From: Metarhizium brunneum | Lineage: Eukaryota; Ascomycota; Sordariomycetes; Hypocreales; Clavicipitaceae | Reading direction: 5' to 3' | NCBI RefSeq assembly: GCF_013426205.1 | Contig: NC_089422.1 | Location: 9,542,625 to 9,606,624, forward strand | Length of the DNA stretch: 64,000 nt | Shown: in pieces, positions 1 through 64,000 of the stretch | Layout: the number at the start of each line of letters is the position of its first letter | How positions within the stretch are numbered: the stretch's first letter is position 1 | Translations under genes and position numbers: made by a program | The notes under the pieces: model-generated | Database searches by the model: none | What the model saw: only the letters and a program-made list of their open reading frames with translations | What the model was told of the DNA's origin: nothing

Positions 1-78
1 TTCACAAATGAAGGCGGCGGTCGCAACGCGATTGGTGGTAGAACGGGATCTCTTAGGTTTATCCACACGGTTAGACAT
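1..78 (-). CDS. N-terminal 26 codons of an antisense retrotransposon gene (cut by window edge)
   Basis: An open frame starts with ATG at 78 on the minus strand and runs off the window edge. It begins MSNRVDKPKRSRS, a basic, Ser/Arg-rich start. Its place matches the antisense gene of the complete gypsy element at 51406-52051: that ATG lies 129 nt outside its 3' LTR, and this one lies 123 nt outside the LTR at 201. The two starts share only a short basic style, so the assignment rests mainly on position. The Cys cluster expected downstream lies outside the window. Confidence is moderate. Confidence 0.4.
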   Translation of the reverse strand, partial: MSNRVDKPKRSRSTTNRVATAAFICE

Positions 79-200
79 GGTGAAGGAAGGACATTGCGAG
101 GAAGCAGAACACTTACGACCAATAGAAGAAAGGGCGAACAGGACTATTTATGAAACAAGGCTTAGGTCTTGAGGGCAAGACCATGGGAGAGGGGACATCG

Positions 201-646
201 TGTTACGACCCAGTCACAAGCTGCAGCGTAGGTCGCAGGTTAGGCCGGCTGTATAAGCCACGGGACAGCGCAGGCACAGCAGGTGACGGATTAATAGTCG
301 GAACGGGCCGCCAATAGGGGAGAGTTCACTGACTGTTCAGTGAACTCCAGACGAACTAGTAGCACGCATGTAACTATAGTTTACCAGGACTTTAGTGAAC
401 AACGGGTGAACGCCGTAGTATATAGGGACCCCCAAATTCGCTTCATAGATAGACTCTAGCTCCTTAGCTTTCAACACCGATCATTACATTGAATAAGCTT
501 CGCTTACAACTCTTTGACTCTGATCACCTGGTTACGGTCTACGACCTATTACCAACGTAACACCCAACTGCTCAGATTGACTGCCCTAGTGGCTCTGCCA
601 ACATAAACTACGACTAGTTTATCCCTTGGGAACCTTAGCCGTTACA
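201..646 (+). mobile_element. 3' LTR of a Ty3/gypsy element related to the complete one at 44805
   Basis: The 446-bp repeat starts TGTTACGACC, ends CCGTTACA and follows a purine-rich tract (GGGAGAGGGG at about 185-194), the normal plus-strand primer layout. From about 418 to 646 (TATA box, R and U5) it is nearly identical to the LTRs at 44805 and 52180. Roughly 215-415 (U3) is strongly diverged. It holds TATATA near 419 and AGCTTTCAAC near 466, the presumed transcript start used for self-priming in this family. The body of the element lies left of the window, so age and target duplication cannot be judged. Confidence 0.85.
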
Positions 647-2373
647 ACCGTACAACAAGCTATAACGGTTGCTGCTGATATGAAGCAAATATACAAGTCT
701 TGCAAATATAAGGTAAAGTAGTATATTATATAATTAGAGAAATAAATATACTAACTAGAATATAGAACGCAGTAAGTCTATTTTATAAACTTTACTATAT
801 ATCAGAAATTGCTTACACTATTTGCTTATAAGTGGAACGAAACAGTAAGTATATTTCCTGGTTTTTATATATAATTATAACTTAACTAAGCTAATATACT
901 GGATTATAGTTTCACGGGGTAAGTAACCTGGACAGCTATAAAATAAGCTTAGCAAATATCTGCAAGGTACTAATTATCTGCCTAATATAGGCGAATGACG
1001 AGGTAAGTCGCTAACCTTCGTACTATTACTAAACAAAAATAACTAGACGCTAAGTTATACTAACCTATTGGTCTGATAAGACATTTTATTATGTAGGTTA
1101 ACGTACTATTAATCTTAGAAATTAAAATAGGAAATATTATACTAATAATATAACGTTTAAAAAAATAGCCAACTGGTATTTATTGTTCTCAGGGAAAGCC
1201 AGTAAGTAGCTTTTCGTTTAATAAGTTTTATAATTTATTCTTACTAATATTTATAGTCTAAGGAAGCTCCCGAGGATGTACTTATCCCTACTTGCGAGAT
1301 ATATAACGGTGTAAGTTATATCTACCTTTATATATTTAGTTGGCTAGAGTAATATACTAATATATATATATACTTTAAGTGTGGAACTTGTAAATTATCT
1401 GAAACGAACAGAAATATAAAAAGATTTCTCGAAGAAAAGGTAAGCTCTTCCTACTAACAAGTAAATTAGTATTTGTCTAAAATTAGGGGATAATAGGAAG
1501 ATTTGTATTGTGACTTGGCTTAAGCTAGCTAAAGTGCAAAGTAATTGCAAGTATGTGCGCCGACTACGCACTATATCCTGGTCTAAGGTGCAGTTAGCTC
1601 CACGCGAACTATTATGTATTACTAGGGAAGTACTAGTATTTATTTAGCTTATATCTCGCACTTGTAAAAGGGTGAGGCAAATCTTGCTTAAATAATATTA
1701 TCCCTATTTTCAATACTACCTAGCTGTCTTTTACCCTATTATTCAGGCTTACTAGTTCTATTATTTTCCCTTGATATAGCTTTTAGTTTTTACGTAAAGG
1801 TTATAAAATGAAAAACCGCAAATACCTATTAAGTTGCCAAGGCAAGGGACTTAGCAACTAAATAGTAAGCCTAAAAGGTAAAGTCTGTGGCCTTATAATT
1901 TAACTTCTTAGAAGATAATATAGGTTTAATTTATAGGGTTATAAAAATATAAAGGCCTTATTGGGCTAACTAGGGTATTTAAATAAATAAATATATTATA
2001 ATCAAGGTTAAAAAAGTAACCTTAATTCCGGGAATTACACCCTTGGTAAGTCTTGGCGTCAACAAAGTTTCCAATCGCACTGCTTCGCAAGGTAGGCGGA
2101 GTCAAGAGGTATTACAGCTAAAGGTGTGGGCCCAAAAGGCAAAAGTTCCATCTCCACCTTAAGGTTGCAACCTGATGTTCTATTACATGCCCCTGTGGCA
2201 ATAGTTCACAGCAGCCCAGCGGGGTTAGAGGTTTGAAGGACTCGTATTGTGCCTTATTATACGCTGGCAGTCTGAGTCGGTAATAGATACAAAAAGTAGT
2301 GACAGGCCCTCCAGCTCTGCCATCAGCACTGAAAAGGCCACCTTGAGCTCAGTACTACATACCACTACATACC
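647..2373. other. AT-rich decayed intergenic DNA
   Basis: No usable ORF is seen. From about 660 to 2040 the sequence is very AT-rich with dense TA dinucleotides and stops in all frames, which suggests repeat DNA degraded by RIP-type C-to-T mutation. The stretch at 1833-1880 contains GGCAAGGGACTTA and nearby words that recur at 35381-35430, so at least part is a dispersed repeat. GC content returns at about 2040, ahead of the oxidase gene at 2374. Confidence 0.6.
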
Positions 2374-4204
2374 ATGCTCTATCTCGCAGCAGTGGCCGCT
2401 TTCATAGCTGTACTGTCCGTAGTGGGCGCGTCGCCAGTCGGCTCAACTTATAACAATACCGCCTCACATCATGGTTCAAAGTGCCACTACCTCCCAGGTG
2501 ACGCACAGTGGCCTAGCCACACGGCTTGGCACAAACTGAACCAAACACTAGGAGGTAGGCTTATTCGCGGAGTTCCTTTAGGCCAAAACTGCCACGAACC
2601 CAAGATAAATAGCAGAGAATGCTCCAAAATTCGGAGCGAGTGGACGCTGCTAGAGCCGTTGTAAGTCATGCCGAAATATAATTCGTGGAACTACTCTTAT
2701 AGTATATATATGTGTTTTTCTCTCTATATACGACCACTAATACCTATCCAGTGTAAATGACCCCGTCAATATCATGTCTCCTTACTGGAACAATAACTCC
2801 TGCAGCCCGTTCCTAGGTCCGGAAATGCCCTGCACCTTGGGCAATCTCGCGTCCTACGCTATCGATATTAGGTGCGCTGAGGATGCCATTACAGGCATCC
2901 GGTTCGCAGAGGACAATAATATACGTCTCAGCATCAAGAATACGGGACACGACTTTCTAGGACGCTCCTCCGGTGGGGGATCGCTGGCACTGTGGATGCA
3001 CAATCTAAAGCAAGTGGAATTTTTCGACTACGCCAGTCCGCTCTACACCGGGCCGGCTGTCCGCGTGGGCGCCGGCGTCGAGTACTCGGAAGTGTACATG
3101 GCAGCCAGCGCTCGCGGATATCGAGTCGTCGGTGGCTCTTGTCCCACCGTTGGACTGGCTGGTGGTTTTAGCCAGGGCGGTGGCCATGGGCCCCTTGGTG
3201 CGGCATACGGCCTCGCTGCTGACCAGGTCCTGGAATGGGAGGTCGTGACGGCCTCGGGCGAGCATCTGGCGCTCGCTGGCCATGGTGAGCACGCGGACCT
3301 TTTCTGGGCGTTGAGTGGCGGTGGAGGCGGCAACTTTGCCGTGGTTCTCTCCATGACGGTCCGGGCACACGCCGACGGTCCTGTAGCCGGCGCCGGCTTC
3401 TCCTTTACCAACCCCGGTAACGACACGGTGTTCTGGGGCGGCATCACGGCGTGGCTACGGCACTTGCTCGTCTTGCATACTTTTCATAGGGGCATCACCA
3501 CCGTCTTTGCAATCACGGCCAAGTCGTTTGCGCTTGAGTTTGCCACACTACCTGACACAAACACAACAGACACTATTAACGCTGCCATGGCACCATTCGT
3601 CACCCAGCTCTCCGACCTCAATATCTCGTTGGCGGGCAGCTACCAGAGCAATGTCCATAAAGACTTTGCCGAGCATTACAGCCACTGGGCCACGCAGACC
3701 TACGCCAGCAATATCACACTCGGCGGCCGCCTCATCCCGCGTTCTGTAGTGCAGGATGAGGTTTCGGGGCTCCCCGCGCTTGTTAATACTTTCCGCGACA
3801 TCGCCCACAGAGGCGCGGTTATCTTGTCTGTCGCTGCCAACGTCACCAATGTGAACCATATCCACAACGCTGTTTTGCCCTCCTGGCGTGACTCGCTCTT
3901 CACCACAACATTTGCGAGATCGCTGCCCCAGGAGTCCACATGGGATGCTATCCTCGCAGACTACAGGCAGCTCAACGCGTGGCAGGAGGACCTCCGCGTT
4001 ATCACGCCTGGAGCAGGGACGTATATGAATGAGGCGACGTGGGATAACCCGCATTGGAAGGAGGATTATTTCGGCTCGAATTACAACGAGTTGTTGGCAG
4101 TCAAGACCAAGTATGATCCAAGGCACGTGTTTTGGGCCAATGCCGCCGTTGGGAGCGACGAGTATTGGAAGGCTACCAAGGATCGGAGGTTGTGCCGTAT
4201 TTGA
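2374..4204 (+). CDS. Secreted FAD-linked oxidoreductase, berberine-bridge-enzyme (BBE) type
   Basis: Join 2374..2660 and 2752..4204, 579 aa. The intron has donor GTAAGT, branch ACTAATAC and acceptor CCAG, and the phases match. The N-terminus is a clear signal peptide (MLYLAAVAAFIAVLSVVGAS). The FAD-binding-4 (PCMH) domain shows NTGHDFLGRSS, whose His is the usual covalent FAD attachment site. A second motif, QGGGHGPLGAAYGLAAD, has His where bicovalent members have Cys. The BBE tail contains the NYNELLAVKTKYDP...FWANAAVGS block. The family oxidises alcohols, amines or ring carbons using O2. As the outermost gene before the PKS it may be a secreted or vesicular tailoring oxidase; that role is inferred. 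Convergent with the PKS, with 205 bp between the two stops. Confidence 0.88.
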
Positions 4205-4409
4205 TCTCGCCTGTAGAACTCCGTATTCGCCGTGAGCACAATACGCAGCCTAGATCGATATCGGCAGGCTGGCGTGCTTGCTATGTAATGCTGGACTCCT
4301 TGCGAGTCCACGAGAATGAATGAATTCTGCACATCTCATGCCACCTACACTCCCTACACAAGATGTTTGCGGTCAATTTGATGCAAATGAAGCTTCTTTT
4401 ATTACTACA

Positions 4410-7400
4410 CTATGTAGGACGCTTCGAGGGATCGTCTAGCAGGCTGGTAATTATATAGCTTGCACGTTCCATTGCCTTACATAACTTTGTTACATATGCC
4501 GGCCGGCCCGAGACCGCAAATCGGGCATGTTTCTCCCACACATTACAATGAACATAGACACCACGCTCTCCACATACTAGGAAGCCAGCCTCGTCCCAGT
4601 GGCCGTTGATATCATCATCTCCAGGTGTGGCCCCGATATTGCCGTTAGCATCGTCATTAGGCGCCAGCCGCATGAAGCCAAGCTTGACATCTTGACCTGG
4701 ACCGCCGCGGCGCGTGGCATCCCAGGAATGTGTCCTGAAAAGCTCTGGAAGTTCTTTGTCCTGTTCTTGGGCAGCCCCTCGAAGGGCGTATAAAGCTCGC
4801 ACAGCACCGAGGCCGCGACCTGCTGCGACCACGGCACGCGAATGTGTCGACGTGGCCTGGTGTAATAAAGCACGGACTCGAGTCCTGTTGTTTGAATCTG
4901 TATAGCTAGCTGCCGCCGCCTCTACAAAGGCGCGCGTAGCTGGAGAGACGGTCTGCACCCACTCTACTCGGCCGCGAGCAAAAGTCCCGAGAGACACCTT
5001 TTCCCAGGCCGGCCTAATTTCTCCGTCAACAAGATACAGGGCAAGAAGAACAGTGAGATGTGCAGTGGCGTTTGGCTGCAAGCGAAAGCCACGCAGGGAA
5101 CGAAAACCGAGGCTGGCAACATCCAATACCTGGTGATCGAGAGGTCCATATACCTGGCATTGGGCCCGTACATGTTCAATACGTTGCAACGTGGCAGAGC
5201 TTGGTTCCCACATGAGTTGTTGGACTGCATAGGGTGGGGAAACAGACGAAATGTCTGCCGTTTCACTCGGTGGGTGAGCCAGAATAGCACGAGCGATATG
5301 AGCATGCAGACGATTTGTGTCTATACCGTCGAGCTTACTATGTTCATATATTTCAGCTGATATGCCGTTGGCAGTGACAGCAAACTGGAGAGTTTTATCC
5401 AGCCAACGATTTGCAAAGGGACGGTGCGCCCCATTAATCATAAATTGCGTGTATCTTTCTCCAGAATTAGTAGGTGACTCATCATCAAGACACATGACAA
5501 ATGCGGCCGTATCAATACATGCCAGAACCGCGGCATTTTGAGGGCGGCGTTCAAGGTCTAGGCGGAACTTTGGTCAAGGTAGTTAGTACAACCAACTGAA
5601 AGAAACTAGGGGCAAGCCAGGGAGGGAACAACTATACCAATGCCCATGAGTCTCGTTCGTCGGCAGTGAGGGTGCAAACGGGCGGAATGGTGTCGCATGA
5701 TGCCGTAAGAATATCATCATAGACTCTCGTGACTGCCAACATGTCCAGCGTTTGCTCGACATCTGGAAGTCTTAATTGGAAAACATGCCCACGACGGAGT
5801 ACGGCTACGGTATGGTTAGGGGCATGGCGCTCCATATGGTCTACGCCGAGGCCAGGTCGACGTGTGGCATAGAAAAGCCAATTACGTCCTTCCGTTGTAA
5901 TCGGCTCACCGTGGAGCGTATCAGGAGCTATGTCGCCGCGAGCCAAGAGACGGATAAAGTCGAAGGCGGCTATAGTCAGGATGGCAGCACGCCTTGCTTG
6001 CGAGTGTACGGGGGCTTGTATTGAATGGATAAAGATAAACGGACCCTGCTCTGGAAGCGGTTCACGACGGTCTAGATACACTTGGCGATCGTAGGTTTCC
6101 GCAATGACATCCGAGTCTGTCTTTTGGAGGCTTTTATATAGTCTAGGCCCAGGGCCCCTGAGAAAATTATGCACAGCATCGCTAGTATTGCGGCGATGGT
6201 TGGCTGTATCGATAGCGCGTCGAGAGTCTTCAAAGAGGCGGAGGGTATCTGAGAGCGGAGGTAGAGGCAAAGGCGGCAGCTTTTCTGAAACATATTTACC
6301 AGTTGAGTGTGCTGATGTTGAAGGCCTTACAGCCCCTGCTGAATGATGATCTTCGGCATCGCCGTTTTCTAAGCTGTCTGCAGTGGCTTCCTTGTCCAAT
6401 CCAGATGCTAGCAAAGACGACCGAGAAGCGACTTTTTCGGCAAGATCACGTATGGGCTGGTCTGTCAGGATCTCAGACGATTGTAAGGGTGATTTGAACT
6501 CGCGAGTGATCCAATTGCGCAATTCGATAGCAACAAGTGAATCTAAACCGAGATCTAGAATGGAGCCATTCCTATCCTTGATCTGGTCATCATCCATTGA
6601 AATGAGTGTCATGAGCCGACGAGTAATGGCACTACCAATGAAGTCGATAATGGTATCAAGGTCACCACCTTCCACGACCTCGTCAAAGGATCGTACACTA
6701 TTCGTGGACGATGAAGATTCCTCTGCGGCTAAAGAGCCACGTATATGGCAAAACATGGCCGAATGGACATTGCTGTTGCTAGCTGATGTATGCGAAAGTG
6801 ACGCCGCGTTGAAGCCAATAATGGCTTGACGCATACGCGAGTGACTGGATGCGGCTCCAAGCAAATGGTCAAAATAGCGAGACAGCTCTTGTCCAAGTAT
6901 GGGCCTTAAGCCGGTACGCCATAGCCCTTGGAGTATGGTTTTATTATTGGATGTATTGATGGCGTCCTCGATCCAACCAATATTCATCGACAGGAAACCA
7001 GGTCCGCGATCATGCGCAATGGCATCCTGGACGGCATTGCCGGCATTGTAATTGGCCTGTCCACTGGCACCAGTTATGTTGACTGCAGATGAGAGCATGA
7101 GAAAGAAGTGCAGGTGAGGAGACGCAAAAACCCGCTCGAGCACCAAGGTGCCGTCCACCTTAGCGTGGGCTACCGCGAAGAAGTCATCGAAGGTCATGGT
7201 CTCCAGGGTGCGATCCTGTATGTGTTAGCTTTGCGTTTCGAGGACTTGATAGTTGAAGGGGATGTATTTACGTGAAGAGTGACTGCAGACTGAATGACAC
7301 CTCGCACAGGGGGGACACCAGTTCGGATAAGGGTGTCTGCTGCATTTTGCACGCTGGATTCAGAAGTGATGTCACACACTAAACAGTATAGACGACAGCC

Positions 7401-10400
7401 TGGTTGGACGAGCTTGAGCTGCTCCTGAAACGAGCGGTGGTCTTCCGGTTCAATGGATCGTCGGGAAAGTGTGACAAGATGCATAGCGCCACGACGTGCC
7501 ATGAGCAACAAAAGACGCCTGCCGAGATCTCCCATACCTCCTGCAACAACATAAGAAGCATCCGCTGCTTCCCAGTCCATGCTGACGCTCGAGGAGATGA
7601 CTGTGCGCACAAGAGAGCTTGGAGACGCCTGCAGGATGACCTTTCCACCCTGTCTGACCAGGTGGATGGCCTCACGAACCTGGGCGACATCTTGGATATA
7701 CAGGTCTATGCCTTTAAACGGGATTCGTTGTAGGGCTGGGGTGGCTAGGGATACCAGATCCGCCAAGCGGTCAGGCTGCGCTTGAACAAGATTGGTGATG
7801 TGGCAATAATGTATGGTGGCATTCTCAGGGGGTGGTGAAGGGAACGCGATGGAGGAAGACGAGTTGAAAACAACGACCTGTCCAAAGGGTTTTAGGCAGC
7901 TCCATGCGGCAGCAGGGACAGAATCCTCGCTGATGCGAATTATGGCGTCGAGCTGCAAAAGCTCGTCCAACCGTGGTCGCAGCAGTGAAGGACGGCTGAC
8001 GATGATGTTTTCGAGTTGAATGTTAAGCTGTCGAGTAATTTCTAGGGCCTCTTGTTGGCTGATGGCTGTTGCAGTGATGGTTGCGCCAAGGACTCGAGCA
8101 ACTGCTACACTCGCCCGTCCAATATCGGTCAGGACGCCGTGGATGAGCACTTTAGATTTTCCTTTCGAAATCTGGGCAAGATGATGAATGGCATAACTGG
8201 CAGCTATGGTAGGAAGAAAGAGAGCGGCAGCAACAGCGGGTGACAAACTGTCCGGTCGTCGACTCACATGCGAGGAGGGAACACGGGCATGGTTGGCTCC
8301 GACAACTCCATCGAGCGTGAGCGCGACCACGGCATCTCCTGGACTGAAATCTCGTACGCCTTTGCCTACACGTCTCACTATACCTGAGTACTCCCCTAGT
8401 TGATAACTCGTCAGATTCTGAGACTTGGACAACACAAACGCCTCCGTCTCGACCTCGACTTGACCTTCCGCCAACTCCACCGTGTGACTGTCGATGAAAA
8501 CAATGTCGCCGTCGCCTTTTGAGCTTTGGACTGGGCCCAGAGCTAAGCGCCTCGTAGAGTTTATATAGTGATATGGTTCCGTTTCAATGTTGCTGCTAGG
8601 CCCGGAGGCTTTCTCTGAAGCTCGGATGGCGCGGTTTAAGCAGTCGCTGCGTCGTAGGCGTGGGACAAGCACTGCAGCATCCCGACTGACACGATATTCC
8701 CGTTCACAATGCGCAAGAGAGTCTCGAGTAGGAGCATAAGTCAGACAATGGCAGAGTAAATCGACCAATACAGGACTTCCAATTGCTTCGAGGGCGGCAT
8801 GGACTACAGTGAGACGGAGATTATCATTCTCAGCATGCGCAGTTCGCGCGACGCCAGTGATCTGGTGCATTGAGGATGGGCTGACCAAGCTAAGCCAGAT
8901 AATTCGGTGATCCTGTCGGAGCAGTGTAATGGCTGAGTTGAAGCAGGCTCGGTCGGAGAGAATTGGCTGAGCCAGGTCGTCGATTACCATGATGCATGTG
9001 TTTCTCGCATCGCTACTCCTCTGTATGACATCCTGGCTCCAACTTCCAGAACTAATTTCATATCCCGTCTCATGCAGCTTGCCTATCAGTGCGGTGGCCC
9101 ATGATGGTGTCGTCTTCAGGGCTGAGTGTGTAATAATATGGACACGCGAGGACGAATGCGAATGTTTTGTCTTGTCATTTCGCGCAAGGATAATTCGATT
9201 ACCATTGACAGAATTCACGACAGTTAGCTGGACATCATGGCTAGGCCAAGTTTTTCGAAGGGTAGACTGCCAATTGTCATCCGAGCCCGGTTTCAGCACG
9301 ATAACTACTACGCCATCGTTCTTTACAAGAGTCGATACGTAACAGAGAGACCCAAGATCGGACACCAGAACCACGTCATACGTATTGTGTGCGAAGCCCT
9401 GAGATTCAAGACTGTTGTCTGGATCCAATGCTCTCCGTCGAATTGGGTACCCTATCAAACGTTTGCAACCCTCATCAATGGGCTTGTTTCCCCTCTCTAC
9501 AACATCGTATGAGGTCACCGTACCTCTGTGTACGCCAACAGCGGCCAGGAACGCCGGCGCCAGAACCCCCGGGCTCTCCCCAAGCTCGGCAATGGACAGA
9601 TTTGCAGTCTTGAAGCATATAAAAGACACTAGATCAGCCAAAGTTGAATTTCTAGTGAGATCGCTGGTGCGTAGGAAGTTCAAATCACATCTCCATGCCA
9701 GCTCGTAACAAATGCCGTGCTCGTCTTGTGTGCCATGGGCCCTATCCGCATGGTATGCCAAGCTCCGGGACTCGATTGCTGAAGCATAAATAACCGGAAA
9801 GCCACCTGAGACTACGGTCATATCTATATTGCTTGCCCGGAAGTGGCTGGATGTGAGCTTTGCTGAGACCTCGAGTTTGGAGCCCTGGCTGTTTAGTGCA
9901 GGTGTCTGGGTTGAAATCAAGAGCTCCCCGATGTGGACAGGCATAACAGATCCGGAACCATGCCACCGTTTCATCATTGGGATACCCACATGAAACATGC
10001 TGTCTAGAGTTGTTGGGTGTAGAATATGGGACGCCTGGTATTGTGCTGGCATACTGGCGGCAATGTCAGGGACCTCGATTACTGCGGTCGCCCTTAAGCC
10101 ATCCGTCGACGTTGTTAGGGAGCGTAGGCCCCTGAATGATGGCCCATACGTGTTACCATCCGCGGCCATCTCATTGTAAAGCTCCTCAGGGATCACCACA
10201 ATTCCGTTTAACCAGTCCTGCTTGGGGTGGGGGTCAAGCATCACAGATTCTGTCTCTGGCTTGTCAAGAGCCATGACACCTTCCACAACTCCCGTACAAA
10301 ACACATGCCATTTGCCGTCGGACAGAGCCGTGACGGAGAAAGTAAAGCTAAGAGGAGATGCGTCTGCTCGATGCTTGAGACTTAGTTGCATTTCCACGCG

Positions 10401-13400
10401 TGACGGAGCGTCCGGAACTACCAGGGCTCGGAGGAACGAGACGTCGCGTAGAGAGACAGCCTCGAGCGCCTGTTCAGAATATTGCTCTTTTGCAAGTTGC
10501 CTCACAGCCTCAACAACCATGCAAACGTAGCACGCTCCTGGGAAGATGATTAAGCCGTCGATGATATGATGAGCCAGCCACGGTAGGGTAGCCAAGCCTA
10601 CCATGTGTCGCCATCGCGGCTCCATGGACGCCAACTCGGTCATACGCACTCCCAACAGATGATGATACGGCTCGCGGCGCATGCGGTACTCACGGCTTAG
10701 TCGCGACTCGTGCCAGTGTTTGCTCGAGTAATCCCAGCAGTACGATGGTAGGTCCGGCCGGACGGCAGCGGTGTGGAATCCAGGCGTTAATGCAGTGATC
10801 TCATCAAAGTTGACTCTGACACCACGCTCAAAGAGGTGGCCAACAACCTGCAGCATAGTTTCAACGGCCCCAGTCCCTCGCTTCAGTGCTGACAAGTAAT
10901 TATACTCAAGCTTGGGCACATTGGAGGCTGCAAGGCATTGGCGGATAGGGCCGGCCAGAGCGGCGTGCGGACCAATCTCGACAAAAAGAGCGAGGCCTCC
11001 ATTGTGTTTGTGATGCTCTCGTGCGAGAGTCTGTATGGCATCAGAGAAACGCACGGGGGATATGAGGTTGTCAACCCAGTAGGATGCGGCAAAATCCGAC
11101 ACCCAAGACAGTCCGCTAATTGAGGAGAAGTATTTCACTTCTTCGTTGCCACGTAGGCCACCTGGTGGCGAGATAGGCTCATCAATGCCAAGATCCAGAT
11201 CACCTAGTCTTGTTCGGTATTCATCAGCTATAGCGCGCATATGATGGCTATGGTAGGCTGTGTCGACACGTAGTTTGCGGCAGAAGGTGCCATCACCGCG
11301 GGCTATGATTCGTGCCATTACCTCATCAACGGCGGCAGCGTCACCAGACACAGTAACGCTATTGGGGCTGTTGATGCATGAGATGGCTGCCTCGCCGTGG
11401 GTCAAGTCATGGAGATATGGAGCGGCATCGCCCTGGCCTAGTCCGATGGAGAGCATTGCACCAGGGGGGAGGCCGCGATCTTTGGACACGCCGGGCATGA
11501 GGCCACGATGGAATGCAACGCGGAGTGCCATGTGATGTGAGAGCCGGCCAGCGGCATACGCAGCTGCAATTTCGCCACTGGAGTGGCCTACTACGGCCCA
11601 GGGCCGCACGCCTTGGGAACGGAGCAGCATCACGATACCAATCTGTACCGCGGTAGTGGCCGGTTGTGCTAGTTCAGCCTTGTTGATGCGGCCGCCGCCG
11701 TCTTGAGCAAGAAGTTCAGCCTCAAGGTCCCAGGTTGCGCCGAGCTCGTAGAGTATATCCCGCGAGATGCGGATAGAGTCACGGAATACCGAAGAGGGCG
11801 TTGTTTCGAGCAGCAACTCATGGCCCATTCCGGCCCACTGCGCACCTTGGCCGGTGAAGACGTATATTACTTGTCTCTTGGACGGAGGCGGTCTGGTCGA
11901 TGTCAAGTTGACGCCTCGCTCCAAGGTGTCTAGGAGCGAGGATTCGTTGTCTGCTACGCAACTGAAGCGCCAAGGAAGTGCGGAACGGCGGTGGCAGAGG
12001 GTATAGGATATATCAGCCAGGGGTATTTTTGGGTGTTGCTGGATCCAATTGACATAACTCTCGAGCAAGGACTTCAGTGAGCCCTGGTTATTTGCCGACA
12101 GGACGAAGAGACGGGGAGAGTTTGTCGACGTAGTGCTACAAGATGCATCATATGTTCGCGGCCCCCTTTCGACAATGGCATGGGCATTGGTTCCTCCATA
12201 GCCAAAGCTATTGATCGAGATGCGCGGGACCATGCCCTCTGTGAGCGGCCACGGAAGCCGCTGTGTCGGAATTGTGATTCGATCAAGCGGCAACCCAGGT
12301 TTAGGGGTAGTGAAGCCAGCCACAGGGGGGATTACCTGGCGGTCAAGCATCAAAATGGCCTTCAGGAGGCTAGCGAGACCGCTGGTGCTTTCGGTATGCC
12401 CGATGCTTCCCTTGTTAGAGCCGACATGCAGGGGAAGAGATCGATTCCGGCCCGCAAAGACTTCCGCAATGGCTGCCAGCTCCTCACTGTCCCCAGCGAC
12501 AGTACCGGTGCCGTGGGCTTCCACATATGCGGTGTCTTGAGGGTGGAGATGGAGACGGTCGTAGGTGTCGCGGATGAGGTCAGCTTGAGCGACACGGTTA
12601 GGATGCGTAATTCCCGAGGCTGTGTAGCCGTCCTGGTTTATGCCGCTGTTGAGGATGACGGATCGGATCGGATCTTGGTCTCTGAGGGCATCACTTAAGC
12701 GCTTCAAGGCCACGACAACGAACCCTTCACCGCGGCCATAACCGTCGCCGCGAAGGTCGAAAGGGTAGCATCTCCCCGTGCTGCTAACCATGTGCTGACT
12801 GCTCATGCCAATATAATGATCAGGCATGAGTTGCAAGTTGGCAGCAGCGACCAGAGCCGCGTCAGACTCGCCATTTCGCAAACTTTGGCACGCCTCGTGT
12901 AGCGCAACGAGCCCGCCCGAGCAGCCCGTATCGAGAGTCAGGGACGGGCCACGGAGGTCAAAGGCATGCGAAATGCGGTTGGCGAGGATGGCAATGCCTG
13001 TGCCGACACTATGATATACGGGCAGGTCGAGAACATCCTTGCAGAGATTCCTGTCGTAATCAGTACCAAAGATGGCGGCGAAGACGGCCGTTCGAGAGCC
13101 AGCACAGGCCTCGCGAGCCCAACCGGCACTCTCAAACGCCTCATAGACCAGCTCGAGCAGAATGCGCTGCTGGGGGTCCATGGCGGCCGCATGTTGCGGC
13201 GAGAGGTGGAAAAACGCATGGTCAAAGTCGCGAATATCGCCGTCGATGAAGTGACCGCCCTGGTGGTTGTTTGTGCCGTTGGGGTCACTGGCATTGGGAT
13301 GATGGAAAGCCGCCTCGTTGAAGCGGTCTGCTGGCACGGATGACCAAGCCTCGCCTCCATCAGCCAGCAACTCCCATAGTGAGTCGAGGCTATTGGAACT

Positions 13401-13451
13401 GCCTGGCAACCGGCACGAGGCACCTACGATGGCTATTGGTTCGATCGGCAT
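4410..13451 (-). CDS. Highly reducing PKS with C-terminal carnitine acyltransferase domain (KS-AT-DH-psiMT-ER-KR-ACP-cAT)
   Basis: Complement of join 4410..5567, 5638..7215, 7272..13451; 2971 aa in three in-phase exons. Intron 7216-7271 runs GTAAAT to ACAG. Intron 5568-5637 runs GTATAG to a weak AAAG acceptor. KS: DTGCSGGLVALH (active Cys about residue 175, with SGG replacing the usual SSS), EAHGTGT and GSNKGSIGH. AT: GHSSGEIAAAYAAG at about 620. DH: HIIDGLIIFP plus DSMFH. The methyltransferase region is short and lacks a glycine-rich SAM motif. ER at about 1600-1890 has GVLTDIG instead of a GGVG-type nucleotide motif and may be dead. KR: GGMGDLG and NYNAGN. ACP: DLGLDSLVAIEL at about 2285. 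The cAT domain (about 2370 to the end) has the catalytic-type EHSKLDG. Such C-terminal cAT domains are known in a few fungal HR-PKSs and release or recruit acyl chains by transfer to alcohol acceptors. ATG 13451 is the first in-frame Met. Confidence 0.93.
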
Positions 13452-14329
13452 CTTTCTTCCATCTGCTGCTGACAAGGCCTACGATGTTGATTGTGTTGGC
13501 TGCAATTCTGAGATGAATGTAAGTTGCTGCTTCGTGGGAATCTTGTTGATGAGGTTGGCTCGGCATTGATATTCCTCGCCGTCCTGGGCTACTTGCTTGC
13601 TTACCGTCAATAGTACCGGGTTGTACTCCGTATTACATCGTACTCCCGCCCGGCCGCGATCGCGTCGCATTTGCGAGCCCCTGCCACATGTGTTGTCGTA
13701 GCTAGCCTGCGGTACGACTCCGTGGTAAGACTTCTGCAGCATCTAAAGGCTATGGTGATGGGTCAACCAGCTAACCAGCAATGGTGGGAAATAAGACGGT
13801 CGGCACCGAGTACCCAAACAAGTTTGATGTTACGTATCGCTTTTCCGAAGAACCGGGGTGCACTTGCGACGGGTAGCCGCTGACCATGGAACAGCCTTGA
13901 ACATACCCCGTGGTCGTGTTGCACTCTACCTGTCAAGTGCGTCCAAGAATGAATGCATCGGACTAATACGTACACACCCATGCAATGATACAGTGATACC
14001 TTTTCCTTGTGGTGTTCACACCGTACCTCTGACGAGTTGACACATAATGGTTTCCCACGTACCTTGATTGACTTGCGATCCCTTCTCGAGTCTGTTTTCA
14101 ATGTCCTCTATCCTATTCATATTAATTCTGACGCACCCTAGAGACAAACCAAACTGGGTTCTTTGAAACGATGCGCCGATTTTAACACGGGAGAATCTGG
14201 ATTGAGTATCAGCCTTCACCGCCGTTGTCATATTCTTGACTAGTTTCTCGGAACCGTCGCCGTTCCTAACCGTCCCAACTCATCGGTCATTCCGCCTCTG
14301 CCTCTGGCCTCACGAATTTGTACAAAGTC
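13452..14329. promoter_or_regulatory. Shared upstream region between the divergent PKS and PTH11-like genes
   Basis: These 878 bp separate two divergent start codons and must hold both promoters. No gene, repeat or RNA gene is apparent. Short ORFs on both strands have no recognisable features. A TTACGTA word near 13831 is a possible bZIP half-site, but a single occurrence proves nothing. Confidence 0.5.
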
Positions 14330-15528
14330 ATGGCAAGCGAGATGAACACGTCGCCAGAGTATACGGGCTACCGGCTAGAGGTTTTCATAGCCGTGTTCAC
14401 GCCTCTGACTATTATTGCAGTGGCTTTGCGATTCTATGCCCGTAGCCTGACTTCCAAGAAGATTGATTCTGGCGACTGGCTCATCATCGCGGCTCTGGTA
14501 GGACAGATTGTCGCTGGCGGCATCGCTATTGGTATGTTCTGGGGAGGGTCAACCGGATGACGGGCACGGCTTTACTAACAGATGCCCAGGTGCAGTGAAA
14601 CAGGCCGGAGTTGGACATCATGCAGCGTATCTTGCCGAAACGAACCCCGAAACTCTCGTCGCCTTCTTCAAATACCTGGTCGCCATGTCCACGTGGTATG
14701 CCACTACGGAAGGCCTCGCAAAACTTGCCGTGTGCATCTTGTACAAGCGCCTGTTCCCACAGCGAGGAATTCACATGGTCATCAACACAACAATGCTCGT
14801 GTTAGTCGGCGCATCCGTGGGCGGAGGTCTCGCCGACTTGTTTGGCTGTACGCCCTTCTCGGCGCATTGGGGTACGGCGGAGGAGCAGGCGGCCCATTGC
14901 GTCGATACCGAAGCCTTGTTTGTCTGGGGCAGTTTCCCCAACATCGTCACGGACGTTGTGTTGCTTGTCCTGCCCATGCCGATAGTTTGGGGCCTTCACG
15001 CGTCCGTCAGACTGAGGCTTGTCCTCGTTCTCACATTTCTCTTTGGTAGCATGTAAGTCCTTGAACCGCACATATCCCTGGCTTGCCAGCTTTGGAGAAC
15101 TCATCGGTGGAGACAGCGGCCTCATAACGTCGGTCCTTCGATTCATCGCCTTTTACAACAAGAGCTCCTTCATCGACCCTACTTTTCACGCGGTTGAGTT
15201 GATCATCTGGACGGTTTGCGAGCCGGGGGTCTACCTCATCGCCGCGTGCCTGCTGGTTTATCGCCCCTTGCTGGAAAAGATAGGGATCCCCCTGGTTGGC
15301 GGCGTTTCCAGCCGTGGAGGGAATCGGCAAGGGCCAACAGAATTGGCGTTCCAAAAGCCGTCACGTCCACACAATGGCGCTGCCATCAAGTCTATTGGCT
15401 CCGGGTCCATTAGCGAGAGCGGATTTGAGTATATCGGGGATGATGATCAGAGGCCGCTCAGGAGACAGGGTGGCATCACTGCGACGACCAACGTCGAGGT
15501 GACATGGGCAGCGGGGTCTGCGGTGTAA
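14330..15528 (+). CDS. PTH11/SAT4-like seven-helix integral membrane protein (fungal rhodopsin-domain family)
   Basis: Join 14330..14531, 14590..15052, 15117..15528; 358 aa. Introns start GTATGT and GTAAGT and phases agree. Hydrophobic segments alternate with short loops in the family pattern: an N-terminal helix EVFIAVFTPLTIIAVALRFY, a GDWLIIAALV helix, a long loop with STWYATTEGLAKLAVCILYK, FGCTPFSAHW with the paired Cys at HCVDTEA, a PNIVTDVVLLVLPMPI helix, and FHAVELIIWTVCEPGVYLIAACL. The hydrophilic C-tail of about 85 residues is Gly/Ser/Arg-rich. Members are orphan GPCR-like or transporter-like proteins of the plasma membrane and are common beside metabolite clusters. Whether it serves the cluster is unknown. 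The first ATG in frame after a stop was chosen. Confidence 0.82.
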
Positions 15529-16304
15529 CGGCAGCCGCCCATAAAACGGGATGTGCGGAATGTCCATGTCCGTGGTGGAGAAGGATGTCATGGGAGGCGG
15601 CCTGGGATATTATTTCCGTCCGGAATCATCAGATTGACGACACAAAAGACCACATGCAATGTTGACCAGACCAGCTGTGGAGCAGATATCACGGGCGGAC
15701 ATGGAAAGTGGAGACTCCATCGGCCCCCAACTGCAGCCAAGAGATGAAATGTACTAGCCATGACAACACGAAGCACGACAGATTTATTTGCGCTTCACCT
15801 AACCGGGAGTTGCAGTGGCATGTGCGAGGTTGGCTGCCTAGACCAGACATCTGTCGGATTTACATGCCGACTTCTCCGTCACCATATGCATGTGTCCTTG
15901 AGTACTTATGAAACTGTCAGCTTATAGGTGACATCGGCCATCTTCCGTCCGTGGTGGTCAGCCGTATGTCTTGCATTCCTGTAGATTGTTCCAGGTGCGT
16001 TTTAGAGACATCAAGTCATTGTTTCTACAAGTGTCTATATCTTATCAGTGCACTGTTGCCTTGTGTCTGTTTGGCCCAATCACCGTCGGATAGCAACAAG
16101 AGCTCGAACCCATGAGTGACTCGATAGATTGGCAGACCAACAGACTTCAAATTTTGCCCATGTTGATCGGTAAGCAACGGGTTTACCCCGCGCGACATAT
16201 CCGTGGTTGATAGCTTTAATAGATGGAACCCAGTCGTTTTCCCGCTACAGCTGCAATTCAACTTCTCTGCGACTCCAATACGATCTCCATATACTCTCAT
16301 TGCC
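15529..16304. other. Intergenic, no gene seen
   Basis: This is the 776-bp gap between two plus-strand genes. Only short ORFs without motifs occur on either strand. It should contain the 3' end signals of the PTH11-like gene and the promoter of the A-T-R gene. Nothing more specific can be supported. Confidence 0.4.
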
Positions 16305-19300
16305 ATGGCGACCAAGCATGAACGCATCGCACAGCACAACCATCTGGTGCCGCATGCCGTTGATAGACTGGCGCACATGATGCCAGATGCAGAGTACGGC
16401 GAATGGGTACTAGGATCCAAGGTAATATCCATCACTTACGCCCAACTAGCCAATATTGTTAATGGCTTAGCTTGGTGGCTCGTGAAAGAGCTGAATGGCT
16501 CGGGCTACAACAAACCCCAGAGAGAAACGCTGACTTACATTGGGCCTAATGATGTACGCTACTCGGCACTGGTGCTTGCAGCAGTGAAAGCTGGTTTTGT
16601 GGTTCGTGATACTTTCTGCGTTGCCCATCAAGCGTGACTTGTTGACCAGGTGGGAGCTTCTCAGATTTTTGTAACGTCTCCCAGGAATAGCCAGCCTGCA
16701 CAGCGGGCGTTGTTCAATCACCTCGGCTGCCAGACTTTGATCACGACGAACCCTCTTTCGCCACCCGCCCAAGCTGTTTTGGATGCCGTTGCGCCAGCGC
16801 GTCACCTCACGGTGCCATCTGTAGAGGAGCTTCTTTCCAGTTCGCATCCAACATACGTATGGAATAAGACCTTCGAGGAGGTACAAAATGACCCTTTTGT
16901 CGTGATGTAAGCTCCCTGGACACCCGTGTTCCCGCTTATTGTGTCGCTTATAATTTCCTAGGCACACGTCTGGGACTACGGGCCTACCGAAGCCTATTAT
17001 ATGGACACACGAAACATGTGCGCGAGTTGTCAACGCAAAGAACGATCGCGAACCCAAAGGAAACTCCTCTGTCGAACGTCTACTACTCAACGGCAAGCGT
17101 ATAATAGTGACCCTGCCTCCATTTCACGTGCGTGTCTGTTTGGGCTCCCCAAATAAGACGAGCTAATGCTTTCTTCTAGGGGGCGCTTCTCGCTCAACTC
17201 GTTGTCGGCGCGATACCCTACGGTAACGTTGTTATTGCTCCAGTAGTGACAGCCATCCCGACGGCTCAAAATGTCGTGGATGCTCTCAAGCAGACCCCAG
17301 CTGATGTAGCAATATTGGTCCCCTCAGTGGTGGCCGAGTTGGCCCAAGTATGTCTAGCATGTTTGGTCTTTTCTGCCTGGTGCCTTGCCATGATAACAAG
17401 CCAAAACAGAATCCGGAATTGCTTGAATACTGCTCTACTCATCTACAGGCAATTTTGTACATTGGCGGCGACCTGCCACAGGACCTCGGCGACATTGTGG
17501 CCTCTAAAATGTACCTGCGCTGTCAATGGGGAGCGACTGAGACGGGTATCGTCCCGCAACTGCTTCCGCCAGAGCTGCTTCCATCCGCCTCGACGGGACG
17601 GGAGCTATGGAGCTATGTCAAGTTTCATCCTTGCGTTGGTGCTGCCTTTGATGAAGTGGCTGACGGTATATTTGAGCTGGTAGTCAGGCGTGATATCGCT
17701 CTTGCTGACACGCAACCGTGTTTTACTGTGCCCGGGATAGATTTGCTCGACAAGGAATACCGCACCAGGGATCTATTCGAAAAGCATCCACACATTTCTG
17801 GTATATGGCGTTGGCGTGCTCGAGCTGATGATATTATTGTTTTCCTCAACGGCGAGAAAACGAATCCCATTTCAATGGAACAGCATATTTTGGCCAAGAA
17901 CCCACAAGTTAGCGGCGCTCTCGTCATCGGCTCCAACAGGTTCCAGGCTGCACTTCTGGTTGAGCCAGCTTCAGAGAAGCCTCTGACTATAGCAGAGCAG
18001 GCGGCTTTGATCGAGCATATCTGGCCCAGCGTTGATGAAGCCAACCAAAGCGCCCCTGCCCATGCTCGCGTGGAGAAGTCGTTTATTCTTGTTATTCCGG
18101 CAGATCGTCGACTGATTCAGTCAGGAAAAGGTACCTATATGAGAGGTCCCAGTATAGCCCAGTATTCCGAGGAAATTGAGAGTCTGTACGCTGCTGCAGA
18201 CGATGCCGTTCTAGGCGATGATATCAACGGGTCTGACGGGCCAGTGCCGCATGCCTTGGGCTTGGATGGTATTGTTCGCCTGGTTAGACAACATGCCCAG
18301 GCTGTGACAGGCTGGACAAATCTTGGCGATGCAGATGACTTTTTTGACCGCGGTATGGATTCGCTTCAGGGGCTCCGACTGACACGTGCCCTGGGACGTA
18401 GCCTCTACCGCCCTGATCTCGCCCTTTCTACCGTCTACCAGAACCCGTCCATCTCCCGGCTCGCAGAGAGCATTCTTGCAAAGGGAAACGGGGACCAGAA
18501 TGAGGGCAAGGTCATGGAAATGTTGCTAGCTACCTACCGCGGACTCATACAACAGGTCTCAGTGTCACCAGCATTAGCAAACTCCCGCCAGCGCCAGAAG
18601 GAAAAGGCCGGAGTTGATGTGCTTTTTACGGGATCTACCGGCACAGTAGGCACTTATTTACTGCACAATCTGTTAACTCGCCATGAAATTAATCACATCT
18701 TCTGCCTAAACCGCGCAGAGGATGGTGGGCAGGCTGCGCAGAGCAAGAGTTTTGCTGCCGCGGGATTCATGGAGACGAGGCTGGATAACGGCCGCGTCAC
18801 CTTCATCAAGGCTAATCTACAGCAGCCGCAGCTCGGCCTTGACGAGGCCACCTATGAGCACCTCCGTGCCCAAGTTGGGCTTATTATTCACGCTGCTTGG
18901 CCTGTTAACTTCAACCTACCTCTTCTTGCCTTCCGCCCGCAGCTCGCTGGGATAGTGAATCTATTTACCTTCGCCGCCGCTACTACAGCGGCACGATTTG
19001 TCTTTGTCTCTTCAGTCGCCGCGGTGGAAGGGCACACAACCGGCCCGGCGCCTGAGAGAGTACTCAATGGCCTCGACACGCCCGCAGCTTTCGGCTACGG
19101 GCGAGCGAAATTTCTCGGTGAGCTGCTTATGGATGCTGGAGCCCGGCACTTCGGAAACCACATATCCGCAACTGTAATTCGCATAGGTCAGGTTGCCGGC
19201 GCGGTACAACGTCCCGGCCAATGGAACCCTCGGGAATGGCTGCCGAGCATGGTCATTAGTTCGTTATACCTTGGTCAAGTCCCCAACAGCCTAGGTTCGC

Positions 19301-19797
19301 ACTTTGACGAAGTGGATTTTGTGCCCGTGGATTTGCTTGCCGACGTTTTTGTCGATCTTGCTATAGCAACAGAAGCGCAACAAGAGGCTACCAGCAGTGC
19401 AAGAGTGTTCAACGTGCGTAATGCGCACCCAACTCCCTGGCGCACACTACTTCCCGCTATTACCAGCGCTGCGGCAGCTCACCACTTGACTATGAACGTG
19501 GTTCCTCCCGCGACCTGGATTGCTGCCCTCCGAGCGAGCGGCGACTCGGATCAAGTCGATAATAAAGCAACCTCCAGAAATCCAGCCGTCAAGTTGCTAG
19601 ACTTTTTTAGCACCCTGTGGGCAGCTGAGCTGGGCGACCTAGACACCAACAGTGCTCCGGCTTCGTCTGCTGTGCAGCCCATGGCGATCGCGCAGGCCCT
19701 CGAGGCAAGCCCGGCTCTGCGTAAGCTGGGGCCCGTCAGTTCAGAATGGATGAGGAAGTGGGTGGATGAGTGGATTGTAGCTATACGGGAAGAGTGA
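16305..19797 (+). CDS. NRPS-like carboxylic acid reductase type enzyme (A-T-R)
   Basis: Join 16305..16601, 16665..16906, 16962..17127, 17180..17347, 17410..19797; 1086 aa, all phases consistent. Adenylation domain: the core motif MHTSGTTGLPKP is assembled exactly across intron 3, followed by TLPPFH, GGDLP, WGATETG and YRTRDLF. The phosphopantetheine attachment motif is FFDRGMDSLQGLRL. The reductase domain starts VLFTGSTGTVGTYLL (NAD(P)-binding) and includes FVFVSSVAAVEG and FGYGRAKFLGE with a Tyr/Lys pair. There is no condensation domain. The family activates a carboxylic acid as the AMP ester, loads it on the carrier and reduces it to an aldehyde. Beside a cAT-PKS it could reduce the released polyketide acid, or an amino or aryl acid partner; the substrate is not readable from sequence. 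The first intron has a weaker GTTCGT donor; its acceptor CTCAG was chosen because it restores KAGFVIFVTSPRNS. Confidence 0.9.
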
Positions 19798-20405
19798 ACA
19801 CACAATACCAAACGATATTACAGAGTTATAGCTTTAAGCTGCTTAAATCTTCCTATTACACCAACCTGTATCTATCGAAGCTAGACGTTCCAAATTATCA
19901 AAGTCTTTGCGTTGCTGTGTGAGCATTACTAGAAAATCACTCGGGAGATGTTAAGCCTGGTCAACTATAGGCCTATCCCCAAGCCCTGAGTGGTTCAAGA
20001 CTGATCAGAGAACCCGTTATGTATAGCGTCGTCAACTGCAGAGTATTGACAGAAAAACTACACTACATGTAGTTTTTGAGTGTAATTTATAGTGCAGTGT
20101 AGTTTTTTTGGCAGGCCGATTCTCCTCACAAGGGCGGCTTGGCTACAGATCCTCGAGACAAGATATATGCTCTCCTGAGATTAGTGAGCCATGGTTGCGG
20201 AAGGGGGATGATTCCCAACTACGGCCTTTCCACATGCTCGGCGTACTGTATGGCTATCAGGGCCTTGCAAGACGACCTTTCTCCTTAAGGACATTTTCAC
20301 AATGTTGAAGTTACAAAACTACTGCTAGGACGACTCTAGTTGGAAAGATGGAAAGTCCGAGAGAAAGAGGGCTTGATCCTAACCCTTATAGTCCAGTCCA
20401 CCTGG
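19798..20405. other. Convergent intergenic region with a small inverted-repeat element
   Basis: The region lies between the ends of the A-T-R gene and the gamma-glutamyltranspeptidase gene. It holds no gene. At 20053-20109 is a 57-bp sequence with 15-nt terminal inverted repeats (AAAAACTACACTACA and TGCAGTGTAGTTTTT, one mismatch). Confidence 0.5.
20053..20109. repeat. 57-bp terminal-inverted-repeat element (MITE-like)
   Basis: The ends pair as AAAAACTACACTACA with TGCAGTGTAGTTTTT, so the unit could fold as a hairpin. A related, more AT-rich version occurs near 62916-62968, and its first half near 55566-55585. No clear target duplication was found. It may be a miniature transposon or simply a hairpin; its size is below most MITEs. 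Confidence 0.4.
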
Positions 20406-22383
20406 TCAAATTGCCGGGTATGCGGCACCATCGCCTCTCGGGTCGCTTCCACCCGACCAAACCGGGGTTTGGGTGACGGGATCTAGACTACGACTAATGA
20501 TTTGCCCGCGCCCGAATAGTGACCTGTCCCAACCAGTGACAATTTCGATTTGGTGGCCCAGGTCCCTGAGTCCCTGGATCGTCTCCTCCGGCATGGATTC
20601 CTCTACGCTCACGGTCCAATCTTCAACTCGCTCCTCCAACATTCGGGCAGCGACACATATGCGCGGCGCGTCTAGAGCCTCTTGGGGATTTAGCCCGGCA
20701 ATGACAAGTCCGAGAAGGACCTGCATATGACCTTGTGGCTGCATAAATCCGCCCATGACGCCAAAAGATGAGTGCAAGGACCCATCCGCCAAGTTTGTAA
20801 TCATGCCTGGAATAATCGTATGATAGGGCCGTTTGCGTGGCTCCAGCTTATTAGGGTGATCTGGATCAAGGGAAAAGTTATGTCCCCTATTCTGTAAGGT
20901 GAATCCACATCCCCTTGGGACAATACCGGTTCCGAAGCCGTCATAGTTTGAGTTGATAAACGAGGCCACATTCCCCTCGGAATCGGAAACCGTGAAGTAG
21001 ACGGTATCACTGCTCTGGAGAGCTGGGGACACAAAGGGGTTGCCATGCTCCTTATTATGGGTGGCTCTTGCTGGATTAAACAGTTTGGCTCGCTCAGCGA
21101 GGTATTCTGGCGACAATAAGCCCTTAATAGGGACCTTGGTAGTACTTGGATCTGTAATATACCAACTGCCATCTGCAAAAGCTAGGCGAAGTGACTCGAT
21201 GATGGCGTGGAGATAGGGCGCTGAGTTGAAATCCTGTGGTCCAAAGGCTGAAATCTTGCCCTGCTTCTCCATCTCCTGGAAAATACCTAGGGCCATCAAC
21301 GCTACAATACCTTGGCCGTTTGGCGGGTGCTCCCACAACTCTACACCATCATCGCCCAGGCCCAGGCCCTTAAACTTGAGTGAGATTGGCTTTGTCGCCT
21401 CACTTCCAGTGTCCATGTGGTGCTGGAGGTCCTCTGCTTCTAGGAACCCCCCCAGCTTCCTAGTGACCTTGATGATCTCATCAGCTATTCTACCCGAGTA
21501 GAAGCCCGGCTTACCCTGCTCCCCCAGCGCACGAAAAGTCCTGGCAAGAGTTGGATTCGCCATTATTTCTCCTGGCCTGGGCGCCCTACAACCATCTTCT
21601 GCGGCCGGGTCACTCTTTAATACTTCGGCAAAGTTGGGCGATGCGTTTTTGAGAAGCGTCTCAGAATCTTGCCACTGTATTTTATTAGACTCTCGACATT
21701 AGAAAGGGCGTTGCAGAGACGGTTGGTATGGCAGAACCTACGTGATGGCTCGAAACCTCCGAGACGGGAAATCCTTTCTCTCCAAGCTGGATTGCAGGAT
21801 TGAGGATCTCTGACAAGGTCAACTTCTTGCTACCGAAGCGCTCGACAGTGTCAACCCAGCCGGCGGCGGCACCAGGGACAGTCACACAGTGGACATTTAC
21901 CGACGGGATCTGGACGTCATGAGAGCTCTTTTGGAAACCGAGGGCGTCTCGGATAGAATCGATGGAGCACTTTCCACCAGCCCGACCAGATCCGTTGAGC
22001 GCATGGACTTTCTTGTTTTTCGCGTCCCAGAACAGCATGAACATGTCACCTCCGATGCCCGTTGAGCAAGGCTCCGTCATGTTCATCCCGGCAGCTAATT
22101 ATTTATGCAAGTAAGTCTGCTGGGTTTCAGTATGGCACGCAGCGTCAATCACTTCACGTACCGACAGCGACGGCTGCATCCTTTGGTTTCGCGTTAGAAT
22201 ACATTTGTGAGAAAGAGTGTCGTCGCAACTTACTGCAGCGTTTCCACCAGAGTTGAGAATTTCGATGCCACATTTCGCAGCGAGGGGTTGCGTGCACGCA
22301 ACAATTCCCTCTGTGCTATAGATGGCACTTCTTCGCGAGGGAAATCTGGCGAAATTGTTGCCCGCATCAAGTTGTCGAACCAT
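20406..22383 (-). CDS. Gamma-glutamyltranspeptidase family protein (Ntn hydrolase)
   Basis: Complement of join 20406..21674, 21742..22094, 22162..22180, 22234..22383; 596 aa. Exon 2 is a 19-nt microexon that completes the conserved block [20 protein letters not shown]. The autoprocessing site is seen as [15 protein letters not shown], whose Thr is the expected nucleophile, followed by [19 protein letters not shown] folds cleave gamma-glutamyl bonds (glutathione, its S-conjugates) or transfer the glutamyl group. No signal peptide is visible ([11 protein letters not shown]), so a cytosolic enzyme is more likely than a secreted one. In metabolite clusters such proteins trim glutathione adducts; here that is inference from position only. 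It is divergent from the MFS permease, with 899 bp between starts. ATG 22383 is the first in frame; the open frame extends upstream only from a GTG. Confidence 0.9.
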
Positions 22384-23282
22384 GGCCGTCGTATTGCGGC
22401 GTTGTTGGAGGAGAGGGGTTGCGGTGTCCCGTAAACCTTGAAGCACAACTCTGTTCGGATAGTATCTGAGCACCGCTTGTTGGGGTTCCGAGGGTGTTCA
22501 TTCTCTACATGTACTTCAACGAATCGATAAAGGGTCTGGTGTTATCTTCTGCAGTCTAATGCTGGAATGCCGAATGCCGAGGGCGCAACTATGACGTTGA
22601 GCCGCCCTCGGGGTCCTCGGGACGCCTGCCTGCCGGGCGTGATGAATCTACATGCAGGGCGTTAACGGCGGAGCGGGTCTGGACACCACAAGTTAGTGAT
22701 AGACGCGAAAATCGATAGATTAATACTTACTTATTAAGTAACTCTTGGCTCTTAGTAAGATTGCTCTTATTATCTTATATTCATTAATACGCAGTTCAGA
22801 AGTTGTAAATTTTAAAACAACTTTTTTAATAGGAAAAAAGACTCAAGTGATAATATTTTTAAAATATACAGTCAAGAATACTCAATTTTTTAGCCAATTT
22901 ACTTAAAGTAATATATTTAGCTCAAGGTGCCTTCCCCCGCGTTTATACTTTGAGTGCCACGTCCTGAAGACGCTTTAACTTTGTTACCCTAGCAAGTGAT
23001 AACAGGTCTGGTGCAACCAGTCGGAAACTCTTACCCCAGCTCCAAAATTAGGCTCATTCGCAAAGCCCGCTAGTTTGCGGGGGTGGCTGGCTGAATGTTG
23101 CCCGAAGCTTGTATCCGTTTCAGCCACAGGATGCGGCGCGAAGGGCGGCCACGTTTTGGCAGCGTACAGAGGCGTTATAAAATAGCAACTGGCTCTCGCG
23201 GTCCTGGATGTAGCCCGGGCCTGTGCCTGTGTGCGTCCTGTCTGGTTGTATTTCGCATTCCAAGATTTCCGTGTCCGTCACA
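22384..23282. promoter_or_regulatory. Divergent promoter region of GGT and MFS genes, with an AT-rich block
   Basis: No gene is seen. About 22690-22930 is AT-rich with poly-A/T runs and looks like a small decayed repeat. The flanks return to normal composition and must hold both promoters. TGACGTTG near 22590 is a possible bZIP half-site, weak on its own. Confidence 0.4.
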
Positions 23283-25028
23283 ATGCCTCGTGGAGATGGA
23301 GAAATATCTAGCATCATGCAAGTTGACGACGGGGAGCCAACAAAGCAAATTGCGACCAGAGATGTGGATGCGGCTCTCAAATTCCTTGAAAACCAAGGGA
23401 CGGTGCCTTCCATGTCAGACAGTGATGAGAAGCGGCTCTTGCGCAAGATTGACTGGCACATCATGCCTCTTCTGACCTGTTGCTATTTTCTTCAGTATCT
23501 GGATAAGACTTTGCGTGAGTGCCCAACCCCTGATTCATTTGTAGTCGAATGCTCACCTATACATGGCATGTATCAGTCAACTACGCCAATGTCATGGGCA
23601 TAAAGCAAGACACTGGGATCACGGGCAACCAGTTCTCCCTGTTGGCTACAATCTTCTATATTAGTTTCATCGTTTGTGAATTCCCCACTGGGTATCTGAT
23701 GCAGCGCTTTCCCTTGGCTAGATATCTAGGAGCCAATATCATACTTTGGGGTATCGTGGTCTCAGCAAATGCTGGTAGGTGATGAAAACTGTCAAGCCGG
23801 TTCAGCTAACCTGACTGGATCTCCGTAGGTGCCCAGAACTGGGCTACCCTGGCCGCTCTCAGAGTCTTGCTAGGTTGCTTCGTTGCCGTCGTCGCTCCAG
23901 CACTGATTCTCATCACTGGCATGTGGTACAAGCGGTCAGAGCAGCCGCTCCGTATGGGCATTTGGTATCTGTCCACTGGCCTAGGGCAGATTGTCGGCGC
24001 CCTCGCTTCATATGGATTCCAGTTCTATCAAGGCCAAGATTTTAAATCCTGGCAGATCATGTTTCTCCTCTTTGGCCTCCTTACCATCATGATTGGCGTG
24101 GTCACGGTCTGGATCCTGCCCTCAAGCCCAATGACGGCCACGTTCCTCTCGCACCAGGAAAGGGTCTGGGCGATTGAGCGGCTTCGCGAAAACAGGACAG
24201 GTATCCAGAACAAGCACTTCAAGTTGCACCAAGTATTTGAGTGTTTCCGGGATCCCCAGGCCCTGCTCATCTGCCTCATTAATATTCTCTCGAATATCCC
24301 TAACGGCTCCGTCTCCACATACCAGGCCGCCATCATTGAAGGATTTGGATTTTCATCCAAGGAAACCGCGTTGCTCTCTGTGGGCTCAGGAGCCGTTGCA
24401 ATTGTTTCCACCCTTGCAGTTGCCTGGTTTAGTGGCCGATTTAATGCCAATGGCCTGGGGATTATATTCCTGATCGCTTGTGGAGGTGTGCTGGGTGGTG
24501 GACTTGTATCATTCTCACCGAAAGATAACCAAGGACTGCAACTCGCGGGGAATTTCCTTACGAATTTCATCGGATCGTCAATGGCCCTTCTTTACGCATA
24601 CTCGGCGAGCAATTTCGCCGGCAACACGAAAAAGGTTACCATGAATGCGATGCTTCTCGTGGCGTTTGGTAAGCCATATGCCCCGTACTCCCGCGTGCCA
24701 TGATGGACCCAACAACTGACATGGTGGCTACAGGCATTGGAAACATCGTTGGGCCATTGACCTTCCAGGATAGTGACGCGCCGAGATACATGCCGGCCAG
24801 GATTACCATTTTAGCAACGAGCTGTGCGGCGTGTCTTCTTACTCTTGTTCTCATGGGCTACTACTTCTATGAGAATCGACGGAGACAGAGACTCGCTGCA
24901 GCTATTGGGCATCATGAAAATAACGAATTCTACGACCTGACTGATAAGGAAAATATCCAATTTAGAGTATGTATTCTTCCGAGAAAGTGTCGTGACGAGT
25001 CGCTAAATTTTCCAAGTATCGCTATTAG
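23283..25028 (+). CDS. MFS permease, allantoate permease (Dal5/anion:cation symporter) family
   Basis: Join 23283..23514, 23577..23774, 23829..24668, 24734..24966, 25017..25028; about 504 aa. Introns have GTGAGT, GTAGGT, GTAAGC and GTATGT donors and consistent phases. The last exon (Tyr-Arg-Tyr-stop) is inferred; reading through would give 41 other residues instead, ending at 25077. Family marks: DEKRLLRKIDWHIMPLL before helix 1, LQYLDKTLLNYANVMG, GYLMQRFPLARYLG, SWQIMFLLFGLLT and a charged tail EFYDLTDKENIQFR. About 12 hydrophobic segments are visible. The family imports organic anions, ureides, vitamins and small peptides at the plasma membrane. Near GGT and amino-acid enzymes it may move a nitrogen compound, but the substrate cannot be assigned. 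Confidence 0.88.
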
Positions 25029-25257
25029 TGAGCACACACGTCGGCAGACTGTCCTATTCCGGCCGGACTATATTTGATTTGCGACTCGTTACAACAAGAG
25101 CTGGGATCACGCGATAACCCTGTAGGTAGAAAGTTGTCAGTACATTGTTAGTATACGAGGCTGATTATAATGTAAGCCCTTATTATATAAACTTGAATAG
25201 CTGATTGGGTTCACACTTGAAGACCAATTTTTTATTATATACTTCCTAGTCCATCTT

Positions 25258-26367
25258 CTAGAAAGTTGCCAAGGTCGTCCCGATACCCTTGGCTTTGGCA
25301 AGTTGCAGAAGCTGGTGCCCTACCGCCATGTCCATAACACCTACTCCAACGCTTTTATACAGGACAAAGCCTCTTTCGAGCCATTCAGTCTGCGCGGAGG
25401 GGATGTCTTCAGATCCAAAGATTCGTCCGACCTCGAGCATCTTACTCGGATTTATACCTGCGCTAACTAGCTCTCCGGCCTCCTTTAGACACCCATCGCG
25501 GGTGTCAACCGTAATATGCCCTTCCCACACATGCTGCGAGAATATTCCAGAATCATCTACTATCGCCTTGAGGAGCTCCGGATCGATCTCTGCCATGTTC
25601 AGCCGGTATGAGCCGATAGCAGCGATGTATCGTGTCTTCCTTCGAGCACTTGCTGAAGTGAGGAATCTCGCAAGGAAAAGAGGTTCAGTAGCTGGAGTGG
25701 TACAGAAGATGGCATCCGCATCTGCAACCAGGTCTTCGAGGCTTTCGTTGCCTTCCCCAAACTGGTACAGCGTGATGTGTGACGGCCAGGACGCATGTGA
25801 GTCTTTAACTAGACTGGCAATTAGTTGTTGGGCTCGCTTATAGCTTCGATTGACAATAACGATCTTGCGAATATCCTGCGCACGTAGCAACACAGCCAAG
25901 CGAATATGCCACTGTGCCTGCTTCCCTGAGCCGAAGACCACGATGTTACCTGTCTCCTTGCGAGACTTGTAGAGGAGCATGGAGCCCAAAGCGGTGCGGA
26001 AAGCCGTAAGCTCCGCAGCGTTGAGTATACCGACGGCTTCTCCTACAGCATTACACAGGGTAAGGACGCTACATAGCCCTGGTGGCCGTGGTGATGCTTC
26101 CGAAAAGGCGCTCGGGAGCCCGGAAGAAGGAGCAATGCCCACAATCTTGACACCAATTGACTGTGGTGTCGTGGCGGGCATGAACAAGCTTCTTTGCCCG
26201 TCCGGCCGAGAAATAACAGAACGTTCTGGCTGATACTGCTGCTCATTCTGGCACGAGTAGGCGACAAGGCCTCCTTGCAAGGCTGTAATAAGTTCGCGGG
26301 TATCATTTAGACTGAGTTCGCTCAGCAATTGTTTAACGTTATGATCAGATAGCACGGTGAAAGCCAT
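25258..26367 (-). CDS. Ornithine cyclodeaminase / mu-crystallin family protein
   Basis: A single exon of 369 aa from ATG 26367 (MAFTVLSDHNVKQLL). The Rossmann segment NIVVFGSGKQAQWHIRLAVLL binds NAD(P). VGVKIVGI-type residues, LTAFRTALGSMLLYKS and the C-terminal YKSVGVGVMDMAVGHQL are standard family blocks. Members either deaminate ornithine to proline or reduce cyclic imines/ketimines (pyrroline or piperideine carboxylate, iminosuccinate). In this cluster with two amine oxidases, imine reduction or cyclic amino-acid supply is an attractive role, but sequence does not separate these reactions. An in-frame extension upstream to 26514 has no ATG better supported than this one. The gap to the convergent MFS gene is about 230 bp. 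Confidence 0.87.
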   Translation of the reverse strand: MAFTVLSDHNVKQLLSELSLNDTRELITALQGGLVAYSCQNEQQYQPERSVISRPDGQRSLFMPATTPQSIGVKIVGIAPSSGLPSAFSEASPRPPGLCSVLTLCNAVGEAVGILNAAELTAFRTALGSMLLYKSRKETGNIVVFGSGKQAQWHIRLAVLLRAQDIRKIVIVNRSYKRAQQLIASLVKDSHASWPSHITLYQFGEGNESLEDLVADADAIFCTTPATEPLFLARFLTSASARRKTRYIAAIGSYRLNMAEIDPELLKAIVDDSGIFSQHVWEGHITVDTRDGCLKEAGELVSAGINPSKMLEVGRIFGSEDIPSAQTEWLERGFVLYKSVGVGVMDMAVGHQLLQLAKAKGIGTTLATF

Positions 26368-27229
26368 GGCGCGCGTTGAAGAGAGTCTGTGTACTATACA
26401 CAACAAAGTAAATAAAACCAAAGTGGCGACATTCTGTGAGAGAATGTTCCCGTTCATGCCACATATTATCCGACCGCTAATACCGTCTGGAGACGGACTA
26501 CCCCCAAGCCCCAAGTGACGGGATGACGACAGGAGACACTGATCCTAGTAGTAAGCCGCATGCCGAAGCAGAATCGGGTAAGGGGTGAATAAGACTCGGA
26601 GAGACATCTGACTAACTTGATGACTTGTATGACTAGGCAGGGTATTATATGACTAAACAAGTGTATGTGTGTGACAGACCTCTCGGAGGCAAGAACGGAC
26701 ATTTTGGAACTTGGTTGAGAATAGTACCAGACTTTATGAATCGTCCAGGATACCAGCGCGGACTGTAGCGAACTGACGTGGCCAACTAATACATTTTACA
26801 AAGGTTGTGGGAGTCGCTTAGGATAACGGCAAAAGCTCTTGCCATGACGGTCTCTCCGGATGCATCAGGTACAAAGCATTTTGGAAGAGCTAGGCGTGCT
26901 TGCTTTACGACTGTGTCAAAGTATGGTGCTCGAGGCTGGGATGGTTCGGAGTTAACCCGACTGTCAACGGGGCGGAACCTTTCACCTTGCCTTGTTAGTT
27001 TGTGAAGCATCTTGCCGCCCGCAGCTGACGTGACTACGCCGCTCGCATCCCAGGCCAGGTTAACGCAGATACCTATAGAAGCTGACGAGGATGCTAACGG
27101 TATGGGCACCGAAGCGGTTTTTCACATGGAAGAGTGAGTCCCATGGCGGAACATATGAACGCATGTGTAGTAGGATGAGTACAATCATCATCCACGTCAC
27201 ATTTACCGTGCACCTTGTAGCGATACCTG
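26368..27229. other. Gap between two minus-strand genes, containing one unrecognised ORF
   Basis: The stretch should hold the promoter of the cyclodeaminase-like gene and the 3' region of the amino-acid oxidase. The only ORF of note is at 26786-27109 on the minus strand. Confidence 0.4.
26786..27109 (-). CDS. Unrecognised ORF, possible gene remnant or last exon
   Basis: 107 codons read a well-mixed protein: a segment ICVNLAWDASGVVTSAAGG, then KMLHKLTRQGERFRPVDSR, then PYFDTVVKQARLALPKCF. It looks more protein-like than the random shadow ORFs nearby, but I recognise no family. No signal peptide, membrane segment or cysteine pattern is present. It could be the 3' exon of a broken or multi-exon gene, or chance. 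Confidence 0.25.
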   Translation of the reverse strand: MPIPLASSSASIGICVNLAWDASGVVTSAAGGKMLHKLTRQGERFRPVDSRVNSEPSQPRAPYFDTVVKQARLALPKCFVPDASGETVMARAFAVILSDSHNLCKMY

Positions 27230-29254
27230 CTACGAAACGATACAACCACGCGTAGCCTCATCTTTGTTATGTACAGGTCTGACTGTATTTCGTCCAACTA
27301 ATTCGCTTGTTGGGATCATGCCCAACGCGACCTGCAGATGCAGCGTACCATCGACACCGTCCTCTAGCCCCAGAGGCATGTCCCATAGCTCCCTCAACTC
27401 TAGTTGCTTCTCCCACATGTCGAATCTTTTCAAGAACTTGTGCACGCTGGCCAGTGCACTGTCCAAGCTACCACCAATCCACCCATGGTGCGCACTGCTC
27501 GCCTCTCCGCAGATGTGGAAACGACTGTCCGCCGCTGGGCGTGTGAGATAAGGGTACAAGTTGGAGAATTTGCCAGGCCCAAATAGTGCAAAGGCACCCG
27601 AAGTGAAGGGGTCGTGCGACCAACTCCAAGCGTGGTGTGATATGTAAGCGTCGCCGATAATCTGGCGAACCTCATCAAGAGTAGTCAGACCATGGTAGGA
27701 AATGGGACCCTGTTGTTGGAAATTCTTCAGGTGTACCCGTGCCAAATTATCTAAGATCAGGTCACGAAGTTCGTCATCGTGGCACGCGATCAGATTGCCA
27801 ATGCGTGTCGCATCCTGAGCCCATGTATAGCTACAAATCAGTGTGGCCGACTGATCTTGCGGATCGCGGATATTATAAGATGGATACACGCAAGTACGAA
27901 GAGGTGTATCCGTGGATGCCTCGCCGCCGCTTGTGATGCCGCACTTCGTTATCCACCATGGATAAGAGAACTTCATGGCTACCTTTGCACTATCATCGTA
28001 GTCTAAGCTTCTGATTGCGCATTTTTGACTAGGATGCAAGTCGAGACCAGTCAAATCCATTCGTTGCAGACACGGAAGACTAGTTGTGTTGAAAACGGTA
28101 GTATAGTCCTGGCGGCTTCCTTCGGGTTCCCCGGCGACCGAAACAGTGATTTCGTTGGTGTTTGGGTTCTGATTGTATTTTCGCACCCGTTTTCCATGCT
28201 GGACGGGTTGCTTAATAGTCTTCTCCATGGCCCGGGTCAAAAGTGAAGAACCCCCGTCGATGCAGTACCACTTTATGGTGTCTTCTCTAGGTCCCGCAAA
28301 GTCAAAAGAGTCCATGACTGACTCTGAGAATGCTTGATCGAAGAGGCCACTTGCTGTGTTATTGGTCTCCAGCCACTGGATACTGAAAAAGTCTAGGTAT
28401 TTGAAAGGCATCACTCCATTCTTGACGGGGGGCGGATTTTTGAGAAATTCGCGAGTGGTATAGCTATCATATTGCATCAAAAGCTTGAATCCTTCTTCAA
28501 AGTCCGCAGCCATCGCCTTTCTAAAAGGCTCATAGGCACTATCGAGCAGTTTGTTCACGTCATCGACATTCTTGTCAGGCACTGAACCTCCGTTTGCCTC
28601 ACCAACACGAAACGGATCAGACCCACGCGGCTCGCCATCAATAAGTGTTATATCGTTATACATGGTGGGACATTTGACGGAACCGCTCTCTTGGTTAAAG
28701 TAATAAGGGATCAGCGGAAGATTCAGCTGCTTGAGAAGCTTGAAACTTGACTTCATGATGTCGATATCAGGAAATCGCATGGCGCCGACATCGTAGTAGT
28801 CGTGTGGGACATCGGAGAAGTAATGAGTATATAGTCGTCCTCCAGTTCTGTCTGAGGCTTCAAGGATATCATATTCCAGACCGGAAATTTTCAGGCTGTC
28901 CAGAATCATAGCAATGAACAGGCCAGCAATACCGGCACCGACGATACACACTCTGTGCTTGAAAGTCAAGTCATCAGAATTCTTAGCAGAGACTCTTTCA
29001 TACTCCTGCACAACATCTTTCGGGAGATCGAATGGGCTTGAAGGGGCTGTGTGAACAAGGTCGCGTAGATGAGGAGCCGAGAAGGAAATACATTCAGGTT
29101 GTGAAGTCGTTGGTGAGTAATTCTGTTTCCGCGGACTGTGGTCAGTCGCTTTCGCCAGGTTAGTCATCGTATGGAAGATATTCTCTCTGATAAGCCTCGA
29201 CGCCCATCTTGAGCGAAAGCCATATTCATCCATGCGTGTAGCTGGCGTTTCCAT
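27230..29254 (-). CDS. L-amino-acid oxidase / flavin monoamine oxidase family
   Basis: A single exon of 674 aa from ATG 29254. The dinucleotide-binding start RVCIVGAGIAGLFIAMIL is followed by the acidic strand end YDILEASDRTGGRLYTH (GG motif), which is diagnostic of this flavoenzyme family. Later blocks are YYDVGAMRFP, DGGSSLLTRAM, and the C-terminal FAD contact HICGEASSAHHGWIGGSLDSA. The enzyme oxidises an amino acid or amine to the imino acid (then keto acid) with release of H2O2. It has about 90 extra N-terminal residues and no obvious signal peptide, so it is probably intracellular. It is divergent from the monooxygenase at 29744 with a shared 489-bp promoter that holds a bZIP-like palindrome. 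Confidence 0.9.
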   Translation of the reverse strand: METPATRMDEYGFRSRWASRLIRENIFHTMTNLAKATDHSPRKQNYSPTTSQPECISFSAPHLRDLVHTAPSSPFDLPKDVVQEYERVSAKNSDDLTFKHRVCIVGAGIAGLFIAMILDSLKISGLEYDILEASDRTGGRLYTHYFSDVPHDYYDVGAMRFPDIDIMKSSFKLLKQLNLPLIPYYFNQESGSVKCPTMYNDITLIDGEPRGSDPFRVGEANGGSVPDKNVDDVNKLLDSAYEPFRKAMAADFEEGFKLLMQYDSYTTREFLKNPPPVKNGVMPFKYLDFFSIQWLETNNTASGLFDQAFSESVMDSFDFAGPREDTIKWYCIDGGSSLLTRAMEKTIKQPVQHGKRVRKYNQNPNTNEITVSVAGEPEGSRQDYTTVFNTTSLPCLQRMDLTGLDLHPSQKCAIRSLDYDDSAKVAMKFSYPWWITKCGITSGGEASTDTPLRTCVYPSYNIRDPQDQSATLICSYTWAQDATRIGNLIACHDDELRDLILDNLARVHLKNFQQQGPISYHGLTTLDEVRQIIGDAYISHHAWSWSHDPFTSGAFALFGPGKFSNLYPYLTRPAADSRFHICGEASSAHHGWIGGSLDSALASVHKFLKRFDMWEKQLELRELWDMPLGLEDGVDGTLHLQVALGMIPTSELVGRNTVRPVHNKDEATRGCIVS

Positions 29255-31786
<2,532 letters not shown>

Positions 31787-33000
31787 TGCAGCCCTCTTTC
31801 GCTTTGAAGACGTGAGCTAGACACAGTTAGCGCATAGATGTCTTGGAACAATAATAAGCGGGCAGCAAGGCAGGGTTAGCATTCGTCAATTGGTTGAGTT
31901 TTTATTTGATGAACAAAATGCAACGACAAGGAACATGCAGCGGTGTAGAGCTTCGCCGACCAGAATACATTCCATCTGTACCTACTTGTCTTCATAGTAG
32001 GTCCATGCGTGTTCGTTCTGATGATGAATTCATGATGGCTTATAGGTTACGAGAAATATAGCAAGGTCACACGTCCCGTTGCCTATGTCACAATACAACT
32101 GCGCACTCTTCGTTCAGCCGCGTGATAGTGGCATGCAGCACCCTCCGTCCCAACAGACCTGGCTTCAAGTTGATTGGAATCACGACTTGTATCTCTGCAA
32201 CGGCCTCGAAATCTGACCATCGTCTAGTCTAGGGCTACACAGCGAGACACTCGTAGGACATGGGCTATGCATAGATGGATCGGAGAATTGCTGAAAGACA
32301 ATGTGTGTTTTGTCTCAAGACAGGGTGAAGACATTAGACGAAACCAACTTGTTGAAGAAGCTAATACTCCGCATAAAGCCCGAGTAAACACGATATGACC
32401 AGATCTCATTACAAACCCTGAGCTGGACTAGATCGAAAAATGTAACTTTGTATTAAGTCGTGGATGTCATAAGATGTCCGGCGAGAGAGGGTCCATGCGA
32501 TGCGACATCTCGGCTTGAACAGCTGGACTAATAGCCATTATTTAGAGTGCTTCGAGAAAGAAGAAGATAGTGGCAAGCCACGAGATGAGCCATTGCAGAG
32601 ATGATATGTACACTTGGTCACAGTACTGTGGCTACCTGCTTTGCTATCAGCCACGTCACGATGCCAGTCGGACAAAAGCCGCTGTATTCGACTAGTACCG
32701 AACTGTCTCCCTTGGCTTACTGGTATGTACTTGACCGCACCATCTTCCTGGCCACGGTAAAGCGCCAAGCCAGCGATGATCAGGCCCAGTTTCGTCAGGC
32801 GTTGCGGGAACTGTGAATTTCCAACGCCATCAACAAGCTTGGACCAATTGAATGAGCGTGCTAGAGTCCAGGCGGCCGGATAACTGCATAAGCATAATAG
32901 TAGCAAGAGCGGTATTTGAGCGGTCATGCCGCCAGACACCCTGGAAATTGGCTATAAGCGCCATTATGAGCCCCCACAAGTGCGGTTGCTGTAGGCGATG
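31787..33000. other. Convergent intergenic region, no gene recognised
   Basis: 1.2 kb between the monooxygenase and the bZIP gene. ORFs at 32224-32409 and 32538-32939 on the minus strand lack ATG-supported domains and look like chance. CCACGTCA near 32652 is an isolated CRE-like word. Confidence 0.4.
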
Positions 33001-34210
33001 TCAGCAACTTAACTGGAATCGCTTGCGCGGCAAAGTTACCTCTTTTCGAATCAAGTTCTTTATTCTGTGTAGATCAGGTGCCGTTAGGCAAAGTTTTCTC
33101 GGTGAGGTGAGTGTTGCGCTTGCAAGGGAAGCGAGATGAGCCTCGAGGGCGCTACGCGCGGTCTTGCTCTCTAAAATCAGCATACTCTCTGCTGTTCTCA
33201 TTGCTTCCTCATAAAACCCGCGCTGTTCTCTATAAGGCCACTGTTTTGCTGTCTTGGAGAGTTCCGCGAGGATTCCTGGCAGTCGCCTTGTACGACTGAG
33301 TTGCTGCTCATAAGCAAGCGGCGAAGACTCGCGGAATGCCTCGCAATAATAGGTCATTACTAATGCATCAAAATCACTGAACCCAGCAGACTCAATCTGC
33401 TTCATGATACTCTGGACACGTTCATCTAGCACCATTTCTTCTGGTGATGGCGTGGGAAGACTGACAGTCTGCTCTGGCCGGCAGTTCTGAAGCGCGAAAA
33501 GCGCTCCGTTGATGTAGTTGCCTGACGATGTTTCTGATGCTGTAGTCGCCGTGGTATCTCCGACTTCAAGTCCCCAGAGGTTGTTTGAGCCATGAAAACC
33601 CATTCCGCCAGTTTCTTCTGTCGCAAAGAATGGCTCGACTTGTTTATCTGCTCTTGGAGCCACTAAGTTGTTAGCTAAATGCCGACATTCATGTTTTGAC
33701 TTGGGAAAGTACAACCGGATGATGTATCCCTAGACGAAACAAACACTGTCTCGCTTAAACCATTATGTGCGTCGCCAGGTTCGCTTGGCGGCTGGTCCTC
33801 AAGTCGAACACAGTCAAATATGTCTTGATCGACTGAATGTGGAGTGCATGAATCTTGTTGAGCCGTAGAGAAGTTTTCGCGGTTTGATGATGATTTTGCA
33901 TTGTTTTGAAGTTGCCCAGTTTGTTCATTCCGCTCAGATGCCCCGGCTTCATGTTCACGAAGCTGTTTTTGGAGCTCCTCTATGCGTGCCTTCATACGAA
34001 GACCTACAGAATCAGCGACTAGTACAATATAGCCCGCGGCTGTAGTTCCTTACGGTGATTTCTTTGCGCGACTCGGTTTTGTATACGCTTTTTCTCCGCG
34101 GGGTCACTTACTGTGCTCCAGTCTTCCTCAGGATTGGCGTCAACATAGCCGCTCGAACGGTTCAACGCCTTTGGAGGCACTCTGTGGCTAGCGTCGTTTC
34201 TCTTGGGCAT
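33001..34210 (-). CDS. bZIP transcription factor, likely pathway regulator
   Basis: Complement of join 33001..33662, 33713..34003, 34054..34210; 369 aa. The first intron (GTAAGG...TGTAG) interrupts the basic region, and splicing gives KRIQNRVAQRNHRLRMKARI, a canonical NxxAQRxxR-type bZIP contact helix, followed by a leucine-type heptad IEELQKQLREHE. The second 50-nt intron has GTACTT, branch GCTAAC and acceptor TTAG. The C-terminal half is rich in helices (MKQIESAGFSDFDALVMTYY and TAESMLILESKTARSALEAH), similar in layout to fungal cluster bZIP regulators of about 350 aa. It should act in the nucleus and bind ACGT-core sites such as the palindrome at 29486. Targets are inferred. Confidence 0.9.
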
Positions 34211-35562
34211 TTTATCTAGTCACGCAGGGAAGACTGGCTTGGAAAAGAATTGACACTAAGAAGCTCTATTTGTAACGAAGCGCAAAACTGTCTTGAGCTT
34301 ATGTCTACAGCAATCTCCACCTTTGTAATGTCGGCGCCGGGGAGGCTAGAGCGCTTTTATATTAGCATCTGCGAGCGGGAACTAGCCGAAAGAGCGTATT
34401 GCCGCATATCGGCGCTATAGCTAGACCTTATTGGTTGCAGCCGCCCACAGGCTCATTCTTGTGTGCAGCAGGGCCTCAACCTTTGACGCCTAGTCTCGCG
34501 ATGTACAGCCCCGACGTCTGGATCTTACGCCAAGACCTCAATCTTCCCTAGGGCGCTTATTCCCCGAGGTCAAAGCCACACCTATTTTTCCGCGTACGGC
34601 AACGCCCGAGCAGTGTAAATACCGTCTGGTTGGCGTCATATTTCGGCTAGCTAGCTAGGCCCCTACATATAGTGAGGGGCCAATTCAATACATGGACCCT
34701 CGTGCAAGTTCCGGTAGCCCGTGCAACACTCATGACGACAATCATCGACTAACCGCTGCCAAAAATTCACTCTTGATTGGTCTTACATGCCTTAGCGTCA
34801 TTGTAATCACTAGTCTTGAACAATATGCGGTGCGACAGAAGCAACATGATTCAACTCTACCATGGTTCTCTGGGTCTCAATCCAAAGAAGTGCCAGCGGC
34901 TCAGCTGACCTAAGACGCAGCCCCAGCCGAAGGTGTCCGAATTCAATGGCACCTCGATAGGCACACAAGCTAATTGATATCCACACCACCCCCTTCCCCT
35001 CGGAGCATTCCGAACTAGTGCTAGTGCAACCAGACTCTCCCGGGGCGTTCCCCGTGTGGGGCAAAAGATATCAATACTATCAGCTGCTCTCCGGATTTCC
35101 TACTGCGGAAGGCAGAGATCTGCTGTGTGACGGTAACTCCACTTTTATGGTGCGGGCTTTAGCCGGCGATGAATGACATAATTCCCGGCGAATTAGTGCG
35201 GGGAAAAGTTTCCAGTGCTGTTGATGTAGCAATGCTAAGACCGTAATGGTGAAGAAAGGTGCGCTACTAAAGATCCTGGGCATTTTCATCCGTCGGATCA
35301 ACGGATGGCTTAGGGTTGTCTTGGGGTGAGGGTGGGTTGTATCTGTTTATCTGGGCTAGAGTGCTTTGGACGCTCGTTGAGTTGCCTTAGGCAAGGGACT
35401 TAACGGCTAGATCTCCAGCCTAAAGGGTTATACTATATACCTGCAATTGAACTTTATGAGTATATACTATATATTAAACGGGTTTAACCCTCCTCTACTT
35501 ATGTAGCTTGTAGGAGAACGTCGTCTAGTCAATGTAGACTAGCGGGCACGGTCGGTCAGCTG
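34211..35562. other. bZIP upstream region and start of a decayed repeat zone
   Basis: It contains the bZIP promoter and then low-information DNA. A 73-codon ORF at 34692-34913 (plus) has an ATG and one hydrophobic segment SLLIGLTCLSVIVITSL, compatible with a type II membrane anchor. An open frame without ATG follows at about 34962-35176 after a TAG acceptor-like site. Together they could be a small two-exon gene, but no donor joins them convincingly. 35381-35430 carries the repeat word GGCAAGGGACTTA also present near 1841. Confidence 0.35.
34692..34913 (+). CDS. Hypothetical small protein with one membrane segment
   Basis: 73 aa from a good ATG. A polar N-terminus is followed by the hydrophobic stretch LLIGLTCLSVIVITSL at about residues 28-43 and a polar tail. 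No family is recognised. It lies about 480 bp upstream of the divergent bZIP gene. It could be a real first exon or chance. Confidence 0.22.
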   Translation: MDPRASSGSPCNTHDDNHRLTAAKNSLLIGLTCLSVIVITSLEQYAVRQKQHDSTLPWFSGSQSKEVPAAQLT

Positions 35563-35892
35563 TTAAGCCCGACGGCGTTGTTGGACAGGTAGGCGGGTTT
35601 GTATCCCTGCTTTCCAGTTAGCCTGAACGGAGCTCGGAGGACACAGTTGACAGGCACATGAACTACATATGTATGATGAACCTTCCGTGGGCGTGTGGTT
35701 ATAGAGACTCTGACGATCGAATAGCGCCTTAAGGAGCAAGCCTCTAACCGAAGTAACCCGTGAGACAGCAACATAGCTAATAGCAGCCTGGAAGTCGCGT
35801 GTATTGAGGACAGTAGCAAGTGGAGCAACTCGGAGAATTAGGCCATGCACGTCAATTTTCAATGTCCATCCTTGACCAAAAATAAATAACAA
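35563..35892 (-). pseudogene. PIF1-like / Helitron helicase fragment
   Basis: The 109-codon open stretch matches the C-terminal end of PIF1-type helicases as carried by fungal Helitrons. GQGWTLK corresponds to the SQGxTL helicase motif, and DFQAAISYVAVSRVTSVRGL corresponds to the motif VI region that ends these helicases (YVALSRV...GL). The Ser of the SQG motif is Gly here, no upstream helicase motifs are open, and no Rep domain is visible. It is a decayed transposon fragment, not a working gene. Confidence 0.6.
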
Positions 35893-36619
35893 AATATCTC
35901 CACATCAGTGTACGTTAAAACCTGGATGAGACAGCGTTGCAACTATGGTTATTAACAGGTTACTGGCACAGTCTTTGACATCTACACCACCCTTGCTAGT
36001 AGTTAATACATTGACAGGCCCCTGGTACTATACGGGCGTCCTTGTACGGGAGTCGAAGTTCAGCGATGAATTTGCGAGCCAATACAATAGACCCCTGACG
36101 ATCCTGATGAATACCCATGCTCTAGAATTAGGTGAAGAAGAAAACAGGCCGGCGTTCGAGGCCGTCAACATTCACTCCTAACTAACATGAATTTTGGGGT
36201 TTTGGTCCTACAAGCATCCAGAGCAATCATCCTGTCCGTGTTGACACAACTTCGGTCTGAGATGTAATGGTTAATATGTAGCTCCACGACTAGTCTCTGC
36301 AGAGCGGCCGCGAGAAAGGAAGAGGCTCTGGGTAAGAGCCCATCGAGAACGACTTCGTTTGCGCAAACTGCAACAACTTCGGGAACAGTATGCGGGGAAC
36401 AACTTCGTCAGAGTCACTGACTCGTCAATGCCAGCTAGTGGCCTGACATCAAGTTAGATATCGGCAAACCATGGTTATCTACGCAACAGCCCGTTTGTCT
36501 CAGCAGTATCCCCTTAAGGAATCCAGTCTCCGCTACCTTGGAAATCGAATCTTCGCCAGCGACTGCCGCAGAATTGGCGCCAACGGCGTCTACGGAGACA
36601 CATGTCGCATATGATATCA
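35893..36619. other. Unassigned DNA in the transposon-rich gap
   Basis: A 78-codon ORF at 35945-36181 (plus) and others show no motif. The minus strand of 35893-36100 could be a more decayed part of the helicase fragment. Nothing else is seen. Confidence 0.3.
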
Positions 36620-36868
36620 TGTTACACGGAAAAGGCCCAACAGGTCGTGAAGCCCAACAAAGGGGCTTCGCCGATACAGGACCTGTTGGTTACACAGCTA
36701 GAACACGTGCCCGGGCAAGGACCCTAGGCCCGGGCGTTCCTTTTATGTATATAAGGCGGTCACCCTTCTCTTCCTTTCTTGTAGCAACTCAGGACCTTTG
36801 ACATCCTACGAGATTATTATTGAATTGAGCCCTTTTGCTCCAAGCCTTTATATTGAACCCTTGTCACA
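36620..36868 (+). mobile_element. Solo LTR, 249 bp, target duplication TATCA
   Basis: Starts TGTTACACGG, ends TTGTCACA and is flanked on both sides by TATCA (36615-36619 and 36869-36873). A TATA-like TATATAAGG lies near 36750. A second copy in inverse orientation is at 53406-53655. No internal retrotransposon sequence is present, so it is a solo LTR left by recombination. Confidence 0.88.
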
Positions 36869-38878
36869 TATCACGACCAGATCGTAAAAGCAAACGAAAT
36901 TGGACTCTATGACAATAGAAGAAGACCCTGCGGTCTTGCGACGAGAGCAAACACACCTCCTAGTACAGAGCTACCGAGCCAGACGACATGAATCGTACTT
37001 TCAACCCAACGAATAGACGAATTATTTTTCCAACACTACTGTGGATGCTGACGAAAATCGAGAGGATGGGACGCGAGATATCCCTGATCTGTCGCAGCTC
37101 GCTCTAGAAGATCATGCGGCGCACAGCTCCTTGTACAGCGCCTGTGCTCCGGGGCCAGATAAGTCATGTTGGCCTACTCCCGACCTGGGTAGCCTTCCGC
37201 CTAGCTCCCGCTCGACTTCCGACGACGATTCACTCTTGCCCCTTCCAGATGACGGCAACACACAACAGCCTACGCTCGACGGTTCTTCGCCGCCCGATAA
37301 CAGTATTTATCAGACCCGGTGCTTGGTATTTACAAGCAAGAAGGTCTTCCTGCAGCTGCTCGCCTTACACCCAACTTCATCGATTCTTATAATGCCGCAT
37401 GTCATAAAATTTGTAAGGAGTTCTTCAGGCTGAATTGCAATTGTAAGCGGTGTGTTCAGTGCGACACCGTTTTAACTGTTCGAACTAATAGGCGTTGCGT
37501 CTCAGGCTGTGCCATATCGGATGTCGACGAGCCGGAGGAGGTTCATACACTCTAGCAGAGAGTGCGGTTTCTGCAGTCACTCTTGCCGGGACTCAATACG
37601 GTATTTAGAGACACTAGCTCTTACGATCCTAGCAAGTCATTTCATCAATGCAGCGATTTTCTGGGCGACTGGTCAAATAAGCCACTATCCTTCCGCAAGA
37701 CGCAAGTTGAGCTACTTCACACCCTCCTGGAAATCTCGCACCGGTGGGATGTCGACAGTATATGGATTGGAGCCAAGACGCTCGGAGCTCTCAAGTCACC
37801 GAACGACACGACTTTTTACTCTGCTTTCTCCCCTCTGCCGCGCTTAATCACTCCACTAATGAAGTGGTCCAACCATATGGACTGAGCATTGCGAAGACAA
37901 TATTCGAATATTCATTTCGGCACTGTCGACGTTTTTTATTTCCGTTTTGCCGTGTTCTTCCTGTCTCCCAACACTGATAAATGACCAAAGTCGCAAACTT
38001 CAGCCTCAAAAAATGCTCTCTCGCTTCAACGGCAAAAAGGCTTTTACGACGAAATTATTATCCTAGCAGTATGTGAGACAATGCTTGACCCATTTCGACA
38101 GGAAATACCACAATCATATAATATGTTGTATGTAAAGTCGCGCTCCTACCAGGAGAAGCTTGGCAATATTCACTGGAAGCCAGACGATTAGAGTCGAGCC
38201 TCCGGTATTCTATGCTAACAGAGTATTTGGCTAGATTCTGGAGCTCAGCCATTGACAAAGCAGATTTGCTCTGCATTTCGGCTGCTAGTGGCGCCGAGGT
38301 TGCGTATTTCCAGTACCCGCAGCTGTCACTCCAATCCCATGGCGTGACAAACAGAATTTGCGGCTTGAATCTACAGGACACTTTAACGGGTTTCATGGAA
38401 AACGTGTTGAAGGCTTTTGTTCCAGAACAGAACAGCTAGACTTGCGACCCCGTTGGATTGATATTGTATGTAGGGATCACGTCACTACCCAAGGGCTAAC
38501 AAATTTCCAGCCGGACCTTGTACTCTGGTTTGGAAGAACTATTGTAACTACTAACTGCACGAACGACTCTCCGCTATTACTCCCGGCAGCCCTAGGGATT
38601 ATGATATTGAGCATATATTAAAAGTTTCTGTCTAACTTGTCCTCGTATACTATCCAGCTCAACCTTTGCGTTACCTTCTAATATACTCGTTGAGTAGTAA
38701 ACACGACTGGATATGGAAGTCCAAGTAGACTGTAGGAGACAAACAATTGAACCGGAGAGCTAAAATAGTGGAGCACTAAGGTCTTGGGCTTGACGAAGTT
38801 ATAAAGTTAGGTGGTACCTAGAATAGGCTTTCTACACGCGTTAGTCGCTCTAGACTTTTACGGCTTAAGAGGCTTAAC
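36869..38878. other. Unrecognised ORF fragments, probably decayed
   Basis: Several adjacent plus-strand open stretches (37041-37433, 37319-37555, 37562-37885, 38212-38439) read as protein-like pieces in different frames. One has an acidic, Pro/Ser-rich start. A middle piece, NCNCKRCVQCDTVLTVRTNR, is Cys-rich. Another contains KTQVELLHTLLEISHRWDVD. They could be exons of one unrecognised gene or a frameshifted relic. I could not find splice sites that join them in phase, and no family is recognised. Confidence 0.3.
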
Positions 38879-39259
38879 GTGTCTAAACCACCATCACCCT
38901 CTGCCTTCACACGACTCATTCAGCCTAGGGTAGTACCAAAACAGCTACAAGAGGCATGCCTAAATGTGTTTGTGTTGCCTGCGAACCCGACTATCGACGA
39001 CCCGCCAAAAATCCTATGGAAGAACCGTCATTTTCTCCAGGAGGATTCACTTGCACGGAAGGGTGCAAAAGGAAGGAAGATCTCGATTAGGTGGCATGGG
39101 TTATTCCTTATTGAATTAAATTACCAGAATCACCCAATTTGCAATGTCTGGTACTACAGTCAGTGCGACATAAAGGGGAAGCTGAGTTTTTCTCAGTACA
39201 GGCCACCTCGTATGCAGCAGACCGCAAGCACCGGTCTCTTAGTCAGACTTGACACTTAG
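38879..39259 (+). pseudogene. Possible hAT-type transposase N-terminal (BED-finger) fragment
   Basis: 126 codons starting at a GTG. The segment KILWKNRHFLQEDSLARKGA followed by KGRKISIRWHG and a CNVWYYSQCDIKGK stretch resembles the N-terminal region of fungal hAT transposases, where a BED-type finger follows a similar run. Only part of a Cys/His finger is present and no catalytic hATC domain exists downstream. The resemblance is from memory of the family and is moderate to weak. Confidence 0.35.
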
Positions 39260-39455
39260 CAAGCTCACGTCAGCTATGTCATTGACACAAGAAGCCATCC
39301 ATCTCGGCTCGGGGGGACCAATTGATATCTACCCGATACGTACACTTGATATATGTACATGTCTATATATTCGATGTCCCCATCACAGCTTTCCCAGCAA
39401 TCCAGGATACAACCGAGCTAGAAATTAGCGATAGAGCTGGCTGCATGGAAGAATC

Positions 39456-41019
39456 ATGCCTTCTCATGTTTACGACGTCATTGTAGTAGGCGGCGGCGCG
39501 ATCGGGCTTGGAGCTGCATATGAGGTAGCCAAAGCAGGCAAATCTATTCTGGTACTCGAGCAGAGCTGTCTCTTCAACGCGAGTGGAAGCTCCAATGACC
39601 TAGCCAGAATGTATCGCACAATGTAAGTCAAAGGAAACGCTCTACAGGCTTTCGCTCAAACAGGACATACAGGTATACTGAACCGTTCATGGCGGAGCTT
39701 GCTTACAAGTCCATGGGCATTTGGAACGAGCTAGAAATGGACGCTGGTACATCTCTGCGCGTAATGTCAGGGCTCCTGAATTTCGGAGACGCTACAATGG
39801 GAGCAGACACCCCAGAAGGTTCTCATTCAAGATTTTCTGCATGTTTATAAAAGATACTAAATATGTCTTAGGAACACTCATGGGGCCTATAGCTAATCTG
39901 GAGAAGCTGGGTATGCCGTTCCGCAGGAGTACGTGTCTTACTTGTATATACAATTCTTCTGAGCTTACAAGACATTAGTGACGAAAAAAGAAATGGAAAA
40001 CGAGTACCCATTCAAGAAACTCCCAGAAGCGTGGGAAGGCATCTTCGCTCCAGATAATGGCGTGATCAATGTCCCACTCCTGGTTCGAACTCTGGCACGG
40101 CTGGCCAAAGACTATGGCGCTCACACTAAGCAATATACCGAAGTCAAAAAGCTCGTCCCTGTTAAGGACAACGGCGAAGATACGTGGAGGGTCGAAACCC
40201 GTGTCAACGGCGACGAGGCTGTGTTATTCAGGGCTCGAAAGATTATTATAGCGGCGGGTGCATATACAAATCACGTCGTGCAGCCTAGCTTCAATTTCAA
40301 GCTGAAGCTCAATATCTGGGAGATGGTGGCATCGTATTTTTCGGTCAATGCTGGTCCTAGTGGAACGCTTTTTCCAAGTACGTCATGGTAAACATTGATT
40401 GCGAAGCTGCTAATCGTTACCAGGTATGTGGTTCCAGTTCGCGAACGACAAGCATGGCAGGTCACGGCTGTTCTACGGGTTTCCAACAGTCGAATGGGGT
40501 CCTCCCAACGTGTGTCGAATCGCGGTAGATGCGGCAACAAGACAGATTACAGACCCCAGTCTACGGTGCGGTAGCGTCGTGAACCCCGAGGATATACACG
40601 ATACACAGCAATTCATCAAAGAGCACCTGGTGGGCGTAGATCACATGACACCTGCGTACACCTTATCGTGTCTGCAGACGAATACGTTCGGTCCGTACAT
40701 TTCTCTCTCCAGGGCAGTCGAAAGCTGACAACTCGAGTCAGACAACATGTTCGTACTAGACTATATTCCGGAACAGTATCTCCAAGGCGGTGCAAGAGAT
40801 AGTGTGGCAGTGTTCACCGCCGGCTGGGCTATGAAGTTCGTGCCGCTGATCGGGCGAGCCCTGAAGGACATGGTGCTGAATGGACACTCTGAGTATGCGT
40901 TGGACGAGTTCAAGATCGATCGTCTGGATCCCAAGAGCAAAGGAAAATATGGCAAACCCCAAGCGGGCATCATTGACGAAGTGGATGCCGATTTTGCCAA
41001 TAGCTGGGAGCATCTCTAG
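39456..41019 (+). CDS. FAD-dependent amine oxidase, MSOX / L-pipecolate oxidase type
   Basis: Join 39456..39622, 39673..39818, 39872..39928, 39979..40377, 40424..40690, 40742..41019; 437 aa, all six exons in phase. The N-terminus YDVIVVGGGAIGLGAAYEV is the FAD Rossmann motif with ILVLEQ ending strand 2. ARMYRTM fits the R-x-x-R block of the sarcosine oxidase group. SCLQTNT contains the Cys expected to carry covalent FAD in monomeric sarcosine and pipecolate oxidases, and GWAMKFVPLIGRAL near the C-terminus is the second flavin loop. The family oxidises secondary amino acids such as sarcosine, pipecolate and proline to cyclic or open imines. The protein ends SWEHL, with no SKL-type peroxisome signal. 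Intron 2 (GTTCTC) and intron 5 (GTCCGT) have weaker donors but are required by phase. Confidence 0.88.
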
Positions 41020-41545
41020 TAGCAATTATATATGCATCGTAGTGCGAGCTGAGTGCGTATTTACCACTAGACATTGAGGCTACAATGGCAAAAGACGACA
41101 AGTTCTTGCCAGACACAGCTGTTGCCGCGTGCAGAGTCTTGTTCCTCGCGCGGACACCTTGCACAATTGAAATTTGCCAAGAGATATTTCCACTGCCTAC
41201 ATTACTACATACAGTGTAAGACTATGAGATGTAAATCAGTCAGAGCTATTCCGTACAAGGTCAGTAAGTGATGACGCAGCGCCATGATAAAACGACGCCA
41301 CAAGTAATCCGGGCTGTGATGACTACATTTAGTCAGCTTTTCAGTTGTACATGGAGATCTGACTGTATCCGATGCAAGGATAGAAGGAGTCTATTACTAA
41401 GCATCTGAGCACATATGACTTCAAAAGTAACAAATTGACATCTTGGAAGTCATTAACCTTTGCGAAGCACTGATTTCTTCGCGCATCAAAGCCGCACCAT
41501 AAAAGCTGTGCAGAATCAAGTCAACGTGCTCGACTAGATACGAAA
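41020..41545. other. Intergenic, promoter of the methyltransferase
   Basis: 526 bp with no gene. Short ORFs on both strands are chance. It probably holds the 3' end of the oxidase gene and the methyltransferase promoter. Confidence 0.4.
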
Positions 41546-42208
41546 ATGACAAAGTTCAAGCAAAGCAACACGGCCAAATATCTGACCTCAATCTACTCTG
41601 TATCTACACCGACAGAATGTGCCAGTATTTACGACAGCTGGTCCGAATCATATGACGTTGATGTCGTTCAAGGGAACGTGGAATATGTCGCGCCAAGGGC
41701 GACCGCACTTCGCGCCAAGACTGAAGGTGGCAACATGACTGGAAGCATACTGGACGCTGGCTGTGGTACAGGACTCGTCGGAGTCGCCTTGGCACAGTAC
41801 GGGGCCAAGAATATCGACGGCATTGACTTATCTTCGGGAATGCTAAACGAGGCCCGCAAGACCGGCGTCTATCGCGACCTGTCCATTGTTGATATGAGCA
41901 AACAAATCGACAAAGCAGATGAGTCCTATGACGTAATCACATGCTGTGGCACTTTTACTCCAGGACACGTCGGCCCTGATCCAGGAATCAAAGAACTTGT
42001 GCGTCTCGCGAAGAAGGGTGGCGTGATAGTTGCAACCATCACAGACGTCATTTTCGATACCGGAGGATACCGTGCCGAGATTGAGAGACTAGCTAGTGAT
42101 GGATTGATAACAATCGTAGCGACGGCGAAAGAGCCTTATCGTGTTGGGTCCAACACGTTGGCTCATATGGTGGTGTTGCGCCGGAGTAACTTGGCGATTG
42201 GCCATTGA
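41546..42208 (+). CDS. Class I SAM-dependent methyltransferase (WBSCR27-like)
   Basis: A single exon of 220 aa. Motif I is SILDAGCGTGLVGVALAQYG, followed by the acidic motif IDGIDLSSGMLNEAR and the YDVITCCGTFTPGHVGP motif IV region, which fits the small methyltransferases related to Williams-Beuren region protein 27. The N-terminal block ECASIYDSWSESYDVDV is also typical of that group. No targeting signal is visible. The acceptor (O, N or C) is unknown. Position between an amine oxidase and a transporter suggests small-molecule methylation. Confidence 0.88.
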   Translation: MTKFKQSNTAKYLTSIYSVSTPTECASIYDSWSESYDVDVVQGNVEYVAPRATALRAKTEGGNMTGSILDAGCGTGLVGVALAQYGAKNIDGIDLSSGMLNEARKTGVYRDLSIVDMSKQIDKADESYDVITCCGTFTPGHVGPDPGIKELVRLAKKGGVIVATITDVIFDTGGYRAEIERLASDGLITIVATAKEPYRVGSNTLAHMVVLRRSNLAIGH

Positions 42209-42746
42209 GAATTTGAGTTCACCGTTGATGGCTGCTGGGCTATAATAAGGAATGATGCTTGTATCAGTCTCCAAGGTATTTTGACCCTTCCAATGTATGA
42301 TGCATGAGCCTCGTGGAGGTCTGCCGTGCCGCAGCGTCCTCAACCTTGATCCGTACGATATTAATCTCACTTGCGTACTATTTATGACTCTTGAGTCTGA
42401 TCAATAACAGTCTCAAGTGGCTATATTACTTTGCAACGGTACGTCAACATCCATATTTATGAGGTATTTACCCAGCGTGGCCAATTTGATTTGTTTCCAT
42501 TACATGCTGTCCAACCATATATGAACCTCGGTAGTCTGTGTGTTTCGCAGCTCCATCGTCGCATGGGTCTGACTTCTTTTCACACCCGGCCGTGGCACAC
42601 AGGTGTTTGACACCTTTGTCATCACCTCCGCAGACGAAACATTCAGCTGGCTCAGTGCACCTTCCAAAATGGACGCAGCAGTTTTGCATAGCTTTAGATT
42701 TGACAAGTTCTATTTGGTCTCTGGGGTTCAAGCACACACAATGAGC
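42209..42746. other. Convergent gap with a small Cys-rich ORF
   Basis: 538 bp between the methyltransferase and the transporter stop. The minus-strand ORF 42468-42737 is Cys-rich and listed separately. Nothing else is seen. Confidence 0.4.
42468..42689 (-). CDS. Small cysteine-rich ORF, function unknown
   Basis: From an internal ATG at about 42689 the frame encodes roughly 73 residues with eight Cys in about 40 residues, in the order CC, C, C, C, C, C, C (NCCVHFGRC, AECFVCGG, LCATAGC, SDPC). This spacing is unlike the random ORFs nearby and resembles small disulfide-rich proteins. No signal peptide precedes it, and the region upstream is the end of the transporter gene. It may be an orphan exon or chance. 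Confidence 0.22.
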   Translation of the reverse strand: MQNCCVHFGRCTEPAECFVCGGDDKGVKHLCATAGCEKKSDPCDDGAAKHTDYRGSYMVGQHVMETNQIGHAG

Positions 42747-44182
42747 TCATGCCTTCGCGCGCCCGTCATCTTCCACCTGGACAGCCTCCAAATTGTTAGG
42801 TGTTGTTTCTCCCTCTCCGGATTTTGAGCGAGGGCCGTCGAACTTGACTTCAGTCCATTTAGCCGCGCAGATGAAGAGACTAGCGCACATCGTCACCACA
42901 CCCGCCCATATCTGAGCCTTGAGAAAGCCTCCATCGTCGCTTTGGATCAAAGCACCCGCTAACGGCGGTCCTGCTAGTGACGCGAATGCTATAAGGCTAT
43001 CCACCATGCCGAAACGAACACCTAGCTTGCTCAAGTCCGCGGTCAATGATGCGAGCCCGCTGACGAACACTGTTGGAGGTATACATCGTTAGTCAATCTT
43101 CAAGGTACGATCGGCAGGGCTTGGCTATGAGATGTAATCTGACAATAGGACACGCCAAAGGTAAAGGTAAATAGAAGGGATGTATACTGACTTCCTTGAA
43201 CTGCGCCGGTGGCAACTCCGTAAAAAACAGAATACACGTAAAGACTGCTGACGCTGCGCACGGCAATCCAGACAAACAGCATTATAGCGAGGAATATCGT
43301 CGACACGATCAAGGTGAGCAGTGAGCCAAAGTATCTATCGGCAAGGAATCCAAGTATCGGTCGTACTGGGATGCCGATAGCACTGATGATGACGAGCAGG
43401 TTCGCAGCTTCCACCGCAGAGAGGCCTACGCGCAGGGTCGCGTATGTGTTTATGAAGAAGAAGCAAAAATACACGGCTGTAAATATCAGGACTACGCCGA
43501 TCGTGAAGAGGACGTATGTAGGCTCCGTGAATGCCTTCCATTCGACGAGTGGCCCCGCCTTGCGCGGTGGAAGACGTGGCCGAAAGACAAGGATGACGAC
43601 GACTGCGAACGCTAGAGCAATATAGCCTTGGACGCGGACTGCGCTAGGAAACCCAATAGTCGCCTGGAGATGTTGAATGACCAAAGAGAACAGTATGCTG
43701 CCTGTGCCGCTCCCAGACGCGGCCAATCCTATGGCAAATGCTTTCCTTTTGTTCCAGTACGAGCCGACTACAGCCATTGATGGCACATAGCAGGCACCCA
43801 TACCGAGGCCGGTACAGAGGCCTTGTGCGAGGAATATCTGCCAGTACTCGGTCGCCAAGCTTGTCATGAAGGTTCCGAGCACGATTAACGAACAGCCCGC
43901 CACGGCTGCGTGCTGAGCGTAGCCTGCATCGGCAGCGCGGCCGGCGAATGTTCCTAAAAAGAAGGTGAGAAAAACTTGTAGGGATCCAATCCAGGCAACT
44001 TGCGACTCGGGCAATGACAATGTGGTCGTATAATGAAGTTGATAAACGCCAAATGAAGCGGAATATCCCCATGACAAAGCATTGATGAGATGACTTGCGA
44101 GGATCTGGAGCCAGGCCTGAACGCCGCCATCAGGAGGGGGGCCGGGCTCTTCCTGGACCAAGGGAAAAATGTTGAATGGCAT
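42747..44182 (-). CDS. MFS transporter, monocarboxylate (MCT/SLC16-like) family
   Basis: Complement of join 42747..43069, 43192..44182; 437 aa. The start MPFNIFPLVQEEPGPPPDGG leads into GGVQAWLQILASH, the D/GG-x-x-x-W signature of fungal MCT-like carriers. About 12 hydrophobic segments follow, with GLGMGACYVPSMAVVGSYWNKRKAFAIG as the helix 4-5 block. The 122-nt intron has donor GTCAGT, branch CTAAC and acceptor AACAG, and splicing gives VQGMFVSGLASLTADL. These carriers move carboxylates or drug-like metabolites across the plasma membrane and are frequent in metabolite clusters. Export of the pathway product is an inference from position. An in-frame upstream extension to 44365 is less likely as the start. 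Confidence 0.9.
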
Positions 44183-44804
44183 GGCGCGGATTCTTCTGTC
44201 ATGATAAGGAGAAAAGATGTGAGACGGGAGAGAAAAAGTGAGAAGGGGGAGACATCTGTCTGTGTCGATGCGATCATCAAAACAGCACCAGACAGTAATC
44301 AAACACACGGCAGGCGTGCATGCAAGTAGTACACTAGCCCGAGTTTGGAAGAGACCCAGCTCCACCAGCCAACTTGGCTGTGGCTGTGCCTCTAGTCAGG
44401 GAATTGAATACAACGGCAAAGGTATTGATTGTTTTTGAAGGTCTTTTTAATTGAAGCTATTCGCGCTGCTTTGTTGGTGGCGCATGGTGATTCCACTGAC
44501 AAGTACGCCCCAGAGACTCAGGGTCAGCCGGAGGGATTGGCAAACCTGGCCTAGGGCTATAATTGTATGTACGGAGTATGTGTTGCATATGACTAATACA
44601 GGGATAGTCTCAGGCGACAGATACATGGGCATCCGGACAAATGTTGCGGTCTGAGTCATGTCACGCAAGAGCCATCTTGCCTTCCGAATCGGTCCCAACC
44701 ATTGGTGGTGGGCGGACCGTGGAGTTGCTGTGAAGCAGGGTGTCTTATTTGCCAGGGCTGTGGGAGCTAACATTGCCGCGATCGGAAGGCCCTTGGCAGC
44801 CCAC
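44183..44804. other. Intergenic DNA up to the retrotransposon insertion
   Basis: The transporter promoter and about 350 bp of DNA with no gene. It ends with CCCAC at 44800-44804, the left copy of the retrotransposon target duplication. Confidence 0.5.
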
Positions 44805-45240
44805 TGTTACGACCCAGCACGTAGGCTGCAGGTTGGGCCGGCTGCATGGAGCCGCCGGGCGGCACAGGCATGACGGGCCACGGAACATTGGTCGGCACGA
44901 CAGGACCAATGGGAAGGACGCTCAGTTATTATAAGTGAGCATGCACAACGCTCACCAGTGTTTGGAAGTGAGCATCGAGGATGCTCACCTCCGCGATAAC
45001 TAGCAACCGTAGTATATAGGGACCCCCAAATTCGCTTCATAGATAGCCTCTAGCTCCTTAGCTTTCAACACAGATCATTACATTGAATAAGCCTCGCTTA
45101 CAACTCTTTGACTCTGATCACTTGGTTACGGTCTACGACCTATTACCAACGTAACACCCAACTGCTCAGATTGACTGCCCTAGTGGCTCTGCCAACATAA
45201 ACTACGACTAGTTTATCCCTTGGGAACCTTAGCCGTTACA
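44805..45240 (+). repeat. 5' LTR of the gypsy element
   Basis: TGTTACGACC...CCGTTACA. U3 holds the perfect palindrome GTGAGCATC-GAG-GATGCTCAC at 44968-44988. TATATA is at 45013-45018. AGCTTTCAAC at 45060-45069 is the presumed start of the transcript. Confidence 0.95.
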
Positions 45241-45241
45241 C

Positions 45242-45251
45242 GTTGAAAGCT
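45242..45251 (+). other. Primer binding site, predicted self-priming (Tf1/sushi style)
   Basis: GTTGAAAGCT begins one base after the 5' LTR. It is exactly complementary to AGCTTTCAAC inside the LTR at 45060-45069, about 42 nt downstream of the TATA box. In Tf1-like elements the 5' end of the mRNA folds back on such a site to prime reverse transcription, instead of a tRNA. Confidence 0.6.
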
Positions 45252-45303
45252 CTTGTTCAGACTACTACCGCGTCACTCTGAGCAATACCTGATAACTGTC
45301 AAC

Positions 45304-47802
45304 ATGGCACCACGCGAGACTACCACCGCATCTGGATCCAATGAAACCCGAGAGGGACCAACCACCATCTCTGCTCACGACATGCTTGCTGAGATCATAC
45401 GCCTTCGGGAACGGGTCCAACAGATGGAAGAAGAACGGCAGGAACAAGCCACGACTGCGGCCACAATTAAAAAGGACTTGGGAGAAATCCTTAGACCCAG
45501 GGCACCAGGACCGTACGACGGATCCCCGGGTGCGCTTCAAGGATTCCTCACTCAACTCAGGGCTTACCACCGACAATTCCCGACCAAAATGGAAGAATCC
45601 TCTGCCAAGGTACTGCACGCAGGAGGGTGTATGACGGGAGTGGCACTCGCATGGTTTGAACCCATTATGAGGGACTACCTTAACAAAGAAAAAGACGACC
45701 GCGAAGAAGAAACCAACACCATTTTCGAAAGTTACGATGAATTCGAAAAAGCTATCAAAAAGGCCTTTGGAACAGTTGACGAAGCTAGGGCTGCTGAGTA
45801 CTACATCGACGGGCTCAAGCAGAAGGGATCGGCATCCGATTATGCCGCTCGCTTCAGACAACTTGCATCTCAGCTTGACTGGGAGGACGAACCTCTTATG
45901 TCAGCTTTCTATAAAGGACTTAAGGAAGAAGTCAAAGATGAACTCTACAGGGAGAACAGACCAGACAACTTATCGGACTACATCGCTATGGCGGTACGAA
46001 TCGACGACAGACAGTATCAGCGACGCATACAGAAGAAACAGGGTAAAGGAACCTGGAGCCCTGCCAAAGGGAAGAGTTACCAAGCCAATCAACGCAGAAA
46101 GCGTGACGAACCTATTGCCTATGGTCACACTCTTAACCCTGGACGAATGGAGCTTGACGCTACCAAGAAAGACGACAAAAAGGAAAAGAAATGCTACAAC
46201 TGCGGAAAACCAGGACATTTCGCCAATAAATGCAAGAAACCCAGGAAAGAATGGAAGCCAGTACCAGAAGGAGGTAAGAAACAACTCAATTCTACTAACC
46301 AACAGAAAATCGAAGTTACCGAATCAGAGGTGGAACATAAGAACCTCAACTGGACCTTCTGCTATGACGACAACTGCTACGTTCACATGAGCAGCAAACA
46401 AGAAAGAGGATGGTTTCCAAAAGAACCAAGAAAACCAAAGAAGAAAATTATGAACTTCATAGGAAACGGACTGCAAGTAGCCAAACAACTGGTACAAGAA
46501 GACCTGGACGAACAATCAATGGAAAAGAGAACGCTTGCAATGACGGGACGAAAGGAACTCCATGAACCAAAATCGCCAGAATATTTGGACGAAGACTCGC
46601 ACCAAGAAATTCTCGATTGGGTGCGACAACAAGCAGAAGCAAGGAAGAATCGAAGGGAACAACAATATAGGGAGGAGCAAGACGCACAAATCCTCACCAC
46701 CTTCGACGAACCGGAAGATAGAGTAAGGGAAATGAGCGTCGATGACGACAACGCAATCCTAGATACTCCAGAAGCGTCCGAAGACGAACGAAGCGAGGAA
46801 GAAACGCCTGCAAGGCTGACAGCCACACAAGAACAAGCTGTACAGCGATATTTCCCCGCACCAACAGGAAAACATTTCGCAATTCCTATTCTAGCAGTGG
46901 ACACCACCACGGCAATGGAAAACCAGACACTATGGTTTCCGGAAGGAGAGAAGGAAGACGATCCTAGACTCTCACCAAGACACGCGGAACATACACGTTT
47001 AGCATGGGCATCATGCGCGTTTGCAATGTGCCAGGCACACTTTCAAACCAAGGCACGATTGGATGCGTTTCCGATCAGGATGAAAGGATATCCGATCAAA
47101 GCACCATACTTCAGATGGGAACTCCTAGAATGGAGAGTGAAGATAATCAATAACGATCAAACGATGATCTTGGAACCCGATTCAAACACACCCATCAAAT
47201 GCCGAGCTCATACAGATCCTACGGACGTATGTGAATCAGACACATGCCAGTTACATGTACATACGAAGAACAGGCAGTGGCATCAGTATGTGTATGAGGG
47301 AAAAATCCCAACACACAGAAGGGAGTTACTACTCAAGTCACCTCGATGTGAAACAAAAGACCACATGGTATGCCCACTACCTAATTGTTCAGAACATATG
47401 GTAGATAAGGCCAGGGAATGGCACAAGTGGCAATGTGGAACACCAGCAGCATACAAACGGACACAGCGAGCATTAGACATACTCGAACAGAAAGACCCCA
47501 GGGGAACCACAGAATCAACATACCACAGTGAACAACAGTTGGATAAGTGGTACAACGAACAGAAGTTCAACCCCAGATGCAACAGGAAATATGCGGTAAA
47601 CTGCGACAACCCAAGATGCGAAAAACACGGAGAAATGAAAAACCAAATTTACAATCGCCTATGTCAAATGTTTGACGATGGGTTTTGCTTCAAGCACCCG
47701 CAAAACGGAACTGGACCTACAGAATGGTACCAAGAAATGAAACGACAAATCGCAGAAGAATCTATTCCGGAAAACTCAAAAAACGAGGCACGCCATCTGT
47801 AA
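45304..47802 (+). CDS. Gag polyprotein of the gypsy element
   Basis: 832 aa from ATG 45304. Residues about 60-260 form the gag/capsid-like domain (HAGGCMTGVALAWFEP, AAEYYIDGLKQKGSASDYAA). A CCHC zinc knuckle CYNCGKPGHFANKC is at residues 297-310. The C-terminal half is unusually long and carries four spaced C-x4-C-x2-H modules at about residues 353, 643, 690 and 767 (for example CYDDNCYVH, CESDTCQLH, CPLPNCSEH, CDNPRCEKH), often followed by a Lys and an aromatic residue. The frame ends at TAA 47800-47802 after a -1 slippery site at 47778. An upstream in-frame TTG is not a credible start. Confidence 0.93.
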   Translation: MAPRETTTASGSNETREGPTTISAHDMLAEIIRLRERVQQMEEERQEQATTAATIKKDLGEILRPRAPGPYDGSPGALQGFLTQLRAYHRQFPTKMEESSAKVLHAGGCMTGVALAWFEPIMRDYLNKEKDDREEETNTIFESYDEFEKAIKKAFGTVDEARAAEYYIDGLKQKGSASDYAARFRQLASQLDWEDEPLMSAFYKGLKEEVKDELYRENRPDNLSDYIAMAVRIDDRQYQRRIQKKQGKGTWSPAKGKSYQANQRRKRDEPIAYGHTLNPGRMELDATKKDDKKEKKCYNCGKPGHFANKCKKPRKEWKPVPEGGKKQLNSTNQQKIEVTESEVEHKNLNWTFCYDDNCYVHMSSKQERGWFPKEPRKPKKKIMNFIGNGLQVAKQLVQEDLDEQSMEKRTLAMTGRKELHEPKSPEYLDEDSHQEILDWVRQQAEARKNRREQQYREEQDAQILTTFDEPEDRVREMSVDDDNAILDTPEASEDERSEEETPARLTATQEQAVQRYFPAPTGKHFAIPILAVDTTTAMENQTLWFPEGEKEDDPRLSPRHAEHTRLAWASCAFAMCQAHFQTKARLDAFPIRMKGYPIKAPYFRWELLEWRVKIINNDQTMILEPDSNTPIKCRAHTDPTDVCESDTCQLHVHTKNRQWHQYVYEGKIPTHRRELLLKSPRCETKDHMVCPLPNCSEHMVDKAREWHKWQCGTPAAYKRTQRALDILEQKDPRGTTESTYHSEQQLDKWYNEQKFNPRCNRKYAVNCDNPRCEKHGEMKNQIYNRLCQMFDDGFCFKHPQNGTGPTEWYQEMKRQIAEESIPENSKNEARHL

Positions 47803-47819
47803 AAGGGCTACAGGCTGGC
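47778..47819 (+). promoter_or_regulatory. Predicted -1 ribosomal frameshift signal between gag and pol
   Basis: The heptamer A-AAA-AAC (47778-47784) sits in the gag frame as required (X-XXY-YYZ). After a 7-nt spacer a hairpin begins: GCCA (47792-47795) and CTGTA (47797-47801) pair with TACAG (47809-47813) and TGGC (47816-47819). The gag stop lies inside the hairpin. Slipping one base back enters the pol frame directly. Confidence 0.7.
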
Positions 47820-50800
47820 ATGAAAAGAAAGACGCTAATGACCCTCAACGCAACCCAGAACGGACGAAGCGACAAAATGGTATTAGACGCCGAAGTCATG
47901 GGACATCGCGTTCGCATACTTGTGGACAGTGGCGCGATGGGCAACTATATCTCACCCAGAGTTGTGAATCGTTACCAACTACCGTGGAAACACAAAGAGG
48001 CACCATACGAGTTAACTGATATCGAAGGAAAACTTTTTGCCTATAATGACGGAATCATTAACCAAGAGACTGATCATCTCGAAGTACAGATTCAAAGTCA
48101 TTCAGAAGTGATTCAACTCGATGTTATGGACGTATCGGAACACGACCTAGTGTTAGGGTACCCATGGTTATGGGAGAGTAACCCACTGATCAACTGGAGG
48201 ACAGGCCAACTGAAGTGGAACGAGACTTCAGGCCAACAGAATCAGCAGAATTCGGAAGAAAGAACGAAATTTCGTCATAACTTAGCTCATGAACAGAGTT
48301 CTGAAGAAAAAGAACCTTCAAGCAAGTTATCCAAGGACCAACGACAACAAACAAGCGGCAGAAAAGCAGTCAAAACAATTGGATCCACCGTAACGACCTC
48401 GACGGCGCTACAAACCGGGATACGAACAACAATAAGCAACAAGAAGACAAAAGCCAAGATCCGAAAGGTTATTGCCACCTTAAGGAAAGACCTCGCGAAC
48501 ACAAACAAGAAACTCGAAGGAGAAAAGAGGAACGAGAACGATAAAGACGACAAAAGCCCAATAACGAAAGAAGAAAGACTCAAGAATATCCCTAAGGAAT
48601 ACCGGAAATACGAAAAATTATTCGCAGAAGAATTAGAAACCGGATTACCAGAACACAGCCAATGGGATCATCAGATTGAATTGATAGACGGAAAGTCGAC
48701 AACATTCCATAAGATTTACAACTTAAACGCAAGAGAACTCGAAACACTACGGGAGTACATCGACGAGATGTTAGCGAAAGGCTACATCAGAGCATCCACA
48801 TCAGAAGCTGGATACCCAGTTATGTTTGTTCCAAAGAAAAACGGGAAACTGCGGTTAGTAGTGGACTATCGGCGATTGAACGCGATTACCATGAAGGATC
48901 GAACACCGTTGCCACTAATATCGGAACTACGGGACCGATTGCACGGAATGAATTGGTTCACCGCTTTGGACCTGAAGGGAGCATACAATTTGATTCGAAT
49001 AAAGAAAGGCCATGAATGGAAGACAGCCTTTAGAACGAAGTTCGGACTATTCGAATACCTGGTAATGCCATTCGGGCTTACCAACGCACCAGCGACATTC
49101 CAACGAATGATCAACAGCGTACTACGAAAATATTTGGACAATTTTGTGGTAGTGTATCTGGACGATATACTGATCTTCTCAAAAACCCTGGAAGACCACA
49201 AAAGACATGTACACAAGGTACTACAAGCGCTACAAGACGCGAAGTTACTAGTGGAACCAGCAAAAAGCAAATTCCATACCCAGGAAGTAGACTTCCTAGG
49301 ACACACGATACGACCAAACGAGATACGAATGGAAAAGACAAAGATTGAGGCAGTAAGGAACTGGCCAACACCGAAGAATGTCAAGGACATACAAAGCTTT
49401 AGAGGCTTTGCGAACTATTACAGGAGATTCATCAAGAGCTACGGCGAAATCGCAGCACCCTTGGATGAACTCACCAAGAAGGATAAGCAGTGGAATTGGA
49501 ACGATGAGGCGCAATGTGCCTTTGACAAGATCAAAGAACTCATCACATCCGAACCTGTTTTGAGAACCTTCGACCCAGAAAAAGAAACGGAACTAGAAAC
49601 CGACTCATCAGACTTTGCTCTAGGAGCACAAGTTGGACAAAGAGACGATGACGGAAAACTACACCCTATTGCGTTCTACTCGAAGAAACTTCATGGAGCA
49701 GAACTCAACTACCCCATCTACGACAAAGAATTCCTAGCAATCATCAATGCTTTCAAGGAATTTAGACACTATCTCATGGGAAGCAAACACAAAGTTAAGG
49801 TGTATACCGATCATAAGAACATCTCTCATTTTGCGACGACGCAACAATTGAATGGACGACAAATTCGATGGGCCGAATATCTTTCAGAATTCGACTACGA
49901 AATCATCCATCGAAAAGGATCCGAGAACGGACGAGCAGACGCTCTAAGTCGAAGAAGCGACTACGATACAGGAGTACCTACAGCAACAGGACCACTCCTT
50001 GAGATCAATAAAAATGGCAATTTCCAGCAGAAACAACTGAATGCCATATTGAAAGTACAGAAAGAAGACCCAGTATACGGCAAAATACACCAATGGGCAA
50101 CAGACAATATACAACACATTGGGGACGTACCGACGGGATGCACATGCCACCCAGGAGGAGTACCAATGTATGGAGAGAAAATCTGGATACCACCAGAATT
50201 ACAAGAAGAATGCATCAAAGAAATGCATGAACATCCAGTCTACGGACATCAAGGAATCCGCAAGACACTGGATAAGATACGACGACAATACGATTTCTCA
50301 GGAATCAAGAAAATGGTCGAAAAGGTTGTCAACGAATGCATACAATGCGGAAAAAGTAAGGCTTCACGACATAAGCCATACGGAGAACTGCAACCATTAC
50401 CAGTACCAACACGACCATGGGAATCGATAGCTTTCGATCATATTACGAAGCTACCAATGTCAAAAGAACCAATGACCAACGTGGAATATGACAGCATATT
50501 CGTGGTCACGGATAGACTCACAAAATACGGATACTTTTTACCGTACAGAGAAGCAAGCAATGCAGAAGAACTTGCATATGTGTTCTTACGAACAATAGCA
50601 AGTAACCATGGACTGCCAGAAGAAATCATATCGGACAGAGGAAGTACATTTACTTCTAAGTTTTGGCAAGCACTTATGGCACAACTTGGAACGAATCACA
50701 AGTTAAGCACCGCATACCATCCACAGACAGATGGACAGACGGAAAGATTGAACCAGACGCTTGAACAGTATCTACGATGTTACATCAATCATCAACAGGA

Positions 50801-51509
50801 CGATTGGGTTAAATGGTTACCTACAGCGCAATTGGCTTACAATAGCTCGATATCAGAATCGACAAAGCAAACACCAGCCTACGCCAATTACGGATTTAAT
50901 CCCGAAGTATTTCGAACACAGCGCGAAGGACCGCAAGCAGAACGAGCGATGCTGCAAGCAGATGAACTGAAGAGATTGCACGAAGAAATGCGACACGAAT
51001 TGGAATTCGTACGAAACAGAATGGCACAATACCATAATCGTAAAAGATCGAAGGGACCAATCTTTGGGGAGGGAGACATGGTCTACCTACTCCGACGAAA
51101 CATCAAAACAACGCGACCAAGCGACAAATTGGACTACAAAAAATTAGGACCATTCGCTATCAAGAAAAGAATATCGACAAACAACTACGAACTTTCATTA
51201 CCAAAGACTATGAGGAATCATCCTATAGTACACATTTCACTTCTTGAGAAAGCACCAAACAATGCACCAGCAGAAGAAGACATCGAAGTCATGAACGAAA
51301 CGGAATATGAAGTAGAACGGATCTTAGACATGAGGACAAGAAACAAAACACGCCAATATCTCATTAAATGGAAAAGCTATGGAGACGAGGAAAACACATG
51401 GGAACCTACGGAGCACCTGAAGAATTGCCAGCACCTATTACGGCAGTATCACCAGCAGCATTCAACAAGGCATCCCCAAACACAGCGTTCCAATCCAACA
51501 CGTCAATAG
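47784..51509 (+). CDS. Pol polyprotein (protease, RT, RNase H, integrase, chromodomain)
   Basis: Open in the -1 frame relative to gag (open from about 47685), so it is expected as a Gag-Pol fusion of about 1240 residues beyond the slip. Protease: LVDSGAMGNYIS near 47919. Reverse transcriptase: YLDDILIFS near 49155, with FTALDLKGAYNLIRI before it. RNase H: ETDSSDFALGAQ near 49591. Integrase: an HHCC-type zinc region ending CIQC near 50337, core Asp in VVTDRLTKYG, Asp in ISDRGSTFTSKFW, and Glu in TDGQTERLNQTLEQ. The C-terminus has a chromodomain (YEVERILDMR, YLIKWKSYGDEENTWEP) near 51307-51460, expected to guide integration to heterochromatin marks. No stop or frameshift was found in the frame. 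Confidence 0.96.
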   Translation, partial: RGTPSVKGLQAGMKRKTLMTLNATQNGRSDKMVLDAEVMGHRVRILVDSGAMGNYISPRVVNRYQLPWKHKEAPYELTDIEGKLFAYNDGIINQETDHLEVQIQSHSEVIQLDVMDVSEHDLVLGYPWLWESNPLINWRTGQLKWNETSGQQNQQNSEERTKFRHNLAHEQSSEEKEPSSKLSKDQRQQTSGRKAVKTIGSTVTTSTALQTGIRTTISNKKTKAKIRKVIATLRKDLANTNKKLEGEKRNENDKDDKSPITKEERLKNIPKEYRKYEKLFAEELETGLPEHSQWDHQIELIDGKSTTFHKIYNLNARELETLREYIDEMLAKGYIRASTSEAGYPVMFVPKKNGKLRLVVDYRRLNAITMKDRTPLPLISELRDRLHGMNWFTALDLKGAYNLIRIKKGHEWKTAFRTKFGLFEYLVMPFGLTNAPATFQRMINSVLRKYLDNFVVVYLDDILIFSKTLEDHKRHVHKVLQALQDAKLLVEPAKSKFHTQEVDFLGHTIRPNEIRMEKTKIEAVRNWPTPKNVKDIQSFRGFANYYRRFIKSYGEIAAPLDELTKKDKQWNWNDEAQCAFDKIKELITSEPVLRTFDPEKETELETDSSDFALGAQVGQRDDDGKLHPIAFYSKKLHGAELNYPIYDKEFLAIINAFKEFRHYLMGSKHKVKVYTDHKNISHFATTQQLNGRQIRWAEYLSEFDYEIIHRKGSENGRADALSRRSDYDTGVPTATGPLLEINKNGNFQQKQLNAILKVQKEDPVYGKIHQWATDNIQHIGDVPTGCTCHPGGVPMYGEKIWIPPELQEECIKEMHEHPVYGHQGIRKTLDKIRRQYDFSGIKKMVEKVVNECIQCGKSKASRHKPYGELQPLPVPTRPWESIAFDHITKLPMSKEPMTNVEYDSIFVVTDRLTKYGYFLPYREASNAEELAYVFLRTIASNHGLPEEIISDRGSTFTSKFWQALMAQLGTNHKLSTAYHPQTDGQTERLNQTLEQYLRCYINHQQDDWVKWLPTAQLAYNSSISESTKQTPAYANYGFNPEVFRTQREGPQAERAMLQADELKRLHEEMRHELEFVRNRMAQYHNRKRSKGPIFGEGDMVYLLRRNIKTTRPSDKLDYKKLGPFAIKKRISTNNYELSLPKTMRNHPIVHISLLEKAPNNAPAEEDIEVMNETEYEVERILDMRTRNKTRQYLIKWKSYGDEENTWEPTEHLKNCQHLLRQYHQQHSTRHPQTQRSNPTRQ

Positions 51510-52051
51510 CGCCTAGAGATTGCGCATCGATAACAGCCTCGGATTCGCGACGCTCCTCCTCCTCCAACTCATCCAGCGATTGCAGACCCAAGCGAGTCAT
51601 TTGTTGACCCTTGGTAACCAACTGCCGCTTTTGGCGGCGCAGTCGCGCTAGACGGGCCAGCGCTTCATTCAACTCAGCCTGAGCCTTGAGCATTTGCTCT
51701 TCCGCTCTCTCTTCCTCCTGATCCAAACGTTTCGATTCGGAAATAATGCGACCAACTACAAGGACACTCATTAGCAAAAAACAGTGACACACAAAAAGGA
51801 CACCTACGCGAGCTAATCGCGACACCAGAAGCATCACAGGAACGCCCCCGCCGCACGCATTCCCCGCACTTGGAGGAACGCTCAATCATCTTGCAACGAA
51901 GACCACGGGCGGAACAAAAGGAACACGGCATGACGTCGTAACCAAACGATTCAATGGAATCAGCCAAGCGATCGTTCCGTAAGGTAGAAGGAGCCTTCAA
52001 CGAGGGATCTTTTCGCTTTCGGGTACGAGGAACGACGGTACGACTGGACAT
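51406..52051 (-). CDS. Antisense Zn(II)2Cys6 / coiled-coil protein inside the retrotransposon
   Basis: Complement of join 51406..51755, 51808..52051; 197 aa. The 52-nt intron has GTAGGT, branch GCTAATG and TTGTAG in the antisense direction and keeps phase. Exon 1 carries six Cys with the exact spacing C-x2-C-x6-C-x8-C-x2-C-x6-C (CSFCSARGLRC, CGECVRRGRSC), the fungal Zn2Cys6 DNA-binding pattern. Exon 2 begins SLGRIISESKRL and forms a charged coiled coil (EEERAEEQMLKAQAELNEAL, RLRRQKRQLV) and an acidic segment SLDELEEEERRESEAV. The frame overlaps the last 104 nt of pol, tail to tail. It is transcribed from near the 3' LTR. Similar short proteins are, from memory, widespread in fungal genomes; here its origin is the retroelement. 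The function is unknown. Confidence 0.8.
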
Positions 52052-52179
52052 GGCGTCAGAAGGACATCACAAAGGATGAAAAGAAAGAGGAACTTACCAA
52101 CGAAAAGAAAAGGGCAGAGGAACTACTTATGAAACAAGGCCTAGGTCTTGAGGACAAGACCATGGGAGAGGGGACATCG

Positions 52180-52615
52180 TGTTACGACCCAGCACGTAGG
52201 CTGCAGGTTGGGCCGGCTGCATGGAGCCGCCGGGCGGCACAGGCATGACGGGCCACGGAACATTGGTCGGCACGACAGGACCAATGGGAAGGACGCTCAG
52301 TTATTATAAGTGAGCATGCACAACGCTCACCAGTGTTTGGAAGTGAGCATCGAGGATGCTCACCTCCGCGATAACTAGCAACCGTAGTATATAGGGACCC
52401 CCAAATTCGCTTCATAGATAGCCTCTAGCTCCTTAGCTTTCAACACAGATCATTACATTGAATAAGCCTCGCTTACAACTCTTTGACTCTGATCACTTGG
52501 TTACGGTCTACGACCTATTACCAACGTAACACCCAACTGCTCAGATTGACTGCCCTAGTGGCTCTGCCAACATAAACTACGACTAGTTTATCCCTTGGGA
52601 ACCTTAGCCGTTACA
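52180..52615 (+). repeat. 3' LTR of the gypsy element
   Basis: 436 bp that I could not distinguish from the 5' LTR by eye, including the same short ORF on the minus strand. Followed by the CCCAC target duplication at 52616-52620. Confidence 0.95.
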
Positions 52616-53405
52616 CCCACATAGAATCTTAGGCCAAGAATAGTAGAAGACTAGAACAGTAAATATTAATTATTTTTAGTATTTTTAAGTTATTTTTAAT
52701 TTTAATTTATTATTTATTTATTTAAGCTTTTAATAATAAATTTTAATTATTTTTATTACTTTTAAATACTTATTTAAAAACTTTAAAAAACTTTTTATTA
52801 TATACTTTAAATATAATAAATTATTATAAACTTAAATTAAAAGCTTAAATCTAAATAAAAATATAAGTAAAGCTAGATTAAACTTAATATAAATAAATTT
52901 TAAACTAAAAAAACTTAAATAAAACTAAATTAAACCTAATATAAATAAACTTTAAATTAAAATAAAATATATTAAAAAGGAAAAAAAAATAAAAAAAAAT
53001 TTAAGTTTATTTTTATTATTTAGTAATATATATATATAGCTATAAGTATAACTAGTTTATTATATAAATATTTTTTATTTTTTAAATTATATTTTTTTAG
53101 TTTTTTATATATTTTTTTAAATTATATTAATTTAAGTTGTTTTTTATAAGTTAATTTTTAAAGTAAGAGTTTTAACTATATTAAGTTAAAATAATCGGCG
53201 CATTACAATTAGGCTTTTTTACATTTACTATCTTGTCTGAACAGAGATAAGACACAGGGAAAATTGGCCGACTACCCTTTTGGTTCTTCCTCTTCTAAAA
53301 GGCATTCCGTACATCTACCATGTCTTGCACATTCGATTCTCGGTGTACAAGTTGAGCAAAGCAAGGACATGTCTTACGCGCTTCACATGGCAAGAAAAGC
53401 CGAAC
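52616..53405. repeat. AT-rich, RIP-like copy of a subtelomeric repeat
   Basis: About 52645-53200 is almost pure A/T with no ORF. The 21-mer CCTAATATAAATAAACTTTAA at 52935-52955 recurs exactly at 63836-63856 next to the telomere. A 42-nt stretch at 52865-52906 aligns with 63818-63859 with differences nearly all C to T or G to A. The block is therefore a mutated interstitial copy of telomere-adjacent DNA. 53215-53405 has more normal composition and no gene. Confidence 0.65.
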
Positions 53406-53655
53406 TGTGACAAGGGTTCAACGTAGAAGGCTTAGAGCAAAAGGGCTCAATTTAATAATAATCTCGTAGGATATCAAAGATCCTGAGTTACTAAGAGGAA
53501 AAAAAGGAAAAGTAACTACTTTATATACATAAAAGGAACGCCTAGGCCTAGAGCTCTTACCAAGGCACGTGTTCTAGCTGTGTAACTAACAGGTTTATTA
53601 TCGGTGAAGCCCTTTTGTTGCGCTTCACGATCTGTTGGGCCTTTTCCGTGTAACA
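53406..53655 (-). mobile_element. Solo LTR, 250 bp, inverse copy of the one at 36620, target duplication CGAAC
   Basis: On the minus strand it starts TGTTACACGG and ends TTGTCACA. The direct repeats CGAAC (53401-53405 and 53656-53660) flank it. It is similar along the whole length to 36620-36868, with scattered substitutions and small gaps. No internal element sequence adjoins it. Confidence 0.88.
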
Positions 53656-53861
53656 CGAACAGTGCAAATTTCAGGAATAGCTTCTGGGCATGACGTCTTG
53701 AGGGCAGCTTTCAGCATGCCAGCGGAGTAATTTGCGATTCGAATCCAAGTACACAGTATCGCCCTTCGGGCTGCATGTTCAGCCGTCAAGTTCCTCGCCT
53801 CGGCAACGTAACAGGGGTTGCAAGTATTTTACAAGACAACCCTGATATTCAACCAATGATT

Positions 53862-55151
53862 CTACAGCTCATCGCGACTGTCTTCATCTCTTCCCCCTCC
53901 CATTGCCTTTTCCCTTTCAAACCAATCATCGCAGTATCTCGAATCCATGTTTATTCGTTGTCCGAATGCGACACCTTTGGCAGCCGCGTACGTTGGATCT
54001 TCAGATATTAGCAGCTCAATCCTTGGAGCCTTTCCAGTCTCCACAACCCTAAAAGCTGGGTCTTTTTCCATGTCTGTAATTATTCCCCTGATGGCCTCTA
54101 CAACTTTTGGGTTATCCGCAGCCTCGCCTGACACGACGACGAGGAAGCTTTCTCGGTAATTGTCAGGTTGCTTGACATACTCTCTCACTCGGGACTTGAG
54201 GTGGTCCTGAAGCTCACGCCAAAATATCTCTTGGTCACTTGCCTGCTCCAGTTGGTTTAACCCGAACCTGGGGTTAATAGTTCCAAGCTGGGCACTACGA
54301 GCAGGCCAGAAGAAGCATGTTGATATCTGAAATGACGTGTATAAAGAGTGATTTGTTAAGCTAAAGACGCGTGTCGACGTTAATGGTAGGTTTCCCATTT
54401 TCCATCTAATAATGACAACACTCACCTGACAAGATACACCACATCATATTTGTGAAAGTTCTCGTTGGTCCATTCCGGGCCGTTACAAAAAAGATCTGGA
54501 CATAGCATACGCCTATTGGCCGCAAGAATAGTATTAGCCTCGCCAAGATAAACAGGCGTCATACTCTCCATCTTTACAGTTCGTAAGCCCGCAAGTTTTT
54601 GTGCCCTTTTAATATAACTTATTTGTAGGGTTTCTTCATAGCTCCAGGCGATTATATACGGCGCGGTAATAACCACTGTAGCCGGTAAAGGAGCACCTAG
54701 AACAGCTTCTGATGAGGTTCGCAGTGCAATAAGCATCTCGGCAAGGATTACTGCGCCATCTGGCCCACCGATTCCCATGTATTGCTTTAAGAGCCTTGAC
54801 AGGTCTTCGCGCTGTATCTCAGCATGGGGAGGATACCACCAGGCCTCTTGTTGCTTTTGTAGCTCGCTTTGTAAAAAGGCCTGGTAGCGCTGACTCCCTT
54901 CTACCTTGGCGAGCTGAAGAACAGTTCCATTGGAAAAGTGTGCAACCGCGGTTCTGAACGCGTGACAAATTAGCATGTGGCTATTGAGCAAACAAGTCAT
55001 CTTACCCGTAGGACTGTCCGAGGTCAAAGCCAATGGCTGGTCGAAGGTCAACTACGCTCGAGGCGGTGAAAGGCAGGGAGGCTAACAAAAAGAAAAATGT
55101 TGTGAATGCAGCGCTTCTAGTGACTAAGCTACGTGATACGAGATCGGCCAT
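53862..55151 (-). CDS. Secretory-pathway HSP70-like ATPase-domain protein ending in RDEL
   Basis: Exon 1 55151..55006 and exon 2 from 54953 are clear (intron GTAAGA...TTCAG). The join to the last exon is ambiguous: either 54953..54426 to 54294 (strong GTGAGT donor) or 54953..54431 to 54326 (strong TTTCAG acceptor). Both keep frame and give 368 or 377 aa. The N-terminus has a hydrophobic signal (FTTFFFLLASLPFTASS) followed by AIGFDLGQSYGTAVAHF, like the first phosphate loop of HSP70/actin ATPases. LVVVSGEAADNPKVVEAIRG resembles their adenosine loop. No substrate-binding domain follows. The last four residues are RDEL, an ER-retrieval-type tail. An ER-luminal HSP70-like protein is inferred; a BiP-type chaperone would be much longer. 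Confidence 0.7.
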
Positions 55152-55723
55152 CCCTAGTACTGAAGCAGCCGTCTCGCTGCGGTTGTCTGAATGACGTGGT
55201 TTGTCGAGTGTGTTGTTGGGCGACAATGGTGAAAAGTCTGGTAAAATTTACCCTTGGCGATGTACTGGTGAGGTGGCCAGATCGATGACTTCTGCCTCAG
55301 GCTACATTCCAACAAGACCCAAAAAAAAAGAATGATAAAAAAGGGGGAAGAAAGTGATAGAAATAAAAGGAGAGATAAATAAGACAAGTAAACAAGAAAA
55401 ACCAAGGAGACTATATAAGTAGGTACACCAAAATAAAATTTACATTCCTATAAATTTAAATTACTAAGCCAACTACAACAGCTCCAATTATCTAAAAAAA
55501 TCATTTTAGGGAACCAGACTTCTTAAAATCCTTATAAGGAAGCGAGTTACTGAAGAGCGATGCCATAAAAACTATACTATATAAGCGTCTAGCCGAAGAC
55601 GGCCATGCTTGCGATACAATGTATTTATAGCTTATTTTTCATGTTTTCAGGAGTAAGAACGAACCAAGCAAGCAATTTGGGAATTATTATACGCGAAAAA
55701 TGACAAATTGAAAGCTTATCAGC
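55152..55723. other. Upstream region of the RDEL protein and 3' region of the LysM gene
   Basis: No gene. It includes poly-purine and A-rich stretches near 55320-55400. AAAAACTATACTATATAAG near 55567 matches the start of the small inverted-repeat family at 20053 and 62916. Confidence 0.4.
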
Positions 55724-57014
55724 TTAGCACAAATTTGTCGCTGGCGCCGCGTCATAAGTACATGTCCTTCTGCTCACACAATCGTCCTCCTTCTTCGCAC
55801 AACGCAAGTGCAGCGCCTTGAATTTCCATCCCTCGGTCCATAGACGCCGGCATTGGCCTTTATTAGCATAACCATAGCCGAACCATTTACCTGTGCAGTC
55901 AGGCTTCTCCCAGTAGCTGATCTGAATCTGTCCATCTGGACAATACCCCTCAGGGGAGATATCAAGAGATGCAACGGAGCAGCCAGTGCGAATACAGGTA
56001 CCGTCATTAACAGACAAGTCGTTGTAGACGGCGCCAGTACAGTCATTATGGTACTGTGTCCTTAAGCGAAAGGCGGGAATAATACCAGTACAAGCGTAGG
56101 CATTCGCCCATAAGCCGGTACATTGGCTGCCTGCCTGGGGGTTCCATTTAAGCAGATCAGCAACAGAGATGCCAACATTAGCTGCGATAGTAACGCATGA
56201 ATCACCTGCCTGTACAAGGTAGAACCGGTCGCAATTATCCACTATTCCTGGCTGTGTAGGAGACGGTGTTTTCACGCTAGTATCGGGCTTCGAAGGTGTC
56301 GGCTGTGGCTTATAGCCCATCACCGAGACACATGCATAGGTGTCTGCCCAGAGACTCCCGCACTTCTGGCCAGCGTTGGGGTTCCAGTTAAGGAAGTCTG
56401 TAAGAGGGATTCCGTTTTTGGAGGCAATATCTTGACACCTTTCACCTAGGGACACCCAGTAGAACTTGTTGCAATTCTCAACTATTCCTGGTTGAGTTGG
56501 TGTTGGAGTAGAGATGCCACTAAATGTTGAGAGTTTCCGGTTAGCACGACTCGATAACGCAAAGGCCGAAGAATAACAACCCACTTGTTTGGTTTCGTCG
56601 CAGTAGAACTACTGAGACTGGTGCTGCTGCTACTACCAGAAGTTGTAGATTTGAGAGTAGCAGGTGGTGCAGAGATTGGCTCCTGACTAGCCTCAATGCA
56701 GTACGATTTGCCAATGACAAAGTTGCCGCACGATGCTGCAATCACTGGATTCTAAAAATTGTCTTGTTAACCTGCTTGCCGGCCTTTGTTCCTCGTTATT
56801 ATACACATACCCAGCGTATCCATTGTTCATCAGTAATAAACCATTGATTGGGAATGTCCTGGCATGCAACGCTTCCGTCATCGTTGTCATACCAGAAAGT
56901 ACAATATTTGGTTGTAGAGGGATCGTAGGCGTATTTTGGCTGATTAGTACCGCCAGACAACACTTGTTGTGTAAGACAAGCCAAAAGAATCAAAGCAAAC
57001 GCTGATACCATCAT
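55724..57014 (-). CDS. Secreted protein with three LysM domains
   Basis: Complement of join 55724..56519, 56585..56751, 56811..57014; 388 aa with signal peptide (MMVSAFALILLACLTQQVLS). LysM 1 spans the first intron (YCTFWYDNDDGSVACQDIPN, then NPVIAASCG). A Ser/Thr-rich linker follows. LysM 2 (FYWVSLGERCQDIASKNGI, LNWNPNAGQKCG) and LysM 3 (FYLVQAGDSCVTIAANVGI, LKWNPQAGSQC) are joined by Pro/Thr linkers beginning TPTQPGIV. A Cys-rich C-terminal domain of about 110 residues has no family I can name. LysM modules bind chitin oligomers; secreted fungal LysM proteins shield hyphal walls or mask chitin from hosts. It is transcribed away from the chitinase gene, an arrangement known for subgroup C chitinases. 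Intron 2 donor GTGGGT was preferred over GTTGTT. Confidence 0.9.
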
Positions 57015-57968
57015 TAACAAGACGCTGTAAGCTAAAGTGGAAAAAGTCTGGTTCGTCTAGCTCAGCAGATAAGCCTTGCTGGTATTTGTCAGGTCAAAGA
57101 AAGATAGCAATGCCACATGTATATACAAGGACAGGACACAAGGCGCTTACATGTGGCGAAGGCTCCACAGCTTTCTGCATCTTTTAGCATTTTTATGTGG
57201 TCAACGACGCAAGATAAGCAATTCACAGTCGGCTATCCAATAACTCTCTCCTCGGCGACTTCCTCTTCCAGTCAAGAGGAGATGTATACTTCAGGTAAGT
57301 TCTGAGGCTCACCGGATGCGAACTGGATCATGAGATACCGAAATGAGCAAGAGAAGAAAATTTTGCACTGAACTGGAGCCCTGTCAGGGTGCAAGAAACT
57401 ATTGTGCCAGGAGAACAACAGCCCGTGCCGTCTGTAGGCCCCCTATTTGTGGGCCTCGAACGATAACTTCATGCAGCAACGTCACAATATTTGCTACGGC
57501 TCCTGGTGGCCAATCTTTCTAGTCCTGTATTACTCCACACTCCTCCAGTGTTGGAAATCTCCTCGGGCAAAAATGTCGACGGAAAAGTCTTCAGAGCATG
57601 TGGGATGTGTCAACAGGCCGATATTACATCGGGCCCCTTACAATTCATCTCCATGTTAGTCCACTCAGCCTTCCAACCCACTTATTGTATTCGAAATCTT
57701 TATTAATGCCAAGAAAATGACCTGAGAGGTATACTAGACGAATTCCATAATTGCCGTCACTTTTGTATTCCGAAATTCCTTGGCGTGTCAGCATGTGCCA
57801 CCCGAGGTTGACCTGATGTAAACGTTTAAAAAAGCAAGGGAACTGAGGAGACCGAGTAAACATATAAGAGCACCGGGTCCAGAGTCATACGCTAAAAGCA
57901 TGTAAAAACCGGGAATCTGGCAACACCTGCGAGTTCGGGCAGGAAAGGCTTAATCCATCCACCAAACA
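57015..57968. promoter_or_regulatory. Divergent promoter region of the LysM and chitinase genes
   Basis: 954 bp between the two divergent start codons. No gene is evident; short ORFs at 57447-57706 have no motif. Shared regulation of the pair is likely but no operator was recognised. Confidence 0.5.
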
Positions 57969-60900
57969 ATGCGGCAGTGTACGCTGTGGCCGCAACTGGC
58001 TGCTCTTCTCTTGGCTTTGGGCCACGCTTTCGCCCAGGAAGCAGATACCTTGAAAAACAAAATAGGTTGGACGGAAGAAGAGCTTCTCAGGGACTTGACT
58101 CCGATACCTACTGGAGTACCTCAGAATGATCCATGGGCGTTGCCTCTGATAAACGGTTGCCCACGGAACTGCGTCGAAGCAGGCCCCGATTCAGCCAACT
58201 GGACGCAATTATATGACCAAAACCATCTAAGCTTGTGCAAGTATCCTCTTCTTTTCGCATTCAATGTCCACAATGGCCCCAGCAGATACTCGACAATTCG
58301 GGTATGCGCCTTGAATGGCGGCGACGGCAAGCGTTCAACCAGTGCAGTAGTTGTCCCGGAGAAAGATGGTGATGCTGCGCCGCCAGCTACTGGACTGCCA
58401 ACTGCCTCGTTCTCAGAGTGTGGTGCGGGAGAGTCGACTACCGAGGCAACTGTCAAGGCCGGTTTCGATGTTGTATCTGAGAATACCCGGCCTGACGCTA
58501 TGTCTGCCGCCAACTTTTTGATTTCGCATCTCAGCTCGAATACGGCATGCGGAAATGTAATTCTATTTGCAAAGTTTGGCGTTGCGCTCGTCGGCCTCTA
58601 TGCGGGAGCCGATTTGAAGAAGGATCGAGCTGCTGAGCTTCTGCACAAATATTGGTGAGGACATCCGATCACATCACCCCTGTTCTTCTGGTAGCTAATC
58701 AAAGCACAATAGTATGTGTTTTTTTAAAAACTTTTTTTTCTTTTCCTATGCAATGTGTTTTCTCATTGGAAACTATTGTATTTTTACTGCCAACCTCATT
58801 GCTTCATCGTATCTTGTTGACGTATGCTGAGTCCGTTGTACAGTACCTGCCATCAAAAGCGGGAGTCTGGCTCTGGAAATATGTGACAATGCCGCCAAAA
58901 CTTCTACTACAATTGGAATTTTTGCATCGGAAGGAAACGATATTGGTCGGGTACAAGAAGCTCTCAGAACATGGGCCCTTGGTGAATGCCTACCGAGCCA
59001 AGGAATGCGGGTTGTTGAGAAGAGTGTGGAACTTGGAATTCTGCTGTCAACTGCTCAGAGAAACGCCTCTAATTCTACTCAAGTTGAGGGCAAAAAGTCG
59101 CGCAGAAGCCTCGCCAATTTACTGACTGCGAGAGGGGAGTGTAGAACTATACAAGTTGACGACGGCGATAGCTGTGCCTCCCTCGCTTCAAAATGTGGCA
59201 TTAGTGGAGCACAGTTCACTAAGTACAACTCGGATTCTAAGCTACATATATGTTCAACTCTGATGAAGGGACGCTGGGTTTGTTGCTCCGGTGGTGACTT
59301 GCCGGACAAGCGACCCAAGACACAAGCAGACGGAACATGCTACACCTTGAAAGTTGACTCTGGCGACTCCTGTTGGGGAATCACGACTAGCTACAGCATC
59401 ACAATGGACGAATTGAACAAATGGAATAAGGAAACTTGGGGATGGCAGGGTTGCGCTGGTCTGCAAAAAGACCAAATCATCTGCCTCTCGAACGGCAACT
59501 CTCCTATGCCGGCACCAGTAGATGGCGTAGCGTGTGGCCCCCAGAAGCCAGGCACGCGCAAGCCGTCTGGTTCCTTTACTGGGAAAGACCTCGCCAAACT
59601 AAACCCGTGTCCCTTGAACGCCTGTTGCTCGGGCTGGGGATACTGCGGCACCACTGCTGAGTTTTGCACGGAATCACTTGCTGATACTGGTGCCCCTGGT
59701 ACACACAAGCCCGGCACCAATGGCTGCATCTCCAACTGCAACATGAATATTATCAGAAGCCCTGAACCTGCGGCTTCGTTCCTCTCTATAGGCTATTTTG
59801 AAGGCTACGGTCTCACCAAGATGTGTGACAGGGTCGACATTCGGACCATTGACCTGAAAAAGTACACTCACATTCACTTTGCGTTTGCAACTGTGACTGC
59901 GAACACATTCGACGTCAACATGGGGCCAACACTAAATCAATTCTATTATTTCAAGCAACTGACCGGAGTCAAGAAGATTTTAGCATTTGGCGGGTGGACG
60001 TTTTCTACAGAGTACGTATCAGTTACCATGCCTTTATTTATGGCGTGAAATGGAAAGAAAACTTAACATGTTACTGATCTCTCCATATCAATCAGCCCGG
60101 CCACTTATGGCATCTTCCGTACAGGTGTTAGCCCGGCTCATCGGCTACAGATGGCACAGAACATGGCAAAGTTCATCATTGACAACGAGTTGGATGGCGT
60201 CGATATTGACTGGGAGTATCCTGCCGCTCCCGATCTCCCTGATATTCCCGCCGGTGACGTTGCGGAGGGTATTAACTATCTGAAATTCCTTATCACTCTC
60301 AAACAACTTTTGCCCGCGGACAAGACGATATCGTTTGCGGCGCCAGCGTCGTTTTGGTACTTAAAAGGGTTTCCTATTGCTCAGATCATGAAAGTTGTCG
60401 ATTATGTTGTCTACATGACATATGATCTTCACGGGCAGGTAAGCTTGTTTCACGGTACTTAACGGATTTGGACTTTCTTTCAGTCTAATTTAATGCAGTG
60501 GGACTATGGCAACAAATGGAGTACTCCTGGTTGCCCTGCTGGCAACTGCCTTCGGTCTCACGTCAATATGACAGAGACTCTTAACGCACTCTCCATGATT
60601 ACTAAAGCCGGCGTACCGTCTAACAAAATTGCTGTCGGGGTTACCAGCTACGGCCGTTCGTTCAAAATGGCTACACCAGGATGCACTGGGCCAATGTGTA
60701 TTTACACAGGGCCAAAGTCTCAGGCCGCAAAAGGCCGCTGTACCAATACGGCGGGCTATATATCCCAGAACGAGATCGATTATATCATCAAGAACAACCC
60801 TTCTGCCACTAAGTTATACGACGATGCCAGTCTAAGTGATATTCTAATATATGACGAGACAGAGTGGGTGGCATACATGAGCGCTGACAACAAGAAGAAG

Positions 60901-62721
60901 CGAAGACACCTATACAGAGCTCTGAATTTCCTGGGCACAAGTGACTGGGCAATCAGCCTGGATGGAACTGACCTAGTTAAGCCAGAGCCGTCAACTATGA
61001 GCCCCGTCGGCCCTTCTCTTGCCCGCCCTGGAGTAATGGACCTTCTCATCCATAACAGCTGCAAGATCAAGGGCCGTCTGGAAAAGGTTCAGGAGGCTTG
61101 GTTCGAGGCAGGAGATATCAGCAAAGCTCCCTATGAGTGGTCGCGCTGGAACAGGTATCAAAAGGCAATGGACAACTATTTTGGAATGAGGTCGGGCCAG
61201 GTGCCTATTATTGGAACTGATAAACTCTGGGGTAAGTGTTCATCTTATTCTTACCCAATGTGCATGGATCGATGACATGGCATAGAAAAACTGACACTAT
61301 TATTCACCGTTTCTCTCCAACAGAAAACTTTAAAAGGCACTCTAGTCTTCACTTTGGCCGCTCCCTATACGGTTTCAAAATAATGAACATGTACACTTAC
61401 ATTTTCTGCGACGAAGCAGACCTGCCTAAAAAGGTTCACGAAGATTATAACGTTGTATGCGTGAATGCGAAAAAAGGAAACAAACACGTGGCTGCAGTAA
61501 CGTACAGGTATCCAGGCACATGGTTCTGGTCAGAGTATTATATTCTCCTGTGCCCCGGCTTTTTGGATGAGCTACCAAACCAGCCCAAATTTACGAGCCT
61601 CAAAGACCTTGCCTACGAAGCGGACAGCTTCCCTTTACTTCAACAACAGATCAATAGATGGAGTTCCGGTGTCCGCGCCGTAACTATGTACCATGAAGTA
61701 GCTCATTTTCAGGACGTTTCGGATCCCGAGTGTGGCAAAATCGAATTTTATAACCCGCGAGAAATTGTGGTCAAGGCCCGGAGCGGGTCAAGAATAGAAT
61801 ACGAAGAACTCTTACGAAATGCGCACTCCTGGGTTAGTACAATACGTATTCTTTCATCAACCAAGTCTATTTGACTTATTTATGCCTGTCTGTTTGTTGT
61901 CTGTTTGCTAATTGAGCTCTTTTATGTTGATAGGCTCTAGCGGCTGTCTCTATGTGGATGATGAAGCGTTGGCCGAACATTGATGTGCCACTACCCAGGA
62001 ATATGAAGCCACAGAGCGAAGGCGACGACGACGACGATAATAGAGCATTTGCCGATCACGTTGATCCGGATAGTAAGTAATGCTCAACAGATCTTTTTTC
62101 CCCAGTTTCTTTATTATTCGCGGCTATCACACTCGACACGACACTGTGGTTGGGTGCGAAAGAGAGGCAGTGAAGCGACAGGAATCATGTTGAAAGAAAT
62201 ATCCGCTGACGACTCTACTCCGTACTACAGATTCGTTTGATGCGTCACGCGTGGATCCCAGCAAGTTTACATGGCTCAGCAGGCTCACATCAACTGACAG
62301 AGAGCTTGGATTGTAAGTGAATGCTTCCTGAATCTCGAAAACCGCCTATTATTACGTCCGCAAGACATATTTTATGGCAATCCCGCCAGGGGTTGAGAGG
62401 GTTGATGTGACCAGATGAGTTATAACCATGTATTAACCATGTTGTATTCTCAACAGCGACTGCGTGGAAGGTGAATACCAGCATGAAGATCAGTGCAAGG
62501 CCTTTTGTAATAATGGCGGTAACGGTAAATGCGCCAAGAAGGATAATGGCCGATGGCAATGCAGCAGCTGCAAAAATGCAACAAAATGCTCAGCGGGCGT
62601 TTATAAAACAGACGAGGAATGCAACAGCAACTGTAAAGGCGGTAGTTGTTCCGCAAACTTCGAATGTGACCCTGATAAGCGTACTTGCGACGACCCCCCG
62701 ATTATTAAATGCGCTTGTTAG
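57969..62721 (+). CDS. Killer-toxin-like GH18 chitinase (LysM-LysM-ChtBD1-GH18) fused to an HExxH metallopeptidase-like domain
   Basis: Exons 57969..58654, about 58880..60011, 60096..60438, 60499..61231, 61324..61832, 61934..62072, 62231..62312, 62457..62721; roughly 1300 aa. The second exon's start is unresolved. Signal peptide: QLAALLLALGHAFAQ. LysM modules: CRTIQVDDGDSCASLASKCG near 59140 and CYTLKVDSGDSCWG near 59338. ChtBD1: CPLNACCSGWGYCG near 59610. GH18: SIGYFEGYG and catalytic DGVDIDWEYP near 60193. After GH18 the frame continues in phase through a GTAAGT intron into about 170 residues with MYHEVAHFQD (HExxH at 61692-61706) and ELLRNAHSWALAA, matching Asp-zincin-like peptidase layout. 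A Cys-rich tail of about 88 residues ends the protein. Chitinase activity is well supported; peptidase activity is predicted only. Confidence 0.85.
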
Positions 62722-63883
62722 AGTTGGCATATATACCTGTACGATTCTACAACTTATAGGCTGTTAAAAAGTGCTATTTAATATATAAGATTTTGCTATA
62801 GCCTACACGAAAGTAGAATATATTAATACTTAAAGGTTTATAATTTGTTAAGTAAGAAATAATAAAAATATTAAACTTTTTTTATAATAAATATACTTTA
62901 TAAACACAGCTGTAACGAAAAAACTATACTATATATAATTTTTAGTATAATTTATAGTATAGTTATAATATAATATAGCTTATATTATAATTTATTATAT
63001 TATATATAATTTACTATATTATATATAATTTACTATATTAATTTTTTTTTTTTTTAGTTAATTTACTTTATAATTAAATAAAATTATATATATAATATAA
63101 GTATTATATAAGTATAAAATCTAAAATAATATTAGGTTATATTAGGCTAAAAATAATAAAAAACTAAAAAAGTAAATTATCTTAATATAATTAATATTAT
63201 ATTATAATTATTAGCTAAAATTATTTTATAATAATCTTAGCTATTATTATTATAAAAGTAAATTAACTTTACACTTATAACTTATATTAAATTATACTAA
63301 AAACCTAAAATACCTATATATATAATATATTTATATAATTTACTTTTATTTATATTTTAAGTTAATTTTATTTTTTTTTATTTAAGTTATTTACTTTTTT
63401 TACTATTAAAATTATAACTAATTATAAGTTATTATTTTTATATATATATATCTCTTATAAGTACTTATTAATATTTATTATAACTATTTATAAATAATAA
63501 TAATATAAGTAAAAGTACTAAAAAGCCTAATATAAATAAATATAATAAACTAGCTATACTTATAGCTATATATATATATTATTAAATAATAAAAATAAAC
63601 TTAAAAAATAAAAAAAAAAAAAGGTTTTATTTTTTTTTTTTTACTTAATACATTTTATTTTAACTTAAAATTTATTTATATTAAGTTTAATTTAGCTTTA
63701 TTTAAAGTTTTACTTAAACTTTAAGATTTTTAATAGCTTAAAATTTATTTATATTAGGTTTAAGCTAATATTATTATTATAAACTTAAGCTAGAGGCTTA
63801 GGTCTAAGTAAAATTCTAAGCAAAGCCGGCCTAAACCTAATATAAATAAACTTTAAGCTACTAAAAACCTTAAAGTCTAAGGG
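62722..63883. repeat. AT-rich subtelomeric sequence
   Basis: Almost entirely A/T with no coding potential. It holds a decayed version of the 57-bp inverted-repeat unit near 62916-62968. The last 70 bases before the telomere contain the better-preserved copy of the repeat also found at 52865-52955. Confidence 0.75.
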
Positions 63884-64000
63884 TTAGGGTTAGGGTTAGG
63901 GTTAGGGTTAGGGTTAGGGTTAGGGTTAGGGTTAGGGTTAGGGTTAGGGTTAGGGTTAGGGTTAGGGTTAGGGTTAGGGTTAGGGTTAGGGTTAGGGTTA
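63884..64000 (+). repeat. Telomere, (TTAGGG) x 19.5
   Basis: 117 bp of perfect TTAGGG repeats run to the window edge in the 5'-to-3' outward orientation, marking the right end of a chromosome. The first full unit follows CTAAGGG. Confidence 0.99.

Follow-up and report, generated by a model that had tools for sequence, protein, structure and literature searches.

A killer-toxin-like (subgroup C-II) chitinase gene of Metarhizium brunneum with a conserved, putative aspzincin-like domain behind GH18

Chitinases of subgroup C are very dissimilar to one another outside the GH18 and CBM domains, and the passages covered of the Metarhizium anisopliae study describe their C-terminal parts as blank or dissimilar (PMC4169460). 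According to passages from 2015 and 2023 none of these enzymes had been biochemically characterised (PMC4392113, PMC10223446), and in the C-I branch a member from Histoplasma has been studied (PMC8042737, in part). The C-II proteins ChiMaC1-C3 of M. anisopliae resemble the protein described here in size and in the order LysM, CBM18, GH18, but no passage covered assigns a zincin-like domain behind GH18, where ChiMaC3 has a CBM24 call; the same passages report low subgroup C transcripts and an apparent induction of chimaC2 during autolysis (PMC4169460). A C-II chitinase is also joined to a domain of effector type, within a single chain, in the class III Hce2 effectors such as Podospora Pa_5_1150 (PMC8042737, PMC3689799); in the parts of these sources covered they fall within the C-II clade (PMC8042737), and one of them rises about threefold in Podospora incompatibility (PMC3689799). 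Their added domain is nevertheless a different one, as Pfam finds no PF14856 (Hce2) in the present protein, and the only PF14856 place of the genome is on another contig than C1, which carries the gene. For Aphanocladium album, the domains that a figure legend names for the chitinases of the species as a whole include Hce2 and one like peptidase M50B (PF13398) (PMC10223446); the present protein has no such Pfam match. Zymocin alpha/beta of Kluyveromyces lactis has, by its description in the passages covered, the same CBM18-GH18 chassis (PMC8715425, PMC4392113).

The gene lies in the window, a stretch of 64,000 nucleotides that forms the end of contig C1 of the M. brunneum genome (37.8 Mb, seven contigs). 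In the splice model GT-AG introns link all eight exons in a single frame (Table 1). The start ATG at 57969 and the stop at 62721 of the original prediction are both exact, and its claim of one continuous protein across 61231-61324 was borne out, with intron 61232-61323 preserving the frame. A start of exon 4 at 60484 was dropped for 60499, given that it adds five residues absent from relatives. GH18, ChtBD1 and LysM all score above the Pfam cut-offs, in the order predicted for the killer-toxin-like class. The C-II layout, as defined in passages of PMC4169460 and PMC12954445, places LysM (CBM50) and CBM18 ahead of a central GH18 with an intact catalytic motif (here PF00704, E 7.7e-39, with DGVDIDWE) and adds a long C-terminal extension, all of which the window protein has. 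By layout and motif, the gene thus appears to encode a member of the C-II (subgroup C, killer-toxin-like) chitinases; from domain count and size, it could be guessed to be the ChiMaC2 orthologue. Kinship to relatives is given as pairwise identity, and a Metarhizium humberi protein is 92% identical to the window product in the N-terminal part, 96% in LysM/CBM18 and 98% in GH18.

Table 1. Positions of the chitinase gene, its parts and its neighbour in the window
Feature	Position	Strand	Basis and remarks
Whole gene	57969..62721	+	Eight exons, 1302 aa, 143 kDa; splice model and computed mass; intron-1 junction uncertain
Exons 1-8	57969-58654, 58860-60011, 60096-60438, 60499-61231, 61324-61832, 61934-62072, 62231-62312, 62457-62721	+	Splice model
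Signal-peptide-like start	57969..58034	+	Hydrophobic stretch up to AFAQ, by eye
Two LysM stretches	59138..59430	+	Pfam PF01476, best aa 393-419 = 59350-59430; limits of the first by eye
ChtBD1 / CBM18	59602..59673	+	Pfam PF00187
GH18 domain	59788..60963	+	Pfam PF00704; two introns within
GH18 catalytic motif	60193-60216	+	Motif position
Post-GH18 domain, aspzincin-like, about aa 914-1165	61057..62005	+	Conserved throughout the 12-sequence alignment; fold matches M35 weakly
HEVAH, aa 1095-1099	61692..61706	+	HExxH whole in 11/12
E-x-Y, aa 1112-1114	61743..61751	+	12/12; Glu1112 candidate third metal ligand
NAHSW, aa 1137-1141	61818..61832	+	A-H-x-W in 12/12; ALAA follows across the next intron
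Cys-rich tail, 14 Cys	62457..62721	+	Last exon; six database proteins match at 43-54% identity
Divergent neighbour, two LysM stretches	55724..57056	-	First exon probably 57056-56799; limits taken from stop-to-stop frames

C-terminal to GH18, Pfam makes no match to the window protein, and a search of the genome finds the post-GH18 domain once. The motifs HEVAH and NAHSW(ALAA) and the Cys-rich tail that had been predicted are all present in the translated exons. An alignment was made of 12 sequences, comprising the window and 11 database proteins, three of which (P0001, P0011 and P0013) lack a piece of the domain in their gene models. The domain follows GH18 in every one. Invariant positions are the HExxH Glu and second His, the Asp that comes three residues later, one Cys, and the motifs E-x-Y and A-H-x-W. 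The single incomplete HExxH is that of P0002, the fusion-bearing relative from A. album, in which Tyr replaces the first His and the fusion is retained. Judged on this alignment, with the domain behind GH18 throughout and HExxH whole in all proteins but one, conservation of the fusion and its motifs exceeds chance. The Glu of E-x-Y stands 13 residues past the second His of HExxH, and it is suggested that Glu1112 may be the third metal ligand.

In M35 enzymes HExxH is accompanied by GTxDxxYG, the Asp of which is the third zinc ligand (PMC12924839, in the passages covered). Six places in the genome are Aspzincin_M35, and in the five that were aligned HExxH is followed by Asp, Tyr and, last, NA-x-x-Tyr; one of the six lies less than 8.2 kb from the start of contig C2, within the first 10 kb, and is perhaps also subtelomeric. 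The window family has HExxH in common with the M35 aspzincins (deuterolysin; GfMEP, 1ge6; AsaP1, 2x3b), and it retains the order of the M35 motifs, with Glu for Asp and a two-residue step to Tyr; as modelled, its helices and strands come in the same order and the fold matches weakly. However, GTxDxxYG is absent from all 12 aligned sequences, with Glu-x-Tyr instead, and in the last element His-Trp takes the place of the NA-x-x-Tyr seen in the M35 proteins of the same genome. The best structural matches of the domain were aspzincins, but they were weak and the part of the model around the metal site was poor. The prediction of an Asp-zincin-type domain therefore holds for HExxH and fails for the third-ligand motif, while the structural matches lean weakly towards it; structure prediction of the zinc ligands, which had been proposed as a check, gave the weak fold match and a poor metal site. 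The domain search of the post-GH18 residues against M35, proposed alongside it, gave no significant sequence match. PF14521 did not match the window domain at E<=10, and its weak matches to two of ten relatives (best E 0.053) and, in another set, to one of four (0.093) were not significant; sequence and profile searches for M35 kinship yielded nothing beyond such chance-like matches. Compared with the profile of the five genome M35 proteins, the domain alignment scored 27.3 with the window (11 rows) and 23.4 without it; on the ten-row alignment, reversing the M35 profile gave 13.0. The top score of 100 column shuffles was 21.9. When HExxH was kept fixed, however, 7 in 100 shuffles scored above 27.3, and the score thus adds no evidence beyond the motif.

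A search with the window's post-GH18 part returned four proteins from 424 candidates, and a search with one of those four as query returned eight of 410, the query included. Together, 11 distinct proteins came from Metarhizium, Aphanocladium, Hapsidospora, Hirsutella, Diaporthe, Chaetomium, Tolypocladium, Cladorrhinum, Achaetomium, Triangularia and Pseudogymnoascus, genera which we take to be Sordariomycetes, with Pseudogymnoascus in the Leotiomycetes. The survey for the same fusion that had been proposed thus found GH18 and the domain together in 11 database proteins; precomputed Pfam gives GH18 in 11/11, LysM in nine and ChtBD1 in eight. In local alignments, the post-GH18 parts of the proteins from genera other than Metarhizium share 39-51% identity with that of the window. 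The architecture is not a singleton and had been suggested too readily to be undescribed, given that five of the 11 already carry the name 'killer toxin subunits alpha/beta-like'; a description of the domain itself is absent from the open-licence PMC passages covered by the literature search. At the sequence level, the uninterrupted frame and the 11 fused database proteins speak against separate genes for the chitinase and the peptidase-like part and support a product predicted to be one continuous fused protein. With the domain alone as query, two of 387 candidates matched at E<=10 (P0005 and P0006); both bear GH18 and stop before HExxH, and both were excluded from later alignments. No free-standing relative was found by this search, which used five-letter-word sharing and 0.55-1.75 times the query length. 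The fusion is, on these sequences, apparently a conserved, little-examined subfamily of a known chitinase class.

The genome has two more loci, L018 and L017, that resemble the window protein in its N-terminal, LysM/CBM18 and GH18 parts, with 45-61% (L018) and 37-48% (L017) identity over the GH18 pieces. At E<=1, no match to its post-GH18 part or to its tail occurs in either of them. L018 (about 3284-7694, minus strand) has LysM, CBM18 and GH18 and a C-terminal hydrophobic stretch with a 19-residue mean of 2.02. L017 (about 2367-7338, plus strand) has LysM-CBM18-GH18 and, past GH18, a region rich in Cys and one more frame, which may belong to a separate gene. The C-terminal pieces scanned in both gave no significant Pfam match. 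Given these differently ended paralogues, the published dissimilarity of subgroup C and the Hce2 members, the region past GH18 can be regarded as a variable slot. The chitinase gene is the last recognised gene before AT-rich DNA, which from 62501 has 8-31% GC when taken in 500-base steps, and the TTAGGG repeats that close the window at about 63884-64000, marking the chromosome end. Upstream sits the divergent LysM neighbour, about 0.95 kb from start to start; genes for LysM proteins are known to adjoin those of subgroup C chitinases.

In zymocin the beta part follows alpha with its GH18 part, and toxins of this type are cut at a dibasic site between GH18 and the part behind it. The toxic gamma is a separate subunit whose entry is aided by alpha/beta (PMC8715425, in part). 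The region behind GH18 thus corresponds to beta rather than to the cargo, and the 'cargo position' that the original prediction gave to the domain is an analogy. The class is itself named after its likeness to zymocin alpha/beta (PMC8715425), and the C-terminal region of L018 has its hydrophobic stretch, from which it could be argued that the tail aids a separate toxin, or the chitinase, across a target membrane. This is improbable for the window protein, as past GH18 it has no hydrophobic stretch (top 19-residue mean 0.74 as against 2.02 in L018) and no dibasic [KR]R occurs from the GH18 end (aa 878) to aa 975; both absences favour an enzyme of one chain. A concern of another kind is that the gene is decaying near the telomere, with a frame no longer used whole and a conservation that reflects its relatives. 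The telomere repeats begin about 1.2 kb beyond the gene end, and intron 1 (58655-58859) has a poor acceptor, AAAAG, which is the sole frame-keeping one among the acceptors tested and leaves that junction uncertain. Nevertheless, decay is highly improbable, given that the remaining junctions, seven exons on, are all in frame and that the M. humberi relative is so nearly identical from the N-terminus through GH18; its gene model is also odd at intron 1, where unusual splicing is possible.

It is suggested, with confidence evenly divided, that the product is a secreted C-II chitinase with an aspzincin-like zinc-peptidase domain and a disulfide-rich tail, cleaving proteins at the opened wall. The protein would be secreted and anchored on chitin by LysM and CBM18, as is known for these modules, GH18 would cut chitin, given its intact motif, and the tail domain, kept at the opened wall, would cleave proteins there. 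Its substrates would be proteins in the wall or on the surface of a rival fungus, or else an arthropod host's cuticle or immune proteins. In the passages covered, fungal M35 enzymes cleave insect prophenoloxidase or suppress plant chitinases (PMC12924839), and purely by analogy these may be the types of target. The absence of the M35 Asp motif, the poor metal site of the model and the continued fusion of P0002 without its first His raise the alternative of an inactive zincin fold, a binding or structural domain in which HExxH is retained for folding or a metal-stabilised structure. Such a fold is rather unlikely, since it sits poorly with the invariance of the HExxH Glu and second His, E-x-Y and A-H-x-W and with a whole HExxH in all but one of the proteins.

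Beyond the zinc-peptidase reading, it may be speculated, as a tentative and unlikely extension, that C-II chitinases are the eukaryotic equivalent of the polymorphic toxins of bacteria, in which a constant chassis that binds and cuts the wall is combined with C-terminal payloads that can be exchanged. The payload of the window protein would then be the first of a new family of zinc peptidases (HExxH, E-x-Y, A-H-x-W), related in fold to the aspzincins and directed at rival fungi or arthropod hosts. With named candidate residues and defined members in several fungal genera, the C-terminal part of one subgroup C chitinase gains a testable identity, and the Hce2-bearing relatives and two differently ended paralogues allow the killer-toxin-like idea to be tested in terms of chassis and payload. 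Should the tail prove to be a chitin-held peptidase, it would bear on the opening of walls and cuticle by mycoparasitic and insect-pathogenic fungi.
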